Shown: positions 1 to 64,000 of the stretch, one piece after another | How positions within the stretch are numbered: the first letter of the stretch is position 1 | How the letters are laid out: each line of letters begins with the position of its first letter | The notes under the pieces: model-generated | The model's database searches: none | Told to the model about the DNA's origin: nothing | Seen by the model: only the letters and a program-made list of their open reading frames with translations | Assembly (NCBI RefSeq): GCF_001040845.1 | Contig: NZ_CP011941.1 | Location: forward strand, 949,744-1,013,743 | Length of the DNA stretch: 64,000 nt | Reading direction: 5' to 3' | DNA from: Synechococcus sp. WH 8020 | Lineage (GTDB): Bacteria; Cyanobacteriota; Cyanobacteriia; PCC-6307; Cyanobiaceae | Position numbers and translations under genes: made by a program

Positions 1-119
1 GGCAGCACAAACTTGCTGTTGGCTTCTTCAAGGGCACCGCCAGAACTATGGAAGCTCTCAGCGAAACTTTGGCTATGCAGACTGAAGCTGCCGTCTGCCG
101 TGAAGCGCGCACTCAGCAC
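1..119 (-). CDS. MnmD/MnmC-N-like tRNA methyltransferase, N-terminal fragment
   Basis: Only the first 39 or so codons are inside the window; the gene runs off the left edge. The visible peptide contains RFTADGSFSLHS, then FHSSGGALEEANSKFV, which resembles the start of the methyltransferase domain that finishes mnm5s2U34 in tRNA (MnmD, equivalent to the N-terminal half of MnmC). The GTG at 119 is chosen because it directly precedes the conserved stretch; the frame stays open further upstream inside the aroA 3' end, so a TTG start overlapping aroA is possible. It follows aroA on the same strand with a 7-base gap and is probably co-transcribed. The family call rests on a short stretch. Confidence 0.55.
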   Translation of the reverse strand, partial: MLSARFTADGSFSLHSQSFAESFHSSGGALEEANSKFVL

Positions 120-126
120 AGAACCA

Positions 127-1446
127 TCAGCGACGCAATCTCTCAAGATCGTCCCAAAAAGTGGGGTAACTCACAGCCGCTGCTTCACTGCGGGTAAGCC
201 TTGAATCACCCTCGGCCATTAAACCAGCAACAGCAAGGCTCATGGCAACACGATGGTCTGTCTCACTATCCAATTCAGCACCTTTCAGGGAGTGACCACC
301 TCGAATCGTGAGGCCATCAGGATGTTCATCAATGTCGGCGCCCATCGCTTTGAGTTGCCGAGCCATCACAGCCAGTCGATCCGTTTCTTTGACACGGAGC
401 TCTGCTGCACCGCTAATCCGACTTTCTCCATCACAAAAACAGGCTGCCACACTCAGGATTGGAACTTCATCCACCAAGCGCGGCATGATTTCTTCTCCAA
501 ACTGAAAGGCCTTGAGAGGTCCATGACTCACCTGAAGATCACCGACAGGTTCACCCGCAACATCGCGGCGATTCAACACGTCAATGGAAGCGCCCATCAT
601 CTCCAACACTTCAAGAATTCCCGTGCGGGTGGGATTTAAACCAACATTTTCAACCGTAATCCTGGCCCCAGGAACAAGGGCACCAGCCACAAGCCAGAAG
701 GCAGCAGAACTGATATCTCCTGGCACCACAACATGCTGTCCCTTCAGCGTGGCGCCTGGACGCACCAAAATATGCCTACCCATCTCACCACCCACTTCAA
801 GGTCAGCACCAAAAGCTCTAAGCATGCGTTCACTGTGATCACGGGAATGAGCTGGTTCGATCACACTCGTTGCCCCTTCTGCAGTCAGAGCCGCAAGCAG
901 AATGGCAGATTTCACTTGAGCGCTGGCAACGGGTGTCCCAACCACAGCCCCCCTCAACCGTTGACCTTGAACAGCAAGCGGAGCCAAATTTCCATGATCC
1001 CGACCACGCACATCCGCCCCTAAAAGGGAAAGCGGATGTCCAACCCTGTTCATCGGCCGGCGACGGAGAGAAGAGTCACCAGTCAAAACGAAATGACGCC
1101 CCTCTCGGCCAGCGAGGAGACCCAGCATCAACCTCATTGTGGTTCCGGAATTCCCACAATCAAGAATTTCCGAAGGTTCTTCTAAACCATCAAGACCAAC
1201 CCCCTCAATGGTCACAATTTCACCATTCTGAATAGGCGAAATCGTTGTCCCCATCGAGCGCAGACAGGCAGCAGTACTAATCGGATCCTCTGCTGGCAAG
1301 AGGCCCTCAATGGTGGTTCTGCCCTCTGCAATGGCACCGAAAAGCAAAGCTCGATGGGAAATAGATTTATCGCCTGGCACGCGGACAGAGCCACTGAGGC
1401 TTCCACCTGACTTCAGATCCCTTGGGGAGCCATTTGATCCCGACAC
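127..1446 (-). CDS. aroA: 3-phosphoshikimate 1-carboxyvinyltransferase (EPSP synthase)
   Basis: Transfers enolpyruvyl from PEP to shikimate-3-phosphate, the sixth step of the shikimate pathway, in the cytosol. The 439-residue product has the family landmarks in order: [12 protein letters not shown] near residue 24, GNSGTTMRL near 98 and LNPTRTG near 270, with the late segment [11 protein letters not shown] and RVKETDRL. Its length matches bacterial AroA of the GNSGTT class. The ATG at 1446 gives a short N-terminal tail of about 20 residues before the PGDKS motif. A likely MnmD gene follows 7 bases downstream. Identification is secure; nothing about its regulation is visible. Confidence 0.97.
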
Positions 1447-1833
1447 CGTTGAAAAGCCTGTGGTTGATTAAACAATCCTATTGGCTCGATCTTCAAAGGC
1501 TCTGGCTTGTAGATGAAGTTGTCACCAACGCTTGGAAATACGCCCAGAAGTTCAAGCTGGAGAACGCATGGCAGGTAGCAGTAACAACTCAATCATCAAC
1601 AAAACAGAGTGATCAATGCGCACAAATCAAGTAACTATTAAAAGCAAAGGGATGAACCCATAGGAGAAGCAATGTTCTATTTAAAGAGGCTAATAGTGAT
1701 TCAATGACCACGACTGGAGCAACAAAACCTGACTTCGAATGCGCGATCATTTGATACAAACCTATGATTCATTTGATGAGCAGCGACAAGCAAGACTTAG
1801 ATATTGTGTTCAGCATTGTTTGTCAGGCATTAA
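1447..1833. other. Intergenic region, nothing recognised
   Basis: A 387-base AT-rich gap between the divergent aroA and Crp-family genes. A weak open frame runs through its left part but has no recognisable product, and it overlaps the aroA start. No tRNA, clear promoter or repeat was seen. Confidence 0.5.
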
Positions 1834-2436
1834 TTGCATTGCCTCAAAAGGGGTCAGAGCTTAGATATCACATTCATGGATCTTGATGATGATGAGTGTA
1901 AAAGCTCCCATTTCATCAACATAGAATACGGGGTTGCACGGATCAGCCTCGTTTCAACAATCAATTCCGAGCTGTTTCCAATTGGTTTTTTTGGATCAGA
2001 ATGGTTAAGGCTTGAAAGGGAAAGGCTTAGAGACTTTTCACTGCGACTGGAAGCATTGAACGAAGTCAAATTGAAAATCACAACAACTTGCGATTCCACA
2101 AAAAAAATAGATTCTATTTTCCACAGTCAATGGCTCCTGATATTATGCATGATCAAATCATCAAATCAGATTGAAATCCGTATTTGCCGATTAATCGCCA
2201 TTTTGGTATTTTCATTTGGAAGAAGGAATAAAGAGAGCTACACGCTTCCGTTCGAGTTGAGCCATTCACAAATTGCTCTTTTAGTAGGCTGCACCCGCTC
2301 AACGGTCACACGACAACTTGGATTCTTGAGAGAGAAAGAACTAATCAGCTCCAATAAAAACAATTACGGAATCGTCGTGAGCGAAAAACTAATCGCACAG
2401 GAAGCAATATTTGTAGACCAACTGCAATTTAGCTAA
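1834..2436 (+). CDS. Crp/Fnr-family transcriptional regulator (iron island)
   Basis: A 200-residue protein with a poorly conserved N-terminal effector part and a clear C-terminal Crp-type helix-turn-helix. The segment LSHSQIALLVGCTRSTVTRQ near residues 144-163 is followed by LGFLREKELI. No cAMP-pocket or Fe-S cysteine signature is evident, so ligand and targets are unknown. The first codon of the frame is TTG at 1834; an ATG at 1876 would give 186 residues, and neither has a strong ribosome binding site. It sits upstream of ferritin in the same direction, and a second Crp-type gene flanks the ferritin on the other side, so a role in iron or redox control is inferred. The region is AT-rich compared with the core genes. 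Confidence 0.8.
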   Translation: MHCLKRGQSLDITFMDLDDDECKSSHFINIEYGVARISLVSTINSELFPIGFFGSEWLRLERERLRDFSLRLEALNEVKLKITTTCDSTKKIDSIFHSQWLLILCMIKSSNQIEIRICRLIAILVFSFGRRNKESYTLPFELSHSQIALLVGCTRSTVTRQLGFLREKELISSNKNNYGIVVSEKLIAQEAIFVDQLQFS

Positions 2437-2616
2437 TCAACCTCGACCGCATCGACAATGACCACCTTTCCACTTTGAACATTTTGATTTCTTGCATCCT
2501 TTCTTCTTACTAAAAAGAGTGATAATTGAAAGTCTTTTTGAAATTTTTTCGATCCCAAGGCTTTCCTGTGAACCCTGAAGTCGCGCCATTCGAGCCATCT
2601 TGAGATTGACTCTCAT
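2437..2616 (-). CDS. Possible small Cys-rich basic peptide
   Basis: An open frame of 59 residues from an ATG at 2616, whose stop abuts the stop of the convergent Crp gene. Its last 20 residues carry four cysteines and a histidine (GCKKSKC, then GGHCRCGRG), a spacing that could bind metal, preceded by a lysine-rich stretch. A perfect TATAAT (2615-2620, minus strand) overlaps the ATG, so a near-leaderless transcript starting at an internal ATG (2598) is also possible. No family is recognised and it may be spurious; it is listed for its cysteine cluster and its place beside ferritin. Confidence 0.3.
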   Translation of the reverse strand: MRVNLKMARMARLQGSQESLGIEKISKRLSIITLFSKKKGCKKSKCSKWKGGHCRCGRG

Positions 2617-2620
2617 TATA
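2602..2620. promoter_or_regulatory. Candidate Fur-box-like site upstream of ferritin
   Basis: GAGATTGACTCTCATTATA matches the classical 19-base Fur box consensus at 13 of 19 positions by hand count. It lies 35 bases upstream of the ferritin -35 element and overlaps the putative -10 of the divergent Cys-rich frame. Matches at this level can arise by chance. Confidence 0.3.
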
Positions 2621-2654
2621 CATGGTCGAAAGCGCACAAAATAAACATTGTTGC

Positions 2655-2683
2655 TTGACGAAACAGTCAGAAAAGTCAATAAT
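2655..2683 (+). promoter_or_regulatory. Probable sigma-70 promoter of ferritin
   Basis: TTGACG at 2655-2660 and AATAAT at 2678-2683 are separated by exactly 17 bases. This places a transcription start near 2690, about 30 bases before the ferritin ATG at 2719. Confidence 0.55.
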
Positions 2684-2718
2684 CAAAATGTGCTTTTTGA
2701 TTCAGAGGGGTGTTCAAT

Positions 2719-3294
2719 ATGACGACTTCAAATTCGTCAATCAAAATGGCAGGGGAGGTTGCTCAGGGCCCAAACGGGCGTGCATTAGCCGAGTCCATGA
2801 ATCCTGATTTACTCGGCGCAATCCAGCAACACATCTCGATCGAAAGGTATGCGTCGATCACCTATTTGGCCATGTCCATTTGGAGTGCGGAACGCGAGCT
2901 TGCCGGTTTCTATCAATTTTTCGACGGCGAAGCCAAAGATGAACAATCCCATGCAGTGCATTTCACCCAGTATTTAGTTGCGCGAAGTCAGTCCAACGAT
3001 CTGCAAGCATTGGATGCTCCACGTCAAAACTGGGACAACTTAGCGTCGTTAATGGCTACAGCGTTTCAAATGGAAGCGGATACGACATCTTCCATCCAAA
3101 GCGTCTATGCCTTAGCTGAAAGAAACAGTGATACCAGAACAACCGTCTTTCTTGACCCGTTGATCGAGGCCCAAATCCAATCAGAAGATCAATTCGCTTA
3201 CTTACTAGGACGCGTCAAATTTGCAAATGGTGACCCCACAGCACTGCTTGTCATCGATAACGAATTAAGAGCAGGTCAAACGCAGCGAGGATGA
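2719..3294 (+). CDS. Non-haem ferritin (SynFtn-like)
   Basis: Iron-storage ferritin that oxidises Fe2+ at a diiron centre and mineralises it inside a protein cage. The sequence has [17 protein letters not shown] (centre Glu and conserved Tyr), the [14 protein letters not shown] helix with Glu and His ligands, and a later MEADTTSS and [13 protein letters not shown]. Counting from the internal ATG at 2746 gives 182 residues with Glu at 33 and Tyr at 40, the numbering I recall for SynFtn of Synechococcus CC9311. The ATG at 2719 is preferred here because AGAGGGG lies about 9 bases upstream; a GTG at 2710 is also in frame. It is flanked by two Crp-type regulators, with a good promoter and a Fur-like site upstream. 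Confidence 0.93.
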
Positions 3295-3552
3295 CCTTAG
3301 CGTTGCTCGTTTGCTTTGTTCATAGAGCAAACGAGCGCCAAGAGTGAGTTGCTCCAAATTTAGAAGGTCGAAAGTCTCATAAATTTCAACGAGCCTGGTG
3401 TGAATTGATTCCAAATCATCTCTTAATCGCTGCTTGAGAGTTGGAGTAATTGACTTCATCGTTCTCTCTATCGCGATGCGTTGATAACTCGATAAAGACT
3501 CTATCTCTTTGCTCAAGGCCAGAACTAAACATTCACTTGAAATTCTTTCCAT
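3265..3552 (-). CDS. Small hypothetical protein downstream of Crp gene
   Basis: A 95-residue, largely helical, Leu/Glu-rich protein with no recognised domain. Its ATG lies 8 bases after the stop of the Crp-type gene on the same strand, which suggests an operon. Its last 10 codons overlap the end of the convergent ferritin gene by 30 bases, so its transcript could run antisense into ferritin mRNA. Gene status is supported by operon-like spacing and the absence of any competing frame in most of its length, not by homology. Confidence 0.5.
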
Positions 3553-3560
3553 ACCATTAC

Positions 3561-4154
3561 CTAAAAACCGAGTGGACTGGATTCAATCAACCTCGGAGAT
3601 AGCTTCATTGTGGCCTCTCCAGAGTTTGTCACCAACATTTCCCCATTGCGAAGCTTGGAAATCAAGCGCGTTGAAGTCACTCTTGTGGAACCAATCAGTT
3701 CACCAATGCGATCGTGTGTAAGGCGAAAAGGAAGGTTGCACCATTCTCCATATCGCTTACCCAACCGATTCACAAGAAGACTAAGCAAGGCATGTAAACG
3801 CTGTTCTGCTTGCCCTAAGTGACGGATTCGCAGCAGCTGCAAAGTCCACTCATTCACAGAGTCATAACCGTTTGGTGATGGCTCCAACGACTTGGTTTCG
3901 ATTCTCAGAGGGGTCATGGCCTCGACGCAAATGCCATCACTGCACAAACAATCGGTGCGGAGCTGATCGCCCGTCTGCAAGAAAGCAAGGGTCATGCCTT
4001 CTGTTTCTTCACAAGGGCAATAAACCCTGGCAATTCCCTCAAGCACATTTAATTTCATGCACTCACTGCGTCCGTGCGTATCAACAAGAACGGTTTGGCC
4101 GGTTGGGATTTGGATCGACGAGGTGGGGTCGTCAGGCAGAAAGCGGAAGCTCAC
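3561..4154 (-). CDS. Crp/Fnr-family transcriptional regulator
   Basis: About 197 residues from a GTG at 4154 (MSFRFLPDD). The frame is open to a TTG at 4226, but GTG gives a length like the sister regulator at 1834 and leaves a Fur-like sequence in the promoter rather than inside the coding region. The N-terminal half has beta-roll-like segments and several cysteines (VYCPCEE, DCLCSDGIC), possibly redox- or metal-sensing. The C-terminal HTH reads LTHDRIGELIGSTRVTSTRL. It is convergent with ferritin and divergent from the porin. A role in iron response is inferred only from position. Confidence 0.82.
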   Translation of the reverse strand: MSFRFLPDDPTSSIQIPTGQTVLVDTHGRSECMKLNVLEGIARVYCPCEETEGMTLAFLQTGDQLRTDCLCSDGICVEAMTPLRIETKSLEPSPNGYDSVNEWTLQLLRIRHLGQAEQRLHALLSLLVNRLGKRYGEWCNLPFRLTHDRIGELIGSTRVTSTRLISKLRNGEMLVTNSGEATMKLSPRLIESSPLGF

Positions 4155-4172
4155 GGAGGGGGTTAACGCTAA

Positions 4173-4187
4173 TGAGAATTGATAGCA
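4173..4187. promoter_or_regulatory. Candidate Fur-like inverted site before Crp gene
   Basis: TGAGAATTGATAGCA matches the 7-1-7 Fur motif (TGATAAT-N-ATTATCA) at 10 of 14 positions by hand count. It lies 19 bases upstream of the preferred GTG start of the Crp-type gene on the minus strand. Chance match is possible. Confidence 0.3.
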
Positions 4188-4222
4188 ACATAAACGAAAC
4201 AGGGGCTTTCTGCAATCGATTC

Positions 4223-4420
4223 TCAATAGCTATTGCTTGTTGATGGTGATTGTGTGCGATCTCGACCGTTCCTGACCAAAAACCGCTGACTTTGCGTCTG
4301 ATCACTGACGAATGCATCCCTACCTACGAGGGAATCGCGTCGCACCAGAACGAACGCAACCGCCACAAGCACTGCAAGAACAAGCAAAGAAGCTCTTAAA
4401 ATGAAATTGGTGATGTTCAA
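4223..4420 (-). CDS. Possible small single-pass membrane protein
   Basis: A 65-residue frame starting with TTG at 4420. Residues 7-26 form a clean hydrophobic helix (LRASLLVLAVLVAVAFVLV) followed by a basic RR and a polar tail, giving an N-anchored topology. It lies just upstream of the Crp-type gene on the same strand. The lack of an ATG start and of a recognised family keeps confidence low; the hydrophobic block is the main evidence. Confidence 0.4.
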   Translation of the reverse strand: MNITNFILRASLLVLAVLVAVAFVLVRRDSLVGRDAFVSDQTQSQRFLVRNGRDRTQSPSTSNSY

Positions 4421-4610
4421 TTCTCAGATTGATTTGGGCGCCATTTCTAGAAAACAGAATGAACCTGAGCTAGCAGGTATCAAATGACGCGCGCACTTGT
4501 GCTTTATGCCAAAAAGATATGTGATGAACAGGGGTATGGAAATGTCTTTTTTAAGTCGCATTTTTGATCAAGAGGAATTAAATTTCCGTCGACGCATTTT
4601 GCGTCATCTT

Positions 4611-4619
4611 GTGTGAGGA
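4611..4619 (+). promoter_or_regulatory. Yfr1-complementary site at porin ribosome binding site
   Basis: GTGTGAGGA is the reverse complement of nine bases of the ultraconserved Yfr1 loop motif ACTCCTCACAC. It includes the GAGGA ribosome binding sequence 5 bases before the TTG start at 4625. A short hairpin, GACGCATTTTGCGTC, occupies 4591-4605 just upstream. The same nine bases precede the second porin (27937-27945). Confidence 0.6.
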
Positions 4620-4624
4620 TCATT

Positions 4625-6301
4625 TTGAAACTTTTCCATCAACTGCTGGTGGCCCCAGCTGCCCTGGGCCTTTTGGCGCCTGTGGCTGCAAACGCCACCG
4701 ACTTCAACGCCACTGAGCTCAACATCAATGGTGTGTCTGACTATGCCGCCACCTCTGCATTGAGCAGCCGCGAGCAAGTCACCAGCATCACTCAGTTTTC
4801 CGACGTTTACCCAACCGACTGGGCTTATCAGGCTCTGAGCAACCTGATCGAGCGCTACGGCTGTGTGGCCGGTTACCCCAACGGCACCTACCGCGGTAAC
4901 AGGGCAATGACCCGCTTTGAAGCGGCTGCACTGTTGAACGCCTGTCTCGACCGCGTCACCGAAGTGACCGACGAGCTCAAGCGCCTGATGAAAGAGTTCG
5001 AAAAGGAACTCGCCATCCTCAAGGGCCGTGTTGACGGACTTGAAGCTCGCGTTGGCGAACTGGAAGCCACTCAGTTCTCCACCACCACCAAACTGAGCGG
5101 TAAAGCAGAATTCACCATTGGTGCCACTTCATACGGCGGTGATAAAACCGACGATCTACAAGATGAAAATGGTAACTATTTAGGTGATACAGGGACGGTC
5201 TTCTCATACCGCACAACACTCAACCTGAACACCAGCTTCACGGGCAAAGATTTGCTGTATACCCGTTTAAGAACGGGTAATTTCGGTGAGAACACCTTCT
5301 CTGGAAAGGGTTACACCGGTAAGCAAACTCAGATCGAAGCTTCCAAGAGCAGCGAAAACAGCCTGAAGGTTGACAAGCTTTGGTATCAATTCCCCCTCGG
5401 AAATGACTTCCAAGTTTTTGTTGGTCCTCTAATCGAGAACTACTACATGTTGGCCGCCACCCCTGGCGTCTATAAGCACGTGCTGAAGCAGTTCAAGCTT
5501 GGTGGCTACTATGGTGCTTATGGTGCAAGTACATCACCTGGCGCAGGTATCAACTGGATCAGCAACAGAAACTCCGACTACAGCGATCCTAAGTTCAAAT
5601 TCAGTGCTAACTATGTAGCCAAGAATGGAGCGATTAGTAGGACCAGAAATGAGTTCGACGCTGACGGTGAAAAAATTGCCGATGGCGGTGGTATCGCAAC
5701 TGATAATGGTAAAGGGAAATTCCTTACCCAAATTGCTTACGGAACACCCTCCTGGCAAATCTCTGCAGCCTATGCCTATTCACAGGCAGGAATGACCGTT
5801 GGTGGAGCAGGTACTCCTGCCGGCTTGAATAAAGGTGGGTATTCAGACGCGAATCAGTTCAACCTAAATGCCTACTACCAGCCATTGGACAACGGCTGGA
5901 TCCCTAGCATCAGTGTTGGTTGGAGCATCACTTCCTTCAACAATGATGATGGCTTTAGTGACGGCGATGTCACCCAATCACAAGGTTGGCTAGTGGGTCT
6001 GAACTGGCAAGATGCCTTCATGCGCGGTAACCGCTTAGGTTTCGCAATTGGACAACCTCAGTTTGCGACTGCTCTGAAGAATCAGGGTAAAGACGGCAAT
6101 GGTTATGCAGACGATGGCAACTATGCCATGGAACTGTATTACGACTTCCAAGTCACCGATAACATCACTGTGACTCCTGCTCTGTTCTACTTGAGCCGTC
6201 CTTTCGGCCAAGAAACTGGAGACAGCGCATCTAAAGGTGGGGCTGGTGCCGACCAGTTCAATACCTTTGGTGGTCTTGTGTTGACTACATTTAAGTTCTA
6301 A
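4625..6301 (+). CDS. SLH-domain outer membrane porin (SomA/iron-uptake porin type)
   Basis: Outer-membrane channel of the cyanobacterial SLH/OprB-like family. Order: signal peptide to ANA near residue 23, SLH domain with FSDVYPTDWAYQALSNL and GYPNGTYRGNRAMTRFEAAA, a coiled coil (EVTDELKRLMKEFEKELAIL) and a long beta-barrel ending in the outer-membrane signature TTFKF with terminal Phe. The start is put at TTG 4625, not the GTG at 4613, because it aligns with the ATG of the second porin (MKLF), has GAGGA 5 bases upstream, and the GTG lies inside that ribosome binding sequence. TTG is unusual for an abundant protein. It neighbours iron genes, so RefSeq-style naming as an iron uptake porin fits, but the transported solute is not shown by sequence. 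Confidence 0.93.
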   Translation: MKLFHQLLVAPAALGLLAPVAANATDFNATELNINGVSDYAATSALSSREQVTSITQFSDVYPTDWAYQALSNLIERYGCVAGYPNGTYRGNRAMTRFEAAALLNACLDRVTEVTDELKRLMKEFEKELAILKGRVDGLEARVGELEATQFSTTTKLSGKAEFTIGATSYGGDKTDDLQDENGNYLGDTGTVFSYRTTLNLNTSFTGKDLLYTRLRTGNFGENTFSGKGYTGKQTQIEASKSSENSLKVDKLWYQFPLGNDFQVFVGPLIENYYMLAATPGVYKHVLKQFKLGGYYGAYGASTSPGAGINWISNRNSDYSDPKFKFSANYVAKNGAISRTRNEFDADGEKIADGGGIATDNGKGKFLTQIAYGTPSWQISAAYAYSQAGMTVGGAGTPAGLNKGGYSDANQFNLNAYYQPLDNGWIPSISVGWSITSFNNDDGFSDGDVTQSQGWLVGLNWQDAFMRGNRLGFAIGQPQFATALKNQGKDGNGYADDGNYAMELYYDFQVTDNITVTPALFYLSRPFGQETGDSASKGGAGADQFNTFGGLVLTTFKF

Positions 6302-6326
6302 AACTTAAATTTCATCTCATCAAAGA

Positions 6327-6351
6327 GGAGGGTTTCAACCCTCCTTTTTTT
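6327..6351 (+). terminator. Rho-independent terminator of porin gene
   Basis: Perfect 8-base stem GGAGGGTT/AACCCTCC with a 2-base loop followed by seven T residues, 25 bases after the porin stop. Confidence 0.9.
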
Positions 6352-6368
6352 GCGTTCAAATTTCCATT

Positions 6369-6398
6369 AAAAAAGGAGGGTCTCACAAGTCCCTCCTT
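6369..6398 (-). terminator. Rho-independent terminator of the small exported protein gene
   Basis: Read on the minus strand, AAGGAGGG and CCCTCCTT form a stem followed by a T run (complement of 6369-6374), 24 bases after the convergent gene ends. It shares its stem sequence with the porin terminator. Confidence 0.75.
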
Positions 6399-6421
6399 AG
6401 AAGCTTAGAACAAGCTTCGTC

Positions 6422-6664
6422 TTACCAGCAATTCTCGCCCTCACCAATCGGAATACAAATATTCTGCTCTTTTGCCTTTTCAGCTGCAGCCTTGGCATCA
6501 GCATCTTTCTTAGCTTCTTCATCAACATCTTGATCTGTCGACCATTCCTGCAGACCTCCACCAATCATGTCTTGATCTGCTTGAGCGGGTTCGACGATTG
6601 CTAGCTGACCTGATAGTGCAGCTGCACTAGCAAGAAATATTGAAAGGGCAGTCGTCTTTTTCAT
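6422..6664 (-). CDS. Small exported protein, unknown function
   Basis: 80 residues. An N-terminal signal peptide (MKKTTALSIFLASAAALSG, then an AQA-type cleavage site near residue 29) precedes an acidic, Ala/Lys/Asp-rich central helix and a short C-terminal motif, CIPIGEGENCW, with two cysteines that could form a disulphide in the periplasm or lumen. ATG start at 6664; its own terminator lies directly downstream. It stands between the porin and the PiuC-type gene, so an iron-related role is possible but unsupported. No family recognised. Confidence 0.75.
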   Translation of the reverse strand: MKKTTALSIFLASAAALSGQLAIVEPAQADQDMIGGGLQEWSTDQDVDEEAKKDADAKAAAEKAKEQNICIPIGEGENCW

Positions 6665-6729
6665 GAAATTTGGGTATACACCTTATTTTACTGAACACCA
6701 GGAAAGGGAGCAGATCTTTTGATACATCC

Positions 6730-7392
6730 CTAGCTGCCTAAACGTCGCAACAGGTTGGTATAGGCCAGGAAAATTAAATCAAGTTCGTCACTACGACCGT
6801 GCTTTGCCAAAACCGCTCGTGCACCACTTTCCAGTTGAAACAAACAGATGCGATCATTTTCGTTTTGAACATAACTCTCAATCCAACCCACACAAACTGT
6901 GCGAACACCCCTGGTGACAGTGCAAACGCGATGCAAGGATGTGCTTGGATAAACAACAACTTCACCCTGCTTAAGCTTGATAGGGTATGACTCAGAAATA
7001 CTATCAATCTCCAATTCACCACCCTCATACATTGTGTCATCTGTCAAAGAGAGGGTAAATGACAAATCACTTCGTCCACTGCTCATATAGGCATTATCAA
7101 CGTGAGTACCATATCCACCTTCCTTTTCTGTTTTAGAAATTAAGAGTCGATGGAGCTTGCGAGGAAGGCAAAACCCCTTCACTGCAGGATGATTCCACAT
7201 TGCACGTTCTACGAGCTCATGAATTTCTTTTCGCAATGCAGAGTCATAGTTAATTTGAAGATTTCTTTTACCCCCCTTAGCGTGAGCACCAGCGGTTAGC
7301 GAACCATCCAACCATTCCGCTTCGCTGGCAAGTCGTTCAAGCAAGCGCTCACAGGTTGTTTGATCCAGTATTTGCAATCGCAAGTGATTCAT
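6730..7392 (-). CDS. Fe(II)/2-oxoglutarate dioxygenase, PiuC-like (PKHD type)
   Basis: A 220-residue 2-oxoglutarate-dependent dioxygenase of the PKHD/PiuC family, often found with iron-uptake genes. The HxD motif is in YGTHVDNAYMS, the distal His in TSLHRVCTV, and the 2-oxoglutarate-binding Arg in the following GVRTVCVGWIES segment. GGELEID and QGEVVVYPS are also typical. Length matches the family (about 220-225). It is divergent from futA across a 107-base promoter region, which supports an iron-acquisition role; the hydroxylated substrate is unknown. Confidence 0.9.
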   Translation of the reverse strand: MNHLRLQILDQTTCERLLERLASEAEWLDGSLTAGAHAKGGKRNLQINYDSALRKEIHELVERAMWNHPAVKGFCLPRKLHRLLISKTEKEGGYGTHVDNAYMSSGRSDLSFTLSLTDDTMYEGGELEIDSISESYPIKLKQGEVVVYPSTSLHRVCTVTRGVRTVCVGWIESYVQNENDRICLFQLESGARAVLAKHGRSDELDLIFLAYTNLLRRLGS

Positions 7393-7499
7393 TGTTCAGT
7401 CCTTGTATCTCTGGCAAGATCGGCGAAGCGTAGCGCTGTGACAAATGATTCGTTTGCGTCCCAACAGGCTTCTATAATAAAAGAAAATGCTTTATTAAG

Positions 7500-8504
7500 A
7501 TGAAACCTTTTTTGTTCCTCACATCTCTTTTGCCACTGGCTCTTTTTGCACCAGCGTTTGCGGCAGAAGAAGTCAGGGTTTACTCAGGTCGCCATTACAA
7601 TACAGACCGGCAGGTTTACAAAAAGTTTTCAGATCAAACCGGAATCAAAGTTCGCTTAGTAGAAGCATCGGGAATTTCTTTGGTTCAACGATTAAAAAGT
7701 GAAGGCAAGAATACGAAAGCAGACGTGATCATTTTAGTGGATGCTGCACGCATCAACAATGCAGCCAATGCTGGACTCTTTGCCCCAATTCAATCTTCTT
7801 CACTAAGCAAATCTGTACCCTCTCGCTATCGAGACCCCAACAAAAGATGGTTTGGCCTAACACGACGAGTACGAGCAATTATCGTTAATCCAGCCATTGT
7901 TTCTCCATCGTCAGTGACATCATATTCACAACTAGCAAGTCCAGCATTAAAAGGAAAAGTATGCCTAAGGAAGAGAAAAAATGTCTACAATCAATCACTT
8001 GTTGCTGATCAACTGGCACTAAAAGGCACAGCCAAGGTTAAATCCTGGCTGAAAGGTCTTACTAGCAATGTCAGTCAACCCTATTTTGGTGGAGATATCG
8101 GGCTGATTCGGGCTGTTGCCCAAGGCCAGTGTGGCGTTGGAGTTGTGAATCACTATTACTTAGCGCGTATGAGAGCGGGTGTTAACGGAAAAAAAGATCA
8201 GCAATTAGCCAATGATGTGAAAATAGTGATGCCCAAACCTGCTCACGTCAATATCAGCGCTGCAGCAGTGTCGCGTTATTCCAAGAACAAAAAAAATGCA
8301 GTCAAATTAATTGAATTTTTAGCATCTCCTCAGGGAAGTGCCGGTATTGCAGGGCCCACCTATGAATTTCCCCTACAAGGCGTTGGTGGTTCAACCTATC
8401 TCAAAGGAATGACAAAATTCACTCCTGATCAAGTCACTATTTCGCAACTAAGCCGTTACAACAAAGAAGCGATCCGTCTTATGACCGAGGCTGGATGGAA
8501 ATAA
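7500..8504 (+). CDS. futA: Ferric iron ABC transporter substrate-binding protein
   Basis: Periplasmic Fe3+-binding component (FutA/IdiA/Sfu family), 334 residues. A signal peptide ends at AFA near residue 21, followed by VRVYSGRHYNTDR with the first Tyr ligand region, and a later NHYYLARM containing the paired Tyr iron ligands. The mature fold is that of bacterial transferrin-like binding proteins. No permease or ATPase gene is adjacent, as is common in marine cyanobacteria. A TATAAT at 7473-7478 is a plausible -10. The 3' end overlaps the convergent ubiD-like gene by 26 bases. Idi-type and Fut-type names both apply. Confidence 0.93.
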   Translation: MKPFLFLTSLLPLALFAPAFAAEEVRVYSGRHYNTDRQVYKKFSDQTGIKVRLVEASGISLVQRLKSEGKNTKADVIILVDAARINNAANAGLFAPIQSSSLSKSVPSRYRDPNKRWFGLTRRVRAIIVNPAIVSPSSVTSYSQLASPALKGKVCLRKRKNVYNQSLVADQLALKGTAKVKSWLKGLTSNVSQPYFGGDIGLIRAVAQGQCGVGVVNHYYLARMRAGVNGKKDQQLANDVKIVMPKPAHVNISAAAVSRYSKNKKNAVKLIEFLASPQGSAGIAGPTYEFPLQGVGGSTYLKGMTKFTPDQVTISQLSRYNKEAIRLMTEAGWK

Positions 8505-10038
8505 GCTTATCCAATACATAACCAAATAGTGCAGGATCTGGTTCGGCATGGTCCAGATCTGCCAAGCCAAGCTCCTCGAGCCGATCTGATACTTTTTGCT
8601 CTAAATCATCTGGTCGGCTCAAAGGTTCCCCCCATTCGTGATTCTTTTCCGGACCAACTTTGGTTGTTGCATCGATAGCCATTCTTCCACCAAGTCCCAA
8701 TTGCTCACTGGCAAAGTCAAGGGTGTCAAATGGTGTATTTTCCAAGATGAAGAGGTCCCTCTGTGGATCAACCTGTGCAGCAATCGCCCAGACAACCTGA
8801 CGTGGATCCCGCACGTTGATATGTTTATCAACGACGACGACAAACTTCGTGTAAGTGAATTGAGGCAGTGCACTCCAGAATGCCATTGCAGCTCTTTTTG
8901 CCTGACCTGGATAGGCTTTATCAATTGAAATAACCGCTAATTTATAACTTAGTGCCTCCATTGGCAAAAAGAAATCTCTGATTTCTGGAATTTGCTGACG
9001 CAGAATTGGTGTATAGATTCTGTTGAGAGCAATCGCAAGCATCGCCTCCTCTTTTGGGGGACGGCCACTGAACGTGGTGAGAAAGATTGGTGACCGCCGC
9101 TGTGTCATGCAGTGGAAGCGCACCAAGGGTGAATCCTCCACACCACCGTAAAAACCCATATGGTCGCCAAAAGGACCGTCTGGGCTCACCTCTCCAGGGG
9201 TAATGGTTCCTTCTAACACCACCTCACTGCAACTTGGCACCTGCAGATCAATCGTTTTGCAGGGGGTGAGACGTACGCCCTCCCCAGCATAAATTCCTGC
9301 GAAAAGCCATTCACTGAGCTGAACAGGAATCGGAGTTGCTGCCGCCATCACAAGTAAAGGGTGCACACCAATAGCGATGGCAACCTCCAGCTTTTTGCCC
9401 ATCGCCGCTGCCTTACGCAGATGACGAGCCCCACCACGAACGCTCAACCAGTGCACGGTCATGGTGTTGACCGATTGGCGCTGCAACCGATACACCCCCA
9501 CGTTTGGGACGCCGGTTTCTGGGTCCTTCGTGATCACAAGTCCCAACGTGATCACACCACCAGCATCACCCGGCCAAGGTCTGATCAAAGGGATTTGATC
9601 AAGATTGACCTCATCACCCAGAAACACCTGCTGCCGGCAAGGAGGAACAAGATCTCGGTCGGGTCGTGCCTTCACGAGATCCCAAAACACCCTCGCGAAT
9701 TGCTTGGTCTCCTTGAGGTCTTTCGGAGGCCTCGGCTGCTGAAGAATCGCGAGCCTGGATCCAAGCGCCTCAAGCTGTTCAGCGCGCTCCAGACCCATGC
9801 TCCAGACCACGCGCTCCACAGTGCCGAGCGTGTTGACAGCAACAGGCATGCTGGAGCCAATCACGTTCTCAAACAGCAAAGCTGGTCCACCAGCGGCAAG
9901 AACCCGATCAGCAATGGCGGCGAGTTCTAGGTCTGGATCGACCGGAGCCGTAATGCGCCGCAGCTGTCCGCGCTCTTCTAGAAGCTGGAGAAAGCCCCGC
10001 AAATCTCTTGTTCCAGGGCCGGGTCCAATCAAAGCCAT
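8479..10038 (-). CDS. UbiD-family decarboxylase
   Basis: 519 residues from the ATG at 10038 (MALIGPGPGTRDLRGF); a TTG at 10065 would add nine residues without support. UbiD-family enzymes decarboxylate aromatic or unsaturated acids using prenylated FMN. Visible family landmarks include TRDLRGFLQLLEERGQLRRI at the N-terminus, EYA-like region LSEWLFAGIYAGEGV, DGPFGDHMGFY and a central metal/prFMN region rich in Glu and Arg. In cyanobacteria the likely role is 4-hydroxybenzoate decarboxylation in plastoquinone synthesis; this is inferred from family distribution. It is divergent from comB. Confidence 0.88.
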   Translation of the reverse strand: MALIGPGPGTRDLRGFLQLLEERGQLRRITAPVDPDLELAAIADRVLAAGGPALLFENVIGSSMPVAVNTLGTVERVVWSMGLERAEQLEALGSRLAILQQPRPPKDLKETKQFARVFWDLVKARPDRDLVPPCRQQVFLGDEVNLDQIPLIRPWPGDAGGVITLGLVITKDPETGVPNVGVYRLQRQSVNTMTVHWLSVRGGARHLRKAAAMGKKLEVAIAIGVHPLLVMAAATPIPVQLSEWLFAGIYAGEGVRLTPCKTIDLQVPSCSEVVLEGTITPGEVSPDGPFGDHMGFYGGVEDSPLVRFHCMTQRRSPIFLTTFSGRPPKEEAMLAIALNRIYTPILRQQIPEIRDFFLPMEALSYKLAVISIDKAYPGQAKRAAMAFWSALPQFTYTKFVVVVDKHINVRDPRQVVWAIAAQVDPQRDLFILENTPFDTLDFASEQLGLGGRMAIDATTKVGPEKNHEWGEPLSRPDDLEQKVSDRLEELGLADLDHAEPDPALFGYVLDKLISIQPRS

Positions 10039-10103
10039 GGAGATGAAAGGGTGATCAGGAAGCAATCTCGTTACTGTGACGCACGCTGATCGAGATCGTG
10101 ACC

Positions 10104-10844
10104 ATGAAGGTGTCCTATTTCCACGTTGCTGGTGATGTGCCAGACACCATCAAGGGGCCTGATGGTCCTGACGCCGCAGTTGTGATCGATGTCCTGCGTG
10201 CCACCACAACCATTGCCTGGGCTTTGCATAACGGAGCAGAAGCGGTCCAAACCTTCGCTGATCTCGATGAACTTCAGGCCCAGGCCAACGCTTGGCCAGA
10301 AACAAAGCGACTGCTGGTGGGCGAGCGAGGGGGTTCCAAGCTCGATGGGTTTGATCTCGGCAATTCCCCCGTTTCCGTTGTTCCTGAGACCGTGAAGGGC
10401 AAGCGCCTCTTTATGAGCACAACCAATGGAACCCGCTCCTTGCACCGGGTACGCGAGGTGGCCTGTGTCCTCACGGTGGCCCTGCCGAACCGTGAAGCGG
10501 TTGCACAACGACTCATCCGCGATCAGCCCAAGCAGGTGTGGATGGTGGGAAGCGGCTGGGAGGGCACCTATTCCTTGGAGGATTCGTTAGCCGCCGGCGC
10601 TCTCGCCGACTCCCTTCTGGCCGCAGGGGCCAGCGTTGCAAACGATGAAATGCAAGCGGCGTTGGCGTTGTGGTCCCAATGGAAAGACCATCCAGAAACC
10701 TGTTTACGGATCGCCTCACATGGACAGCGTTTGATTCGCTTGGGTGATCACGACGCCGATTTCCAACGCTGTGCTGGTCTTGATCAGCTCTCAGTTGTGC
10801 CCACACAGGCCAAACCAGGCGTGCTTCGTGCGGTTTCTTGGTAG
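10104..10844 (+). CDS. comB: 2-phosphosulfolactate phosphatase family protein (ComB)
   Basis: 246 residues from ATG 10104 (a GTG at 10098 would add two). ComB hydrolyses 2-phosphosulfolactate in coenzyme M biosynthesis; cyanobacteria carry a homologue whose true substrate is not settled, since they lack the methanogenic pathway. Motifs: [16 protein letters not shown] near residue 27, STTNGTRSL near 115, and [19 protein letters not shown] near 155. It is followed 47 bases later by the nitrilase gene in the same direction. Confidence 0.9.
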
Positions 10845-10891
10845 CCGTACGGCTGTAAGCCAATACCATTTGCGCATCGGATTTAACGCAC

Positions 10892-11713
10892 GTGAGTGAC
10901 TTTTTGGCTGCGGCCCTGCAACTCACCAGCACAACGGACCCTGAAAGTAATTTTGCGGCCGCTGAGGAGCAAATCGATTTAGCAGCTCGTCGTGGTGCCG
11001 AGCTGATCGCTTTGCCCGAAAACTTTGCCTTTATGGGTGACGACGCTCAGCGTCTGGAGCTGGCACCAGCGTTATCGGAGAAGGCGTCCAAGTTTTTGGT
11101 CACCATGGCTCGCCGCTACCAGGTGGTCATCCTCGGTGGGGGATTTCCTGTTCCGGTGGGTGATGGCCAACGGCATTTTCAAAGGTCACAGCTGGTCGGT
11201 CGTGATGGGCAGGTGTTGGCGAGTTACGACAAGATCCATCTCTTTGACGTTGACCTCCCAGACGGGAGCTCGTACCGGGAATCAGCGAGCTTTAGCCCCG
11301 GAATGTCTCCCCCTCCCGTTGTGGATGTGCCTGGTCTGTGTCGGGTGGGGCTATCCATTTGCTACGACGTGCGCTTCCCTGAGCTGTATCGCCATCTCGT
11401 TGGAGCCGGAGCCGAGTTGTTAATGATTCCCGCTGCCTTCACAGCCTTTACAGGTAAGGATCATTGGCAGGTTTTGCTCCAGTCTCGGGCGATCGAAAAC
11501 ACGGCATATGTGCTGGCACCCGCCCAAACGGGCGTGCATTACATGCGCAGACAGAGCCACGGTCATTCCATGGTGGTGGACCCTTGGGGAACGGTGTTGT
11601 CCGATGCCGGGGTTGCACCAGGTGCAGCCATCGCTCCGGTTGACCCAAGCCATCTTCAACGCATCCGCGGCCAGATGCCGAGCCTGAAGCACCGCCAACC
11701 CGCGTTGTTCTGA
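10892..11713 (+). CDS. Carbon-nitrogen hydrolase (Nit/omega-amidase type)
   Basis: 273 residues from a GTG start. The nitrilase-superfamily triad is visible: Glu in ALPENFAF (near residue 41), Lys in YDKIHLFD (near 111) and Cys in SICYDVRFPELYR (near 154). The Cys context CYDVRFPE is that of the Nit1/Nit2 group, whose members hydrolyse deaminated glutathione or omega-amides of 2-oxo acids. Substrate cannot be fixed from sequence. It lies 5 bases upstream of the amidase gene, so the two are likely co-transcribed. Confidence 0.9.
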   Translation: MSDFLAAALQLTSTTDPESNFAAAEEQIDLAARRGAELIALPENFAFMGDDAQRLELAPALSEKASKFLVTMARRYQVVILGGGFPVPVGDGQRHFQRSQLVGRDGQVLASYDKIHLFDVDLPDGSSYRESASFSPGMSPPPVVDVPGLCRVGLSICYDVRFPELYRHLVGAGAELLMIPAAFTAFTGKDHWQVLLQSRAIENTAYVLAPAQTGVHYMRRQSHGHSMVVDPWGTVLSDAGVAPGAAIAPVDPSHLQRIRGQMPSLKHRQPALF

Positions 11714-11718
11714 AGGTC

Positions 11719-12813
11719 ATGGCCCCGCTGCCCTTTCGCTTCACTGCGCTCGTCCTTGCCGCGGCTGTACAAGCCTCATCGCTGCTGATCAGCCTGCCAG
11801 CCCAGGCCGCTAGTGCCCTTGCAGCGTGGAAACTCAGCTCTTCAGGGGAGCTCTTGTTACGAACCGCTGCGGGTGCACGACTTCAAGCCTTCTTCGAAGC
11901 CGGAGATCGCCAGCGCGGGCCCAGGGTGTGGATCGATTTTCCAGGTGAGCTCAGCCGCGCCAGAAGCCTCCCCGGTTCTGGCCCTGTCCGCGAAATTCGT
12001 CTTGGTAAACCGAGCCCGGGTGAAACCCGTTTGGTGATCGAGTTTCAGCCAGGGGTTGATCTCGATCCCAGTCAATTGAAATTGATCGGTACCGCTTCAA
12101 ACCGCTGGAAGCTGAGGTTTCAAGGGCTTTCCACCACTGGATTGCGAGCGATCGGGGAAGGAAATATCAACCGTGCAGCCTCAGGGTCCTGGGCCGGTGG
12201 CCTACGCATCCAACCCAGCCGAACTCCGGTGAATGCCGCAGGCTTACCCACCGTGACTCGAGGACGATATCGCGTCGTGATCGATCCAGGTCATGGTGGT
12301 CCCGATCCTGGCGCTGTAGGGATTCGAGGCATCCGGGAGAGTGAAATCGTTCTCGATATCTCGCTTCAAGTCGCTCGATTACTGGAAGCCAGGGGGGTTC
12401 AGGTCACCATGACGCGGACAGCGGAAGTGGATGTGGATTTGCCACCCCGAGTTTCGATTGCCAATCGCGTTGGTGCCGATGCTTTCGTCAGCATTCATGC
12501 CAACGCGATCAGCATGGCCAGGCCAGATGTGAATGGGATCGAGACCTTCTTTTACTCCGACCGTCGTTCCGCACGCTTAGCCACTCATCTGCAGCAGCAA
12601 ATGCTAAATGTGTCCCCCGGCAGCCCGAATCGGGGTGTTAAAAGAGGTCGATTTTTTGTGATTAGGCGCACCACGATGCCAGCAGCTCTTGTCGAGATGG
12701 GATTCGTCACTGGCAACATTGATTCTCCGCGCCTCGCAACCTCGTCCCACCGTCAACGGCTTGCTTTAGCGATTGCCACCGGCATTCTTGATTATCTAAA
12801 AGGTGTGCGTTGA
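11719..12813 (+). CDS. amiC: N-acetylmuramoyl-L-alanine amidase with AMIN domain (AmiC type)
   Basis: Cleaves the amide between MurNAc and the stem peptide during cell separation, in the periplasm. 364 residues: signal peptide to roughly residue 31 (AQA), an AMIN domain of about 100 residues (VWIDFPGELSRARSL, EIRLGKPSPGETRLV), then an Amidase_3 domain from residue 190 with the zinc site motifs VIDPGHGGPDPGAVG, RESEIVLDISL, SIHANA and the terminal LVEMGFVTG Glu. Its stop overlaps the murI TTG start by four bases, forming a wall-synthesis operon. Confidence 0.93.
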   Translation: MAPLPFRFTALVLAAAVQASSLLISLPAQAASALAAWKLSSSGELLLRTAAGARLQAFFEAGDRQRGPRVWIDFPGELSRARSLPGSGPVREIRLGKPSPGETRLVIEFQPGVDLDPSQLKLIGTASNRWKLRFQGLSTTGLRAIGEGNINRAASGSWAGGLRIQPSRTPVNAAGLPTVTRGRYRVVIDPGHGGPDPGAVGIRGIRESEIVLDISLQVARLLEARGVQVTMTRTAEVDVDLPPRVSIANRVGADAFVSIHANAISMARPDVNGIETFFYSDRRSARLATHLQQQMLNVSPGSPNRGVKRGRFFVIRRTTMPAALVEMGFVTGNIDSPRLATSSHRQRLALAIATGILDYLKGVR

Positions 12814-13601
12814 CCATTCGTCTTGGACTGTTTGACAGTGGCATTGGCGGGCTCACCGTGCTGCGCAGAATCCTGGAGCGCCACGGTGCAGTGCCAGTGA
12901 CCTACTTAGGCGACACCGCCCGTGTTCCCTACGGAAGTCGCTCTCCTTCCGAAATTCGTTCGATTGCGGCTGAGGTTGTGGCTTGGTTGCGAGCCCAAAA
13001 GGTCTCCACCGTTGTGATGGCTTGCAACACCACCAATGCTCTCGCCAGAGACGTCACCGAGGGACAGGCCGGCGTACCTGTTGTAGGGCTGATTGGAGCT
13101 GCCGCTGCTTTGGTTAAAGAATCGCGAGTTGGTGTTCTCGCCACGCCAGCAACAGTGGCCTCTGGCGCCTATCGAGAGAGCATCGAAGCGCTCCATCCAG
13201 GAACCTTGGTCGTGCAACAGGCCTGTCCGGACTTTGTTCCGCTGATCGAAGCCGGAGATCTCCGTTCTGATGAGCTGCGTAAAGCGGCAATTCGATATTT
13301 GCAACCCTTACTCGAGGCCTCCGTTGATTCGGTGGTGCTCGGCTGCACCCACTACCCGCTGCTCGTGCCGCTTCTTGCGAACTTATTGCCGCCTCATATG
13401 CGTTTGATCGATCCTGCTGTCGCCGTCGCAACGCAACTCGACGCCTTTCTGGGCCAACCGTTACCGGGAAGCCAAAATCAACCGGTATCACTGGAAGCAG
13501 CCCATCTTTGCGTGACGAAAGATGCCCAAGGCTTTGCGGAGAGAGCCACGGCTTGGCTGGGCCAAAGGCCTTGCGTTGATCTCGTGAATCTGCATCCATA
13601 G
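12810..13601 (+). CDS. murI: Glutamate racemase
   Basis: Supplies D-glutamate for peptidoglycan. 263 residues with both catalytic cysteine motifs: MACNTTNALA near residue 71 and GCTHYPLL near 181, plus the N-terminal LGLFDSGIGGLTVLRRI signature. The start is TTG at 12810, overlapping the amidase TGA by TTGA, consistent with translational coupling; no better start lies before the conserved DSGIGG motif. Adjacent wall amidase fits the pathway. Confidence 0.95.
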   Translation: MTIRLGLFDSGIGGLTVLRRILERHGAVPVTYLGDTARVPYGSRSPSEIRSIAAEVVAWLRAQKVSTVVMACNTTNALARDVTEGQAGVPVVGLIGAAAALVKESRVGVLATPATVASGAYRESIEALHPGTLVVQQACPDFVPLIEAGDLRSDELRKAAIRYLQPLLEASVDSVVLGCTHYPLLVPLLANLLPPHMRLIDPAVAVATQLDAFLGQPLPGSQNQPVSLEAAHLCVTKDAQGFAERATAWLGQRPCVDLVNLHP

Positions 13602-13638
13602 GTCTGCGTTACCTAGGATCACTGCACCGAGGGGATTC

Positions 13639-14610
13639 ATGGCCACCGTCACCGAGTTGCTGCAGCCGGTCGAGGCGGATCTAGAGATCCTGCTAAGCGA
13701 CCTTCGCAGCCTGATAGGAGCCGGTCACCCGATTCTCCAAGCAGCTGCCGAACACCTCTTCAGCGCAGGGGGGAAACGGCTTAGGCCAGGAATCGTTTTA
13801 CTCATTTCTAGGGCGCTGTCTCCAGACGGAGAGCTCAGTTCGCGGCATCGACGCCTGGCGGAGATCACTGAGATGATCCACACCGCCTCACTCGTCCACG
13901 ACGATGTTGTCGATGAAGCGTCCACCCGCCGTGGTGTTGAGACCGTCCACAGCCGTTTTAATTACAGAGTTGCCGTTTTAGCCGGTGATTTCCTGTTCGC
14001 CCAGGCGAGTTGGCATTTGGCAAATCTCGACAACCTCGATGTTGTGAAATTGCTCAGCCGCGTGATCATGGATCTCGCTGATGGTGAAGTAAAGCAAGGC
14101 TTGTTTCGCTTTGATACCGGTCAATCCTTCGAAACTTATTTCGAGAAGAGTTACTGCAAGACGGCCTCATTAATCGCCAATAGCGCAAAAGCAGCTGGTG
14201 TTTTAAGTGGCTTGCCTGAGTCTCAACTCGAGTCGTTATATCACTACGGTCGTCAGCTAGGTCTAGCGTTCCAGGTTGTGGATGACATCCTTGATTTCAC
14301 CGCTAGTGATCAACAACTTGGGAAGCCAGCAGCTAGTGATTTATCGAGCGGCTATCTCACAGCGCCCGCTCTCTATGCCCTTGAGGAGCATCCTGCTCTA
14401 TCGGGTTTGATCGAACGCGAATTCAGTGGAGCCGGTGATCTCGAAACTGCTTTGGCTTTGGTTCGTGAGTCAGAAGCGATTCCTCGCACAAGGGAACTCG
14501 CCAAAACATTTGCACGCGAAGCAAGACAATCCCTGGATTGGTTGCCCGAATCCCCGTCAAGAACAGCCTTACTCGAATTACCAGACTTCGTGCTTAGTCG
14601 TTTGTACTAA
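13639..14610 (+). CDS. sds: All-trans polyprenyl (solanesyl) diphosphate synthase
   Basis: Head-to-tail prenyltransferase making the long side chain of plastoquinone. 323 residues, with GGKRLRPG near residue 48, the first Asp-rich motif DDVVDEAS near 89 and the second DDILDFT near 215. The cyanobacterial sds/preA type is favoured over crtE by length and by the residues before the first Asp motif (LVHDD); exact chain length is inference. It overlaps the convergent HAD gene by 17 bases. Confidence 0.9.
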   Translation: MATVTELLQPVEADLEILLSDLRSLIGAGHPILQAAAEHLFSAGGKRLRPGIVLLISRALSPDGELSSRHRRLAEITEMIHTASLVHDDVVDEASTRRGVETVHSRFNYRVAVLAGDFLFAQASWHLANLDNLDVVKLLSRVIMDLADGEVKQGLFRFDTGQSFETYFEKSYCKTASLIANSAKAAGVLSGLPESQLESLYHYGRQLGLAFQVVDDILDFTASDQQLGKPAASDLSSGYLTAPALYALEEHPALSGLIEREFSGAGDLETALALVRESEAIPRTRELAKTFAREARQSLDWLPESPSRTALLELPDFVLSRLY

Positions 14611-15322
14611 GGCTTTTGCAGAGTTGTCTCTCTGCTTCCGCCAAATTGGTGATACGAGTGAGCCGAGAATGGTGCAGTCCATCGGTTTCAACGAAGGCGT
14701 TTTGACTGAGAGCAGTTTCACTGGGTGGTGGGACCAATTGCCAGACCAAGCAACCTGCTTCTAAGGCCGACTGACACCCAGCCTCTGAATCTTCAAACAC
14801 CCAGCATTCTCTTGGCAAAACCCCAAGTCGCTGGGTCGCTAACAGGTAGGGATCAGGAGCTGGTTTTCCTGCCCGAAGTTCAGGGTCATCACCCAACACA
14901 CGGCTTTGAATCAAATCCAACCAAGGATGTCCAGAGATCTTGTACAGCAGGGACGCTTCCTTACTGCTGGTGACAAGTGCCATCGGCAAATGCTGAGAGC
15001 GGCAAAAACGGATGAGTGACTCAGCGCCAGGAACCGCTGGAGCCGAAGCCACTAATCGCTTAGCAATCGGCTCCCGCGCTGTCAGGAGCTGCTCCGCTGA
15101 AACGGACTGCTGCAACCATGAACACACCAAGTTGGCATTGTCATCCCGGCGACGTCCCTTGAGCTGCTGAAGTTGCTGAGGCGTTAAGGATCCGTTGAAG
15201 CAGGCTGCCGCTGCCTTCCAAGCCTCTGCCTGCAAGGGTTCGGTATCGAGCAGGAGCCCATCAAGATCAAACAAGCATGCTTTTGGCGCTGACAAGGATC
15301 CAGCCTTTGGCATCGTTGCCAT
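14594..15322 (-). CDS. HAD-superfamily phosphatase/phosphoglucomutase-like
   Basis: About 242 residues from ATG 15322. HAD subclass I: motif I FDLDGLLLDTEP (nucleophile Asp), motif II VTSSKEAS, and motif IV WVFEDSEAGCQSALEAG. The cap is the helical type seen in beta-phosphoglucomutase and related sugar phosphatases. The frame extends to 15433, but that extension would overlap the divergent acs start and lacks conserved sequence. The substrate is not predictable. It is convergent with sds. Confidence 0.88.
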   Translation of the reverse strand: MATMPKAGSLSAPKACLFDLDGLLLDTEPLQAEAWKAAAACFNGSLTPQQLQQLKGRRRDDNANLVCSWLQQSVSAEQLLTAREPIAKRLVASAPAVPGAESLIRFCRSQHLPMALVTSSKEASLLYKISGHPWLDLIQSRVLGDDPELRAGKPAPDPYLLATQRLGVLPRECWVFEDSEAGCQSALEAGCLVWQLVPPPSETALSQNAFVETDGLHHSRLTRITNLAEAERQLCKSLSTND

Positions 15323-15413
15323 ATCACTCTTCTGTGGATTCTGACAACGCGACTGGTGCGGATGATGAAAGCGTCGATAGTGTTGTGCTGTCAGTGCATT
15401 TGAGCAGCAGGCG

Positions 15414-17384
15414 ATGAGTGAGGGTTCCACCATTGAGAGCGTGCTTCAAGAACAGCGTGTCTTTGATCCACCGGCGGACCTCGCCAGCGATGCGCGAATT
15501 TCTGGGATGGAGTCCTATCGCGCTCTTGCGGAAGCGGCCAAAGCAGATCCAGACACGTTCTGGGGAGACGCGGCCCGTCGTGAACTGCATTGGTTTGAAC
15601 CGTTTCACACCGTTCTCGACTGGACTAATCCGCCGTTTGCGCGCTGGTTTGAGGGGGGAACCACCAACCTTTCCTACAACTGTCTTGACCGGCATCTGAA
15701 TGGACCGAAGGCCAACAAACCAGCCCTGATCTGGGAGGGAGAGCCCGGGGATGTCCGCACCTTCACCTACAAGGAGCTGCATGCCGAGGTGTGTCGTGCT
15801 GCCAACGCCCTTAAGACCATTGGGATCGGCAAAGGCGATCTAGTCGCTCTGTACATGCCCATGGTTCCGGAGGCCGCTATCGCCATGCTGGCCTGTGCGC
15901 GCATTGGTGCTCCTCACTCTGTTGTGTTTGGTGGGTTCTCAGCAGAAGCCCTGCGTGATCGTCTCATCGACGGTGAAGTCAAAGCGGTCATCACGGCCGA
16001 TGGTGGTTTCCGAAAAGACAAGCCTGTATCGCTGAAGCCTGCTGTGAATGCAGCGCTTGCCGATGGTGCTTGCCCAACGGTGCAGTCAGTACTCGTGGTG
16101 AAGCGCACCGACGAACCAGTGGAGATGGTGGCTGGGCGTGATCAGTGGTGGCACGAACTCGTGGACCATCAATCCGATGCGTGCACCGCTGAGCCCATGG
16201 CGAGCGAAGACAGATTGTTTGTGCTTTACACCTCTGGATCAACCGGAAAACCCAAAGGTGTGGTCCACACCACTGCCGGATACAACCTCTGGACCCATTT
16301 GACCTTTCAATGGATCTTCGACATCCGTGATGACGATGTGTTTTGGTGCACGGCCGATGTGGGCTGGATCACTGGACACAGCTACATCGTCTACGGACCT
16401 CTGTCGAACGGTGCAACCACGGTGATGTACGAGGGTGCTCCTCGCCCCTCCAAGCCAGGGGCCTTCTGGGAGCTGATTCAGAAACACAAAATCAGCATTT
16501 TCTATACCGCTCCTACGGCGATTCGTGCCTTTATGAGGAGTGGCCGTGCGGTACCTGATCAATACGACATGAGCAGCCTGCGCCTGCTCGGCACCGTCGG
16601 TGAACCGATCAACCCTGAAGCCTGGATGTGGTATCGCGATGTGGTTGGCGGTGAACGCTGTCCGATCGTCGACACCTGGTGGCAAACAGAAACCGGTGGT
16701 GTGATGATCAGCCCTTTGCCTGGAGCGACCCCGACCAAACCAGGCTCTGCCACCTTGCCCTTACCGGGGATTCAGGCCGACATCATTGATGCCGAGGGCA
16801 ATAGCTGTGATCCAAACGAGGGGGGGTACCTGGCGGTGCGAGCCCCTTGGCCAGGCATGATGCGCACCGTTCATGGAAATCCCCAACGGTTCCGGGAGAG
16901 CTACTGGGAAGCGATTCGCCCTGCCGATGGATCGCATCTCTACTTCGCTGGTGACGGAGCGCGCAAAGATGCCGACGGGTATTTCTGGGTGATGGGGCGT
17001 GTGGATGACGTCATCAACGTCTCAGGCCATCGTCTTGGCACGATGGAGATCGAGTCGGCCTTGGTCAGCCATCCCGCCGTCGCCGAAGCGGCTGTAGTCG
17101 GACGACCCGATGATCTGAAGGGTGAGGGGATTGTTGCCTTCGTGACGCTGGAGCTGGGACGAGAGTCCAGCGACGCCCTCGTTGCCGAGCTGCGCGCCCA
17201 TGTTGGAAAGGAGATCGGACCGATCGCCAGACCGGATGAGATTCGCTGCAGCGATGCCTTGCCAAAAACGCGTAGTGGCAAGATTATGCGCCGGATTCTG
17301 AGAGCTCTTGCTGCCGGCGAAGAGGTCACTGGCGACACCAGCACTCTGGAAGACCGCTCCGTTCTCGATCGTTTACGCGGCTAG
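15414..17384 (+). CDS. acs: Acetyl-CoA synthetase
   Basis: AMP-forming acetate-CoA ligase, 656 residues, the usual Acs length. The adenylate-forming P-loop [15 protein letters not shown] lies near residue 270, WWQTETGG near 420, and the C-terminal domain ends with the acetylatable Lys motif [11 protein letters not shown] near 623. It activates acetate to acetyl-CoA in the cytosol. The ATG at 15414 gives a normal N-terminus. A strong hairpin follows the stop. Expression is independent of its divergent HAD neighbour as far as can be seen. Confidence 0.97.
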
Positions 17385-17395
17385 GGCCACCCCAT

Positions 17396-17434
17396 CCATG
17401 CAGAGGCAGCTATCGCCTCGCTGTTTCTGCATGG
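17396..17434. terminator. Hairpin between convergent acs and TerB-like genes
   Basis: CCATGCAGA (17396-17404) pairs perfectly with TCTGCATGG (17426-17434) around a loop that itself contains a short GAGGC/GCCTC stem. There is no T run, so it is either a factor-dependent or weak bidirectional terminator, or an RNA 3'-end stabiliser. Confidence 0.5.
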
Positions 17435-17442
17435 TTGATCTC

Positions 17443-17919
17443 TCAAATCATCGGAAAATCAGGTGGAAGCAAGGCTTGGTCGGGCCATCCATCTTTTCCA
17501 TAAATGGCATCCAAAATCACGTTGAGAAGCGAAGGTTTCTGCTGGAGCTCTTCTTTTGCAGCCCATTGAATTTCGCTCAATTCCTCCTCCGAAACGTGAA
17601 GAGCTGCGATCAACTCGCGATAAGCCATCCGTTCTTTTGGATTGATATCCGATGCATCGCCTGGGTTCCGCGACACACCAGCCACCAAACAAGCCACTCG
17701 GACCGCTGTGCACTGATCGGTGTGATTCGTGAGCAACTTGGCCAGCTCAGTCAAACTTTGTGGCTGATTGGGTCTGTAATCAGGGGTGGTGTCCGTGAGA
17801 TAAAGGCGCTCAGGTAAGTCTTTGAGCAAACGCTCTTCCTCATCTGAAATCGAGCCATCACTCAGCGCGATGGACCTAGCAATCTGCAGAAGAACTTTTT
17901 GCGTGTTGTTGTCGCTCAC
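17443..17919 (-). CDS. TerB-like/helical acidic protein
   Basis: 158 residues from a GTG start. The N-terminal part (LLQIARSIALSDGSISDEEERLLKDL) resembles the TerB/DjlA-N helical domain, including the SDGxIxxEE pattern that marks the metal-binding helix pair; the later DINPKERMAYRELIAAL repeats the theme. The protein ends with a Pro-rich tail. TerB domains occur in membrane-associated stress complexes, but no other ter genes are near, so function is unknown. Convergent with acs; DUF1350 lies upstream on the same strand. Confidence 0.72.
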   Translation of the reverse strand: MSDNNTQKVLLQIARSIALSDGSISDEEERLLKDLPERLYLTDTTPDYRPNQPQSLTELAKLLTNHTDQCTAVRVACLVAGVSRNPGDASDINPKERMAYRELIAALHVSEEELSEIQWAAKEELQQKPSLLNVILDAIYGKDGWPDQALLPPDFPMI

Positions 17920-17944
17920 AACAATTGAACAAGAGCTTCCTTAA

Positions 17945-18688
17945 TCATGGCTGACGTTCAAGACCAAGTCGCACGTTGCTGATGGAATCAACCAATTGAC
18001 CGATCACCCTGGCTCTTGAAGGATCATCGGCCCAATCACCGAGAAGGCCCTGTCGAAGTCCAGCACTGGCCGGGGTGAGGTGATCTCCCTTCATGGAAAC
18101 AAACTGGCTTTGGTCATCGGATCGCCTGCTCAGCGCCTGCATCAAGTCCTGGCTTTGATCAAGCTGATCCGTCCCGAAGCGAATCACCAGGTTGTGGGGC
18201 TGTAAGTAATAGCGTTCAATCAAGCGCAGAGTTGCCTCTGGCCCAGGACTGAATTCCGTGACCACACCAAGGCTTGGCGCCAGGGTGCCAAGGAGGGGAA
18301 TCGACCGTTCAGCGGTGAAATTATTGAAACTCAACGCGACCATCGCAACACTGTTGCGTCCGCCATCCGGTGCAAGCAAATGCAACTTGCAGCCCAAGCT
18401 ATGACCGACGCGGACCGGAGCAAGATCTTGTCCTAAACGCTGATTTAAGGCAGAGCGACAGGTGCGAAGGGCCTGCCAACCTTCTCGGGCCTGCAGCTGA
18501 TGGTCGAAACCTGGCACAAAGCTCCAAGCGTGGACAGCGAACTGACGTGCAGCCAATCCTTCCAACAGACGCCGGTAACTGATCTGAGGATTGGTGGCGA
18601 GATAGCTTCCGCCAATAAATTCAATCAGTCCTTGCGGTGAGGCAGGCCAGAGGCACCAGCAGCCCTGTTGTCGCTGCCAGCGGCTCAT
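17945..18688 (-). CDS. DUF1350 alpha/beta-hydrolase-like protein
   Basis: 247 residues belonging to the cyanobacterial/plastid DUF1350 family, which looks like a divergent alpha/beta hydrolase. Visible: GLIEFIGGSYLATNPQISYR near the N-terminus, and VGHSLGCKLHLL, a GHSxG-type nucleophile elbow near residue 95, followed by SFNNFTAERSIP. The ATG overlaps the bcp stop by ATGA, so it is translated from the same mRNA as the peroxiredoxin. The enzymatic activity is unproven. Confidence 0.85.
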   Translation of the reverse strand: MSRWQRQQGCWCLWPASPQGLIEFIGGSYLATNPQISYRRLLEGLAARQFAVHAWSFVPGFDHQLQAREGWQALRTCRSALNQRLGQDLAPVRVGHSLGCKLHLLAPDGGRNSVAMVALSFNNFTAERSIPLLGTLAPSLGVVTEFSPGPEATLRLIERYYLQPHNLVIRFGTDQLDQSQDLMQALSRRSDDQSQFVSMKGDHLTPASAGLRQGLLGDWADDPSRARVIGQLVDSISNVRLGLERQP

Positions 18689-19143
18689 CCTTTTGACAGC
18701 TCCTTCACGATCCGCTCGGCTTCACGCACATGCGCCGGGCCATCGAGCATGTTGTTGAAGAGATGACGAATCGTGCCCTCCGCATCAATCACATAGGTCA
18801 CTCGTCCTGGAAGCAATCCAAGAACTTTCGGAACCCCAAAACTCGAACGCAGTTGTTGACCCTGGTCACTCAGGAGAGGGAACGGCAACTGGTAGCGCTG
18901 AGCAAATTTTCGATGACTCACAGCATCGTCGCTGCTGACACCCCACACCACAGCACCGAGAGCCTCGAAAGAGGAATAGGTATCGCGGAAGGCACACGCT
19001 TCTGCTGTGCAACCAGGGGTGTCGTCTTTGGGGTAGAAAAACAACACCAAGACCTTGTCATGCAGCTCATCACGACGACGCAGCACGCCGTCTTGATCTT
19101 CGAGGGCGATCTCTGGTGCCCGGTCTCCGATCGTGAGAGCCAT
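18685..19143 (-). CDS. bcp: Thiol peroxidase, Bcp/PrxQ family
   Basis: 152 residues from ATG 19143; a TTG at 19155 would add only four. It reduces hydroperoxides with thioredoxin. The peroxidatic Cys is in FFYPKDDTPGCTAEACAF, with the resolving Cys five residues later, the PrxQ arrangement; SDDAVSHRKFAQ and LLSDQG follow. Cytosolic, no signal peptide. Forms a two-gene unit with DUF1350. Confidence 0.95.
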   Translation of the reverse strand: MALTIGDRAPEIALEDQDGVLRRRDELHDKVLVLFFYPKDDTPGCTAEACAFRDTYSSFEALGAVVWGVSSDDAVSHRKFAQRYQLPFPLLSDQGQQLRSSFGVPKVLGLLPGRVTYVIDAEGTIRHLFNNMLDGPAHVREAERIVKELSKG

Positions 19144-19227
19144 GGAGGGAATCAAGAATTAGCGGCACCCTAGGAAGCACTTAGGGCAAGACGGGAGAAT
19201 GCCTGTCTGAACGGAAAAGCTGCAGTG

Positions 19228-20019
19228 ATGGAGTCAGGCGCAGTTCCTGGTCAATTAAATCTTCTGGGTGAATTCCAGGTAGAAGAGCCGGTAGCTCTTC
19301 CGATGCAACAGGAGCAAGAGAGCGATGAAGCAGCCGTTCAAACCCTGTTGATCATTGATACGGAAACCTCAGGCCTGGCACCTGAAGCGCATCACTGCCT
19401 CGAAATTGGCGCCATTTTGTTTGATGTCCCAAGCCGGCAGATTCTGGCCCAGATGTCTTGCCTCTTGCCCGTTGAATCCAATGCGGCTGAGGCCATCAAT
19501 CGCATCCCCGCCGCAGTCACTCGACTACCACAACCCTGGCAACCAGGACTCGACTACTTCCAGGAACTACTGAACGCTGCTGATCTACTGGTGGCCCATA
19601 ACGCGGCCTTTGACCGGCAATGGTTTGGAAGAGGCCGTCTTCCTGCAACAAATCTGCCCTGGCTTTGCAGCATGGAAGACATGCGTTGGCCCGAAGACAA
19701 GCAGCTCAGGTCACGACCTTCAGTCCGTGACTTGGCACTCGCCTATGAGATTCCGGTTTGGGCGGCCCATCGAGCGTTAACCGATTGCATCTATCTGGCA
19801 GAAGTGTTCCGCCGTTGCGATCAACTGGAACAACTCATCGAACGTGGATTGGAACCCCGTTCCTTAATGAGGGCTCAGATTTCCTATGACGATCGCCAGT
19901 TAGCTCGAGATGCAGGCTTCCGTTGGAATGATCCAGTGAAGGGGGCTTGGACCAGGCGTCTCAGCCAACGCGAAGTGGAAGAACTGCCATTTGCAGTTGT
20001 GCCCCAAGACGAGAGTTAA
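19228..20019 (+). CDS. DnaQ-like 3'-5' exonuclease
   Basis: 263 residues from ATG 19228 (a GTG precedes it by one codon). DEDDh exonuclease motifs: Exo I LLIIDTETSGL near residue 43, Exo II VAHNAAFDRQW near 120, and Exo III with AHRALTDCIYLAEV near 183. A C-terminal extension contains YDDRQLARDAGFRWN and GAWTRRLS, the short nucleic-acid-related module found in some phage and bacterial exonucleases. It is not the replicative epsilon subunit by context; probably repair or RNA trimming. Confidence 0.88.
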   Translation: MESGAVPGQLNLLGEFQVEEPVALPMQQEQESDEAAVQTLLIIDTETSGLAPEAHHCLEIGAILFDVPSRQILAQMSCLLPVESNAAEAINRIPAAVTRLPQPWQPGLDYFQELLNAADLLVAHNAAFDRQWFGRGRLPATNLPWLCSMEDMRWPEDKQLRSRPSVRDLALAYEIPVWAAHRALTDCIYLAEVFRRCDQLEQLIERGLEPRSLMRAQISYDDRQLARDAGFRWNDPVKGAWTRRLSQREVEELPFAVVPQDES

Positions 20020-20062
20020 CGTCAACCATCCTGATTTATTTCAGCAATCCGAAGCCACGTAG

Positions 20063-20449
20063 GTGATTTTTGAAGGGTCAGGCTCACGGCATCAGGCTGT
20101 CAGTACGGTTGTTCTCTCATTTCGGCCCAGCGTGCAGAGATTTCTCAGCCACTGCGAATTCCGGAGCTTTGATCCCTTACGGCAGCGCTTGAGGCGCTGG
20201 CAGGAGGTTCGCACCTGGGCCCGTCTGATCAGAGAAGCGGAATCCCTGTGGCACGTGGATGTTCGTGAGTTGAGGCGACTCGGAGCGATTGAACTTTCAC
20301 AGTTGCTGGACGAAGTGCCTCCGACGGAACGAATCCGAGTGAATCGCTGGCTCATTCGCTATTCCGTCGAAACGCGTTTGACCTGCCCTCAAAACGATCA
20401 AACCGCCACCCCCAGGACACACAAACATCAGGAACATGACGACCCATAA
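20063..20449 (+). CDS. Hypothetical basic protein
   Basis: 128 residues from a GTG. Arg-rich and helical in the middle (RQRLRRWQEVRTWARLIREAE), with a polar His/Lys/Asp tail. No family recognised. Coding is supported by a continuous frame with typical codon choice and by its position 43 bases after the exonuclease in the same direction. It ends about 40 bases before the candidate Pho box of pstS. Confidence 0.5.
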   Translation: MIFEGSGSRHQAVSTVVLSFRPSVQRFLSHCEFRSFDPLRQRLRRWQEVRTWARLIREAESLWHVDVRELRRLGAIELSQLLDEVPPTERIRVNRWLIRYSVETRLTCPQNDQTATPRTHKHQEHDDP

Positions 20450-20490
20450 TCCGAACGAAACGATGGATCAACACCAAGTAAATGAGAACC

Positions 20491-20520
20491 GATAACCAGT
20501 CCTTAACGCAACCTTTAAGT
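20491..20520 (+). promoter_or_regulatory. Candidate Pho box of pstS
   Basis: Three 8-base elements at 11-base period: GATAACCA (20491), CTTAACGC (20502) and CTTTAAGT (20513). They match the cyanobacterial Pho repeat CTTAACCT at 5, 6 and 5 of 8 positions. The array ends 47 bases before the pstS ATG, a position suited to PhoB/SphR activation. Confidence 0.5.
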
Positions 20521-20567
20521 GCCTATGGATACCAACACCTAAAACAAGCATGCAGTGATTTCGCAAC

Positions 20568-21572
20568 ATGCGTCGTCCTTTCTTGATTCGCTCATCCATG
20601 ACTCTCATGGGTGTAGCAGCAGGCCTAGGCCTTGCAGCCTGTACCAGTACAGAAAACAGCAACAGCAACATCGAAGGGACACTTGCAGCTGCTGGCGCTT
20701 CCTTTCCCGCAGCGATTTATCAACGTTGGTTTTCTGACCTAGCGCCACAAGGAATCCAAGTGAATTACCAATCCGTGGGTTCCGGAGCGGGTGTGCGCCA
20801 ATTCACTGCAGGCACGGTTGACTTCGGGGCTTCTGACAAGCCAATGAAACCCGAAGCCATTGAAAAAGTGAGTCGTGGTGTCGTGCAGATCCCGATGACG
20901 GCAGGTGCCATTGCCGTTGCTTACAACAACTCTGGTTGCAAACTTGAGTTATCACAAAAACAATTAGCAGGAATCTTTTTAGGCAACATTAATAATTACA
21001 GCGAACTTGGATGCGATCCAAAAGCCATCAAAATTGTTCATCGCTCCGATGGATCTGGCACCACCTACAACTTCACTAAGCACCTTTCAGCGATCAGCCC
21101 TGAATGGAAAGAAAATGTTGGAGCTGACAAGTCTGTTCAGTGGCCAACAGGAATTGGAGCGAAAGGAAACGAAGGAGTGTCTGCGCAACTTCAACAAATC
21201 GATGGTGGCATTGGCTACGTCGAGCTGGCCTATGTGAAAGGAGATCTCCAAGCAGCTGCTGCTGAAAACGGATCAGGGAAGAAAGTCTTCCCCACCAACA
21301 AAACTGCCAGTGAAGCACTGGGGTCCATCGATCTTGGTCCAGATCTGATCGGTGGCAACCCAAACCCCATGGGTGGATATCCAATCGTGACGTTCACATG
21401 GGTGCTGGCCTACGCCAACGACAATGCTGAAAAGCTCCCGCTTCTTCAGAAGACCTTTAATTACATGCTCTCGGACGAGGCCCAGTCCAAAGCTCCAGAG
21501 CTTGGTTATGTGTCACTTCCTCCAGAAGTGATCAGCAAAGCGAAGGATGCCGTTAACACACTTAAGGAGTAA
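20568..21572 (+). CDS. pstS: Phosphate ABC transporter substrate-binding lipoprotein
   Basis: 334 residues. A lipobox (GLGLAAC) near residue 25 indicates a lipid anchor; then the phosphate-binding loops GAGASFP-like AAAGASFPAAIYQRW, SVGSGAGVRQF and GASDKPMKPE, and the later RSDGSGTTYNFTKHLS. It captures phosphate, and arsenate poorly excluded, in the periplasm. No pstCAB follow; they are presumably elsewhere. A Pho-box-like array lies upstream and a strong terminator downstream, so it is a single-gene transcript. It adjoins the arsJ-gap pair. Confidence 0.96.
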   Translation: MRRPFLIRSSMTLMGVAAGLGLAACTSTENSNSNIEGTLAAAGASFPAAIYQRWFSDLAPQGIQVNYQSVGSGAGVRQFTAGTVDFGASDKPMKPEAIEKVSRGVVQIPMTAGAIAVAYNNSGCKLELSQKQLAGIFLGNINNYSELGCDPKAIKIVHRSDGSGTTYNFTKHLSAISPEWKENVGADKSVQWPTGIGAKGNEGVSAQLQQIDGGIGYVELAYVKGDLQAAAAENGSGKKVFPTNKTASEALGSIDLGPDLIGGNPNPMGGYPIVTFTWVLAYANDNAEKLPLLQKTFNYMLSDEAQSKAPELGYVSLPPEVISKAKDAVNTLKE

Positions 21573-21606
21573 TCTTTAGAAGAGCAACATATAAAAAGAA
21601 AGCCCA

Positions 21607-21635
21607 GGGGGGAGCAGAATGTTACCCCCCTTTTT
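21607..21635 (+). terminator. Rho-independent terminator of pstS
   Basis: Six-base GGGGGG/CCCCCC stem with a 12-base loop followed by five T residues, 34 bases after the pstS stop. Confidence 0.85.
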
Positions 21636-21847
21636 AATGATCAAAAATCTAATGCTTGTTACCCTGGGTCTGATCAAGAACAAGTCCGGGAAGGTCAGCA
21701 CAGCACAACTTCAACATCGCCGAAAAGCTAAAAAAACAACAAACGAATACGATCCAGGGAAAGACAAGAACAACTAACTTAACCACTTAAAACAAAAAAG
21801 GAATTCACACATAAAATCAATCAGAATTCTCTAATCAACTCGAGCAA

Positions 21848-23104
21848 TTACACTGATTTAATAGAGTTAACGCAATGCCTAGGCGGTAAAGGTAATTTGC
21901 AACTGCTCAAAAACGCTAGACCAACAAGAAGACAAGACATCCATAAACAAGCCTGCATTCCACCTAGCAAGAAAATACCTCCAGACAACAATGTCCCCGT
22001 CAAACGTCCCGCCGCATTCGCCATGTAATAAAAACCTACGTTGAGGCTGACGCTCTCAGAATCGGTGTACGAAAGCACCATGTAGGAGTGAATGGAGGAG
22101 TTCATCGCAAACACAATTCCAAAAGCAGCCAAACCAGCAGTGATGGCAATCGAAACATCTACCTCACGCCACAGCGCTACAGCGATGAGAGCCGGTATCG
22201 CAGTTAATAAGGCACTCCAGAACTGGAGGGATGAAACCCCAGGTGGAGTGTTTTTCCCCCAAAGACGACGTAAAGCAGGAGCAGAACCCTGAACGATGCC
22301 GTAACCAATCACCCAAAGGCCAAGAAAACCGCCAATCTCCCAGAAGTTCCACCCCAAAGACGCCTCGAGAAAGACGGGCAAAGCCACCACAAACCAAACA
22401 TCTCTAGCCCCAAACAAGAAAAAACGAGCCAAAGACAGAACATTGATCCCCTGAGATTTAGAGAGCAGGGAGGAAAACGACGGTTTGACCTTCATCTTGC
22501 CGAAATCAGCTGGCAAAACCAAGGTTGGCAGGAATGCAAATGCCAAACCCGCAGCCATCCAGCCGACTGCTGCATTGAAGCCCAAGGAGGTGAGAAGAAC
22601 ACCACCCAGAAAAAAACCTACGCCCTTGAGAGCATTTTTGGAGCCAGTAAGAATGGCAACCCATTTAAACAGTTGTGATTCACCGGCCTGCACATCATCT
22701 GCATTCACGGGAACAACGACCTTAATTGCGCTTTTAGCACTCATTTTGTTGAGGTCTTTTGCAATACCACTAACTGCCTGAGCCACCATTACATAACTCA
22801 CACTCAATAACTTAGGCCAGCTAGCAGCAACAGGTATCAGCATCAACAATGCAACAATCTGAAGCAAAGTACCAACCCATAACGTAAGACGTAACCCATA
22901 GCGAGCACCAATCAAACCACCATAGAGATTAGTGAGGATCCCAAAAAATTCATAAAAGAGAAACAAAAACGCAATCTCAAGAGTGGAGTAACCAAGTTCA
23001 TGGAAGTGAAACAACACCAACATGCGCAAGGCACCGTCAGTAAGCGTGAACGCCCAATAATTCGCAGTCACGATGCTGTATTGCTGCAGCGAAGAAAACC
23101 TCAT
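21848..23104 (-). CDS. arsJ: Organoarsenical efflux MFS transporter ArsJ
   Basis: 418 residues from ATG 23104, which overlaps the stop of the GAPDH gene by ATGA. About 12 hydrophobic helices; N-terminal YSIVTANYWAFTLTDGALRMLVLFHFHELGYS and the segment DLNKMSAKSAIKVVVP are characteristic of ArsJ. Known role: ArsJ exports 1-arseno-3-phosphoglycerate made from arsenate by a dedicated GAPDH, giving arsenate resistance. The tight coupling to such a GAPDH makes the call strong. In older marine cyanobacterial annotation the same gene is often listed as a generic MFS or chromate-like transporter. Confidence 0.93.
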   Translation of the reverse strand: MRFSSLQQYSIVTANYWAFTLTDGALRMLVLFHFHELGYSTLEIAFLFLFYEFFGILTNLYGGLIGARYGLRLTLWVGTLLQIVALLMLIPVAASWPKLLSVSYVMVAQAVSGIAKDLNKMSAKSAIKVVVPVNADDVQAGESQLFKWVAILTGSKNALKGVGFFLGGVLLTSLGFNAAVGWMAAGLAFAFLPTLVLPADFGKMKVKPSFSSLLSKSQGINVLSLARFFLFGARDVWFVVALPVFLEASLGWNFWEIGGFLGLWVIGYGIVQGSAPALRRLWGKNTPPGVSSLQFWSALLTAIPALIAVALWREVDVSIAITAGLAAFGIVFAMNSSIHSYMVLSYTDSESVSLNVGFYYMANAAGRLTGTLLSGGIFLLGGMQACLWMSCLLVGLAFLSSCKLPLPPRHCVNSIKSV

Positions 23105-24123
23105 TCCTCGAGGCAGGCCACATGGCATGCCAAATCCGCCATTCGTGAACTGTATCCCCATTCATTGTCATACCAAGCATAGACCTTAATTTGAGTGCCG
23201 TTGATGACCATGGTCGACAAGCCATCAATGATGGTACTGCGACTGTCATTGACATAATCCACAGACACCAATGGACGGGTTTCATAGCCAAGAATGCCCT
23301 GAAGTTCTCCATTGGCAGCGGCTTCAAAGGCTCCATTAACGTCCTCTATGCTCACTTCTTTCTCCAGTTCAAACACTGCATCAGTAAGGGATGCATTCAA
23401 CAGTGGAATTCTCACCGCATGACCATTCAACTTACCTTCTAATTCAGGAAAGATAAGACCGATAGCTTTTGCTGATCCAGTTGTGGTTGGAATCACACTT
23501 TGAAGACAGGATCTAGCACGTCGTAAGTCATTATGAAAGCCATCCACAACAACCTGTGTATTAGTGACATCGTGGAGTGTAGTAATCGAACCGTGCTTAA
23601 TCCCGAAGCTGTTATGAACAACCTGAACAATGGGTGCAAGACAGTTTGTCGTGCAAGATGCTGCTGTTACAACCTTGTGATGACTGGGGTCATAGAGATG
23701 GTGATTAATACCATAAACAATATTCAGAATATCAACGCCATCAACATCACCTGTAACTGGACAAGCAACCAGTATTCGCTTCAGGTTTAAAACATTTAAG
23801 AATAATTTGAGCGATTCTGATGTTTTAAATTTACCGCTACATTCTAGAAGCATTTCTACGCCAGATTCAATCCAGGAGGCACTCGCAGGATCACTCTCTG
23901 AGCTATATCGCACTTGCTGATCACCGACAAGAAATCCATTCAAGTGGGGGCAAACCTGATGTTGCCAGCGGCCATGAACAGAGTCAAAGTGAAGGAGATG
24001 GGCAGCAGCAACAGCATCACCAGCGCAATCGTTCACATGAACAATGTCAATGCCTGGACGGCCCCATAGCGCACGAAAAACGAGCCGACCAATCCGGCCA
24101 AAACCATTGATGCCAATTCGCAT
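23101..24123 (-). CDS. gap: ArsJ-associated glyceraldehyde-3-phosphate dehydrogenase
   Basis: 340 residues from ATG 24123 (MRIGINGFGRIGRL); the frame extends 12 codons further with no conservation. NAD-binding GFGRIGR at the N-terminus, catalytic Cys in ASCTTNCLAP near residue 155, PTTTGSAKAIGLIFPELEGKLNG near 213, and WYDNEWGYS near the end. It is distinct from the photosynthetic and glycolytic forms by its pairing with arsJ. In this pathway it uses arsenate in place of phosphate to make 1-arseno-3-phosphoglycerate. It may be phosphate-regulated through the box at 24174-24214. Confidence 0.93.
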   Translation of the reverse strand: MRIGINGFGRIGRLVFRALWGRPGIDIVHVNDCAGDAVAAAHLLHFDSVHGRWQHQVCPHLNGFLVGDQQVRYSSESDPASASWIESGVEMLLECSGKFKTSESLKLFLNVLNLKRILVACPVTGDVDGVDILNIVYGINHHLYDPSHHKVVTAASCTTNCLAPIVQVVHNSFGIKHGSITTLHDVTNTQVVVDGFHNDLRRARSCLQSVIPTTTGSAKAIGLIFPELEGKLNGHAVRIPLLNASLTDAVFELEKEVSIEDVNGAFEAAANGELQGILGYETRPLVSVDYVNDSRSTIIDGLSTMVINGTQIKVYAWYDNEWGYSSRMADLACHVACLEE

Positions 24124-24173
24124 CGAAGCTAAACAAAAGCTGTGTCCACATTTACTCACAACAGGGCCGCGGT

Positions 24174-24214
24174 ATGTTTAGAAAGGGTTAAAATACCGCT
24201 TAAGACAGGTAAAG
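24174..24214 (-). promoter_or_regulatory. Candidate Pho box of gap-arsJ
   Basis: On the plus strand ATGTTTAG (24174), GGGTTAAA (24185) and AGGTAAAG (24207) match AGGTTAAG, the reverse complement of the Pho repeat, at 6, 6 and 7 of 8 positions and fall on an 11-base period with one slot weak. They lie 51-91 bases upstream of the gap ATG in the gene's own orientation. Confidence 0.45.
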
Positions 24215-24431
24215 ATATGCCCTTCCTCAAGCACCACACCTAAAGCCAGCCATCAATGACTCAGGCAGGATGGTGGGATAATGAATTAAGAAGTAGTATC
24301 GAGAATGCATTCAGAAGAACAAGACGTTTTCAGTAAACGCAAAGCTCCTTAAACAAACCATTACCAGTTCTTTGCTCAGTGCTGAATGAGACTCCATAAG
24401 GTTATCTCAAATACCACGAGCTCATCGCGAA

Positions 24432-25094
24432 ATGGTTTGCACTCCTAGCAACTCCAGCGAATTCCTCGGAGATTTAGAAAACAGTTATCAACGTCGCCTT
24501 ATTCATTTCGATTCAGGAGCCAAGGTTCCCTTACTATCCGATCATCTTTGGATAGTCGTAAGAGGCATTGTCAAATTGAGTTGCCTCAATGAGCAAGGTG
24601 AAGATATTTTGATTGGACTTGCAGGAGCAAACGAACCTTTTGGAGAGCCATTAACGCACCTCAATCTTTACGAGGCCACGACTCTTGATCACTGCGACTT
24701 ACTTGGTCTGTCCATGCAAGACGTCAAGACCAATCCGGATCTGAGCAACAGTCTGATGAAGGCGATGATGCGCAGGACACGTCAGTCCGAATCGCTAATC
24801 GCCCTATTGGGTCTCCGTGGTGTTGAAAATCGCGTCAAAAGCTTTTTAGAACTTTTAGCAGAAGATTATGGCCATCCATGTGAACAAGGACTGAAACTAA
24901 ATTTACGCTTAACCCACCAGGAAATAGCCGGTGCAGTAAGCACAACTCGAGTCACCGTCACGAAGGTACTCGGTCAACTCAAAGAGAGCGGCTGGCTTCA
25001 ACATGACAACAATCAACGAATCATCGTGAGCTACCTTCCAAATCCCGTTAAATACAAAAACATTCCAACTCAAAAAACTTCTTCGAGCAGATAA
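24432..25094 (+). CDS. ptrA: Crp-family transcriptional regulator, PtrA-like
   Basis: 220 residues with an N-terminal cyclic-nucleotide-binding-like beta roll (RRLIHFDSGAKVPLLSDHLWIVVRGIVKLS) and a C-terminal HTH (LTHQEIAGAVSTTRVTVTKVL). In marine picocyanobacteria a Crp-type regulator named PtrA lies with pstS, arsenate genes and a porin and acts in the phosphate response below PhoB; the same neighbours are here. It is divergent from gap-arsJ over 308 bases and convergent with the response regulator. The symbol is assigned by context and is less certain than the family. Confidence 0.8.
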   Translation: MVCTPSNSSEFLGDLENSYQRRLIHFDSGAKVPLLSDHLWIVVRGIVKLSCLNEQGEDILIGLAGANEPFGEPLTHLNLYEATTLDHCDLLGLSMQDVKTNPDLSNSLMKAMMRRTRQSESLIALLGLRGVENRVKSFLELLAEDYGHPCEQGLKLNLRLTHQEIAGAVSTTRVTVTKVLGQLKESGWLQHDNNQRIIVSYLPNPVKYKNIPTQKTSSSR

Positions 25095-25235
25095 AATAAA
25101 AAAGCTAAAACAATAAACTTTGAGCCATAAATTGCATTAATTAATTTTTTTCAGGGAAGCTAGTGACAATTATCTGTTTTCAGTAGATTGACGATTGCAA
25201 CGAGTGGTGATCCATAGCGATACCTCAATTACAAA

Positions 25236-25958
25236 TCAACAAAAACGGTAGCCAAAACCTCGCACAGTAAATATCTTGGACGGACTAGAAGGATTAATTT
25301 CAATTTTTTCACGAAGCCAACGAATGTGAACATCAACCGTTTTTTTGTCACCAATATAATCGACTCCCCATATCTTATCTAAAAGCTCGTCTCGACTCCA
25401 AACTCTCTTAGGGTTTTGCATGAAAAGTTCGAGGAGTTTATATTCTTTAGGCGAAAGCTTGAGATCGCAACCATCACGACAAGCCCTGCATTCATCGGGA
25501 AAGAGCTTGAGATCACAACACTGAAACTCTTCAGGAGCCGTTCCTTTCAATGCGGCTCCACTCAATGGATGGCGTCGTAAAAGAGCTCTACAACGAGCTA
25601 AAAACTCACGATAGCCAAAGGGCTTCACTAAATAATCATCGGCACCAACTTCGAGACCTAACACACGATCAGCTTCCGTATTTAAACTACTGGTCATTAA
25701 AATAAGAGCTTGATTATTTTGCATCCTGAGTTTTCTACAAAGATCAAAACCACTGATCCCGGGTAGCTTGCGATCAAGAACAATCAATTCAAACTCTTCA
25801 CACTGTAAAAGATCCCATCCAAGCAATCCATTGTCCAAAGATTTAACATCAAATCCCTCTTCCCTGAGAGCTCCACACACCTGATCACGAATTTCTTCAT
25901 CTTGATCCAAAACCAACAGACGGGCGGCATGGGAGATATCAAAAAAATCGGATGTCAT
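25236..25958 (-). CDS. OmpR/PhoB-family response regulator (orphan, PhoB-like)
   Basis: 240 residues. Receiver domain: acidic pocket region LVLDQDEEIRD, phospho-acceptor Asp in LIVLDRKLPGISGFDL near residue 60, and Lys in DDYLVKPFGYREF near 112. The winged-helix domain (KEYKLLELF, KTVDVHIRWLREKIE, TVRGFGYRF) is of the PhoB/SphR/RpaB type. Between the domains is a cysteine cluster (QCCDLK, DECRACRDGCDLK) with six Cys in about 20 residues, not typical of PhoB. No histidine kinase is adjacent. Position in the phosphate/arsenate island suggests, but does not prove, phosphate control. Confidence 0.88.
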   Translation of the reverse strand: MTSDFFDISHAARLLVLDQDEEIRDQVCGALREEGFDVKSLDNGLLGWDLLQCEEFELIVLDRKLPGISGFDLCRKLRMQNNQALILMTSSLNTEADRVLGLEVGADDYLVKPFGYREFLARCRALLRRHPLSGAALKGTAPEEFQCCDLKLFPDECRACRDGCDLKLSPKEYKLLELFMQNPKRVWSRDELLDKIWGVDYIGDKKTVDVHIRWLREKIEINPSSPSKIFTVRGFGYRFC

Positions 25959-26221
25959 CTGGATATGAACAACTTGAAAAAATCCTTTAGGGACTCTCTC
26001 ATCAGTATAGCCAACGAGCTGTTTCTCTGTATAACTCTTGCCATCGATCGAGAAGCTAATGAGAACCAGGTAAGAGAGAGCAGGTAAACATGAAACGATC
26101 CAAAAGAGATTGATTCACTCCAACCGATCAGAGGGAATGCGACATCAGTTCATCCGCAGACAATGGGATACAGCCGTAAGAAGATATAGGGAAAAAACTC
26201 CATCATGAAATAGCAAACCAT

Positions 26222-26252
26222 AAAAAAGACCCCCAGCAAAAGCAGAGGGTCT
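26222..26252 (-). terminator. Rho-independent terminator of second porin
   Basis: On the minus strand AGACCCTCTGC pairs with GCTGGGGGTCT apart from a mismatch, followed by six T residues, about 40 bases after the porin stop. Confidence 0.7.
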
Positions 26253-26292
26253 GACATTAACAAGCTAACTGAGAATTAGTGTCAAACTCTCC

Positions 26293-27930
26293 TTAGAATT
26301 TAAATGTTGTTTGGATTACACCTCCAAATATATTGAACTGACCGTCGTAACCAGATCCGTCAACAAAGCTAGCTGTGTCCTGACCTTCAGGTCGTGACAG
26401 ATAGAAAATTGCAGGAGAGATAGAAATATTATCGGTGACCTGGAAGTTGTACCATAATTCGAACACATAGTTGCCATCATAAGGAGTGTCACCCCCTTTG
26501 AGAGCAGTTGCGAAATTGGGTTGACCAACAGCGAAACCAAGATCGTTGCCTTTCAGGAAGACATCTTCCCACTTCAAACCTGCTAACCAACTTTGGGAGG
26601 TAATCGGAGACCCATCTTCCTTACCGCTGGAAGAAACAGTATTTATACCCCAACCAAGTGAAATGGATGGAATGAAACCTGGATCCTCAGGAGTCCAATA
26701 AGCATTCAAGGCATAACTATTGGTACCACCAGGGTTACGGTTGCCTTCTGCATCTTTACATTCATTGTTCCATTCATTAGCCTTCAAAAATTCCGTACCA
26801 CGCCTGAGTCCATTACCGCTATCACACTGACCATAGCGATAGCCAAAAGCTGCACCCCAACGAGGACCCGCGTAACCTAATTGGGCCATCAGACTGGCTT
26901 CTGAATTAGCAGTCATAAATCCACCTTCTGATGGATCAGAAATATTTCCATTTTTATCATCTGCTACGTAGTTAACAGAAACACTGAAGTTATTGTCTCC
27001 TTTATCAACTTTTTGCTTCCAATAAGCACCTATCAATTGACCAGTCTCTTTATTATATACACCACTTGTGCCCATCAACGATGTAAAATCAAGGACTTTT
27101 GCTCCACCCTTATTATATTTAGAAGGCCAAAGTGCTATAGATTCGGTATTACGAGCAATTGCACCTGCGATAAATGTAAATTCTTCGCCTACAGGAAATT
27201 TATAAAATAACCTATCAACAATTACATTATTATTACTTCCTGCCACGCCAGAATCTGTAGCAATATCAAGTGCAGTCAGATTGACACCTGAGCCTGCAAA
27301 TGCATTCGCGCCTTTGGTAAAGTTACCGGTACGTAATCGTGCCAGCAACCTATCTTTTCCAGTAAAGCTCGTATCAACATAGAGACGCTGATCGTAGTTA
27401 AAAGTTGTACCACCAAATTGTTGATTGTATTCGGAAGAACCATCACCACCTGCATTCACTGCACCAAGTACGAAGGTAGTTTTCCCTTTCAATTTGGTGG
27501 TGGTGGAGAACTGAGTGGCTTCCAGTTCGCCAACGCGGGCTTCAAGTCCGTCAACGCGGCCCTTGAGGATGGCGAGTTCTTTTTCGAACTCTTTCATCAA
27601 GCGCTTGAGCTCGTCGGTCACTTCGGTGACGCGGTCGAGACAGGCGTTCAACAGAGCGGCCGCTTCAAAGCGGGTCATCGCACGGTTACCGCGGTAGGTG
27701 CCGTTGGGGTAACCAGCAACACAGCCATAGCGCTCGATCAGATTGCTCAGAGCCTGATAAGCCCAGTCTGTTGGGTAAACGTCGGAAAACTGAGTGATGC
27801 TGGTGACTTGCTCGCCAGAAGCGGCGTAGTCAGTCACACCATTGATGTTCAGCTCAGTGGCATTAGCAGCCACAGGTGCCAAAAGGCCCAGGGCTGCTGG
27901 AGCCACCAGCAGTTGTTGGAAAAGTTTCAT
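26293..27930 (-). CDS. SLH-domain outer membrane porin, second copy
   Basis: 545 residues with the same order as the porin at 4625: signal peptide ending ANA, SLH domain, coiled coil and a beta-barrel ending TTFKF. The first ~150 residues are almost identical to that paralogue, and the DNA there differs mainly at scattered third positions. The barrel differs, with extra loops and a Cys-containing segment (GQCDSGNGLRRG, WNNECKD). ATG at 27930 with GAGGA upstream. Its place in the phosphate/arsenate island and a Pho-like repeat at 28085-28103 suggest a phosphate-responsive porin; the solute is inferred only from context. Confidence 0.93.
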   Translation of the reverse strand: MKLFQQLLVAPAALGLLAPVAANATELNINGVTDYAASGEQVTSITQFSDVYPTDWAYQALSNLIERYGCVAGYPNGTYRGNRAMTRFEAAALLNACLDRVTEVTDELKRLMKEFEKELAILKGRVDGLEARVGELEATQFSTTTKLKGKTTFVLGAVNAGGDGSSEYNQQFGGTTFNYDQRLYVDTSFTGKDRLLARLRTGNFTKGANAFAGSGVNLTALDIATDSGVAGSNNNVIVDRLFYKFPVGEEFTFIAGAIARNTESIALWPSKYNKGGAKVLDFTSLMGTSGVYNKETGQLIGAYWKQKVDKGDNNFSVSVNYVADDKNGNISDPSEGGFMTANSEASLMAQLGYAGPRWGAAFGYRYGQCDSGNGLRRGTEFLKANEWNNECKDAEGNRNPGGTNSYALNAYWTPEDPGFIPSISLGWGINTVSSSGKEDGSPITSQSWLAGLKWEDVFLKGNDLGFAVGQPNFATALKGGDTPYDGNYVFELWYNFQVTDNISISPAIFYLSRPEGQDTASFVDGSGYDGQFNIFGGVIQTTFKF

Positions 27931-27936
27931 TTTCGG

Positions 27937-27945
27937 TCCTCACAC
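27937..27945 (-). promoter_or_regulatory. Yfr1-complementary site at second porin RBS
   Basis: GTGTGAGGA on the minus strand, 6 bases before the ATG, reverse complement of nine bases of the Yfr1 motif ACTCCTCACAC. It is the same element as at 4611-4619. Confidence 0.6.
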
Positions 27946-28084
27946 CAAAAATTTAGTTTGGGATTGCCCCACTCGCAGATTAATCGATGCAAGTCGAGTA
28001 AGCAGCATTCCAAACAACAAAAAGATGTGTCCCAACCAACAAACAATCACCATTAATCATTCTTTTATTTATTCTTTATTGACC

Positions 28085-28103
28085 GTTAACTTCTTCTTAA
28101 CCC
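28085..28103. promoter_or_regulatory. Candidate Pho-like repeat upstream of second porin
   Basis: GTTAACTT (28085) and CTTAACCC (28096) on the plus strand match the Pho repeat at 6 and 7 of 8 positions with the expected 11-base step. They lie about 155 bases upstream of the porin ATG but point away from it, so the assignment is weak. Confidence 0.3.
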
Positions 28104-28203
28104 AAGATCAAACTTGTTCGTTGAGAGAGTTCAGAAAATGTGACATCCAATCAGCCATCTTCGATCACTTGGCCCTTCTGGCCAACGAATCCAAAAAGAG
28201 CTC

Positions 28204-28431
28204 TCAACAAAGATCTTCCCCACTTGCGGGACATAACCGATCGATCGGAATCAGAAAGGTTCCGCGTCTGAATCTGACTGCTGCGATTTCGAGGGGATGC
28301 AAGGCGACCACCGCTCCAGATTCATCGCTGCCAACAAGATCTGAAGGCCGAAGCATCGGCATGGGATCTGCCGTTTTGAGGTAGGGCATCGGACTGATCA
28401 GTCGAACTTGGTCACCAATGGAAACGGTCAT
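28204..28431 (-). CDS. SipA/CRR42-like small regulatory protein (DUF3148)
   Basis: 75 residues. It begins IGDQVRLISPMPYLKTADPMPMLRPSDLV, a pattern I associate with the cyanobacterial SipA (NblS-interacting) and plastid CRR42 family, which has a small SH3-like fold; the later AVRFRRGTFLIPIDRL completes the barrel. SipA modulates the NblS/RpaB light-stress two-component pathway. ATG at 28431. Divergent from bioY. The family assignment is from memory of a short protein and could be off in name. Confidence 0.65.
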   Translation of the reverse strand: MTVSIGDQVRLISPMPYLKTADPMPMLRPSDLVGSDESGAVVALHPLEIAAVRFRRGTFLIPIDRLCPASGEDLC

Positions 28432-28481
28432 GACACCTGGGCAATCACCCTCTCCTACAGCAGGATGGGGTCAGTTGATCG

Positions 28482-29060
28482 TTGCCCGTGCGGGCTCTTG
28501 CCACCTGGAGCGGCGCAATCGCGGGACTGCTTCTCATTCTTGTGGGAAGCTTGATCCCGGCTGCCATCGTGCTGCCAGTCGCAGAACTCCCCCCCCGATT
28601 GCTGAGTTTGCCAAGCACCTGGCAAGTTCCAGCACTCCTGCTTTGTGCCCTTGTCTGCGGCCCACGATCAGGCGTGATCGCAGCGGTTGCCTACATCACC
28701 GTGGGGCTGGTTGATCTTCCCGTATTTCATGACGGTGGAGGTTTGGCCTACGTGCTCACTCCCGCCTTTGGTTATCTCGCTGGCTTTGTGCCAGCAGCCT
28801 GGCTCACCGGACGGCTCGCCCATCAAGCTGGGATGAACGACTTAGCGCGCCTCACGTTGGCGGCAATCGCTGGTGTGATCACGATTCAGCTATGCGGAAT
28901 TCTTAATTTATTGATCGGAGCGGGGTTGGGCCGTTGGAGTGATTCGCTTCTTGATTTGTTGTTCAGTTACAGCCTCGGCCCCTTACTCACCCAACTGGCT
29001 CTTTGCGTCGCAATCGCCTTGATTGCGCTTCCGATTCGTCGTCTGCTCTGGATCGAATGA
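28482..29060 (+). CDS. bioY: Biotin transporter substrate-binding component BioY
   Basis: Membrane S-component of an ECF-type biotin importer, 192 residues with about six hydrophobic helices. Family features: VGLVDLPVFHDGGGLAYVLTPAFGYLAGF, the BioY signature of Gly and aromatic residues lining the biotin site. The start is TTG at 28482 or GTG at 28488; a stop lies just upstream, so neither can extend. The stop overlaps lspA by ATGA. No energising ATPase is nearby. Confidence 0.92.
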   Translation: MPVRALATWSGAIAGLLLILVGSLIPAAIVLPVAELPPRLLSLPSTWQVPALLLCALVCGPRSGVIAAVAYITVGLVDLPVFHDGGGLAYVLTPAFGYLAGFVPAAWLTGRLAHQAGMNDLARLTLAAIAGVITIQLCGILNLLIGAGLGRWSDSLLDLLFSYSLGPLLTQLALCVAIALIALPIRRLLWIE

Positions 29061-29545
29061 TCAGCCGCAGCAACCGACTGATCCGGCGTCGCACGATTGT
29101 GTTGATCAGCCTGTTGATCCTGCTGCTGGATCAAGCGTCCAAATATTGGGCTCGATCCCAGTTGCTTCCGAATCTGTCGCAGCCGTTCCTACCTGGATTT
29201 CTGCAGTTTCGGCTCGTGCGCAACACCGGCGCAGCCTTCAGCATGTTGAGTGATTCCACCGCCCTGTTGGGACTCCTCAGCTTGCTTGTTTCGCTTGGTT
29301 TGCTGGGCTGGATCTGGCGATCCAAGCGACTTGAGCTCTGGTTAGGTCTGGCCTTGGCCTGCCTCCTGGGCGGAACGCTTGGCAATGGCATCGACCGCTG
29401 GCAACTGGGCTATGTCACCGACTTCCTGGAGCTCGTGCCCTTCCGTTTTCCCATCTTCAACGCCGCAGACATCGCCATCAACCTCGCCGTCCTCTGCTTC
29501 GCCATCGACGCTCTCTCCCAACGCAATGGACAAGCGAAATCCTGA
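29057..29545 (+). CDS. lspA: Lipoprotein signal peptidase (SPase II)
   Basis: 162 residues from ATG 29057. Four membrane helices; catalytic Asp motifs GGTLGNGIDRW and FPIFNAADIAIN, with VRNTGAAFSML between helices, as in all LspA. It removes prolipoprotein signal peptides at the inner membrane; substrates in this window include PstS and the small lipoprotein at 43086. Overlaps bioY by four bases and the PBP gene by 20. Confidence 0.96.
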   Translation: MISRSNRLIRRRTIVLISLLILLLDQASKYWARSQLLPNLSQPFLPGFLQFRLVRNTGAAFSMLSDSTALLGLLSLLVSLGLLGWIWRSKRLELWLGLALACLLGGTLGNGIDRWQLGYVTDFLELVPFRFPIFNAADIAINLAVLCFAIDALSQRNGQAKS

Positions 29546-31697
29546 CGGCCCCTCCTCAGCCCAACTGATCATCCATCAACGAGATCAGCCAGATCGAACG
29601 ATTGCGTTGCATGGCGATGGCTATCGGATTGGACGCGATGGTCCCCTAGAAGTGCGCATCGATCATCCGGCCGTCAGTCGCCAACATGCTTTGCTGCAAC
29701 GCCAAGGTCGGCGTTGGATCCTTCAAGATTTGGACTCGACCAATGGCTTGTGGTGGAAAGGTCGCCGGATTAAACAGCTTGAACTGCGCGATGGAGACGA
29801 CGTTCAGTTTGCGCCGGCTCTAGATGCAACGGCTCCGTTTCTGCATTTCGATGATGCAGCAGGGCGACGACGTCATCGGATTGAACGCTGGTTGGGCCTC
29901 TTCCTGTTGGGGTGCCTTGGTGGTGGAGGTGCTCTGCTGTTGCTGTCCAACCTCACCATGCCGATTCGTGGGCAACTGGCACGCGTGCGCGGTCCGTTGG
30001 CCATTTACGACGGCAATAACCAACCGCTGGCCTCCGTTGATTCCAGCCGTCATCGCGAGCTCAAGTCGGTGAATGCGTTCTCACCCCTGCTGGTTGATGC
30101 TCTGCTGAGCAGTGAAGACAACCGCTTCTGGTGGCATCCGGGGGTCGATCCCATTGGCACGCTGAGAGCCTTCAGCACCAATTGGATCGGCGGACAAGTG
30201 CTGGAAGGAGGCAGCAGTCTCACCCAGCAGTTAGCTCGCAGCCTGTATCCCGATTACGTGGGAGAGGGAGACACCCTGGCGCGGAAATGGAAAGAGCTGC
30301 TCGTGTCCTTGCAGTTGGAAAGTCGCTTCAACAAAAGCCAGTTGCTTCTGAGCTACCTCAATCGGGTGTACTTGGGCGTTGGTTGGGGATTTGAAGATGC
30401 CTCACGCGTGTTTTTCGATCAATCCGCGGCAGAGCTGAATGTGCAGCAAGCCGCTCTGCTGGTGGGTCTGTTGCCATCACCCAATGGGCACGATCCCTGT
30501 CAGTTTCCCCAGCGCGCTCTCAAAGCACGCAATCGGGTGATCAACAAAATGGCCGATGGCGGTCGTCTGTCCTTGGAGCAGGCGCGGTTAGCGCGTCGAA
30601 AACCGATTCAATTAGCCAAACAGGCCTGCAGTCGGGAGCAGGTCAGTCGATCCGCACCCTTTTACACCGATCAAGTGCGGCGAGATCTCACAGAGCTCGT
30701 GGGCCCAGACGTGGCCAATGAAGGAAATTTCCTGATTGAAACCCATTTGGACCCCGTTCTGCAATCCGTGGTGGAACGCCAGTTGAGCGGTTTATTGGCC
30801 AACAACGCATCGCATGGGGTTCAGGAGGGAGCTGCTGTTGTGCTGGATAGCCGCACAGGCGGGGTTCTCGCCATCGCCGGAGGTCGGGACTATCGCTCGA
30901 GCCAGTTCAACCGTGCCTCGATGGCGATGCGCCAACCAGGCAGCACCTTCAAACTCATCACTTATTTGGCGGCCCTGGAGCAAGGACTAAAACCCAACGA
31001 CACTTTGGATTGCAGCCCCCTCCGCTGGGGAGGACAACGCTTTGACAGCACTTGTTCGGGCCAACTGACCCTGGCCAGTGCCTTCGCCTCAAGCCAGAAC
31101 ACTGCAGCGCTGCGCCTCGCCCAACGCGTAGGCCTGGAGCAAATGGTGAGCTTGGCGAAACGTCTGGGAATCTCCACGCCCTTAGATCCTGTACCTGGGC
31201 TAGCTCTTGGACAGAGTGAGGTGCGCTTGATTGAGCTCACCAGTGCCTATGCCGCTGTGGCCAATGGCGGCATCTGGCAACCTCCCACCACCATTCGTCG
31301 TTTGCTCGATGCAGAAACCTGCCGCTTGGATCGCCCGAGTGGCTGCGGCAGCCTGACTGGAGACGGCGGTGCTGGAGACAGCAGTCAGCGCCAAGCCTCT
31401 CGTCGTGTCCTGAAGGGACAGACGGCTATGCAAATGCAGGGTTTAATGCGCGCAGTCATTCGCAGCGGCACCGGGCGTTCAGCCTCGCTCGGTGGACAAG
31501 AGGGAGGGAAAACAGGAACCACCAACGATGGGCGTGACCTGCTGTTCATTGGCTACGAGCCGAGTCGCCATTGGGTGCTGGGAATCTGGCTAGGCAACGA
31601 TGACAACAGTCCTTCAGCCAGTTCCAGCGCCTTGGCAGCCTCGCTCTGGAGTCGCATCATGCGTGCTGCTGGACAGGGCGGTGTGGCGGGCCGATGA
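29526..31697 (+). CDS. FHA-domain class A penicillin-binding protein
   Basis: 723 residues from ATG 29526. N-terminal FHA domain (about 15-95) with YRIGRDG, SRQH and DLDSTNG phosphothreonine-binding motifs; one membrane helix near 125-145; GT51 glycosyltransferase with catalytic Glu in SSEDNRFWWHPG and GGSSLTQQLARSLY; transpeptidase with SxxK in PGSTFKLITY, SSQN and GGKTGTTND. It polymerises and cross-links peptidoglycan. The FHA part faces the cytosol and could couple activity to Ser/Thr kinase signalling. Overlaps lspA and the GTPase gene. Confidence 0.95.
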   Translation: MDKRNPDGPSSAQLIIHQRDQPDRTIALHGDGYRIGRDGPLEVRIDHPAVSRQHALLQRQGRRWILQDLDSTNGLWWKGRRIKQLELRDGDDVQFAPALDATAPFLHFDDAAGRRRHRIERWLGLFLLGCLGGGGALLLLSNLTMPIRGQLARVRGPLAIYDGNNQPLASVDSSRHRELKSVNAFSPLLVDALLSSEDNRFWWHPGVDPIGTLRAFSTNWIGGQVLEGGSSLTQQLARSLYPDYVGEGDTLARKWKELLVSLQLESRFNKSQLLLSYLNRVYLGVGWGFEDASRVFFDQSAAELNVQQAALLVGLLPSPNGHDPCQFPQRALKARNRVINKMADGGRLSLEQARLARRKPIQLAKQACSREQVSRSAPFYTDQVRRDLTELVGPDVANEGNFLIETHLDPVLQSVVERQLSGLLANNASHGVQEGAAVVLDSRTGGVLAIAGGRDYRSSQFNRASMAMRQPGSTFKLITYLAALEQGLKPNDTLDCSPLRWGGQRFDSTCSGQLTLASAFASSQNTAALRLAQRVGLEQMVSLAKRLGISTPLDPVPGLALGQSEVRLIELTSAYAAVANGGIWQPPTTIRRLLDAETCRLDRPSGCGSLTGDGGAGDSSQRQASRRVLKGQTAMQMQGLMRAVIRSGTGRSASLGGQEGGKTGTTNDGRDLLFIGYEPSRHWVLGIWLGNDDNSPSASSSALAASLWSRIMRAAGQGGVAGR

Positions 31698-33289
31698 AGG
31701 GATCCAATCGCTTGATTTTGTTGGGTGCAGCGGGACTTGTTGTCCTGCTGGTGCTCGGCCTGGTGCTCCAGGGCATTCGCAATCTGCTCTGGGATCTCAG
31801 CTACATCCTTCCGCCCTGGCTTGTGGGTCCAGTGCTGCTCATCGGCACCATCCTGGTCCTTGCCTTCGTGTTTCAAGTTGGCTGGCCGTTGTGGAAGGGA
31901 TGGAAAACCCGCAGCAGAGCCACCAAAGCCACCACGACTTCCCCTTCTCCTCCGGGCTCGCGTCGTCAAGCGGCTGAACAAAGCCTGGACAGCATTGATC
32001 GCCTGCTGGAACGTCTCCAAGACGATGTGGCCCGGCAAGCTCTGCATCTGGAGCGCGAGCGCGTCGCGCGGGAATTGGCGCGCGGCGATTTAGTGGTGGT
32101 TGTCTTTGGAACAGGCTCCAGTGGGAAAACATCCCTGATTCGTGCCCTGCTCCAAGACATCGTTGGGCGAGTTGGGGCACCGATGGGCTCCACAACGGGC
32201 AGCCAAACCTATCGGCTTCGCCTCAGCAAGCTGGAACGAGGCCTGCAATTGGTCGACACTCCTGGAATCCTGGAAAGCGGACTGGATGGAAGAGATCGGG
32301 AACAAGAAGCGCGTGAACGCGCCAGCCGTGCTGACTTGATGCTGGTGGTGGTGGATGGTGATCTTCGCTCTGCTGAATGGGATGTAGTGCGCAGCCTTGC
32401 GGGTTTGGGCAAGCGCCTGATGTTGGTGTTGAACAAATGCGATTTACGGGGAGAGGAAGAGGAAAAACGTCTACTGGCCTTGCTTCGCGGACGTTGCCAA
32501 GGCCTGCTCACCGCTGAAGACGTGATCCCGACCAGTGCCTCCCCCCAATCCTTGCCAAGACCTGGCCAGAAACCCTGGCAACCCCCAGCTGAGGTAGCTG
32601 TGTTGCTCCAACGCCTGGCCGTGGTGCTCCATGCGGACGGCGAAGAGCTTCTGGCCGACAACATTCTTCTGCAATGCAGAACGCTGGGCGACAAGGGGCG
32701 ATCGCTTCTCAACCGACAGCGCCAGACGGAGGCGCGACGGATCGTGGATCGTTACAGCTGGATTAGTGCAGGCGTTGTGGCAGCGACACCACTACCAGGT
32801 ATCGACTTGCTTGGCACCGCGGCGGTGAATGCCCAGATGGTGATGGAGGTCGCGAAGGTCTACAACGTGCAGTTGACACGTGACAAAGCACAAGAGCTGG
32901 CCGTCTCGGTGGGGCGAACCCTGGCAGGTCTTGGTGTTGTCAAAGGCGGTGTTGCCTTGATTGGCACCGCTCTCAGCGTGAATCTGCCCACCCTCTTACT
33001 GGGAAAAGCCGTTCAGGGTGTTGCAGCTGCATGGTTAACGCGGATTGCAGGCGCCAGTTTCATCACCTATTTCCAACAAGATCAAGATTGGGGAGATGGT
33101 GGCGTGCAAGACGTGGTGCAGAGGCACTACGACCTCAACCGACGCGATAGCGCCCTCAAACGCTTTCTCGACACCGCTCTCAGACAGGTTGTGGAACCCC
33201 TGCGGCAATCGGCAAAGAAGCGGTTACCACCCCAACCAGGGCCTCGGGCGGAGGAGGGCGCATCGGGCCACGGGCATCGAGAACCGTGA
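31694..33289 (+). CDS. Membrane GTPase with DUF697 domain
   Basis: 531 residues. Two N-terminal hydrophobic helices (8-28 and 41-65), then an Era/dynamin-like G domain: G1 GTGSSGKTS near 138, G3 DTPGILE near 192, G4 NKCD near 237. A C-terminal DUF697 region (ISAGVVAATPLPGIDLLGTAAVNAQMV) has hydrophobic segments that suggest membrane association. The ATG overlaps the PBP stop by ATGA, hinting at a role in envelope processes. Cyanobacterial homologues exist, but the specific function is unknown. Confidence 0.9.
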   Translation: MKGSNRLILLGAAGLVVLLVLGLVLQGIRNLLWDLSYILPPWLVGPVLLIGTILVLAFVFQVGWPLWKGWKTRSRATKATTTSPSPPGSRRQAAEQSLDSIDRLLERLQDDVARQALHLERERVARELARGDLVVVVFGTGSSGKTSLIRALLQDIVGRVGAPMGSTTGSQTYRLRLSKLERGLQLVDTPGILESGLDGRDREQEARERASRADLMLVVVDGDLRSAEWDVVRSLAGLGKRLMLVLNKCDLRGEEEEKRLLALLRGRCQGLLTAEDVIPTSASPQSLPRPGQKPWQPPAEVAVLLQRLAVVLHADGEELLADNILLQCRTLGDKGRSLLNRQRQTEARRIVDRYSWISAGVVAATPLPGIDLLGTAAVNAQMVMEVAKVYNVQLTRDKAQELAVSVGRTLAGLGVVKGGVALIGTALSVNLPTLLLGKAVQGVAAAWLTRIAGASFITYFQQDQDWGDGGVQDVVQRHYDLNRRDSALKRFLDTALRQVVEPLRQSAKKRLPPQPGPRAEEGASGHGHREP

Positions 33290-33380
33290 TCAGAGCCAAA
33301 TAGGCCACACCAATCAGCACGGACACAATGCCTGTGACGATCGCCACCCAACGGCCGCGTTGCTGTTTTGGGGCAGCCAT
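33180..33380 (-). CDS. Small conserved membrane protein
   Basis: 66 residues with one clear helix (WVAIVTGIVSVLIGVAYLALITVL) and a Pro-rich tail (RGPMRPPPPEAL). The sequence resembles a short membrane protein commonly found in marine Synechococcus. ATG at 33380. Its last 37 codons lie antisense to the 3' end of the GTPase gene. It is 25 bases downstream of the PLP-decarboxylase gene on the same strand. Confidence 0.65.
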   Translation of the reverse strand: MAAPKQQRGRWVAIVTGIVSVLIGVAYLALITVLDARGPMRPPPPEALVGVVTASLPIAAGVPQPV

Positions 33381-33405
33381 CAGGGCAGAGCCTCCACGGA
33401 TTGAT

Positions 33406-34827
33406 TCAAGATTGATTCAAGATTGATGCCAGTTGGTCCAGCAAACCGTGATCGGTGTGCGGGTTGCCAAGAACAGCCTTGAGGAAATGCCGTCCTTGAT
33501 GAAGTGGCCTCGAAACCATGATGCTCCGGCTGAGCAAGAGCCGGCGTGTCTCCATCGACCAGGCTGCGTGCTGCTGAGCCTGTCCGCGTTGGGGCCTACA
33601 GGCCAGCACATGCAAGGGACCGGTGAGAATGATCAGCCTGTTGGGATCTAATTGTTGCTGGAAATACTGACGTCGAGCGATCGCGGCGGACAACACCTGT
33701 TCAATCCCTGATTCACCGAGCTGGCGCAAGCCAAGCCAAAGTTTGAGCACTTCCGCCGGCCGACTCCCCTGAAGACCCAGTTCTCCGCCGTGATCATGCT
33801 CTAGGGCAGGCTCCATATACGGAAGACCTGTGGAGAACGCTTCAGAAAGAACTTTGGCCTTGCGCACCAACAGAAGGGATGAGGTCTTTGTGATGCCAAG
33901 AACTTTCTGGGGATTCACGGTGATCGAATCAGCGCGCTCAATCCCATGAAGCAGATGGGTGGTGGTGGGGCTGAGAGCAAAAACCGCGCCGATCGCCCCA
34001 TCCACATGCAGCCATAGGCCCAAGCTGCTGCAGAGATCAGCCATTGCAGAAAGGGGGTCGATCGCACCTCGCACCGTCGTGCCTGCTGTGGCAACCACTG
34101 CCATACAGGGACGTCCTTCCCTTGAAAGGGCTTCGAGTTCATCCTCGAGTTGTTGCAGATCGATGAGCCCTTGTTCATCCACCGGGATGGAACGAACTCC
34201 ATCACTTTGAAGTCCCATCACGCGCGCTGCTTTGCGCCAGGAGACATGCGCATCAGCACTCACCACCACCACAGCATCTGGGTTGTGATCCAAGCCAGCG
34301 TGATGGCGGGCGGACACCAAGGCGATCAAATTGCTCAGCGAGCCCCCACTGGCGGCAACACCAGAAGCGCCGGTAGGAAAGCCAATGCGTTCAGCAAACC
34401 AGGTACAAAGCTGCCGTTCCAGATGACTCAAACTGGGGGACAGCTCCTCGGCCAGAAGGTTGTTATTCAGCCCAGCGCAAATCAAATCGGCAGCGATTGA
34501 CGCACTGAGCGGCGGCGGATCGAAATGGGCCAGCGACCCGGGATGGGAGGGCTGAAACGCCCCATCCATCACCTGCTGAAGGTCATCCAGCAGTTGTCCC
34601 ATGTCGCGACCATGGACCTGCGGTGCAGCATCTGGAAGGATCCGGAGCGCTGGCAATGGACCCCGCTCACCGGCCGAACCGATCCAACGGCATAGCCGCT
34701 CGGAAGCACCCTCCAAAAACTGAAGGAGTTGAGGGTCGAGCGCATCGGGTGAAGCAAACGCCGAAAGAGCTACCGGTTCAGGATTCCTTGAAGGTCCGAC
34801 CAAGAAGACAAGATGGGGAATGACCAT
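33406..34827 (-). CDS. PLP-dependent group II decarboxylase
   Basis: 473 residues from ATG 34827; another ATG at 34863 would add 12 residues encoded by a tandem repeat. Family motifs: GVAASGGSLSNLIAL, HVSWRKAARVMG (cofactor-stacking His), LWLHVDGAIGAVFAL (Asp), and SITVNPQKVLGITKTSSLLL with the PLP Lys. It belongs to the glutamate/aspartate/diaminobutyrate/aromatic decarboxylase fold; substrate is not resolved. Beta-alanine or diaminopropane synthesis is possible. Divergent from tadA over about 40 bases. Confidence 0.9.
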   Translation of the reverse strand: MVIPHLVFLVGPSRNPEPVALSAFASPDALDPQLLQFLEGASERLCRWIGSAGERGPLPALRILPDAAPQVHGRDMGQLLDDLQQVMDGAFQPSHPGSLAHFDPPPLSASIAADLICAGLNNNLLAEELSPSLSHLERQLCTWFAERIGFPTGASGVAASGGSLSNLIALVSARHHAGLDHNPDAVVVVSADAHVSWRKAARVMGLQSDGVRSIPVDEQGLIDLQQLEDELEALSREGRPCMAVVATAGTTVRGAIDPLSAMADLCSSLGLWLHVDGAIGAVFALSPTTTHLLHGIERADSITVNPQKVLGITKTSSLLLVRKAKVLSEAFSTGLPYMEPALEHDHGGELGLQGSRPAEVLKLWLGLRQLGESGIEQVLSAAIARRQYFQQQLDPNRLIILTGPLHVLACRPQRGQAQQHAAWSMETRRLLLSRSIMVSRPLHQGRHFLKAVLGNPHTDHGLLDQLASILNQS

Positions 34828-34835
34828 TCTCCCCT

Positions 34836-34867
34836 GTGGTGGCACATCCAAGTGGTGGCACATCCAA
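34836..34867. repeat. Exact 16-base tandem duplication
   Basis: GTGGTGGCACATCCAA occurs twice back to back (34836-34851 and 34852-34867) between the divergent decarboxylase and tadA genes. The duplication ends 2 bases before the tadA ATG and also creates the distal ATG choice for the decarboxylase. Confidence 0.9.
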
Positions 34868-34869
34868 CG

Positions 34870-35424
34870 ATGCGCACGGCCAAGAGCCTGACGGTGCAGT
34901 CTCCAATCGAACTATCTCCGAAGCAGATGCAAGCGTGGATGGGGATTTTGATCGAGCGCGCGCGTCGTTTCGGCGAATGCGGAGAGGTGCCCGTTAGTGC
35001 CGTTGTTTTGGATCACCAGGGCCGCTGCATTGGCCATGGCATCAATCAGAGAGAGCTGCATCACGACCCCCTAGGTCATGCTGAGTTGATGGCGGTTCGT
35101 CAGGCCTGCCGTCTGCGTGGTGACTGGCGCCTCAATGACTGCACGCTGTTGGTGACCTTAGAACCCTGTCCCATGTGCGCAGGCGCCTTGGTTCAGGCAA
35201 GAGTCGGGCAGGTCATTTTTGCAGCGACTGACCCGAAGCGGGGAGCGATGGGAAGCACGATCAACCTGGCCACACACATCAGTGCACACCACCGAATGAC
35301 CGTGATCGGTGGTGTGCAGGCTGAGGAGGCGAAAGAAATGCTGTCGAGCTGGTTTAAGCAGCGACGGCGACGTTCTGACGGAACTGGGGCAACTCCGTTT
35401 CAAACAGGTTCAACAACCTGCTGA
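34870..35424 (+). CDS. tadA: tRNA-specific adenosine deaminase
   Basis: 184 residues from ATG 34870. Converts A34 to inosine in tRNA-Arg(ACG). Cytidine/deoxycytidylate deaminase zinc motifs: GHAELMAV (His and Glu) near residue 75 and LEPCPMCAGALVQARV (two Cys) near 104. ISAHHRM occupies the usual anticodon-binding region. The extra 15-20 residue N-terminus before the fold is normal for cyanobacteria. The C-terminus overlaps the convergent aminotransferase gene by 71 bases. Confidence 0.95.
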   Translation: MRTAKSLTVQSPIELSPKQMQAWMGILIERARRFGECGEVPVSAVVLDHQGRCIGHGINQRELHHDPLGHAELMAVRQACRLRGDWRLNDCTLLVTLEPCPMCAGALVQARVGQVIFAATDPKRGAMGSTINLATHISAHHRMTVIGGVQAEEAKEMLSSWFKQRRRRSDGTGATPFQTGSTTC

Positions 35425-36550
35425 CGTTCTCAGGGTTTGAGTTGTAACCCATCAGTCCAATTCGCCAAATTTTTCCAGCAAGAACGCCAAGACCACCACC
35501 CACTTCGATCCCGTGGTTGTTGAGCAGGTGCTGAGTGAAGGCCTTTCCATCCACATCATCAGGAATACGGACGGTAGTGAGGGTGGGCAATCGCAGCTCC
35601 TCGGGAACATGCATTTCAAGACCCATCGATTCCAGGCCAGACCACAGCGCTTCAGCGTTGCTGCGATGACGCGCCCAAGCCATATCCAATCCTTCTTCCG
35701 CCAGCAGCCTCAGCGCTTCACGCATGCCGAAGTTCATGTTGACCGGTGCTGTGTGGTGATAAACACGGTCACTGCCCCAGTACTGATTAAGCAGGGAAAC
35801 GTCGAGATACCAATTGGGCACTTTGTCTTGACGCGCTGCAAGCTTGGCTTCAGCACGCGGTCCCATGGTGAATGGACCAAGACCGGGAGGGCAGCTCAAT
35901 CCCTTCTGACTGCAGCTGTAGGCCAGATCAACTTTCCATTCATCCAGATAGAGGGGAACGCCTCCAAGGGATGTGACGGTGTCGAGCAACAGCAAGCAAT
36001 CGTGCTTTCGGCAGAGATCTCCAATCCCTTCCATCGGTTGACACACGCCGGTGGACGTTTCGGCATGCACCATCGCCAGGATGGTGGGCTTGTGCTCAAT
36101 CAGCGCCGTTTCGAGCTCATCCTTCGTAAAGGCTTCCCCCCAGGGCTTTTCGACCACCTTCACATTGGCGCGGTAGCGACCGGCCATGTCGACAAGACGA
36201 TTGCCGAAATAGCCCTTCACAGCAACGAGAACGGTGTCGCCGGGTTCCACCGTGTTGGCAAGCGTTGCTTCCATGGCTGCGCTGCCCGTGCCGCTCATGG
36301 GCAAGGTCAAGCGATTGTCGGTCTGCCAGGCATAACGAAGAAGCTCCTGAACTTCGCCCATCAGCTCCACATAAAGCGGATCGAGATGACCAATCGGAGT
36401 TCGAGACAAGGCCTTGAGCACCGTTGGATCGGCATTCGAAGGTCCTGGACCCAGCAGCAAACGATCGGGGGTGCTGATCGGGGCAATGGCCCTTCGATGG
36501 GACGAATCAACCAACAGGGGGGAGTGCGTCGTCGCCAAAGCCAGGATCAC
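35354..36550 (-). CDS. Alanine-glyoxylate/serine-pyruvate class V aminotransferase
   Basis: 398 residues from GTG 36550; a TTG precedes it and there is no ATG near. Fold-type I PLP enzyme: LLLGPGPSNADPTVLKAL, SGTGSAAMEATLANTVEPGD, the cofactor Asp in LLLLDTVTSLGGVPL, and the PLP Lys in SQKGLSCPPGLGPF. It most likely acts in photorespiratory glyoxylate-to-glycine transamination with alanine or serine. Start codon remains uncertain. Convergent with tadA; apcF lies downstream of neither and is separately promoted. Confidence 0.93.
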   Translation of the reverse strand: MILALATTHSPLLVDSSHRRAIAPISTPDRLLLGPGPSNADPTVLKALSRTPIGHLDPLYVELMGEVQELLRYAWQTDNRLTLPMSGTGSAAMEATLANTVEPGDTVLVAVKGYFGNRLVDMAGRYRANVKVVEKPWGEAFTKDELETALIEHKPTILAMVHAETSTGVCQPMEGIGDLCRKHDCLLLLDTVTSLGGVPLYLDEWKVDLAYSCSQKGLSCPPGLGPFTMGPRAEAKLAARQDKVPNWYLDVSLLNQYWGSDRVYHHTAPVNMNFGMREALRLLAEEGLDMAWARHRSNAEALWSGLESMGLEMHVPEELRLPTLTTVRIPDDVDGKAFTQHLLNNHGIEVGGGLGVLAGKIWRIGLMGYNSNPENVSRLLNLFETELPQFRQNVAVAA

Positions 36551-36647
36551 CAATCAATGGCCAGCAGCCTACGCATGGACTGGCCTAAAAAGGGAGCAAA
36601 ACAGTCGGTTTGCAACGCCTCTTGTAATGAGGTCAATCTTTGATCGC

Positions 36648-37172
36648 TCAGCGCTGGCTGATGTCGTTTGCAGAGAGACCTGATGCCAGATGATCGAAGG
36701 GTTTGCGAAGCATCTGGCATTCGCTGGGATTCGATCCTTCAGCCACCATCCGTTCGCAGAGAACATCTGCCAAAAGAATCATGCTCCGAACCGTGGGTCC
36801 GGTGGGCACACCCAGGCTCTTGTAGGTGTCGTCCAAACCGTTGAGCACCCTTTCATTGAGAATCGTGCTGTCGTCAGCAATCAGGGCATAGCTGGCGTAG
36901 CGAAGGAAGTAATCCATGTCGCGCAAACAAGCTGCAAGCCGACGGGTGGTGTAGGCATTACCACCAGGCAAAAGCAACTCAGGGTCACCGACAAACAGCC
37001 TTTGGCTGGCCTCTCGTACCAGCTCAGTCGCCTCGCGATTGATCAACTCAACGGCCTTGAGTCGCAACTGGGCTTGGCCGAAATATCCCTCAATACGATC
37101 GATCGCTGATCGATCGAAATAGCGACCCAATTGGTCGTAACGGCCGATCAACCCGGTGATGGCATCACGCAT
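36648..37172 (-). CDS. apcF: Allophycocyanin beta-18 subunit
   Basis: 174 residues, phycobiliprotein beta-type. The bilin-binding Cys is in AACLRDMDYFLRYASYAL near residue 82 and GGNAYTTRR precedes it; the C-terminal SLGVPTGPTVRSM is the beta-18 pattern. The start MRDAITGLI matches ApcF rather than ApcB. It is a minor core component near the terminal emitter, transferring energy toward photosystem II. ATG 37172. It is divergent from glnA, with 222 bases between. Confidence 0.92.
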   Translation of the reverse strand: MRDAITGLIGRYDQLGRYFDRSAIDRIEGYFGQAQLRLKAVELINREATELVREASQRLFVGDPELLLPGGNAYTTRRLAACLRDMDYFLRYASYALIADDSTILNERVLNGLDDTYKSLGVPTGPTVRSMILLADVLCERMVAEGSNPSECQMLRKPFDHLASGLSANDISQR

Positions 37173-37320
37173 GATGGTGGGACGCTAGGGATCACTGGCT
37201 GGAAGGTAACACCACAAAGCCGACCAGAACGCACTCATCACCTGGGATCCAAGGAATTTGACAGAAACGGTTACCAAGCGCAGCTCCAAGCCTCACCAAG
37301 AGGCCTCCACTATTAAAAAA

Positions 37321-37362
37321 GTGCGCATTGATACAAAAGGGTGTCAGATCGATGCCTACGGT
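37321..37362 (+). promoter_or_regulatory. NtcA-type promoter of glnA
   Basis: GTG-N8-TAC at 37321-37334 matches the NtcA site GTA-N8-TAC at five of six bases. A TACGGT (TAN3T) -10 element starts 22 bases later at 37357-37362, the canonical spacing for NtcA-activated promoters. Translation of glnA begins 33 bases downstream. Confidence 0.7.
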
Positions 37363-37394
37363 TAGAAACGATATTCTCGGCTGAAGCCTCAAAC

Positions 37395-38816
37395 ATGGCT
37401 AAAACTGCTCAGGACGTGCTTCGTCAGATCAAGGACGAAGGAATCGAGCTGATCGACCTCAAATTCAGCGATCTGCACGGCAAGTGGCAACACCTCACCG
37501 TGTGTTCAGACATGGTCGATGAGGATGCATTCAAGGAAGGCTTGGCCTTTGACGGATCCTCCATACGCGGCTGGAAAGCGATCAACGCGTCTGACATGTC
37601 CATGGTTCCAGACCCCGCCACAGCCTGGGTCGACCCTTTTTATCGCCATAAAACCCTCAGCCTGATCTGCTCGATCCAGGACCCAAGAACAGGGGACCCC
37701 TATGAGCGCTGCCCCCGTGCGTTGGCGCAGAAAGCTTTGGCTTATCTCTCCAATACAGGTCTGGCCGACAAGGCATTCTTTGGTCCCGAGCCTGAATTTT
37801 TTCTCTTCGATGACGTTCGCTACAACTCGAGCGAAGGCGGATGTTTCTACAGCGTTGACACCATTGAGGCTGGATGGAACTCCGGAAGGGTGGAGGAAGG
37901 CGGAAACCTTGCTTATAAAATTCAACTGAAGGAAGGCTATTTCCCTGTCGCACCAAACGACACAGCACAAGACATTCGCTCCGAAATGTTATTAATGATG
38001 GCCCAATTGGGGATCCCAATTGAGAAGCATCACCATGAGGTAGCTGGTGCTGGCCAACACGAATTGGGAATGAAGTTCGACGAACTCATTCAAGCTGCCG
38101 ATAACGTAATGACCTACAAATACGTTGTTCGCAACGTTGCAAAAAAGTACGGCAAAACAGCAACTTTCATGCCGAAACCAGTGTTTAATGACAACGGCAC
38201 TGGCATGCACGTGCACCAAAGTCTTTGGAAGGGCGATCAACCCTTGTTCTTCGGGGAAGGCACCTACGCCAACTTGTCTCAGACAGCCCGTTGGTATATC
38301 GGCGGAATTTTGAAGCATGCGCCGAGCTTCCTAGCCTTCACCAACCCCACCACAAACAGCTACAAGCGACTTGTTCCTGGATTCGAAGCACCTGTGAATT
38401 TGGTGTACTCCGAAGGTAACCGATCTGCTGCAGTTCGGATCCCCCTCACCGGCCCCAGCCCAAAAGCCAAACGCTTGGAATTCCGTTCCGGTGATGCTTT
38501 AGCGAATCCCTATTTGGCCTTTGCCGCCATGATGATGGCTGGGATCGATGGCATCAAAAACCAGATTGATCCTGGTGATGGATTCGATGGCGACCTCTTT
38601 GAGCTGCCAGCCGATCAGCTCAAGGACATTGCCACCGTTCCAGCATCACTGAACGGAGCCTTGGAAGCTTTGAATGCTGATCACCACTACCTAATGGAAG
38701 GTGGAGTGTTCACGAAAGACTTCATCGACAACTGGATCAATATCAAATACGAAGAGGTGCAGCAGTTGCGTCAGCGACCCCATCCCCACGAATTCACGAT
38801 GTACTACGACGCCTGA
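37395..38816 (+). CDS. glnA: Glutamine synthetase type I
   Basis: 473 residues from ATG 37395, the standard GSI length; the frame runs 18 codons further upstream through the promoter. It makes glutamine from glutamate and ammonium. Motifs: [16 protein letters not shown] near residue 55, [12 protein letters not shown] with metal Glu near 133, [15 protein letters not shown] near 212, [12 protein letters not shown] near 265 and NRSAAVRIP near 338. NtcA-type promoter upstream and a strong terminator downstream. Confidence 0.98.
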
Positions 38817-38858
38817 TCAAAAGGGCTTGGTAGCACTGAGGTCTTCAACAAGACCCCA

Positions 38859-38887
38859 AATGATCCCCGTCATGGGGATCATTTTTT
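38859..38887 (+). terminator. Rho-independent terminator of glnA
   Basis: AATGATCCCC/GGGGATCATT stem of 10 bases with a 5-base loop, followed by six T residues, 43 bases after the glnA stop. Confidence 0.92.
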
Positions 38888-39109
38888 ATGGGCAGAGAGG
38901 GGCTTAGAGATGTTAGATCTGCTGCCAACTCAATGAAGGGAATAAACGCAACCAATGCAACCCAAAATTACCCATCAAAAATATATTTACCTATACAATT
39001 AATTCAAGAAGCTATCGATCAATCAACCATTAAGGGGTTCAGCCTGATCATTCATTTCTGCTTCGCTTCCTGAAGCAAAGCATGAAGCGTCTGCCGGAGG
39101 TCGTCTCAT

Positions 39110-39286
39110 ATGCCCGGATCTACCACCAACATCACTTCTGCGGTTAGAGGCCACCGTTTAACTCGAGGCTACGAACGCAATCATCGAAGAGAGCAAGTTC
39201 AAAACCATCGTGGTGTTACCAATCACCTGGAACGCCCAATTGCGGGACCAAAGCCTGCAAACCCTCCACACTCCCTTGAAAATTGA
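39110..39286 (+). CDS. Possible short basic peptide
   Basis: A 58-codon frame from an ATG with GGAGG nine bases upstream (39096-39100). The product is rich in Arg, His, Asn and Pro with no hydrophobic core, and resembles no family I know. It lies in the 615-base gap between glnA and the EF-hand arginase. Apart from it and the glnA terminator this gap holds nothing recognisable. The good ribosome binding site is the only positive evidence. Confidence 0.28.
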   Translation: MPGSTTNITSAVRGHRLTRGYERNHRREQVQNHRGVTNHLERPIAGPKPANPPHSLEN

Positions 39287-39331
39287 TCGGGATCTTCTGG
39301 ATGTTTTCCAATATTAACTTCACACGAAATC

Positions 39332-39344
39332 TGTATCCAATACA
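39332..39344. promoter_or_regulatory. Perfect 13-base palindrome upstream of EF-hand arginase
   Basis: TGTATCCAATACA, with arms TGTAT/ATACA around CCA, centred 94 bases before the arginase ATG. Size and symmetry suit a dimeric repressor or activator. No known motif is assigned; it resembles NtcA half-sites (GTA/TAC) but with a 5-base spacer instead of 8. Confidence 0.35.
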
Positions 39345-39431
39345 ACAATATCTTCGAGGGTTTAAAGATCAAAGTCAATGATTTAGGCACACCATTCAGT
39401 TCCGATCAAGGATCCTCACTCGTGGACGTCC

Positions 39432-40934
39432 ATGTCAACAATCCCTCTCGAGACCGAGCTCTCCTCTCTGTACGCCCTCTTTGATGTCAATGGAGATGGG
39501 GCCATCACTCCAGCCGAAGTGGAACAGGTGCTGAGCTCCATGTCGGGGATCATCGCTGAACAGGAAGCCAAGGTCCTACGCAAGTTCATCGAGAGCCAAG
39601 GTGTCGTCACCCGAGAGGACTTCCTGCACTGGGCAAACAAGCAGCCAGGGTTGGGAACCCATCAGCTGCTGAGAGATCTGTTTCACCTGGTGGACACGGA
39701 TGGGAATGGTTGGCTCAATCACGATGAGCTCTCGACAATGGTGTCGCTGCTGGGCACACCAGAAGCATCCATTAATTCCCAGGAGTTGCTGGAGAGGCTT
39801 GATCGCGATGGGAACGCAAAGATCAGCGTTGATGAGTTTTTAACCCTGCTCGAGGACAACACTCGACTCAAATGTTCTCTTGCAGACTTAAAACGTTTAA
39901 AGAAAAGCCTGGCACAGATCAGCAGCACGGCTGGGCTGAATGGAGTGAGCCTTGTGGAGGTGGACTGTGACCTGGGAGCGGGACAACCAGGCGCAGGTGC
40001 AGGCATTGAGATGCTGAAAAGGGCTGTCGAACACCAGCAAGACCTCCAAAAAATGAGCGCAGGTTTGATCGCCGAGATTCGAGGAGAGCAAGCACCAACG
40101 GCCCATGCTGCCAGCGCGGGACAGAGCACCACACCCCACGCTCGTCACATCAAAACCATCGCTGGCGTAATGCACGACGCAGCGAATTTGGTGTGCACAA
40201 CTCTTCAGCAGCAGTGCTTCCCACTCGTCCTTTCCGGAGACCACTCCACCGCTGCCTCAACAATTGCGGGGATCCGTCGTGCCCATCCTCAGTCGCGGCT
40301 TGGGGTGATCTGGATTGATGCCCACGCTGATATTCATTCCCCCTTCACGACGCCTTCGGGGAACATGCATGGAATGCCCTTGGCGATCGCCTGCGGGCAC
40401 GACAACCTTTCAGAAGCGAGGAATGATCCAGACCCTGTCACCCGGAAACTCTGGAAGGATCTAAAGCAACTGCACGGTCTTGAATCTGCAGCGATCGACT
40501 TCCGTGATCTGATCTATGTAGGCGTCAGAGACACCGAGGCCGCTGAGGACGCCACCTTGGCCAACCACGCCATCCCAGTCATCAGCATCGAGGAGGTGAG
40601 ACGCGATGGATCCATCAACGCTGCCAATCGCTGCCTATCCCACCTTGGCGACGTGGACCTGATCTATGTGAGCTTCGATGTGGATGCGTTGGATTCAACA
40701 ATCTGCAAAGGCACAGGCACCCCAGTCCCAGGAGGTCTCTGGGCAAATGAGGCCATTCTCCTGTTACGCAAGCTTCTCTCAGATCCACGCGTTTGTTGCT
40801 GGGAAATTTGTGAAATCAATCCCCACCTTGATGAGCTCACTACGATGGCCGAGCTGTCTTTGGGCATCTTCAGGGCTGGGCTGGAGGTTCTTGGAGAACG
40901 GTTCAGCTCGACATCTTCATCCCATGCAAGCTGA
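39432..40934 (+). CDS. EF-hand domain-arginase fusion
   Basis: 500 residues in two parts. Residues 1-140 hold a calmodulin-like EF-hand region: canonical loops D18-E29 (DVNGDGAITPAE) and D88-E99 (DTDGNGWLNHDE), a near-canonical loop D124-E135, and a degenerate site near 54-64. Residues 170-495 are a ureohydrolase with all manganese ligands: His271 (SGDHST), Asp296/His298/Asp300 (DAHAD) and Asp416/Asp418 (SFDVDALD). SGNMHGMPLA at 309-318 and EINPHLDE at 461 are arginase rather than agmatinase features. Predicted reaction: arginine to ornithine plus urea, perhaps gated by Ca2+. The 3' end overlaps the UT gene by 11 bases. Confidence 0.92.
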   Translation: MSTIPLETELSSLYALFDVNGDGAITPAEVEQVLSSMSGIIAEQEAKVLRKFIESQGVVTREDFLHWANKQPGLGTHQLLRDLFHLVDTDGNGWLNHDELSTMVSLLGTPEASINSQELLERLDRDGNAKISVDEFLTLLEDNTRLKCSLADLKRLKKSLAQISSTAGLNGVSLVEVDCDLGAGQPGAGAGIEMLKRAVEHQQDLQKMSAGLIAEIRGEQAPTAHAASAGQSTTPHARHIKTIAGVMHDAANLVCTTLQQQCFPLVLSGDHSTAASTIAGIRRAHPQSRLGVIWIDAHADIHSPFTTPSGNMHGMPLAIACGHDNLSEARNDPDPVTRKLWKDLKQLHGLESAAIDFRDLIYVGVRDTEAAEDATLANHAIPVISIEEVRRDGSINAANRCLSHLGDVDLIYVSFDVDALDSTICKGTGTPVPGGLWANEAILLLRKLLSDPRVCCWEICEINPHLDELTTMAELSLGIFRAGLEVLGERFSSTSSSHAS

Positions 40935-42519
40935 CGCACCCTCTATTTATGAGCTGCTGCAAGAGCTCCTGCCTCCGCCGCCACCGCCGGTAGAACGAAA
41001 GGGTTTGTTTGCTGAACAGCATTTCCCGACAGGCTCCTGGGGAAGCGCTCTACGCAGCTTTTCCCAAGTGATCTTTATCAACCATCCACTCAGTGGTGCC
41101 CTGCTGCTGCTGGCCTTTCTGATCCAATCGCCGTGGATGGCTCTCTTGGCTGTGTTGGGGATGGCTACAGCAAACGCCGTTTCCAAGCTGCTGAATCTTG
41201 GCCAAAGCCTGCGCGATCAGGGAATCCACGGCTTCAACGGTGCACTTGTGGGATGTGCCGCGGCAGTGCTCTCAGACTCCAGCTCAGTGAAAGATGCCGG
41301 GCTGATCGCGGTGTTAGTGGCGTTCGGAGGCGGACTCACAACGCTGATGCTCGAACTGTGGCGTCGCCGCTTTCATCGCCGCGGAGACCCGCCGGCACTC
41401 ACCCTGCCGTTCTGCCTGATCACCTGGGGACTTGTGGCATTGGTGAGCCCTCGAATGCCAGACACCATCGAGACGGTGAAAGTGGCTGCTTCCCCTACTG
41501 CAGCTCAGGTGTTGGTTATCGGACTTCCCCACAGCTTCGGACAAGTCTTTCTCTGCTCCGACCTTGTCAGCGGATGGCTCGTACTCCTTGCCGTTGCTAT
41601 CGCAAGCCCCATCGCCGCCGCGCTCGGAGCGTGCGGCGCCCTGGCGGGAATGTTGACCGCCTTGGCAAGCGGTACTGACACCGCTGCTGTGGCCCAAGGA
41701 CTATGGGGTTACAACGGCGTTTTGGTTGCGATCGCCCTCGGCGGAATCTTCCACGTGCCCGGACGCAGAACCCTGGTCCTAGCTCTCCTGGGAGCAGGGC
41801 TTGCCAGCCTGCTACAGGCGCTACAGGGGAGGTTGATGGGCAACCTTCCAGCTCTCACCCTGAGCTTCGTGATCACAACTTGGATGATGCAGCGTCTGGC
41901 TGGCCGAACACTACCGGCACTGATTCCTGTTGCCCTACATGCAGTCGTCACCCCTGAGGAACACCGCAAACGGTTTCTCGTGGCAAGTGAACTGCTGGGC
42001 TCCTTCCGCCGCAACCTGCGACAGAGGGTGGACGGCATGGCCCCCCTCGTCGGGAGAGAACAGCCACAAATCCAGCTGAATAGCCAGATGCAACATCTCT
42101 TCGATCAGCTCGACCAAAATCGTGATGGCCATCTCAGCCTTAACGAGCTTCGCAATGCGCTGGTGTCAGGAGGTGGCAGCAATAAAACCCATCTGCGCCG
42201 AACGTCATCCCTGAACAATCAATTGTTGGCAACGATGGCTTCCATGGATCTCAATGGCGATGGCCATATCGACTCCGCTGAATTCAGCAAGCTCATCCAA
42301 CGCTTGCAACGACTCCGAGAGGGAGAGGAGCGGTTGCTGCTGTACTTAATGCCCGTCGATGCCAATGGCAACGATCGTCTCGATCAAGATGAATTAGCTC
42401 GACTGCTGAAGAGCATCGGCCAAGCGCCGCTCACCGCCGGGGAACAAGCGTTGGTGTTCCGAAACCAGCAACAAAGCCTTAGCTGGCACGATTTCGTGGA
42501 TCGCTTGTTGTTGAGCTAA
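40924..42519 (+). CDS. Urea transporter (UT family) with C-terminal EF-hands
   Basis: 531 residues from ATG 40924, inside the last codons of the arginase gene; the frame stays open further upstream only as a shadow. Residues 40-345 form the two-fold UT channel: QVIFINHPLSG, then GFNGALVG and PALTLPFCLITW in repeat one, GYNGVLVAIALG and LPALTLSFVITTW in repeat two (the selectivity-filter motifs). An N-terminal seven-proline run precedes it. Residues 390-531 carry EF loops D397-E408, D442-E453 and a variant D479-E490. Family role is passive urea permeation; the cytosolic EF part could gate it or tether the arginase. Confidence 0.92.
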   Translation: MQADAPSIYELLQELLPPPPPPVERKGLFAEQHFPTGSWGSALRSFSQVIFINHPLSGALLLLAFLIQSPWMALLAVLGMATANAVSKLLNLGQSLRDQGIHGFNGALVGCAAAVLSDSSSVKDAGLIAVLVAFGGGLTTLMLELWRRRFHRRGDPPALTLPFCLITWGLVALVSPRMPDTIETVKVAASPTAAQVLVIGLPHSFGQVFLCSDLVSGWLVLLAVAIASPIAAALGACGALAGMLTALASGTDTAAVAQGLWGYNGVLVAIALGGIFHVPGRRTLVLALLGAGLASLLQALQGRLMGNLPALTLSFVITTWMMQRLAGRTLPALIPVALHAVVTPEEHRKRFLVASELLGSFRRNLRQRVDGMAPLVGREQPQIQLNSQMQHLFDQLDQNRDGHLSLNELRNALVSGGGSNKTHLRRTSSLNNQLLATMASMDLNGDGHIDSAEFSKLIQRLQRLREGEERLLLYLMPVDANGNDRLDQDELARLLKSIGQAPLTAGEQALVFRNQQQSLSWHDFVDRLLLS

Positions 42520-43085
42520 GCAATGGTCAGGCTCAAGTGTCTTCTCCATCAGAATCCCTGCCGCCTCACCGCACTCCATAACATTGCCCTGCGTTGCAAA
42601 CCCTTGCGCTGGGGATAGCGACTTCGCTCCACGAGAGTTCAACGCCATCTATACCTTGAAAAACGATCGATTGATGCCCCGCTTCAATAAGGGGGCGACT
42701 CAACAGAAACAGCTTTCGTCAGGTGCTCATGCAAGGCTTCTCAATAAGTCGCCATCTGGATGAATGACACCGTTGCTCGATAACAATTGGCCATAGAACT
42801 TCCTTAGGGCTGCAATCAGATTTCTAAGAGAAACTGTGATTAGGCGTTGCCATGTCACTCCTCATTGAACGACGTACACGTTGACTCGTTGAGTAGTTGC
42901 CTTCCCATCCAAGTTTAACGCGCCAACAGTCAAACATTCTCGTTATTATTTGATACCCTTCAAATAAAGCCAGTGTAGGTTAAAGCAAATTACAAGGCGG
43001 CTGATAAGGATTAAAGGCAGTCTTACAGGAAAGAATGTTGATGCAGACTTCAAAAGCAAGCTAGACTATTTATAGCAATGCAGCA
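42520..43085. other. Intergenic region, nothing recognised
   Basis: 566 bases after the urea transporter. No terminator with a T run, RNA gene or credible coding frame was found; the right half is AT-rich. Confidence 0.5.
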
Positions 43086-43379
43086 ATGATGAGACACTTC
43101 GCGCCATTACTACTGCTATTAGGCTTAGTCGGTTGTTCGACGACCTATTCATCGTCTAAGCAGGCAGAAAATGCATGCGCTGAATGGGAAAGCCAGAAAG
43201 TAATCATTGGGTATGAAGCGGAGCAGGTGAATAAAACCTATGGCTCACGCTGGTGCAAGCAAAACAAAAAAGAGAATGAATTCCTAGGTTACAAAAATCA
43301 TAAAATGGAGGATGGAACCTGGAAAAACAAAGAAGGGAAGGAAGGCAGATTTCAAATAGTAAAGCGATTCCGCTATTAG
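43086..43379 (+). CDS. Small lipoprotein, unknown function
   Basis: 97 residues. A short signal sequence ends in a lipobox (LLGLVGC, Cys17), so the mature protein of about 80 residues should be lipid-anchored. The mature part is Lys/Glu/Trp-rich (CAEWESQ, GSRWCKQNKKENEFLGYK) with two further cysteines. Two adjacent ATGs are possible starts. The gene is AT-rich and isolated in an accessory stretch. No family recognised. Confidence 0.75.
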   Translation: MMRHFAPLLLLLGLVGCSTTYSSSKQAENACAEWESQKVIIGYEAEQVNKTYGSRWCKQNKKENEFLGYKNHKMEDGTWKNKEGKEGRFQIVKRFRY

Positions 43380-43711
43380 CTTCACGTGCTGTCCAAACAT
43401 CACGACAAGGAAGCTCAAAGAGATAAGAATTAGTGGGTCCACAACGCTTAAGGCCTATGACCCTGCCATAGGACGTGTCACCACTCCAAACATGCTTGCA
43501 TTCACAAAAGGGAGCACTTGGACTGCAGCGGATAGACATTGAGTTCGGCCGTGGAGCTTTCCCGGTACAAAACAAATTCGCCTGGAGTGTCTCTTCAAAG
43601 CATTCTCAAAGCACAAACCATCCGAGATTCCCCCATTCAGGGGATGAAGGAACCAGAGTGTTCCATTAACACTGAGCCATTAGCAGAAGAATCACCAACC
43701 CACCACAAACG
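43380..43711. other. Intergenic region, nothing supported
   Basis: 332 bases between the lipoprotein and the exported protein. A cysteine-rich frame on the minus strand (43575 down into the lipoprotein gene) is open but unconvincing. Confidence 0.4.
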
Positions 43712-44104
43712 ATGAAACGCCTGGTCTCAATCTCTGCTGCTTCACTTGTGATGATCGCAGCGGCATGGTTAACGCAACCGTCGGCAGAAGCTCAGTGGCA
43801 AGGGATTAATGAGAAAACATGGGCCGAATCCATCCAATCTGCCATTCGCGACAAAGCTTCAGCACAGGAAATTTGCACAAATTCCAGGAATTTTGCAACA
43901 GCCTCGAAAGAAGAAGCCTTCAAAGATTGGGCTTATTCAATAGCCAAAAAGTACTGTACGGTGGCGGACGGCAAAATAGAAGCAGTAGCTCCCATTTCCA
44001 AGAAGGAAGAGCAGTGCCATCTCGATAGCTCTGACATCTACCTAATCAGCATTGGGGAGAAGATTCGCAAACAAGGCAAGGAATGCTGGGCTTCTTTCAA
44101 TTAA
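43712..44104 (+). CDS. Small exported protein, unknown function
   Basis: 130 residues with a signal peptide (SAASLVMIAAAWLTQ, cleavage near AEA at residue 27). The mature domain is helical with four cysteines (EICTNSR, KKYCTV, EQCHLD, KECWASF) that could form two disulphides. ATG 43712 directly after a polar leader. No family recognised; isolated in an accessory region. Confidence 0.75.
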   Translation: MKRLVSISAASLVMIAAAWLTQPSAEAQWQGINEKTWAESIQSAIRDKASAQEICTNSRNFATASKEEAFKDWAYSIAKKYCTVADGKIEAVAPISKKEEQCHLDSSDIYLISIGEKIRKQGKECWASFN

Positions 44105-44656
44105 AGATCAATACAAACACATTCCAATCAACTGATTTTATCTCTTCCAACAATGCATTATTGACAGCAAAGATAATCAACAGCCTGTAATCGATACACA
44201 TACTTAATTCCAGCAGGGAGCCCCATTGTGATATCTAGCTGGTGACTGTAAATGTCCACTTTGGCCTTATGACAATTCCATTGGACGAGGATCGACCCTT
44301 AGACGAGCGATCGTCTCAACTCCTGCCCCCTCGCTTAGGGAAATGACTTCAAGGGCGCTGGAGACACCTCGTGAGCCAGCAGAGAATTCCAACGGCAAGG
44401 GCCTTGCGTGGAGAATTTTCGATTGAAGAGCTCTGCGCACGCTGACATCGCTCGCTCGGTTGCCTCGCATTTATTGGATTTAAAGGCATGCAGCTTGCGG
44501 GCTGACTAGCAGATTCAAAAGCGGTCCCTGAGATTTTGAGATCCAGTCAAGCTGTAAACATCTCTCCTCCTTGAAGACGATCAATGCACGCCGACTGACA
44601 TGAACATAGGTCCCAATGCTCAGTGCTATACCTGCTAAAAGAGAAGCCAAGAACCA
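44105..44656. other. Intergenic region, nothing supported
   Basis: 552 bases. A minus-strand frame at 44267-44470 is open but has no ribosome binding site, family or compositional support. No RNA gene or terminator seen. Confidence 0.45.
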
Positions 44657-44854
44657 ATGTCAGAAGAGCAATTAAACGCCTTCAGAGAAAAGGTCCAATC
44701 CGACGCCCTTCTACAGGGCCAGCTCAAAGTCGCGGCAGACGTCGAAGCTGTAGCTGCCATTGCAGCAGAGAACGGATTTCATCTCAAGCCAGATAACGCG
44801 TTACGGATGCTGATGTGGGAGTTTCAAGAAGCAGAATTAGAAGGTGGCGATTGA
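44657..44854 (+). CDS. Nif11-domain leader-like short protein
   Basis: 65 residues with a Nif11-type domain: MSEEQLNAFREKVQSDALLQGQL, then AADVEAVAAIAAENGFHL and a second helix. In marine picocyanobacteria this domain commonly forms the leader of lanthipeptide (prochlorosin) and other precursor peptides, which end in a Gly-Gly cleavage motif followed by a variable core. Here the protein stops at ELEGGD, one residue after Gly-Gly, so there is a leader-like end with no core. No modifying enzyme or peptidase-transporter is in the window. It may be a degraded precursor or a stand-alone Nif11 protein. Confidence 0.8.
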   Translation: MSEEQLNAFREKVQSDALLQGQLKVAADVEAVAAIAAENGFHLKPDNALRMLMWEFQEAELEGGD

Positions 44855-45227
44855 AAATCACCTCGTCAAGCCAATCAACTCCTTCGTTCAGGCCTGCTCA
44901 GCTGCAATGTGATCAATCATTCATTGCGTGAGTCCAAAGAAATTGATTCTTTTATAGGATCAATCTAGGCATCAAAGTCCCCTTTACGGCACAAAGTAGT
45001 CACCAAGTTGATTGTTAAACAACAAACTCAGCGACACTCTCTCTTCAATCGCAGCTTCAACTGGCTTTTTCTCTCTTAACGAGCCATCATCCGAACCTCA
45101 CGGAACGGAATGGCCCCGGTCAATGCCTGTTTCCGATGCTCAGCATTGTTTCGCTCCGAAGACGATCTAGTGAATGGTGTTCACACGTCCACGACAACAC
45201 ACAGGGCCAGGCATTGACCCCAAGGAC
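44855..45227. other. Intergenic region, nothing recognised
   Basis: 373 bases after the Nif11 gene. Searched for a displaced core peptide in the same direction; none was found. Confidence 0.45.
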
Positions 45228-45497
45228 TCAGCCATGCCGTAGGTGGGCCATCGCGCTGTTGTGTAGATGCCTTTCATGGGCATGGCGATTGGCCCAAACC
45301 CGCTGTTGTGCCAATGCGCTGTTTGAATCGAGAAGGTCTGGATGCCCTTCAAGCTGGACGTGACTGGATTGGCTCAGACGTTGCTCGTGGGCGTGATGAT
45401 CGGCCCAAGCAAGAAACTCAGCAGCTGCCTTCTGGCGGCGTTCCAGCACATTGCTGCTGTAGTCAATTTGAAGCGAACGAAGAGTGGCGTTCATCAT
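45228..45497 (-). CDS. Hypothetical protein with AWAxxHAHE repeat
   Basis: 89 residues, starting at one of two adjacent ATGs. It contains an internal duplication of about 20 residues: LAWADHHAHEQRLSQ near 29-43 and VWANRHAHERHLHNS near 67-81, each with a W-A-x-x-H-A-H-E core. The histidine and glutamate density could bind metal. Coding is supported by core-like codon use and by the repeat being better conserved as protein. No family recognised. Divergent from the methyltransferase gene. Confidence 0.55.
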   Translation of the reverse strand: MMNATLRSLQIDYSSNVLERRQKAAAEFLAWADHHAHEQRLSQSSHVQLEGHPDLLDSNSALAQQRVWANRHAHERHLHNSAMAHLRHG

Positions 45498-45644
45498 GCA
45501 AGCCTCGTTTCGACTTAAACATTCTGTATCGGTTGATACGGAATTTGCGTTGACTTCATAATTCTTTCCCTAACGAAACGATTTGCAGCCTCGGTTGTAT
45601 GGGTTCATCCATTGAAATGGGCGTATTGATCCGACCACTGCCCA

Positions 45645-46700
45645 ATGGCGTCGAGCCTGACTGAAATCGCTTACCGCACCATCCAGCAGGGACGAAGCCT
45701 GGCAGGACTGGCCCATAAGGAGCTAAGCACCAAAGCCATGGAGCTGTTGGCACCCGACGTTGTTCCCAACACAGAACCTGTTCCCGACGCATTACTGAAC
45801 GAACTTCGACGCTCATTAAGCGCCCTTCAGGACATCGATTGGCAGGAGTCAGAACAAGGTCTCTATCCCTCATCTCTGCTGTTTGACATCCCCTGGTTGG
45901 AATGGGCGGAGCGCTACCCACGCATTTGGCTTGATCTTCCCTCGAATTGGGCTAGACGGCGAGCTCGCAACGTCCAGGACATTCCAGAGACGCACGACAA
46001 AGAGTTGTATCCGGATTACTACTTACAAAACTTCCATCACCAAACCGATGGATATCTCAGCGATCACTCTGCTGAGCTCTACGACTTGCAAGTCGACATT
46101 TTGTTCAATGGCGCCGCAGACGCCATGCGCCGAAGGCTGATCGCTCCCTTGAAACGGGGTTTGAAACGGTTTAGTGATCGCCCTGAAGCCAGTCTGCGCA
46201 TTCTTGACGTGGCGACAGGAACCGGTCGGACCCTCCATCAAATCCGAGCTGCACTTCCGAAAGCTTCACTCTTTGGTCTGGATCTCTCGGAATCCTATTT
46301 GCGTCAGGCCAATCGTTGGTTGAATAAGGGGAACGACAGCCTCGTGCAACTGCTCCAAGGCAATGGAGAATCCATGCCATTTGGTGATGAAAGCATGCAG
46401 GCGGTGACCTGCGTTTTCCTGATGCATGAGCTTCCTGCCGAGGCGCGGCAGGCCGTTCTCAATGATGCGTACCGATTGCTCGAGCCCGGTGGCGTTCTAG
46501 TTCTTGCCGACTCGATTCAACTCAAAGATTCGCCGCAGTACAGCGTGGCGATGGACAATTTCCGGAGGATCTTTCATGAGCCTTTCTACCGAGATTTCAT
46601 TTCAGATGACATCGAATCACGCCTGAGCAATGCTGGCTTCACTGGGATCTCAGCTGAATCCCATTTCATGGTGAGGGTTTGGACTGCCAACAAGCCTTGA
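45645..46700 (+). CDS. SAM-dependent methyltransferase
   Basis: 351 residues. A helical N-terminal region of about 170 residues (SLTEIAYRTIQQGRSLAGL, LPSNWARRRARNVQDIP) precedes a class I methyltransferase: motif I LDVATGTGRTLHQI near residue 190, acidic loop GLDLSESYLRQANR near 213, motif IV-like FLMHELP and LLEPGGVLVLADS. The N-terminal part is shared by a family of cyanobacterial methyltransferases of unknown substrate. ATG 45645. Confidence 0.88.
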   Translation: MASSLTEIAYRTIQQGRSLAGLAHKELSTKAMELLAPDVVPNTEPVPDALLNELRRSLSALQDIDWQESEQGLYPSSLLFDIPWLEWAERYPRIWLDLPSNWARRRARNVQDIPETHDKELYPDYYLQNFHHQTDGYLSDHSAELYDLQVDILFNGAADAMRRRLIAPLKRGLKRFSDRPEASLRILDVATGTGRTLHQIRAALPKASLFGLDLSESYLRQANRWLNKGNDSLVQLLQGNGESMPFGDESMQAVTCVFLMHELPAEARQAVLNDAYRLLEPGGVLVLADSIQLKDSPQYSVAMDNFRRIFHEPFYRDFISDDIESRLSNAGFTGISAESHFMVRVWTANKP

Positions 46701-46775
46701 AGTGATTCCCTGACATACCCGTCTTGATATCGACCAGCGCCCCATAGGGTGCAGGAACCCTTGCCGAGGGCTTTG

Positions 46776-47090
46776 ATGATCAACCCTTTTTATGTCCGCT
46801 GGCTTCAAGGCTGGACATTTCAGTTGGTCCTAATGGAAGGGAAAGTGCAAGTGGAGGCTCATGGTTTTGGAATTTGTATTCGTACAGCTCTATTGCATGG
46901 CGAAACACCCCAACGGGCCGCTGATCGCCTCGTCCTCGAAGAAGACAAGCGACGCCATGCCCTGCATCAAGCTTGGTTGAAAGGACAGGCCGTTCCAGCT
47001 CATTCCAGTGATCTGCCGTCTTTTGCTGAAACGTCTAATAACGGACCAGAATCACTCGTGGTAGTACATCAACAAACTCTTGTGAGTTAA
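46776..47090 (+). CDS. Conserved hypothetical protein
   Basis: 104 residues from ATG 46776; an alternative frame start at 46749 is less likely. N-terminal part MINPFYVRWLQGWTFQLVL, then a helical stretch ending EEDKRRHALHQAWL, then a polar tail. It looks like a small marine Synechococcus family without assigned function. It follows the methyltransferase by 75 bases in the same direction. Confidence 0.65.
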   Translation: MINPFYVRWLQGWTFQLVLMEGKVQVEAHGFGICIRTALLHGETPQRAADRLVLEEDKRRHALHQAWLKGQAVPAHSSDLPSFAETSNNGPESLVVVHQQTLVS

Positions 47091-47111
47091 ATCAAGGCTT
47101 TTATTGTTACT

Positions 47112-47378
47112 TCACGTCGACAATTTTGCCAGCACAAATCCAATCAAAAGTCCTGGTCCACCCCAACGCAGCGAACGCCAAAAGATTGGAGCTGAGGTTG
47201 TTTTAAACATCCACTCAAAATTATTTTGGCCTTCAACAACTTGTTGAATGAGGCTTCGACGTTGCAATCGTCGCCTAGAACGAACATCGCTTCCTTCCCA
47301 ACGCCTTGGCTGAAAGTGAATCAACGTGGCCAGGGCGTGTAAGGGACGCAAGTGTTTGCGACGGAAACCTGATGCCAT
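47112..47378 (-). CDS. Small basic protein with C-terminal membrane helix
   Basis: 88 residues from ATG 47378. The N-terminal half is Arg/His-rich (GFRRKHLRPLHAL, VRSRRRLQRRSL), and the end has a short hydrophobic helix (GGPGLLIGFVLAKL). Convergent with the preceding gene and divergent from the next. No family recognised; the tail-anchor arrangement is the main feature. Confidence 0.5.
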   Translation of the reverse strand: MASGFRRKHLRPLHALATLIHFQPRRWEGSDVRSRRRLQRRSLIQQVVEGQNNFEWMFKTTSAPIFWRSLRWGGPGLLIGFVLAKLST

Positions 47379-47452
47379 GAAAGCTTTCACTGTGCACGTC
47401 GCAGCGTCAGACGTGAAGCATCAGGATAAGGGCAACCGATCGTCAGAAGACA

Positions 47453-47707
47453 ATGTCAACGGCTGAATCGCGCTGGCCAGAACACGCCCCTGAACTCGCG
47501 AAGCAGCTTCATGGTTGCCTGAGTCTTGGCGACCGTGACTGGCATCGCTTCAAGACCGATGCCAACCGTCGTAGCGCTGAACTGATGGCTGCTGCTCTGT
47601 CTCAACTCATCCAGGGTGGAGAGCGCCACGATGTCGAGGAACTCACAGAGCAAGCCCTGCGCTGGATCAGAAGGGAACTGAAAGACCCTGGCTGTCCGCA
47701 CCGTTGA
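47453..47707 (+). CDS. Small conserved cyanobacterial helical protein
   Basis: 84 residues. WPEHAPELAKQL and LGDRDWHRFKTDANRRSAELMAAALSQL are reminiscent of a short cyanobacterial family of unknown function (I recall a DUF6439-type name but am not certain). Soluble, helical. Its end overlaps the convergent anti-sigma-like gene by 41 bases. ATG 47453. Confidence 0.68.
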   Translation: MSTAESRWPEHAPELAKQLHGCLSLGDRDWHRFKTDANRRSAELMAAALSQLIQGGERHDVEELTEQALRWIRRELKDPGCPHR

Positions 47708-48173
47708 AAGACGCCACTCGAGCGTCGGGGCGGCGACTTGCCAGCTGGACGCGATTTCCACGTCGACTCCAGCGCACATCGTCAAAACACTGATACATCA
47801 AAAACAGTCCACGACCTTGATTCGCTTCGATGCACCCAGGAAGCTCCCCGAGACGTGCATGGGAGGGAACTCCTTGACCTTCATCCTGGATCTGCCAAAT
47901 CATCCATTGAGGGGTAAGGATGCGACGCACGCGCAAACACTTGTTGGGGTCGCCAGAGTTCCCGTGACGAACAGCATTAACGAGGGCTTCCTGAAGACCG
48001 AGCTGTAGCCGACCGGTTGTCTCATCACAGTCCACGGGGTCGAGGAGCAACTCCAACAACGGAGAGAGTTGGAGTGTGGAAGGAAGAATGAAGTCAGCCC
48101 AGCGCGTTCGTTGGAACGAGGGGGTGAGATTGAAACTGAACGACCCTGAAGTCGATCCAAGCCTTGATGACAT
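47667..48173 (-). CDS. RsbW-like anti-sigma factor/histidine-kinase-type ATPase
   Basis: 168 residues with a HATPase_c_2 fold: N-box LQEALVNAVRHGNSGDPNK, G1-box QDEGQGVPSHARL and G2-box GRGLFLMYQ. Such stand-alone ATPases phosphorylate anti-anti-sigma proteins in partner-switching systems. No STAS-domain partner or sigma factor gene is next to it, so its partner is unknown. ATG 48173; a variable 60-residue segment lies N-terminal of the domain. Confidence 0.85.
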   Translation of the reverse strand: MSSRLGSTSGSFSFNLTPSFQRTRWADFILPSTLQLSPLLELLLDPVDCDETTGRLQLGLQEALVNAVRHGNSGDPNKCLRVRRILTPQWMIWQIQDEGQGVPSHARLGELPGCIEANQGRGLFLMYQCFDDVRWSRRGNRVQLASRRPDARVASFNGADSQGLSVPF

Positions 48174-48237
48174 CAGGACCGAAGCATCCTGTTTTGACCA
48201 TACCCCTTGATCTGATTCATGCCAGTAGGTCGGTCAC

Positions 48238-48951
48238 TCATTGACGAGCAACCAGGGACGGATGGTTGAGCAATGCATCGATCAGTCGAACGCCTCTCAG
48301 CTGATTGATCAAAGGCATATGGCCCTCTGGCGCCTTCAGTGACCAATCGAAAGCACCGGGATAGCGTGTCCAGACTCCCTCCTGTTTCCAACCAATCCGA
48401 GGCCAGAGCTTGTCGTAACGACCATTGAGAGTGGCCAGCAAACGAGCTTGAACTGTGAAGCCAAACCGGCCTTGGGAGTAAGCGATCCAGAGACGATCCA
48501 TCGTGACGAGATCCAACCCGCTCATGGGCATGACTTCGCTGAAATAGACATAACCCCGCCGTTCGGCCTGCTCACCGGCCAGCTTGCGCAGGAAGACGCT
48601 GGTGAGGCGATCAGCCTCTTCAAACCGTTCTTCGAGAAGAGCCTGCTGAAGAGGGGAATAGTCGAGATCGCATTCTGAACCGGTCACAAACCATCCTCCG
48701 GAATCACCACAAAGAGGGCTCAAGACCGCTGGTTGATGACGATGCAAGATCTGAAGAATCCAACCAGCCGTCCACTCATCTCCTTCACGATCGAAGGAGG
48801 CGAGGGCACCCTCACCCATCAAAGCCAATTGATCAGCAGCTTTCTCAACTGCTGGGATCAAGGAGCGTTGTTGTCGTGCTGAGCCACTGGAGAATTTCTC
48901 TAGGAGCTCATCGACGCTGAGATCGGATGAAGAAGACAGACCAGAAAGCAT
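48238..48951 (-). CDS. gun4: GUN4-domain tetrapyrrole-binding protein
   Basis: 237 residues. An N-terminal helical bundle (about 90 residues) precedes the GUN4 core: DYSPLQQALLEERFEEADRLT, then DRLWIAYSQGRFGFTVQ and WKQEGVWTRYPGAFDWSLKAPEGHMP. It binds protoporphyrin IX and Mg-protoporphyrin and stimulates Mg-chelatase at the chlorophyll branch point. Divergent from mnmH with 40 bases between. The two-part layout equals the Synechocystis protein. Confidence 0.95.
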   Translation of the reverse strand: MLSGLSSSSDLSVDELLEKFSSGSARQQRSLIPAVEKAADQLALMGEGALASFDREGDEWTAGWILQILHRHQPAVLSPLCGDSGGWFVTGSECDLDYSPLQQALLEERFEEADRLTSVFLRKLAGEQAERRGYVYFSEVMPMSGLDLVTMDRLWIAYSQGRFGFTVQARLLATLNGRYDKLWPRIGWKQEGVWTRYPGAFDWSLKAPEGHMPLINQLRGVRLIDALLNHPSLVARQ

Positions 48952-48991
48952 GACGAGCGACCTGCTCTAACTGGCACGGCGTTATCCCACT

Positions 48992-50047
48992 ATGTCAGGG
49001 ATGGGATCCACAAACGTGAGCGGAATCAATCAGTTTCGGGCGACGGACGGAACGCTGGTTGATGTACGCACTCCATCCGAATTTGCCCAGGGTCATTGGC
49101 CTGGCGCGATCAACATCCCCCTGTTTACCGATGAACAGAGAGCCGTTGTGGGTCGTGCCTACAAGCAAAAGGGCCGCAAACAAGCCATCGAGCTCGGCCT
49201 GAGCTTCACCGGCCCAGCCCTTGTTGATCTCTCCAAAGCTCTAACGAAGGCAGCTGGAGGCCCCGACCAGCCGCTTCGGCTGTATTGCTGGCGGGGGGGG
49301 ATGCGCTCCAACAGCATGGCCTGGCTTGCGGCACTTCAGGACCATCCCACCCTTGTGCTCGAAGGTGGCTACAAGGTGTATCGCCGCTGGGTGCTCGAGC
49401 AATTTGAACGGCGCTGGCCAGTCCAGCTCCTGGGCGGAAGAACGGGCACTGGAAAGACAGATCTCCTGATCGCCTTGCAATCGTTCAATGTGGCTGTGGT
49501 GGATTTGGAGGGCTTGGCGCATCACCGTGGAAGCAGCTTCGGTGGTCTTGGCCAACCCCATCAACCCAGCACTGAGCATTACGAGAATCGACTCGCTGAA
49601 GCCTTGGATGGCTATCGGAAACAACACGCCACACAAATTTGGCTGGAAGCAGAGAGCTCCTCGGTGGGCTGCTGCCGCATCCCGAAAGCACTGTTCATGC
49701 AGATGCAACAGGCACCGGTGCTGGAAATTCGCCGCAGTCTCGAGGAGCGGATTGATCAGCTCGTGGCGGTGTATGCCTGCCAAGACCCCGATCAGCTGCA
49801 ACAAGCTACGGAACGCATCCAGCGCAGGCTCGGGCCTCAAAGGACCCAAGCAGCCTTAGAAGCGATCAGAGATCGGCGCTGGCGCGATGCTTGCAGCGCG
49901 ATGCTCGACTATTACGACCGCTGCTATGACCACGAGCTCAAACAAGCCAAAGAAACATCGAATCTTGATCTCAGTGGCCGCAGTCCACGGGATGCGGCAA
50001 TAGAACTGCTGGACACCGGTCGCGTTGTACCGATCGATGCCCCTTAA
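48992..50047 (+). CDS. mnmH: tRNA 2-selenouridine/geranyl-2-thiouridine synthase
   Basis: 351 residues. N-terminal rhodanese domain with [21 protein letters not shown] and active Cys in [13 protein letters not shown] near residue 95; C-terminal P-loop domain with [14 protein letters not shown] near 150. MnmH replaces sulphur by selenium at U34 of some tRNAs, via a geranylated intermediate. No selD is in the window, so it may only act as a geranyl transferase here, unless selD is elsewhere. ATG 48992 or 49001. Confidence 0.93.
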
Positions 50048-50076
50048 GATCCCGCTTAGGTACTGGAACAGGATTC

Positions 50077-50463
50077 ATGGCAGACGGAAGCAAGGCAGTA
50101 ATCCAGTTCCTTCGTGGCGTGGATGAACCCGTGGTTCCAGACATCCGCGTGACTCGCAGTCGTGATGGACGAACTGGACAGGCGATCTTCGTGTTTGAAC
50201 AACCCGAGGCACTGGCTCCTGAAGTGATGGAAGCCATCACAGGCATGTTCATGCTCGATGAAGAGGGCATGCTCGTCACCCGTGAGGTGAACGGCAAGTT
50301 TGTGAACGGCAAAGCAAGCGCTTTGGAGGCCACATACACCTGGAAAAGCGAACAGGATTTTGAGCGTTTCATGCGCTTCGCTCAGAGGTATGCCGAGTCC
50401 TCAGGTCTTGGTTATTCCCAGGATTCAGGCGAAGCTCCTGCGAGTGACAGCTCAAACGGGTGA
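50077..50463 (+). CDS. psb28: Photosystem II assembly factor Psb28
   Basis: 128 residues. [25 protein letters not shown] and [23 protein letters not shown] are signature stretches of Psb28, a cytosolic-side factor that binds the CP47 assembly intermediate. It has a longer Ser/Asp-rich C-terminal tail than the ~110-residue plastid form. Its TGA overlaps the GTG of the next gene (GTGA). Confidence 0.96.
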
Positions 50464-51539
50464 AGCTTCAACACTGGTTTGGACTTTGCGCCGTTCTGGC
50501 AACAGGACTGTTGTTCTGGAGTTTGCGTGAAGTCCTGATCCACTTGTTTGCAGCCATCGTTTTAGCAATGGCGCTGTGCACACTCGTTGGAGCACTTCGT
50601 CAGCGCTGGAACCTTCCCAGACCCTTGGCACTGCTGGTCTGCATTGCTGGTCTGGTGGTGATGGTGTCTGTGGGCTTAACCGTGATCGTGCCGCCTTTCA
50701 CGAGCCAATTTCAACAACTCATTCTTCAGCTTCCATCGGCTGCCAAAGCCCTGAAAGACCTGCTTTTACAGGCTTTTTCGTCGGTTAGCTCCATGGTGTA
50801 TGGCAATGGGAGTTCCAGCACTTGGAGCCAACTGCTCTTCCCTAAAGGCTTGGCGGACAGCCCAGGCGGGCCTGCGCTCGCCTCCAGCTTGACCGGAGGC
50901 TTGTTGGGACTTCTTGGCTTAGCAGGCAATGTTGGCAGTGGTCTGCTTCAGCTTCTCATCGTCTTTGCCGTCACTTTGATGGTGGCAGTCCAACCCCATG
51001 CCTACAAAAACGTTGGCATTCAGTTGTTGCCGTCCTTCTATCGAAGGCGGGCTCGCGTGATCCTCAACATGTGCGGGGACGCCCTCAGCAACTGGATGAT
51101 CGGCGTGTTGATCAGTTCCGTTTGCGTTGCTGTTTTGGCTGGAATCGGACTCTCACTCATGGGAGTGAAGTTGGTGATGGCCAATGCCTTGCTGGCTGGC
51201 TTACTCAACGTGATTCCCAATGTGGGGCCTACCCTCAGCACGGTCTTTCCGATGTCCGTCGCTCTGCTCGACGCCCCTTGGAAAGCCTTAGCTGTCTTGG
51301 GGCTCTACATCTTCATTCAGAACATGGAGAGCTACGTAATCACGCCTTCCGTGATGCAGCGCCAGGTCAATTTGCTGCCAGGGCTCACCCTTGCCGCTCA
51401 ATTGATCTTCACTGTTCTTTTCGGCCCGCTTGGCCTGCTGCTCGCTCTTCCCCTAGCGGTTGTGTTGCAAGTTCTCATTCGCGAAGTCGTCGTTCACGAT
51501 CTTCTTGACCCCTGGAAGCGGCAGAAATTGACCTCATGA
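50460..51539 (+). CDS. AI-2E/PerM-family membrane transporter, first copy
   Basis: 359 residues with about eight hydrophobic helices in the AI-2E/PerM pattern: [22 protein letters not shown] at the start, a soluble middle segment, then [18 protein letters not shown] and the closing [21 protein letters not shown]. Family members export varied solutes or act as Na+/H+ exchangers; the substrate is unknown. GTG start overlapping psb28. The next gene is a paralogue, overlapping by ATGA. Confidence 0.88.
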
Positions 51540-52603
51540 ACGCTCGCACCCTGCTGATTGCGCTCACATCCATCCTGCTCACACTGCTGTTGTGGCAGCT
51601 GCGCTGGGTGCTGCTGATTTTGTTTGGAGCCGTTGTGTTGGCCGTGACACTCGACGTTCCGATCCTGAAGTTGATGGAACGCTTCAGGCTCCAGCGGCCC
51701 GTTGCCCTATTGGTCGTTCTTGTGGTTCTGTTCCTGGGCGGAACCTTGGTGGTTCAACTCCTCCTCCCAGAACTGCTGGGACAATTCGAACAACTCACCG
51801 CTCTGTTGCCCAATCTGATCGACAAGATCAGGTCGATCATCGCAAGCCAACCAAGCCTGTCAGACCTCAACATCAGTCCATCTGAATCCCTCAGCTGGAC
51901 GGGAATTCAGCCCGTTGGGGCGCAGCTACTTGGGTATGCCGGTGGTGCTGCAAATGGCTTGATTCAAGTTCTTTTGATGAGTCTGTTGGCGATCCTGCTC
52001 GCACTGGATCCCAAATCCCATCGCCAAATGCTGATCGCGGTGAGTCCTCGCCCTGCACGGGCTCAAGTCACGAAACTGCTGGATCGCTGCCGAGACGCTC
52101 TCGGCGGATGGCTTGCCGGCATGACCATTTCAGCAACTGCGGTGTTTGTCCTCACCTGGACTGGGCTCGCCATCCTTGGTGTGCCATTGGCCCTGCTCAG
52201 CGGCTTGGTATGCGGCTTGCTCACCTTTGTCCCCACGATTGGGCCTACGGCAGCAACGCTTTTGCCGATGGGGATTGCTCTTTTAATCTCCCCAACCCTG
52301 ATGCTGCAGGTGTTGGTCTTGCGGCTTGCTCTGCAAAACCTCGAAGCTTTTGTCTTAACACCTGTCCTGCTGAGTCGGACGGTGAATCTGTTACCAACTG
52401 TGGCGTTGACCGCCCAGTTAAGCCTGGGAGCCCTACTGGGGCTGCCAGGCGTTCTGCTCGCTTTACCTCTGGTGGTGGTGCTTCAGGTGATCATGCAGCA
52501 AGTGGTGATCAAGCAGATCATGGACCGCTGGGAGCTATCCCCCGTATTGCCATCCCGTGCTGCTGAGCTCAAGGGCAGCAGCGTCACGGTGGAGAACCGC
52601 TGA
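51536..52603 (+). CDS. AI-2E/PerM-family membrane transporter, second copy
   Basis: 355 residues, same topology as its upstream paralogue (LLLWQLRWVLLILFGAVVLAV, GLLTFVPTIGPTAATLLP, LLGLPGVLLALPLVVVLQVI), but only moderately similar, so the pair is an old duplication. ATG overlaps the previous stop by four bases. The 3' end overlaps the convergent flavin reductase-like gene by 69 bases. Confidence 0.88.
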   Translation: MNARTLLIALTSILLTLLLWQLRWVLLILFGAVVLAVTLDVPILKLMERFRLQRPVALLVVLVVLFLGGTLVVQLLLPELLGQFEQLTALLPNLIDKIRSIIASQPSLSDLNISPSESLSWTGIQPVGAQLLGYAGGAANGLIQVLLMSLLAILLALDPKSHRQMLIAVSPRPARAQVTKLLDRCRDALGGWLAGMTISATAVFVLTWTGLAILGVPLALLSGLVCGLLTFVPTIGPTAATLLPMGIALLISPTLMLQVLVLRLALQNLEAFVLTPVLLSRTVNLLPTVALTAQLSLGALLGLPGVLLALPLVVVLQVIMQQVVIKQIMDRWELSPVLPSRAAELKGSSVTVENR

Positions 52604-53017
52604 TTTCACCTGGCCAAGAAACACGGTGTGATCGCCATGGGCAAGTTCACCCACAAGCTCACACTCCACTGCACCGAGGGCGTCCTTGAGAATCGGTAAA
52701 CCCAGCTCGCCTGTTGTGAATGGAGCGGCCTCAAAGCGTCCGCCAACCGCCTGCTGTGGCTTGAAAAACACAGCAGCCAAATCCTTCTGATCGGCGGCCA
52801 ACACGTTGAGGGAGAAGCGGCGAGTGCGTTGAATCATGCCGTTGCTGGTGCTATCGGCACGAACAGCCATCACCACCAGGGGTGGATCGAAGGATCCCTG
52901 TGTCACCCAACTAGCAGTGAACCCATTGACCTGATCCCCTTCTGCGACACCACAGATGAACAAGCCATGGGGGATTTTTCTAAGCAGGGTTTTCTTGGCG
53001 TCGAGATCGAGCGACAT
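52535..53017 (-). CDS. Flavin reductase-like FMN-binding protein
   Basis: 160 residues with the flavin reductase-like split-barrel fold: GLFICGVAEGDQVNGFTASWVTQGSFDPPLV (flavin phosphate and ring binding) and later FSLNVLAADQKDLAAVF. The sequence resembles the C-terminal domain of cyanobacterial flavodiiron proteins as a free-standing unit. It could reduce FMN with NAD(P)H; the partner oxygenase is not evident. ATG 53017. Followed by the small membrane protein gene region upstream on the same strand. Confidence 0.86.
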   Translation of the reverse strand: MSLDLDAKKTLLRKIPHGLFICGVAEGDQVNGFTASWVTQGSFDPPLVVMAVRADSTSNGMIQRTRRFSLNVLAADQKDLAAVFFKPQQAVGGRFEAAPFTTGELGLPILKDALGAVECELVGELAHGDHTVFLGQVKSAVLHRDAAALELSSTGWQYGG

Positions 53018-53048
53018 CGTGCATTCGAGGCGATCTCCAACTTAGGAG

Positions 53049-53264
53049 TCAGAGCTCAGACCGACGCACAGGTCCGTAGTGACGCCACATGGAGGGAAGG
53101 AGAGCGATGACCACAACCGCCAGAAGATGGTGCCGAATCGCAAACATCAAGCTGGTCAGAGTGATGTGATCGAGCAGAAGACGAAGCTCAACGCGTAAAT
53201 CAAAGAGAGCCAGTAGGCCCAACAACAGGGGGACCCAGCGTTGGGCTGGGGAGCTGGATGTCAT
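53049..53264 (-). CDS. Small conserved membrane protein after secF
   Basis: 71 residues from ATG 53264 (a GTG at 53270 adds two). Two hydrophobic segments (VPLLLGLLALFDLRVELRLLL, HLLAVVVIALL). It follows secF with only 6 bases, as the last gene of a pdhB-secD-secF transcript. Function unknown; possibly conserved with the sec genes in related strains. Confidence 0.65.
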   Translation of the reverse strand: MTSSSPAQRWVPLLLGLLALFDLRVELRLLLDHITLTSLMFAIRHHLLAVVVIALLPSMWRHYGPVRRSEL

Positions 53265-53270
53265 GGCCAC

Positions 53271-54272
53271 TCACGCACCCGCCGTTCGTTGTCTTGGCCA
53301 GATACTGAGGAGGGAAGGGGCCAGAGCAATACTCGACCAACTGCCCACAATCACCCCAATCGCAAGCGCCACTGCAAACCAAAACAAGGTCGATCCACCA
53401 AACAAAATCAGACCCAAGAGGGGGAGCAAGGTGGTGCCACTGGTGTAGAGGGTGCGGGTAAGCGTGGCAGAAACGGCACGATCCACCTGCGCATCCAGAG
53501 GTAAGTCACCATCTTCACGTTGGCGTTCGCGAATGCGATCAAAGACCACCACGGTGTCATTCACCGAATAGCCGGCGATGGTGAGGAGTGAAACAGCAAA
53601 CAAACTGTCGACCTCCAAACCGCTCATCAATCCAAGCCAGGCGAAAACGCCACACACAATCAACACGTCATGGCCTAAGGCCACGAGCGCCAAAACGGCA
53701 TAGCGACCGTCGTAGCGAATGCTGATGTAGAGAGCGATGCCGGCAAATGCCACCAGCAACGAGATCAAGCTGCTGCGCAGCAGCTGACCACCAAGACTGG
53801 GGCCAATCGTGTCAACGGATTGGCCACCCACTTCAAAGGGGCCAGCGATGGGTTCGACAGCTTCGATCACGGCCTGCCCCTGTGAGGCGGTTAAAGCCGG
53901 CATGCGCAACACCACCGATTCACCTCGATCGAGCAACTGAACCCGAGCCGTTGCGAGATTAGGCAGGGTATCGGCGTCTTGATCGCGACCTTCAGCAGGC
54001 AAGGTGAGGCTGGCAAGCTTCTCCTGGATGTCGATGGCCCTGACGTCTTGGCAATTATCTGTGCACAAGCGCTCGAGCTGGATCTGGGTTCCACCGGTGA
54101 AATCAAGCCCAGGCCTTAAGGGGGAGCGAATCTGAGGATTCGTCCAGCTCAGCACCAAACCAAGAGCGCTGATCAACAGCACGAGCACGGAGATCAACCA
54201 AACCTTTCGCCGTTGGCGGCTCAGGGGAAAACGCAAGGGGCGTTCTTGACCAGTTGGGGAAGACACAGCCAT
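53271..54272 (-). CDS. secF: Protein translocase subunit SecF
   Basis: 333 residues, six membrane helices. GLDFTGGTQIQLE after helix 1, and YSVNDTVVVFDRIRE in the RND-like core, are SecF signatures. With SecD it uses proton motive force to pull proteins across the membrane after SecYEG. Starts 3 bases after secD ends. The first periplasmic domain has a short Gln/Asp-rich insertion. Confidence 0.96.
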   Translation of the reverse strand: MAVSSPTGQERPLRFPLSRQRRKVWLISVLVLLISALGLVLSWTNPQIRSPLRPGLDFTGGTQIQLERLCTDNCQDVRAIDIQEKLASLTLPAEGRDQDADTLPNLATARVQLLDRGESVVLRMPALTASQGQAVIEAVEPIAGPFEVGGQSVDTIGPSLGGQLLRSSLISLLVAFAGIALYISIRYDGRYAVLALVALGHDVLIVCGVFAWLGLMSGLEVDSLFAVSLLTIAGYSVNDTVVVFDRIRERQREDGDLPLDAQVDRAVSATLTRTLYTSGTTLLPLLGLILFGGSTLFWFAVALAIGVIVGSWSSIALAPSLLSIWPRQRTAGA

Positions 54273-54275
54273 GGC

Positions 54276-55760
54276 TCAAGCAGCGGAGGAAGGCAGCTGC
54301 CCTGCGGGCAGAAAATTGGTTGGGCGACGCAGCGATTGATAACTCATCAAGAAACGCAAGAGCGTGCGCGTGCAGGTCAGTGCCGTGAACAAGCTGAGCA
54401 GAACACCGATTCCTAGCGTTGCTGCAAAACCTTTCACCAAACCCGTTCCGAGGAAGAACAACGCAGCGCAACTAATCAGGGTGGTGATGTGACCATCAAC
54501 GATCGAAGAAAAGGCTTGAGAGAACCCCGTTTCGATCGAGCGGATCAAGGTGTTGCCGCGACGCAATTCGTCTTTGATCCGCTCAAAGATCAACACGTTG
54601 GCATCCACGGCCATACCGATACTGAGGATGAACCCAGCCGTCCCAGGCAGGGTGAGGGTGACCGGTATCAGCGCGTAGGCCGCCATGTTGAACAGGGCAT
54701 AAAGGCTGAGGGCCAGCACAGCCACCACGCCTGCAAGTCGATAGACGAGCAGCATGAAAAGGGCCACCAACACCAAGCCCGCAAGTGCGGCGATCAGGCT
54801 GCGACGCACATTTTCAGCACCCAAACTGGGGCCAATCGTGCGCACCTCAAGAATTTCCACGGGAAGGGGCAGAGAGCCACCACGCAGTTGCACCTCGAGG
54901 TCCCGGGCTTCCTCAGCGCTGAAATTGCCTGTGATCACAGCAGAACCACCGGTAATACCAGCGGCTTTGAATTGCTCGCCCACGCCGGCTTCACTAATGG
55001 GCCGGCCATCCAGCACGATGCCAAGGAGACGCCCGGTGCCTGCGATCGAACGGGTGAGTTCTGCAAATTTGTCCCCCCCCTCTCGGTTGAAGGTGAGTGT
55101 GACTTCCCAGCTGCTGCCGTTTTGCTGCTGTTGGCGCCCTGCGGTCACGAGATCCTTACCGGTGAGCGCCGCGGGCTCGAACCGATCCACAATTTCTTCG
55201 TTGGCGCGAGCTAGGAGCTGTTCCAACTGCTCTTGCTCAGAGTTCGCCGTGCCATCAAGACCCAACTCTTTTTGAGCCTTGGCTAACTGCTCAGGGGTGG
55301 GGCCATCCTCTTGATCGGCTGGATCTGATGCGTCCTTGCTGGCGTTCAGTGCCAGCAAGCTTCTCAGCTGGGCCCTGAGTTGAATTAAGCCGCGTAGCTC
55401 CTCCTCTGAACCAGGCTTCTGTGCCCGAAACTCCAACAACGCTGTGCTTCCCAACACGCGAGCTGCTCTAGATGGATCGGTGACGCCTGGAAGCTGCAAA
55501 ACGAGTTGGTTATCGCCAACGGTCTGGAGGGTTGATTCGGCGACACCTAAGCCATTGACGCGACGATCCAGGACGGCTTTGACGGCTTCCAGCTGTTCGG
55601 CTTTCACTTTGGTGATCTCAGCCGATGGCTGCACTTCCAGCGTGAGCTGGCTACCTCCACGGAGATCGAGACCCAACTGAAGAGGGAAGCTTGTGAGAAC
55701 GGATCCAGCTGCGATGGCCAGAGCGAGGATGAGGGCAAACCAGCCCTGTTGACGAGCCAT
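54276..55760 (-). CDS. secD: Protein translocase subunit SecD
   Basis: 494 residues. LGLDLRGGSQLTLEVQ at the start, P1 periplasmic domain with a polar insertion (ASDPADQEDGPTPEQLAKAQ) and the membrane core GMAVDANVLIFERIKDELRRG. Acts with SecF in late protein export to the periplasm and thylakoid lumen. It begins 3 bases after pdhB stops, a gene order common in marine picocyanobacteria. Confidence 0.96.
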   Translation of the reverse strand: MARQQGWFALILALAIAAGSVLTSFPLQLGLDLRGGSQLTLEVQPSAEITKVKAEQLEAVKAVLDRRVNGLGVAESTLQTVGDNQLVLQLPGVTDPSRAARVLGSTALLEFRAQKPGSEEELRGLIQLRAQLRSLLALNASKDASDPADQEDGPTPEQLAKAQKELGLDGTANSEQEQLEQLLARANEEIVDRFEPAALTGKDLVTAGRQQQQNGSSWEVTLTFNREGGDKFAELTRSIAGTGRLLGIVLDGRPISEAGVGEQFKAAGITGGSAVITGNFSAEEARDLEVQLRGGSLPLPVEILEVRTIGPSLGAENVRRSLIAALAGLVLVALFMLLVYRLAGVVAVLALSLYALFNMAAYALIPVTLTLPGTAGFILSIGMAVDANVLIFERIKDELRRGNTLIRSIETGFSQAFSSIVDGHITTLISCAALFFLGTGLVKGFAATLGIGVLLSLFTALTCTRTLLRFLMSYQSLRRPTNFLPAGQLPSSAA

Positions 55761-55763
55761 GAA

Positions 55764-56747
55764 TCAGAGCCCCGTGCGCACGATGGCCTGAGCCGTTTCC
55801 ACGATTTGATGGGGCTGAATAATCGTCAGATTTTCAAGATTGCCGTTGTAAGGGGTGGGAATGTCCTGACTGGACAAGCGAATGGGCCTGGCATCGAGAT
55901 CATCGAAGCAATGCTCCGTGATCAGCGCAATCAACTCAGCACCGATGCCGCCGGTCTTCATGCACTCCTCAACAACGATCACCCGATGGGTCTTACGGAT
56001 CGAGCGGGCGATCGTTTCCATGTCGAAGGGCTTGAGACTGATCAGATCAATCAATTCAGCCTTGATTCCATCCGCGTCCAGCTGCTCCACAGCTTTCAAA
56101 CAATGGTGCCGCATGCGGGAATACGTCAGGATCGTGACGTCACTGCCTTCTTTCACAAGATCAGCTTGATCAAGGGCGCAGGTGTAATCACCTTCAGGCA
56201 GCTCTTCCGTGAGGTTGTAGAGCAGCACGTGTTCAAAAAAGAGCACGGGGTTGTTGTCACGGATGGCAGCCTTCATCAGCCCCTTGGCGTTGGTGGGCGT
56301 GCTGCAAGCCACGATCTTGATGCCAGGGACGGCATGGAAATAGGCCTCAAGGCGCTGACTATGTTCAGCTCCTAGCTGACGGCCCACACCCCCTGGACCA
56401 CGCACCACCGTTGGAATCGTGAAGTTTCCTCCACTGGTGTAACGGAGCATCCCCATGTTGTTGGAGATCTGATTGAAGGCCAACAGAAGGAAGCCCATGT
56501 TCATGCCTTCCACGATTGGCCGCAGGCCTGTCATGGCGGCACCAACGGCCATCCCCGTAAAACTGTTTTCTGCAATCGGCGTGTCGAGGACGCGTAATTC
56601 GCCGTATTTCTCGTAGAGATCCTTTGTGACTTTGTAGGAGCCGCCGTATTGACCGACGTCTTCACCCATCACGCAGACATGGGCGTCACGGGCCATCTCT
56701 TCGTCGATGGCCTCACGAAGTGCATTGAAGAGAAGCGTCCCTGCCAC
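55764..56747 (-). CDS. pdhB: Pyruvate dehydrogenase E1 beta subunit
   Basis: 327 residues from a GTG. Transketolase-like pyrimidine domain: [15 protein letters not shown] near residue 26, [20 protein letters not shown] near 54, and [23 protein letters not shown]-terminal domain [18 protein letters not shown]. It forms the TPP-dependent E1 heterotetramer with PdhA, encoded elsewhere, producing acetyl-CoA. First gene before secD-secF. Confidence 0.96.
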
Positions 56748-56808
56748 GGCGTTGCTGCAATCCCGGCCAAGCCGGCGTGAGTGGCCAAGCTATCTCAGCA
56801 GGGAAACA

Positions 56809-56904
56809 TCAGCCTCCTGCAGCAAACGTCGACAGCAGGAGCACCGAGAGGAGTAATCCAGGTGAAAGCAGCAAAATCAGCTGACCAAGATCGTGGGGAG
56901 TCAT
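56809..56904 (-). CDS. 31-residue single-helix membrane peptide
   Basis: A short frame, ATG at 56904, encoding 31 residues: a polar start MTPHDLGQ, one hydrophobic helix (LILLLSPGLLLSVLLLST) and a Gly-ended tail FAAGG. It sits between DUF3082 and pdhB on the same strand as both. The composition is that of small photosystem- or cytochrome-complex subunits, but it matches none that I can name. It is easy to miss by length cut-offs; no ribosome binding site is obvious. Confidence 0.55.
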   Translation of the reverse strand: MTPHDLGQLILLLSPGLLLSVLLLSTFAAGG

Positions 56905-56946
56905 CACCAATGACCGCCAATAGCAAGTCAGGACATTGATTTGACG

Positions 56947-57264
56947 CTAGGCAACATCGGCTTCTTTGCCTGTGAAAAGACTGCGAAGAAACACAAGGAA
57001 CAGGCCAATCCCAATAAAGACAAAGCTGAATGTGGCGAGGAAACACATGCCGATCAACAAGGTCTTCAACGCTGAGGCAATGCTTTGAGCGGTGGGAGAA
57101 CTAAACGTGGGTGGCCGGTTTGCGAAATAGGTCACCATCCCTTTGCTCAATCCGAGGCTGAGCCAGCCCATCAGCAAACTTGTGAGTGACCCTGATAGGA
57201 AACTGAGAGGACCCTTTTTCCGTTCTGGAGTCGCCTCTGGCGTTTGGGTGTCGTTGCTACTCAT
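56947..57264 (-). CDS. DUF3082 membrane protein
   Basis: 105 residues from ATG 57264, overlapping the ispE stop by ATGA. Polar N-terminus, then two membrane helices ([20 protein letters not shown] and [28 protein letters not shown]). This corresponds to the DUF3082 family found across cyanobacteria, often next to ispE. Function unknown. Confidence 0.82.
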
Positions 57265-58193
57265 GGCATCAGCTTGGCGCCATGACCGACGAATGAACAA
57301 CTCCACGCGTTAAGACCGGCTTGAGCAAATCGATCACGAGCTGCATCCAACGCTTGATCAGCTTCCAGCCGATTGGCAAACAGGGCAAAGCAGCTGGGAC
57401 CGGAACCACTCATCGCTGTTCTCAGTTGCCCAGGGAGATCCCGGAGCAAGCGCAGGGCCGTTTGCACAGAAGCTGTTTGAGGTGCCACCACATCCTGCAA
57501 ATCATTGCGAAGCGGAGGTGGCTCAGCCGCTCGCAGAGGGTTCAACCACGACGCTGCACGCAAATCCTGCCGCCGTTGCGCAAAAGCCTCTTCATCGCTC
57601 AAATAGTGGTCGCCCTTGAGACGACGACACTCGCCATAGGCCCAGGGCGTTGACACGCTGACCGTGGGATCTTTGACCAGCAGCACACCGAGAGACTGCG
57701 CAGCCGCTGGAATCGATTCAAGAGATTCACCTCGACCGAAACAGAGCTGAATCCCACCGGCAAGACAAAACGGCATGTCGGAGCCAAGCTCAGCCGCCAT
57801 GGCTCGTAAATGGTCAGGGGTGTGTCCGAGCCCCCAGAGCGTATTCAGCGCCAGCAGAGCTGCAGCACCATCACTGGAGCCTCCGGCCAGACCAGCGCCA
57901 ATGGGAATGCGTTTGCGCAGATGAAGATGGGCGCCAAGCTCATTGAAACCAGACCGCTGCCGGAGCAGTTCGGCGGCACGCATCACCAGATTGTCGCTGC
58001 CGCAACTGAGTCCAGGCTGATCACAGCTGAGTTGAATCAATCCATCAGCGCTGTTGGAACAGTCCAGCTGATCAGCGAGGTCGATGCTTTGCATCACCAT
58101 CGCCAATTCGTGAAACCCATCGGATCGCTGACCGAGCACCTCTAGATGGAGATTGATTTTGGCGGGAGCGGTGACGCGAACGGTGGCGGTCAT
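57261..58193 (-). CDS. ispE: 4-diphosphocytidyl-2-C-methyl-D-erythritol kinase
   Basis: 310 residues. GHMP kinase of the MEP isoprenoid pathway. Motifs: [24 protein letters not shown] at the N-terminus, ATP loop [21 protein letters not shown] near residue 92, and [13 protein letters not shown] near 265. Lies 4 bases after rsmA on the same strand, a common cyanobacterial gene order, and overlaps DUF3082. Confidence 0.96.
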
Positions 58194-58197
58194 CCGA

Positions 58198-59031
58198 TCA
58201 AGCAGCAGAGTCGACCTGATTCAAACCCTTCGCCAGGGCAACCCAGGCGTCTGGTGCCACGTCCTGAGGTCGTTGCTGAAGGCTGATGCCTGCCGCTCCT
58301 GCCAAGGATTGCAAGTGGTCTGGTGAGCAGACAGGAGCCAGGGTGTTGCGCAGCATTTTGCGGCGACTTAAGAAGGCCATCTTCAGCAGACGTTCCACCC
58401 CTCGGGCCAAGGCAGCAGTAGGACGCAGCTCAGCAGGGAAAGGGTCGATGCAGATCACCTCCGACTGCACTTTGGGGGGTGGTTGAAAGCAGCGTGGAGG
58501 CACAGGGCATACGTGGCTGCACCGTCCCAACAACTGCATGCGCACACTCAAGGCACTGAAATTGCTGTGCCCTGGGCGAGCCCGAATGCGTTGAGCGACC
58601 TCATGCTGAACCAGCAAAACCAGTCGTTGATAGGGAGGATCAACAGGGCGGTCGAGACGACCGATCAAACGATCCAGCAAGGGTCCTGTGATGTTGTAAG
58701 GAATATTGGCCACAACTTTGTTGGCGGGTACCCCACCGGACAGTTCCAATGGAACGGACAACACGTCGCCCTGCTGCAGGGAAAACTTGGGATGGCTTGC
58801 AAAGGTCTGTTGAAGCCCAGCGACGAGGTCACGGTCAAGCTCCACCGCATGGATGGCCGCTGCCGCTGAGGCCAAGAGACGTTCGGTGAGAGCCCCGCGA
58901 CCAGGCCCCACCTCCAGGACGCGATCCCCGTCCTGAAGTTCGGCGGCCTCAACGATTCGATCCAGCACTCGCTCATTGATCAGCCAGTGCTGGCCAAAAC
59001 GCTTGCGGGCCGTGTGCCCTGAAAAAGTCAT
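58198..59031 (-). CDS. rsmA: 16S rRNA dimethyladenosine transferase
   Basis: 277 residues from ATG 59031; a GTG three codons upstream is also possible. It dimethylates A1518/A1519 of 16S rRNA. Motifs: [11 protein letters not shown], motif [17 protein letters not shown] near residue 42, and catalytic motif [16 protein letters not shown] near 113. Directly precedes ispE; divergent from the uridine-kinase-like gene. Alternative symbol ksgA. Confidence 0.96.
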
Positions 59032-59093
59032 GACATTCACAGCGTTGATTCACTGTGCCCTATGCAGGATTGAACGACTGGGGCAACAGCGTG

Positions 59094-59705
59094 ATGGCAA
59101 AGGTTCCTGTGGTTTGCATCACTGGCCCCTCCGCAGTTGGGAAAACTAGGTTCACCCTGGCCCTGGCAGAAGCACTCGGCGCGATCGAGATTGAAGTGCT
59201 CGTGATCTGCTGCGACAACTACTACAAACAGCGTGGACAACCTCACCCACGCTTCGGATTTGACACAGCGGAGGCGATTGAGATCGATGCGTTACGAGCT
59301 GAGCTGGATCAGATCACGCAACACACGGCAAGCAGCTTGCGTACCTACGACATGCACACGCGTGACGTGGGTCGCAAACCCCTCAATCAGCGCTATCAAC
59401 TTGTCTTGCTTGAAGGTGCCTATGGACCGCAAGACCTGCTGGTCGATGGCTCGATCACGGCGCTGTTCTATCTCGAAGCACCCTTACTGCTGCGCATGAT
59501 TCGACGGCTCCGACGAGATCAACAAGAGCGTGGACGACACCCAATGCAGATCATCCAACACATGTTGATGCACATGATTCCTGGTGAACGAACCTTTATC
59601 CGCCCACTGCGATCGTTCTCGAAGCTTGTGATTAACAACCCACGCCGGGGACAAAGGGCTGCGCTTGCAGTCATCCAAGGCCTGCTCGCTGAATCAGCCG
59701 TGTGA
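59094..59705 (+). CDS. Uridine kinase/phosphoribulokinase-like P-loop kinase
   Basis: 203 residues from ATG 59094; the longer frame from 59055 lacks conservation. Walker A in ITGPSAVGKTRFTLAL near residue 8, then CCDNYYKQRG (the uridine-kinase DxxYY motif), and LVLLEGAYGP (Walker B). The later RRLRRDQQERGR fits the lid. Likely a nucleoside or sugar kinase; it is smaller than PRK. Overlaps the convergent YraN gene by 12 bases. Confidence 0.85.
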   Translation: MAKVPVVCITGPSAVGKTRFTLALAEALGAIEIEVLVICCDNYYKQRGQPHPRFGFDTAEAIEIDALRAELDQITQHTASSLRTYDMHTRDVGRKPLNQRYQLVLLEGAYGPQDLLVDGSITALFYLEAPLLLRMIRRLRRDQQERGRHPMQIIQHMLMHMIPGERTFIRPLRSFSKLVINNPRRGQRAALAVIQGLLAESAV

Positions 59706-60128
59706 TCTCCGACTCATGCCATCAAGCACGTCGATAGGGATCCAGCGCAAGCCATGCCTGTGCACTGGAAGGACCACGAGCGCCAACACAACTTCGAAAC
59801 AACTTGCCTCACTCCAAGCGTTGGCTGCTCGCCAGCAGTCCACTGTGCGGGCCAAACGCCTTCGCTTGGCTTGATGAAACGCAGCAACACCCCAACCATC
59901 CAACCCTGAACGGCGACGAGCCTTCACCTCAACCACCAGGATTCGACTCGCGGGCAAAGACTGTTTCGTGAAGAGCAGATCAATTTCTCCATACCGACAG
60001 CTCCAGTTGTGTTCCAACAAGCGCCATCCATGACGCAGCAAGACCTCTTTGACATAGAGCTCTGCCTGAGCTCCTTGCACTTGAGAGTTAGACCACAAGG
60101 GAGGGCGTAACAACATGTTCTCAACCAT
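59694..60128 (-). CDS. YraN family (UPF0102) nuclease-like protein
   Basis: 144 residues from ATG 60128. The Holliday-junction-resolvase-like fold is seen in GAQAELYVKEVLLRHGWRLL, CRYGEIDLLF (catalytic Glu/Asp) and LVVEVKARRRSG (E-x-K), the YraN pattern. Usually linked with housekeeping genes, sometimes with rsm and ribonuclease genes. Function unproven in cyanobacteria. The extension upstream to 60152 begins at TTG. Confidence 0.86.
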   Translation of the reverse strand: MVENMLLRPPLWSNSQVQGAQAELYVKEVLLRHGWRLLEHNWSCRYGEIDLLFTKQSLPASRILVVEVKARRRSGLDGWGVAAFHQAKRRRLARTVDCWRAANAWSEASCFEVVLALVVLPVHRHGLRWIPIDVLDGMSRRSHG

Positions 60129-60196
60129 TCCCCCCTGATGAGCAGAGTTCAAAAGCGAAACTGAATGGCTATAAACCTTAAAGATTGAATCGTTGT

Positions 60197-60802
60197 ATGC
60201 GCATCGCAGTTAGCGGCACTCATTCACAAGGAAAAAGCACATTCGTTCGCGACTGGATCAAGCGCCATGATCACTACATTCGCGAAGAAGAGCCCTATCG
60301 AGCGTTGCATCAAGAGGGCTATGACATTCGCTTTCGCCAAGAAAGCACAAGACTGCATAACGGGATTCAGATGTACTACAACATCAGTCGATTGATGAAC
60401 TACAAGGAAGATAGTGATTGCGTCATTTTCGATCGCTGCCCAGTTGACTACATCGCTTATTCACAATATACCGCCAATCATAGAACCACTGACATTAATG
60501 ATGAATTTGTTGAATCACTAGCAGAAAGAGTAAGGGACTCTCTCCAGAAACTTGATCTACTGATTTTTTTACCGATTACAAATCAATGGCCCATTGCCAT
60601 GGAAAACGATGGAATTCGTCCCATTGACCTTCCTTATCGCGATGAAGTGGATGCCATTTTCAAACAAATTTACAGGGAAAAACGATTCTCAGTGATGCCA
60701 ATCAACAATCCGCCAGTCTTCATTGAACTTTGGGGTGCCAGAGAAGATCGCCTGAACAGCTTGGAGCAGGCAATTCAACGCGAAAAGAACAAACGGATCT
60801 AA
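60197..60802 (+). CDS. AAA/NadR-like P-loop ATPase
   Basis: 201 residues from ATG 60197; TTG at 60185 would add four. Walker A VSGTHSQGKSTFVRDW near residue 5, Walker B-like DCVIFDRCPVDYIAY near 76, and a lid segment further on. It resembles the AAA_28/NadR-kinase-like group, which phosphorylates small substrates such as nicotinamide riboside, but no substrate is resolved. Codon and base composition are more AT-rich than its neighbours, consistent with transfer. Confidence 0.78.
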   Translation: MRIAVSGTHSQGKSTFVRDWIKRHDHYIREEEPYRALHQEGYDIRFRQESTRLHNGIQMYYNISRLMNYKEDSDCVIFDRCPVDYIAYSQYTANHRTTDINDEFVESLAERVRDSLQKLDLLIFLPITNQWPIAMENDGIRPIDLPYRDEVDAIFKQIYREKRFSVMPINNPPVFIELWGAREDRLNSLEQAIQREKNKRI

Positions 60803-60837
60803 AAGTCCTAGTCTGAACAACAGTTGTCTCACTCCCG

Positions 60838-61317
60838 ATGCGATTGCGCTTCTTAGCTGCGCTGATGGTTCTTTGGGTCACGCTGGCGCTGCCAATGCAG
60901 CCGGCATTTGCCGCTATGGATTACGCCAAGCAGGTATTGATCGGAGCCGACTTTTCAAATCGAGACATGCAAGGTGTGACGTTTAACCTCACCAATCTTC
61001 GAGAAGCCGATCTTTCTGGAAGTGATCTGCAGGGTGCAAGCCTGTATGGGGCCAAACTTCAAGATGCCAATCTGAGTAACAGCAATCTTCGTGACGCCAC
61101 GCTTGATTCTGCGGTCCTGAATGGCACCAACCTCACCAATGCGGTGCTTGAAGACGCGTTTGCCTTCAACACACGCTTCATCGATGTGACCATCACAGGT
61201 GCCGATTTCACCAACGTACCTTTCCGTGGTGATGCCCTGAAAACTCTCTGCGCCGCAGCTGACGGCACCAACCCAGTGACCGGTCGAGACACTCGCGAGA
61301 CCCTTGGCTGCTCATGA
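60838..61317 (+). CDS. Exported pentapeptide-repeat protein
   Basis: 159 residues. Signal peptide to AFA near residue 26, then 14 or so A(D/N)LxX repeats (LREADLSGSDLQGASLYGAK, LSNSNLRDATLDSAVL) forming a right-handed beta-helix, ending with a conserved Cys-containing cap TLCAAADGTNPVTGRDTRETLGCS. This is the layout of lumenal pentapeptide proteins such as TL15/TL17 in plastids, whose function is unclear. Its TGA overlaps the next ATG. Confidence 0.9.
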   Translation: MRLRFLAALMVLWVTLALPMQPAFAAMDYAKQVLIGADFSNRDMQGVTFNLTNLREADLSGSDLQGASLYGAKLQDANLSNSNLRDATLDSAVLNGTNLTNAVLEDAFAFNTRFIDVTITGADFTNVPFRGDALKTLCAAADGTNPVTGRDTRETLGCS

Positions 61318-61739
61318 GCTTTGATCCCCGTAGCTTGGAGCGTCTTAAGGAGCTGGGCCGCTCGTTGCCCGAGCCGATTGCGCCCCCCCAATCGAACCCT
61401 GATCGCCCAGTGAAGGCGACCGAAAAGCGCCATCGCATTGAAACTGAAGACAATCCTGAACGTCTGTTTCAGGAACTGATGAAAGCGAGCAGTGATGGCA
61501 CTGTTCCTGAACATTTAATGGCGCGGCTCAAGGAGGCTGAGCGCCACATTGCGTCTCAGAACAAGGCGAAAGCAAAGGCGCAGGTCCCGCCGTCTTCTCA
61601 GACCCTTTCCAGACAACCGCTTCGCGGCGGCCAGGGAAAAACGACCCGTCCCTCCCGTCCGGATGTGGCCGCTGGGAGCGAAGAAGAATCGCTGTATGTG
61701 GCCTTTGGGCAGCTTCTTTTGGAAGATGACGAAGACTGA
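61314..61739 (+). CDS. Conserved hypothetical protein, low-complexity
   Basis: 141 residues. PRSLERLKELGRSLPEPI at the start resembles a short motif common in cyanobacterial proteins of unknown function; the middle is Lys/Glu-rich (LMARLKEAERHIASQNKAKAK) and the end acidic (LLLEDDED). Predicted mostly disordered or coiled. ATG overlaps the pentapeptide gene stop by ATGA; rlmH follows 33 bases later. Confidence 0.7.
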   Translation: MSFDPRSLERLKELGRSLPEPIAPPQSNPDRPVKATEKRHRIETEDNPERLFQELMKASSDGTVPEHLMARLKEAERHIASQNKAKAKAQVPPSSQTLSRQPLRGGQGKTTRPSRPDVAAGSEEESLYVAFGQLLLEDDED

Positions 61740-61772
61740 ATTTGAGACCTGCCTGCGTTTGGATCTATTGGG

Positions 61773-62207
61773 ATGAATCCCTCTCGCTGCCGCATTATCG
61801 CCATCGGAAAAGTTCGCAAGTCCTGGATTCAGGAAGGAATTGAGCTCTATCGCAAACGCCTTCCTGGACTCACGATCGTTGAGTTGCGGGATGGCAATCC
61901 CGAAAAAGAAGCTGAATCCATTCGCCAGACACTACGAAGCGACGAAAGGCCTGTGATGTTGATGGAACAGGGTGAAACGCTGACGTCGATCAACTTTTCT
62001 GAGCGGCTCCGCAGCCTTGGATCGCAGCGGCTTGCGTTCGTGATTGGTGGCGCTGATGGATTCACTGCTGAGCTGAAGAACCTGGCCCATTGGAAGCTCA
62101 GCCTCTCACCAATGACATTCCCCCATGAGCTTGCAAGACTTCTCTTGATCGAGCAACTGTTCCGAGCCCAAGCCATCCAGCAAGGAAGTCCTTATCACCG
62201 TGCCTAA
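61773..62207 (+). CDS. rlmH: 23S rRNA pseudouridine1915 N3-methyltransferase
   Basis: 144 residues, the usual RlmH size. SPOUT-fold features: [43 protein letters not shown] and the SAM-knot region [27 protein letters not shown] with the terminal GSPYHRA. It methylates pseudouridine 1915 in helix 69 on assembled ribosomes. ATG 61773. Confidence 0.96.
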
Positions 62208-62243
62208 ACAAAAGACTTTCTTGTTGGCCTACTGCTAGACGTG

Positions 62244-62987
62244 ATGCTGTCTTCAGATCAATCATCAGATCAAGCCTTGATCCAAACATTGGATCAAGAG
62301 CACATGGAGCCAAAAAGTATTTTGTGTTTTGGAGACTCCAACACCTGGGGAATGGCGCCTGATGGGAGTGGGCGCTTACCATTTAAAACACGCTGGCCCA
62401 ATCGTCTCCAAAACATTCTGAATCAGCAAAATCCAAATCATCAAATCTGGACTGTTTTTGAACAAGGCTTGAATTCAAGAACCTGGGTGATGGATGATCC
62501 CCTGGGAGCCGTTAATTATGGTGGCGACTACAGCTGTAATGGCAGGCAACACTTGTCCATGATTTTGCATAGCTGTAAACCCCTGAACATTGTCATTCTT
62601 GCGCTTGGATGCAATGACTGTAAAAGCCACTTACATCTTTCTCCAGAAGAAATTACATCTGGAGCAAAAATCCTGATCCATGATGTGCGCATGTCCTATG
62701 AATGTGGACCACGCCATTCCAATCACCCCCCAACGATTGTTTTAGTCAGTCCTGGAGTGATTCAAACCACACCACAATCTCTTGCTTGGGGGTTTAAAGG
62801 AGGCAGCGAAAAGTCTCGATTGCTTCCCTCCCTCTATCGCAACCTTGCTGAACAAGAGTCGGTGTTCTTTTTCGATACACAAACTGTTGCCGAAACATCT
62901 CCCCTAGACGGTGTTCACTTTGGCGCCGATCAACAAGACGGCATTGCTGCTGGATTGGCAGAACTCATCACAGCGATTGCAGCGTGA
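62244..62987 (+). CDS. SGNH/GDSL-type hydrolase (arylesterase-like)
   Basis: 247 residues from ATG 62244; an internal ATG at 62304 would begin just before the nucleophile block. Block I ILCFGDSNTWG (Ser), block III ALGCNDCKSHL (Asn) and block V DGVHFGADQQDG (Asp, His) are all present. It resembles bacterial aryl-esterases of the SGNH family. No signal peptide, so cytosolic. AT-richer than neighbours. Natural substrate unknown. Confidence 0.85.
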   Translation: MLSSDQSSDQALIQTLDQEHMEPKSILCFGDSNTWGMAPDGSGRLPFKTRWPNRLQNILNQQNPNHQIWTVFEQGLNSRTWVMDDPLGAVNYGGDYSCNGRQHLSMILHSCKPLNIVILALGCNDCKSHLHLSPEEITSGAKILIHDVRMSYECGPRHSNHPPTIVLVSPGVIQTTPQSLAWGFKGGSEKSRLLPSLYRNLAEQESVFFFDTQTVAETSPLDGVHFGADQQDGIAAGLAELITAIAA

Positions 62988-63006
62988 GACCGATTCAGCG
63001 TCCCCT

Positions 63007-63423
63007 TCAGCCTTCCGTTGTCTGCGACGCCTCAAGTGCAGTGAACGTAATCGGCTTGAATTTGGCCACGCTCACACTCCAACAACGTGAGCTGATCGCC
63101 AACAATCCGCTCCGAAAAGCTGCGCTATCTCCGGTGGTGAGCCATGCCGCTTTGAGAACCGGTAAATCTTCAGGCAAATGCTCCATGCCTAATTCAGCAA
63201 TCAGCAAACTTCCAGACCCCGCGTCCCGTTGCAAAGGCCCCTGATCACTGCGTTGCCAGACGCGAAGCAGGAGTTCCAAAGCCAGCTCACGGGCTATCTG
63301 CGCAGGAACCCCCGCTTCATCTTGGGTCGCATCCAATGGCAAAGATCGTCCCCCGAGGGGCATGGCTCGTTTCCCATTCTGCTCAAACAGGGCGATTGCC
63401 AGGAGATAGGGGGAATCGGCCAT
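63007..63423 (-). CDS. Conserved hypothetical protein
   Basis: 138 residues from ATG 63423 (MADSPYLLAIALFE). A beta-rich N-terminus (LLAIALFEQNGKRAMPLGG) and a helical middle (QIARELALELLLRVWQ). No recognised domain. Convergent with the SGNH gene, ending 20 bases away. Continuous core-like codon use supports it as coding. Confidence 0.6.
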   Translation of the reverse strand: MADSPYLLAIALFEQNGKRAMPLGGRSLPLDATQDEAGVPAQIARELALELLLRVWQRSDQGPLQRDAGSGSLLIAELGMEHLPEDLPVLKAAWLTTGDSAAFRSGLLAISSRCWSVSVAKFKPITFTALEASQTTEG

Positions 63424-63444
63424 CAGCAGCAGCTTCAGAAGCAA

Positions 63445-63807
63445 TCATCTTGATCGATGCAGGCATCAAGCTTCAACGACAGGTCCCCAAAGGATCGTTA
63501 GGGACCATCTTCAAGGGAGCGCAAGAGCTGACAGGAACATGGATTGAAAGCTCATCGATTCCAACCAAACGCTCCTAGACGAGATCCTTCCGGAGATCAT
63601 GCCATTGGCAGGTCTCAATCCTGCCAAGCTTTTTATCGACACACTGACAACTTTGCACAACCCTCTTCATCAATCGTTAATGAGCCGACATTGATCCCAC
63701 CCACAAGCAAAGGCAAAGCGAGCAAAAAACTTAAACAATTTCAAATTAACTTTTATTCTCTTTTGTGCGCATTTCACTGTTGGCGATCAAACTTCTAAAA
63801 AGAACAA
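63445..63807. other. Intergenic region with possible gene remnant
   Basis: 363 bases. From about 63450 to 63578 a plus-strand frame reads LIDAGIKLQRQVPKGSLGTI and on to a TAG, a stretch that looks like folded-protein sequence but lacks a start and upstream half. The rest, including an AT-rich stretch from 63700, holds nothing recognised. Confidence 0.4.
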
Positions 63808-64000
63808 GTGCTTGACTTGAAAAAGCCTGATATTCCCATCAATGAATCGGAAAGGCTAAAAGCACTGAGTGAATATAGAATTCTTGGCACAAAACCTGAA
63901 GAGAATTATGATGATATAACGAAAATAGCCTCTCTGACATGTGGTACTCCCATTGCTCTCTTAAGCCTGGTTGATTCAGATCGGCAATGGTTTAAGGCCA
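63808..64000 (+). CDS. GAF-domain signalling protein, N-terminal fragment
   Basis: The frame opens at GTG 63808, the first start after a stop, and runs off the window. The visible 64 residues contain [20 protein letters not shown], then [28 protein letters not shown], the conserved opening of GAF domains found in bacterial diguanylate cyclases and histidine kinases. What follows the GAF domain cannot be seen. AT-rich relative to the core genes. Confidence 0.75.

Follow-up and report, generated by a model that had tools for sequence, protein, structure and literature searches.

Organization of the locus

The window, i.e., the whole analyzed stretch of 64,000 nucleotides from Synechococcus sp. 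WH 8020, harbors two overlapping genes for a predicted arginase (P0001) and a predicted urea channel of the UT family (P0002), each fused to EF-hands. The coordinates and the Pfam domains agree with this arrangement, which had been proposed in the initial annotation. The locus comprises the following features:

38859..38888, + strand: hairpin with T run resembling a terminator, 3' of the upstream gene (fold, z -3.36)
39432..40934, + strand: EF-hand arginase gene, 500 aa, P0001 (ORF, Pfam, solved-structure matches)
39483..39518, + strand: arginase EF1 loop, residues 18-29, DVNGDGAITPAE (ORF, alignment)
About residues 52-67 of P0001: arginase EF2, degenerate
39693..39728, + strand: arginase EF3 loop, residues 88-99, DTDGNGWLNHDE (ORF, alignment)
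39801..39836, + strand: arginase EF4 loop, residues 124-135, DRDGNAKISVDE (ORF, alignment)
39876..39911, + strand: basic junction helix, residues 149-160, SLADLKRLKKSL (entropy, charge, moment)
39945..40850, + strand: arginase catalytic domain, residues 172-473, with six presumed Mn-ligand residues and SGNMHGMPL loop (Pfam, structure matches, alignment)
40924..42519, + strand: UT urea channel gene with C-terminal EF-hands, 531 aa, P0002 (ORF, Pfam, solved-structure matches)
40924..40934, + strand: two-gene overlap of 11 bases, ATGCAAGCTGA (ORF coordinates)
41047..41889, + strand: UT channel domain, residues 42-322 (Pfam)
42112..42147, + strand: channel EF1 loop, residues 397-408, DQNRDGHLSLNE (ORF, alignment)
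42247..42282, + strand: channel EF2 loop, residues 442-453, DLNGDGHIDSAE (ORF, alignment)
42358..42393, + strand: channel EF3 loop, residues 479-490, DANGNDRLDQDE (ORF, alignment)
About residues 512-529 of P0002: channel EF4, degenerate

The overlap runs from the channel ATG at 40924 to the end of the arginase TGA at 40934, and the adjacent genes are probably co-translated, as had been supposed. Position 40678, where a longer mechanical ORF starts, is probably not the start of the channel. The hairpin with its T run after the upstream gene suggests that the pair is a transcription unit of its own; it is absent from the list of a consensus terminator scan. The upstream gene (37341-38816) reads by eye as a glutamine synthetase. 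Rfam gave no match in the window at gathering scores. Since no strict NtcA box was found in the 400-600 bases 5' of the window pair, there is no support for nitrogen-regulated transcription; a strict NtcA site precedes the pair in one of the 10 relatives examined (G222).

Pfam UT (PF03253) matches residues 42-322 of P0002 with an E value of 1.6e-66 and 224.9 bits, which passes the cut-off of 25. According to the initial annotation, the channel keeps both selectivity-filter motifs. This holds for the threonine of the LPxxTxPF-type motif, which is retained in both halves (PPALTLPF and LPALTLSF), whereas the NPxxG-type motifs are altered (NHPLSG in the first half and CSDLVSG in the second, where the change is greatest); both are pore motifs of UT channels.

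EF-hands of the arginase and the channel

Both proteins carry four EF-hands, three with calcium-competent loops and one degenerate, located within about residues 9-140 of P0001 and from residue 387 onward in P0002 (Pfam). EF-hand_7 passed its cut-off of 30 with 58.8 and 53.3 bits for the arginase and the channel, respectively. The initial count of two canonical loops per protein was thus too low, although one of the three competent loops is imperfect in each case: arginase EF4 has A and channel EF3 has D instead of glycine at position 6, which could weaken binding. The loop pattern (D-x-D/N-x-D/N...E) is kept in 14/15, 15/15, and 15/15 rows for the three arginase loops and in 30/31, 31/31, and 31/31 rows for those of the channel. 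Entropy is much lower at the Ca ligand positions than in the rest of the EF domain, both in the arginase (0.32 versus 1.63, p 4e-7) and in the channel (0.58 versus 1.70, p 6e-5), conservation statistics that ignore the relatedness of the sequences. The dN/dS ratio is far below 1 in both EF domains, and the alignments indicate that both are under purifying selection. The EF domain of the channel probably lies on the cytosolic side, assuming a topology as in UT proteins.

The junction helix of the arginase is the 12-mer of lowest entropy among those starting at residues 1-159 (0.42 versus 0.82 for the catalytic domain), and its conservation exceeds the mean of both the EF domain and the catalytic domain. 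The net charge over residues 148-165 is +3. Its hydrophobic moment is by itself unexceptional (rank 87 of 483 windows), but moment and charge are jointly matched by windows 145-153 alone. Judged from the sequence, the arginase EF-hands and the junction helix are arranged as would be expected of a calmodulin-type switch that carries its own target. The helix is replaced in the sole EF-less arginase copy (G005), which keeps the catalytic motifs, so that catalysis may not require the EF-hands; alternatively, this copy may be decaying. In the channel, segment 353-370, the counterpart of the junction helix, has no special conservation. The UT N-terminal helix and the post-membrane helix of the channel were rejected as EF targets, as both occur in many rows with ordinary conservation.

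Other EF-hand pairs are scarce in these genomes. At E<=0.001, the EF-hand pair model PF13499 detects only the arginase and channel genes in the 2.66-Mb genome G000; among 26 Cyanobiaceae carriers, no match at E<=1e-6 lies outside these two genes and fragments of the channel gene, and 35 relatives that lack the channel gave nothing better than 1.2e-4.

Distribution of the fusions

The full channel-EF protein is encoded in 25 genomes of a 300-genome family sample, in which all 12 intact EF-arginases adjoin a channel-EF gene (in G280 across a contig break); the flanking genes differ between genomes. In the phylum sample, the full channel-EF protein is also encoded in three genomes of another cyanobacterial family (G486, G619, and G422), and a Pfam scan of G486 revealed both fusions on separate contigs. 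The search of other genomes proposed in the initial annotation has recovered both the fusions and the pair, and most of these fusions occur in the Synechococcus-type family. Neither fusion is described in the open-access literature searched. On plasmids, the matches to the arginase were all arginases whose alignments left out the EF part, no record covering 80% of the query, and the nearest arginase record, from Aureibacter, is a 975-base gene lacking that part; the channel search yielded three plain UT channels.

Loss is asymmetric: channels persist in the absence of the arginase, whereas none of the 300 family genomes contains an intact EF-arginase without the channel. An intact adjoining EF-arginase is missing in 13 of the 25 channel-EF genomes (no arginase found in eight, broken in four, and EF-less in one). 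A joint device is hence not obligatory, and the enzyme-channel complex considered initially was, as an obligatory assembly, rejected on account of these channels and is not supported by the unlinked genes of G486. An EF-less ancestral arginase in G608 was likewise rejected; an EF-hand part lies upstream of the catalytic part there, separated from it and with an internal stop.

Possible calcium control of urea nitrogen

We interpret the two genes as a small operon through which calcium would control how urea nitrogen is handled, a reading to which we assign a probability of about 0.5. The arginase is predicted to convert arginine to ornithine and urea, and its N-terminal calmodulin-like domain of four EF-hands probably switches this activity; in the calcium-bound state, the domain would grip the basic helix 149-160 in the way that calmodulin domains hold their targets. 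The second protein would be a passive urea channel that is gated or otherwise controlled by its similar EF domain. From the sequences we infer that calcium is bound and that arginine is the substrate, as well as the directions of switching and of urea flow and any contact between the proteins; the AlphaFold models (mean pLDDT of 53.4 and 38.7, from 2 and 3 sequences) are too poor for domain contacts. A more specific proposal, a bacterial nitrogen-release module in which a single calcium signal would act twice, switching the arginase by means of its internal calmodulin domain with target helix and gating the UT channel through the matching domain, is tentative.

The EF-hands might instead be structural, i.e., constitutively filled with calcium or magnesium, and might stabilize the proteins, oligomerize them, or tether the arginase to the channel with nothing being switched. 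Some bacterial EF-hands are structural, and the same kind of domain is present in both proteins, which adjoin in 12/12 intact cases of the family sample. However, three competent loops in a four-hand layout together with the conserved basic junction helix resemble sensors more than single stabilizing loops, and tethering is not the sole role of the channel-EF protein, since it persists without an intact adjoining EF-arginase in 13/25 genomes. We therefore regard a structural function as rather unlikely.

With respect to the fate of the urea, arginine catabolism with urea release, as suggested initially, is one option, but feeding of urease is at least as likely because urease is present in 33/33 carriers tested (40/47 others; Fisher p 0.038, relatedness ignored) and the urea-uptake protein UrtA exceeds its cut-off in 27/29 tested. 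Calcium control could also be real with the pair serving urea export or overflow, for nitrogen disposal or exchange with neighbors. The absence of intact EF-arginases without a channel in the family sample, the reverse being common, looks as if internally made urea needs an exit, whereas urease and UrtA indicate urea use and uptake, and export would waste nitrogen; such a function is unlikely. Cyanophycin as an arginine store for the pair is not supported, as the synthetase reached the curated cut-off in 0/26 Cyanobiaceae carriers tested; strong matches below the cut-off were found in G023, G262, and G163, none of which is the genome of the window. Calcium is described as a low-nitrogen signal (PMC10117731).

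Identity of the enzyme

Pfam Arginase (PF00491) matches residues 172-473 of P0001 with an E value of 2.9e-50 and 171.8 bits (cut-off 22, passed). Of the 60 solved-structure matches listed, entries named arginase occupy the first 44 places. Residues H271, D296, H298, D300, D416, and D418, presumably the manganese ligands, are all present, as is the SGNMHGMPL (SGN-HG-P) loop, in line with the initial description. In the alignment, which left out the remnants of G213 and G076, H271 and the D296/H298/D300 motifs occur in 18/18 arginase rows and D416/D418 in 17/18, the remaining row being cut by an insert. As a correction to the initial description as a complete arginase, TIGR01229, with 197.7 bits, stays under the curated arginase cut-off of 227.6.

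This score is compatible with another ureohydrolase acting on hydroxyarginine, canavanine, or a guanidino acid, in which case the channel would follow the urea made. E369 points in the same direction: the Bacillus and Thermus arginases have at the aligned position the D of VR-x-x-D, a substrate-pocket residue, whereas all 18/18 rows have E. In contrast, TIGR01229 is the top-scoring NCBIfam model listed for P0001, and the conserved loop and six metal residues speak for an arginase. Moreover, TIGR00300, presumably another arginine-to-ornithine enzyme family, is absent in 25/26 Cyanobiaceae carriers, leaving a place for an arginase, and is present only in G268, where no arginase was found; its absence is no mark of carriers, since it is also missing from all 35 non-carriers tested. 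A different substrate is distinctly improbable, even though a cyanobacterial enzyme formerly called agmatinase is reported to degrade guanidine (PMC8390497).

Chance or an assembly artifact, with frame errors joining unrelated pieces, can virtually be dismissed: broken copies exist in some relatives, with nothing of this kind for the window, and the orthologues refute it, as the same EF parts recur in their 15 arginase rows and 31 channel rows and dN/dS is low, so that the initial caveat of EF-hands lacking in orthologues or resulting from frame errors has been allayed.

Comparison with known systems

P0001 resembles bacterial arginase (RocF; 1cev from Bacillus caldovelox and 2ef4 from Thermus) in its catalytic domain, six metal-ligand residues, and SGN-HG-P loop. 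The solved bacterial enzymes comprise about 290-300 aa without EF-hands, whereas P0001 is extended by 170 residues that include four EF-hands and the conserved junction helix, carries E369 where the pocket otherwise has D, and scores under the curated cut-off. P0002 shares with the UT/SLC14 proteins (the solved urea transporters 1 and 2; bacterial 3k3f) the whole UT domain and both motif threonines, but adds a C-terminal domain of four EF-hands, and the second NPxxG-type motif is lost in the window copy. In calcium-dependent protein kinases (CDPKs), a calmodulin-like domain is joined to the enzyme via a target helix. The arginase protein likewise combines four EF-hands, a basic junction helix, and a catalytic domain in one chain, and a calmodulin-like domain protein kinase is among the solved-structure matches to the EF part of the channel (3khe, E 8.7e-7). 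The likeness is one of layout only: the enzyme is an arginase, the domain order is reversed, the switching is proposed here from sequence, and no protein kinase domain is among the Pfam matches of the two proteins.

The targets of bacterial calcium signals are mostly unknown. EF-hand pairs are scarce in these small genomes; here they occur at two consecutive steps of a single nitrogen pathway, which suggests that calcium may control how the cell handles urea nitrogen. The pair is a direct test case for calcium control of picocyanobacterial metabolism, and the EF-arginase is a compact, testable candidate for a calmodulin-type switch outside eukaryotes. If the interpretation is true, an arginase under calcium control and a UT channel gated by calcium would probably be the main EF-hand signaling output of these picocyanobacteria.

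A cyanobacterial EF-hand calcium sensor linked to nitrogen status is CSE (asr1131), described as a small stand-alone protein with two EF-hands that is nearly exclusive to filamentous cyanobacteria (PMC7065334); the present proteins differ as enzyme and channel fusions found mostly in the Synechococcus-type family. EF-enzyme fusions with other enzymes, NADPH-oxidase-like and decarboxylase-like proteins (L132 and L133), occur in other cyanobacteria and lie near the EF-arginase in G486 and near the channel-EF gene in G619.

Architecture of the gene pair

The pair joins EF-hands to an arginase and to a UT-family urea channel encoded by consecutive genes.

Features of the pair (nucleotide positions in the window)
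39432-40934, + strand: EF-hand arginase, 500 aa (ORF and Pfam)
Arginase residues about 9-142: four EF-hands (Pfam and reading of the sequence)
Arginase residues 149-160: junction helix
Arginase residues 172-473: arginase-family domain (Pfam)
40924-42519, + strand: UT urea channel-EF protein, 531 aa (ORF and Pfam)
Channel residues 42-322: UT domain (Pfam)
Channel residues 387-530: four EF-hands (Pfam and reading of the sequence)

In either protein, Pfam recognizes three stretches of EF-hands, and a further, degenerate one (arginase EF2 and channel EF4 in the alignment) is read from the sequence; the other three loops of each protein are predicted from their ligand pattern to be calcium competent. 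For the arginase EF part, an otherwise poor structure prediction places four helix-loop-helix pairs (eight helices). An 11-base overlap (ATGCAAGCTGA) links the two genes; an overlap of this length is also seen in locus L062 of a Synechococcus MAG and in G123 and G231, and a 4-base gap separates the genes in G045. A strong terminator-like hairpin lies 3' of the upstream gene, which by eye encodes a glutamine synthetase, so the pair probably forms a separate transcription unit. Its flanking genes vary among groups in the compared loci; it thus stays together while its surroundings change. The gene at 43712-44104 (+ strand) encodes a small protein that by eye has a likely signal peptide and that gave no match in the Pfam scan; three relatives (G213, G231, and G075) keep this gene 3' of the pair. 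Only one strict GTA-N8-TAC (NtcA-type) site occurs in the window, at 45526-45539, upstream of an ORF at 45645 that is methyltransferase-like by eye.

Occurrence in Cyanobiaceae and in the phylum

Some match to the channel protein was found in 34 of 300 Cyanobiaceae genomes, and an uninterrupted channel-EF frame (one frame spanning at least residues 44 to 530) was present in 25 of them. The concern attached to the initial annotation, that the EF parts might be absent in orthologues and result from frame errors, was not borne out, and the fusions are neither chance nor frame error. Next to the 25 intact channels, the EF-arginase is intact and just upstream in 11 genomes, cut by a contig end in one (G221), and broken in four (G213, G075, G205, and G076); another (G005) has an EF-less copy with catalytic motifs, and no arginase was found in eight (G295, G235, G175, G132, G030, G155, G102, and G268). 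Conversely, all 12 intact EF-arginases have a channel-EF neighbor, namely these 11 and that of G280, where a contig break divides the channel gene. In G075, a single-contig genome, a break between EF2 and EF3 splits the EF-arginase frame into two overlapping ORFs (L066, 5895-7462), which may reflect real decay, an error, or frameshifting. Fragments of a second channel-EF gene occur in G222 (L096, 3543-4145) and G075 (L097, 3779-4048); the former is closer to the channel of the window (67%) than the intact copy of G222 itself is (49%), and such fragments hint at gene transfer and decay.

Among 386 genomes of the phylum, 13 passed the UT cut-off and 11 of these encode channel-EF, including three of another cyanobacterial family (G486, G619, and G422), whose channel EF loops were read in the alignment, that of G486 being also scanned with Pfam. 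In the remaining two (G424 and G359), Pfam shows the UT domain joined to an M23-peptidase domain. These UT-M23-peptidase-like genes (L117, 6095-8233, and L118, 6543-8708, both minus strand), from cyanobacteria of different families, adjoin genes that by eye are decarboxylase-like and ATP-grasp-like. In the same 386 genomes, the arginase search returned 16 at E ≤ 1e-30, seven of them with an EF-hand arginase whose match covers EF3-EF4 or more (G000, the genome of the window; G075, with its frame break; G123; G045; G062; G106; and G486). All seven carry a channel-EF gene, versus 4 of the 379 others (Fisher p 1e-12, kinship ignored, with six of the seven from one family). G486 carries both fusions on different contigs and is the independent instance of co-occurrence. 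G608, which lacks a UT match and has an EF-arginase interrupted between its EF and catalytic parts, would be the sole exception in this sample if counted as EF-arginase. In the catalytic-domain tree, G486 and G608 join the Cyanobiaceae copies (99/97) and the EF-less Aureibacter arginase falls outside, the deeper order being unsure given midpoint rooting and long outer branches.

Among the open-access papers listed, none looked like an account of an EF-hand fusion to a urea channel or arginase; a survey of how 24 cyanobacteria catabolize arginine does not contain the word EF-hand (PMC2242806).

Constraint on the EF loops and the junction helix

The loop pattern (D, D/N/S, D/N/S, hydrophobic, and D/E at positions 1, 3, 5, 8, and 12) is kept in 14/15, 15/15, and 15/15 aligned orthologues for the arginase loops and in 30/31, 31/31, and 31/31 for those of the channel, broken genes with a readable EF part included. 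In the arginase EF domain, entropy is 0.32 at ligand positions and 1.63 elsewhere; the corresponding values for the channel EF domain are 0.58 and 1.70. Against the near relative G231, dN/dS is about 0.26 for the arginase EF part, 0.14 for the catalytic part, 0.21 for the channel domain, and 0.22 for the channel EF part (0.41 against G213), so that the EF parts are constrained, but less than the catalytic part.

The junction at residues 149-160 (SLADLKRLKKSL) has the lowest entropy of all 12-mers starting at arginase residues 1-159 (0.42, the catalytic domain being at 0.82). This segment is basic, and its residues are replaced by others in the EF-less copy. Its hydrophobic moment is by itself ordinary (rank 87 of 483 windows); moment and charge are jointly matched by windows 145-153 only. 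Judged by sequence, EF-hands and junction helix are arranged as a calmodulin-type domain and a same-chain target would be. The matching channel segment, residues 353-370, shows no special conservation (entropy 1.62).

Metabolic setting and calcium as a proposed common input

Urease was present in 33/33 tested carriers of an intact or fragmentary channel versus 40/47 non-carriers (p 0.038), and UrtA exceeded the cut-off in 27/29 carriers tested. TIGR00300, a family of the arginine dihydrolase type, was seen in only one of 26 Cyanobiaceae carriers, G268, in which no arginase was found, and in none of the 35 Cyanobiaceae controls. As this family is nearly absent from carriers, genomes with the EF-arginase may rely mainly on it for direct conversion of arginine to ornithine. 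Cyanophycin synthetase remained below the cut-off in 26/26 Cyanobiaceae carriers, with lower-scoring matches in three (G023, G262, and G163).

The EF-hand-pair model PF13499, the sole EF-hand model used genome-wide (64 genomes), matched G000 at E ≤ 0.001 in three places, all within the pair. Across the 26 Cyanobiaceae carriers, matches at E ≤ 1e-6 were confined to the pair or to channel-gene pieces (G222 and G023), and no match in the 35 controls went below 1.2e-4. Both groups had weak hits (1e-4 to 1e-3) in other proteins, and in five controls (G035, G126, G169, G181, and G260) these exceeded the curated cut-off once neighboring same-frame matches were summed. Of all observations, the concentration of nearly all clear EF-hand pairs in two proteins of a single short pathway hints most strongly at calcium as the common input to both.

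In the most likely scheme, a rise in calcium would load the EF-hands of both proteins, releasing or activating the arginase domain via the junction helix and altering channel permeability through the channel's own EF domain; urea would then pass to urease. The effect of calcium on either protein may have either sign. With 13 of 25 intact channels lacking an intact EF-arginase beside them and 0 of 12 intact EF-arginases lacking a channel, the asymmetric loss suggests an independent role for the channel, probably in urea uptake, and an arginase that functions only in the presence of the channel.

The three genomes of the other family encode further EF-hand proteins. On contig C11 of G486 (L132), minus-strand genes at 10866-12917, 13418-14347, and 15077-17086, 5-11 kb from the EF-arginase, encode an EF-hand protein resembling histidine phosphatases, a bestrophin-like channel, and an EF-hand protein resembling NADPH oxidases; this region may be an EF-hand gene neighborhood. 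In G619 (contig C221), a PLP-dependent decarboxylase with a C-terminal EF-hand pair (L133, 2574-5006, + strand) is encoded ~15 kb from channel-EF.
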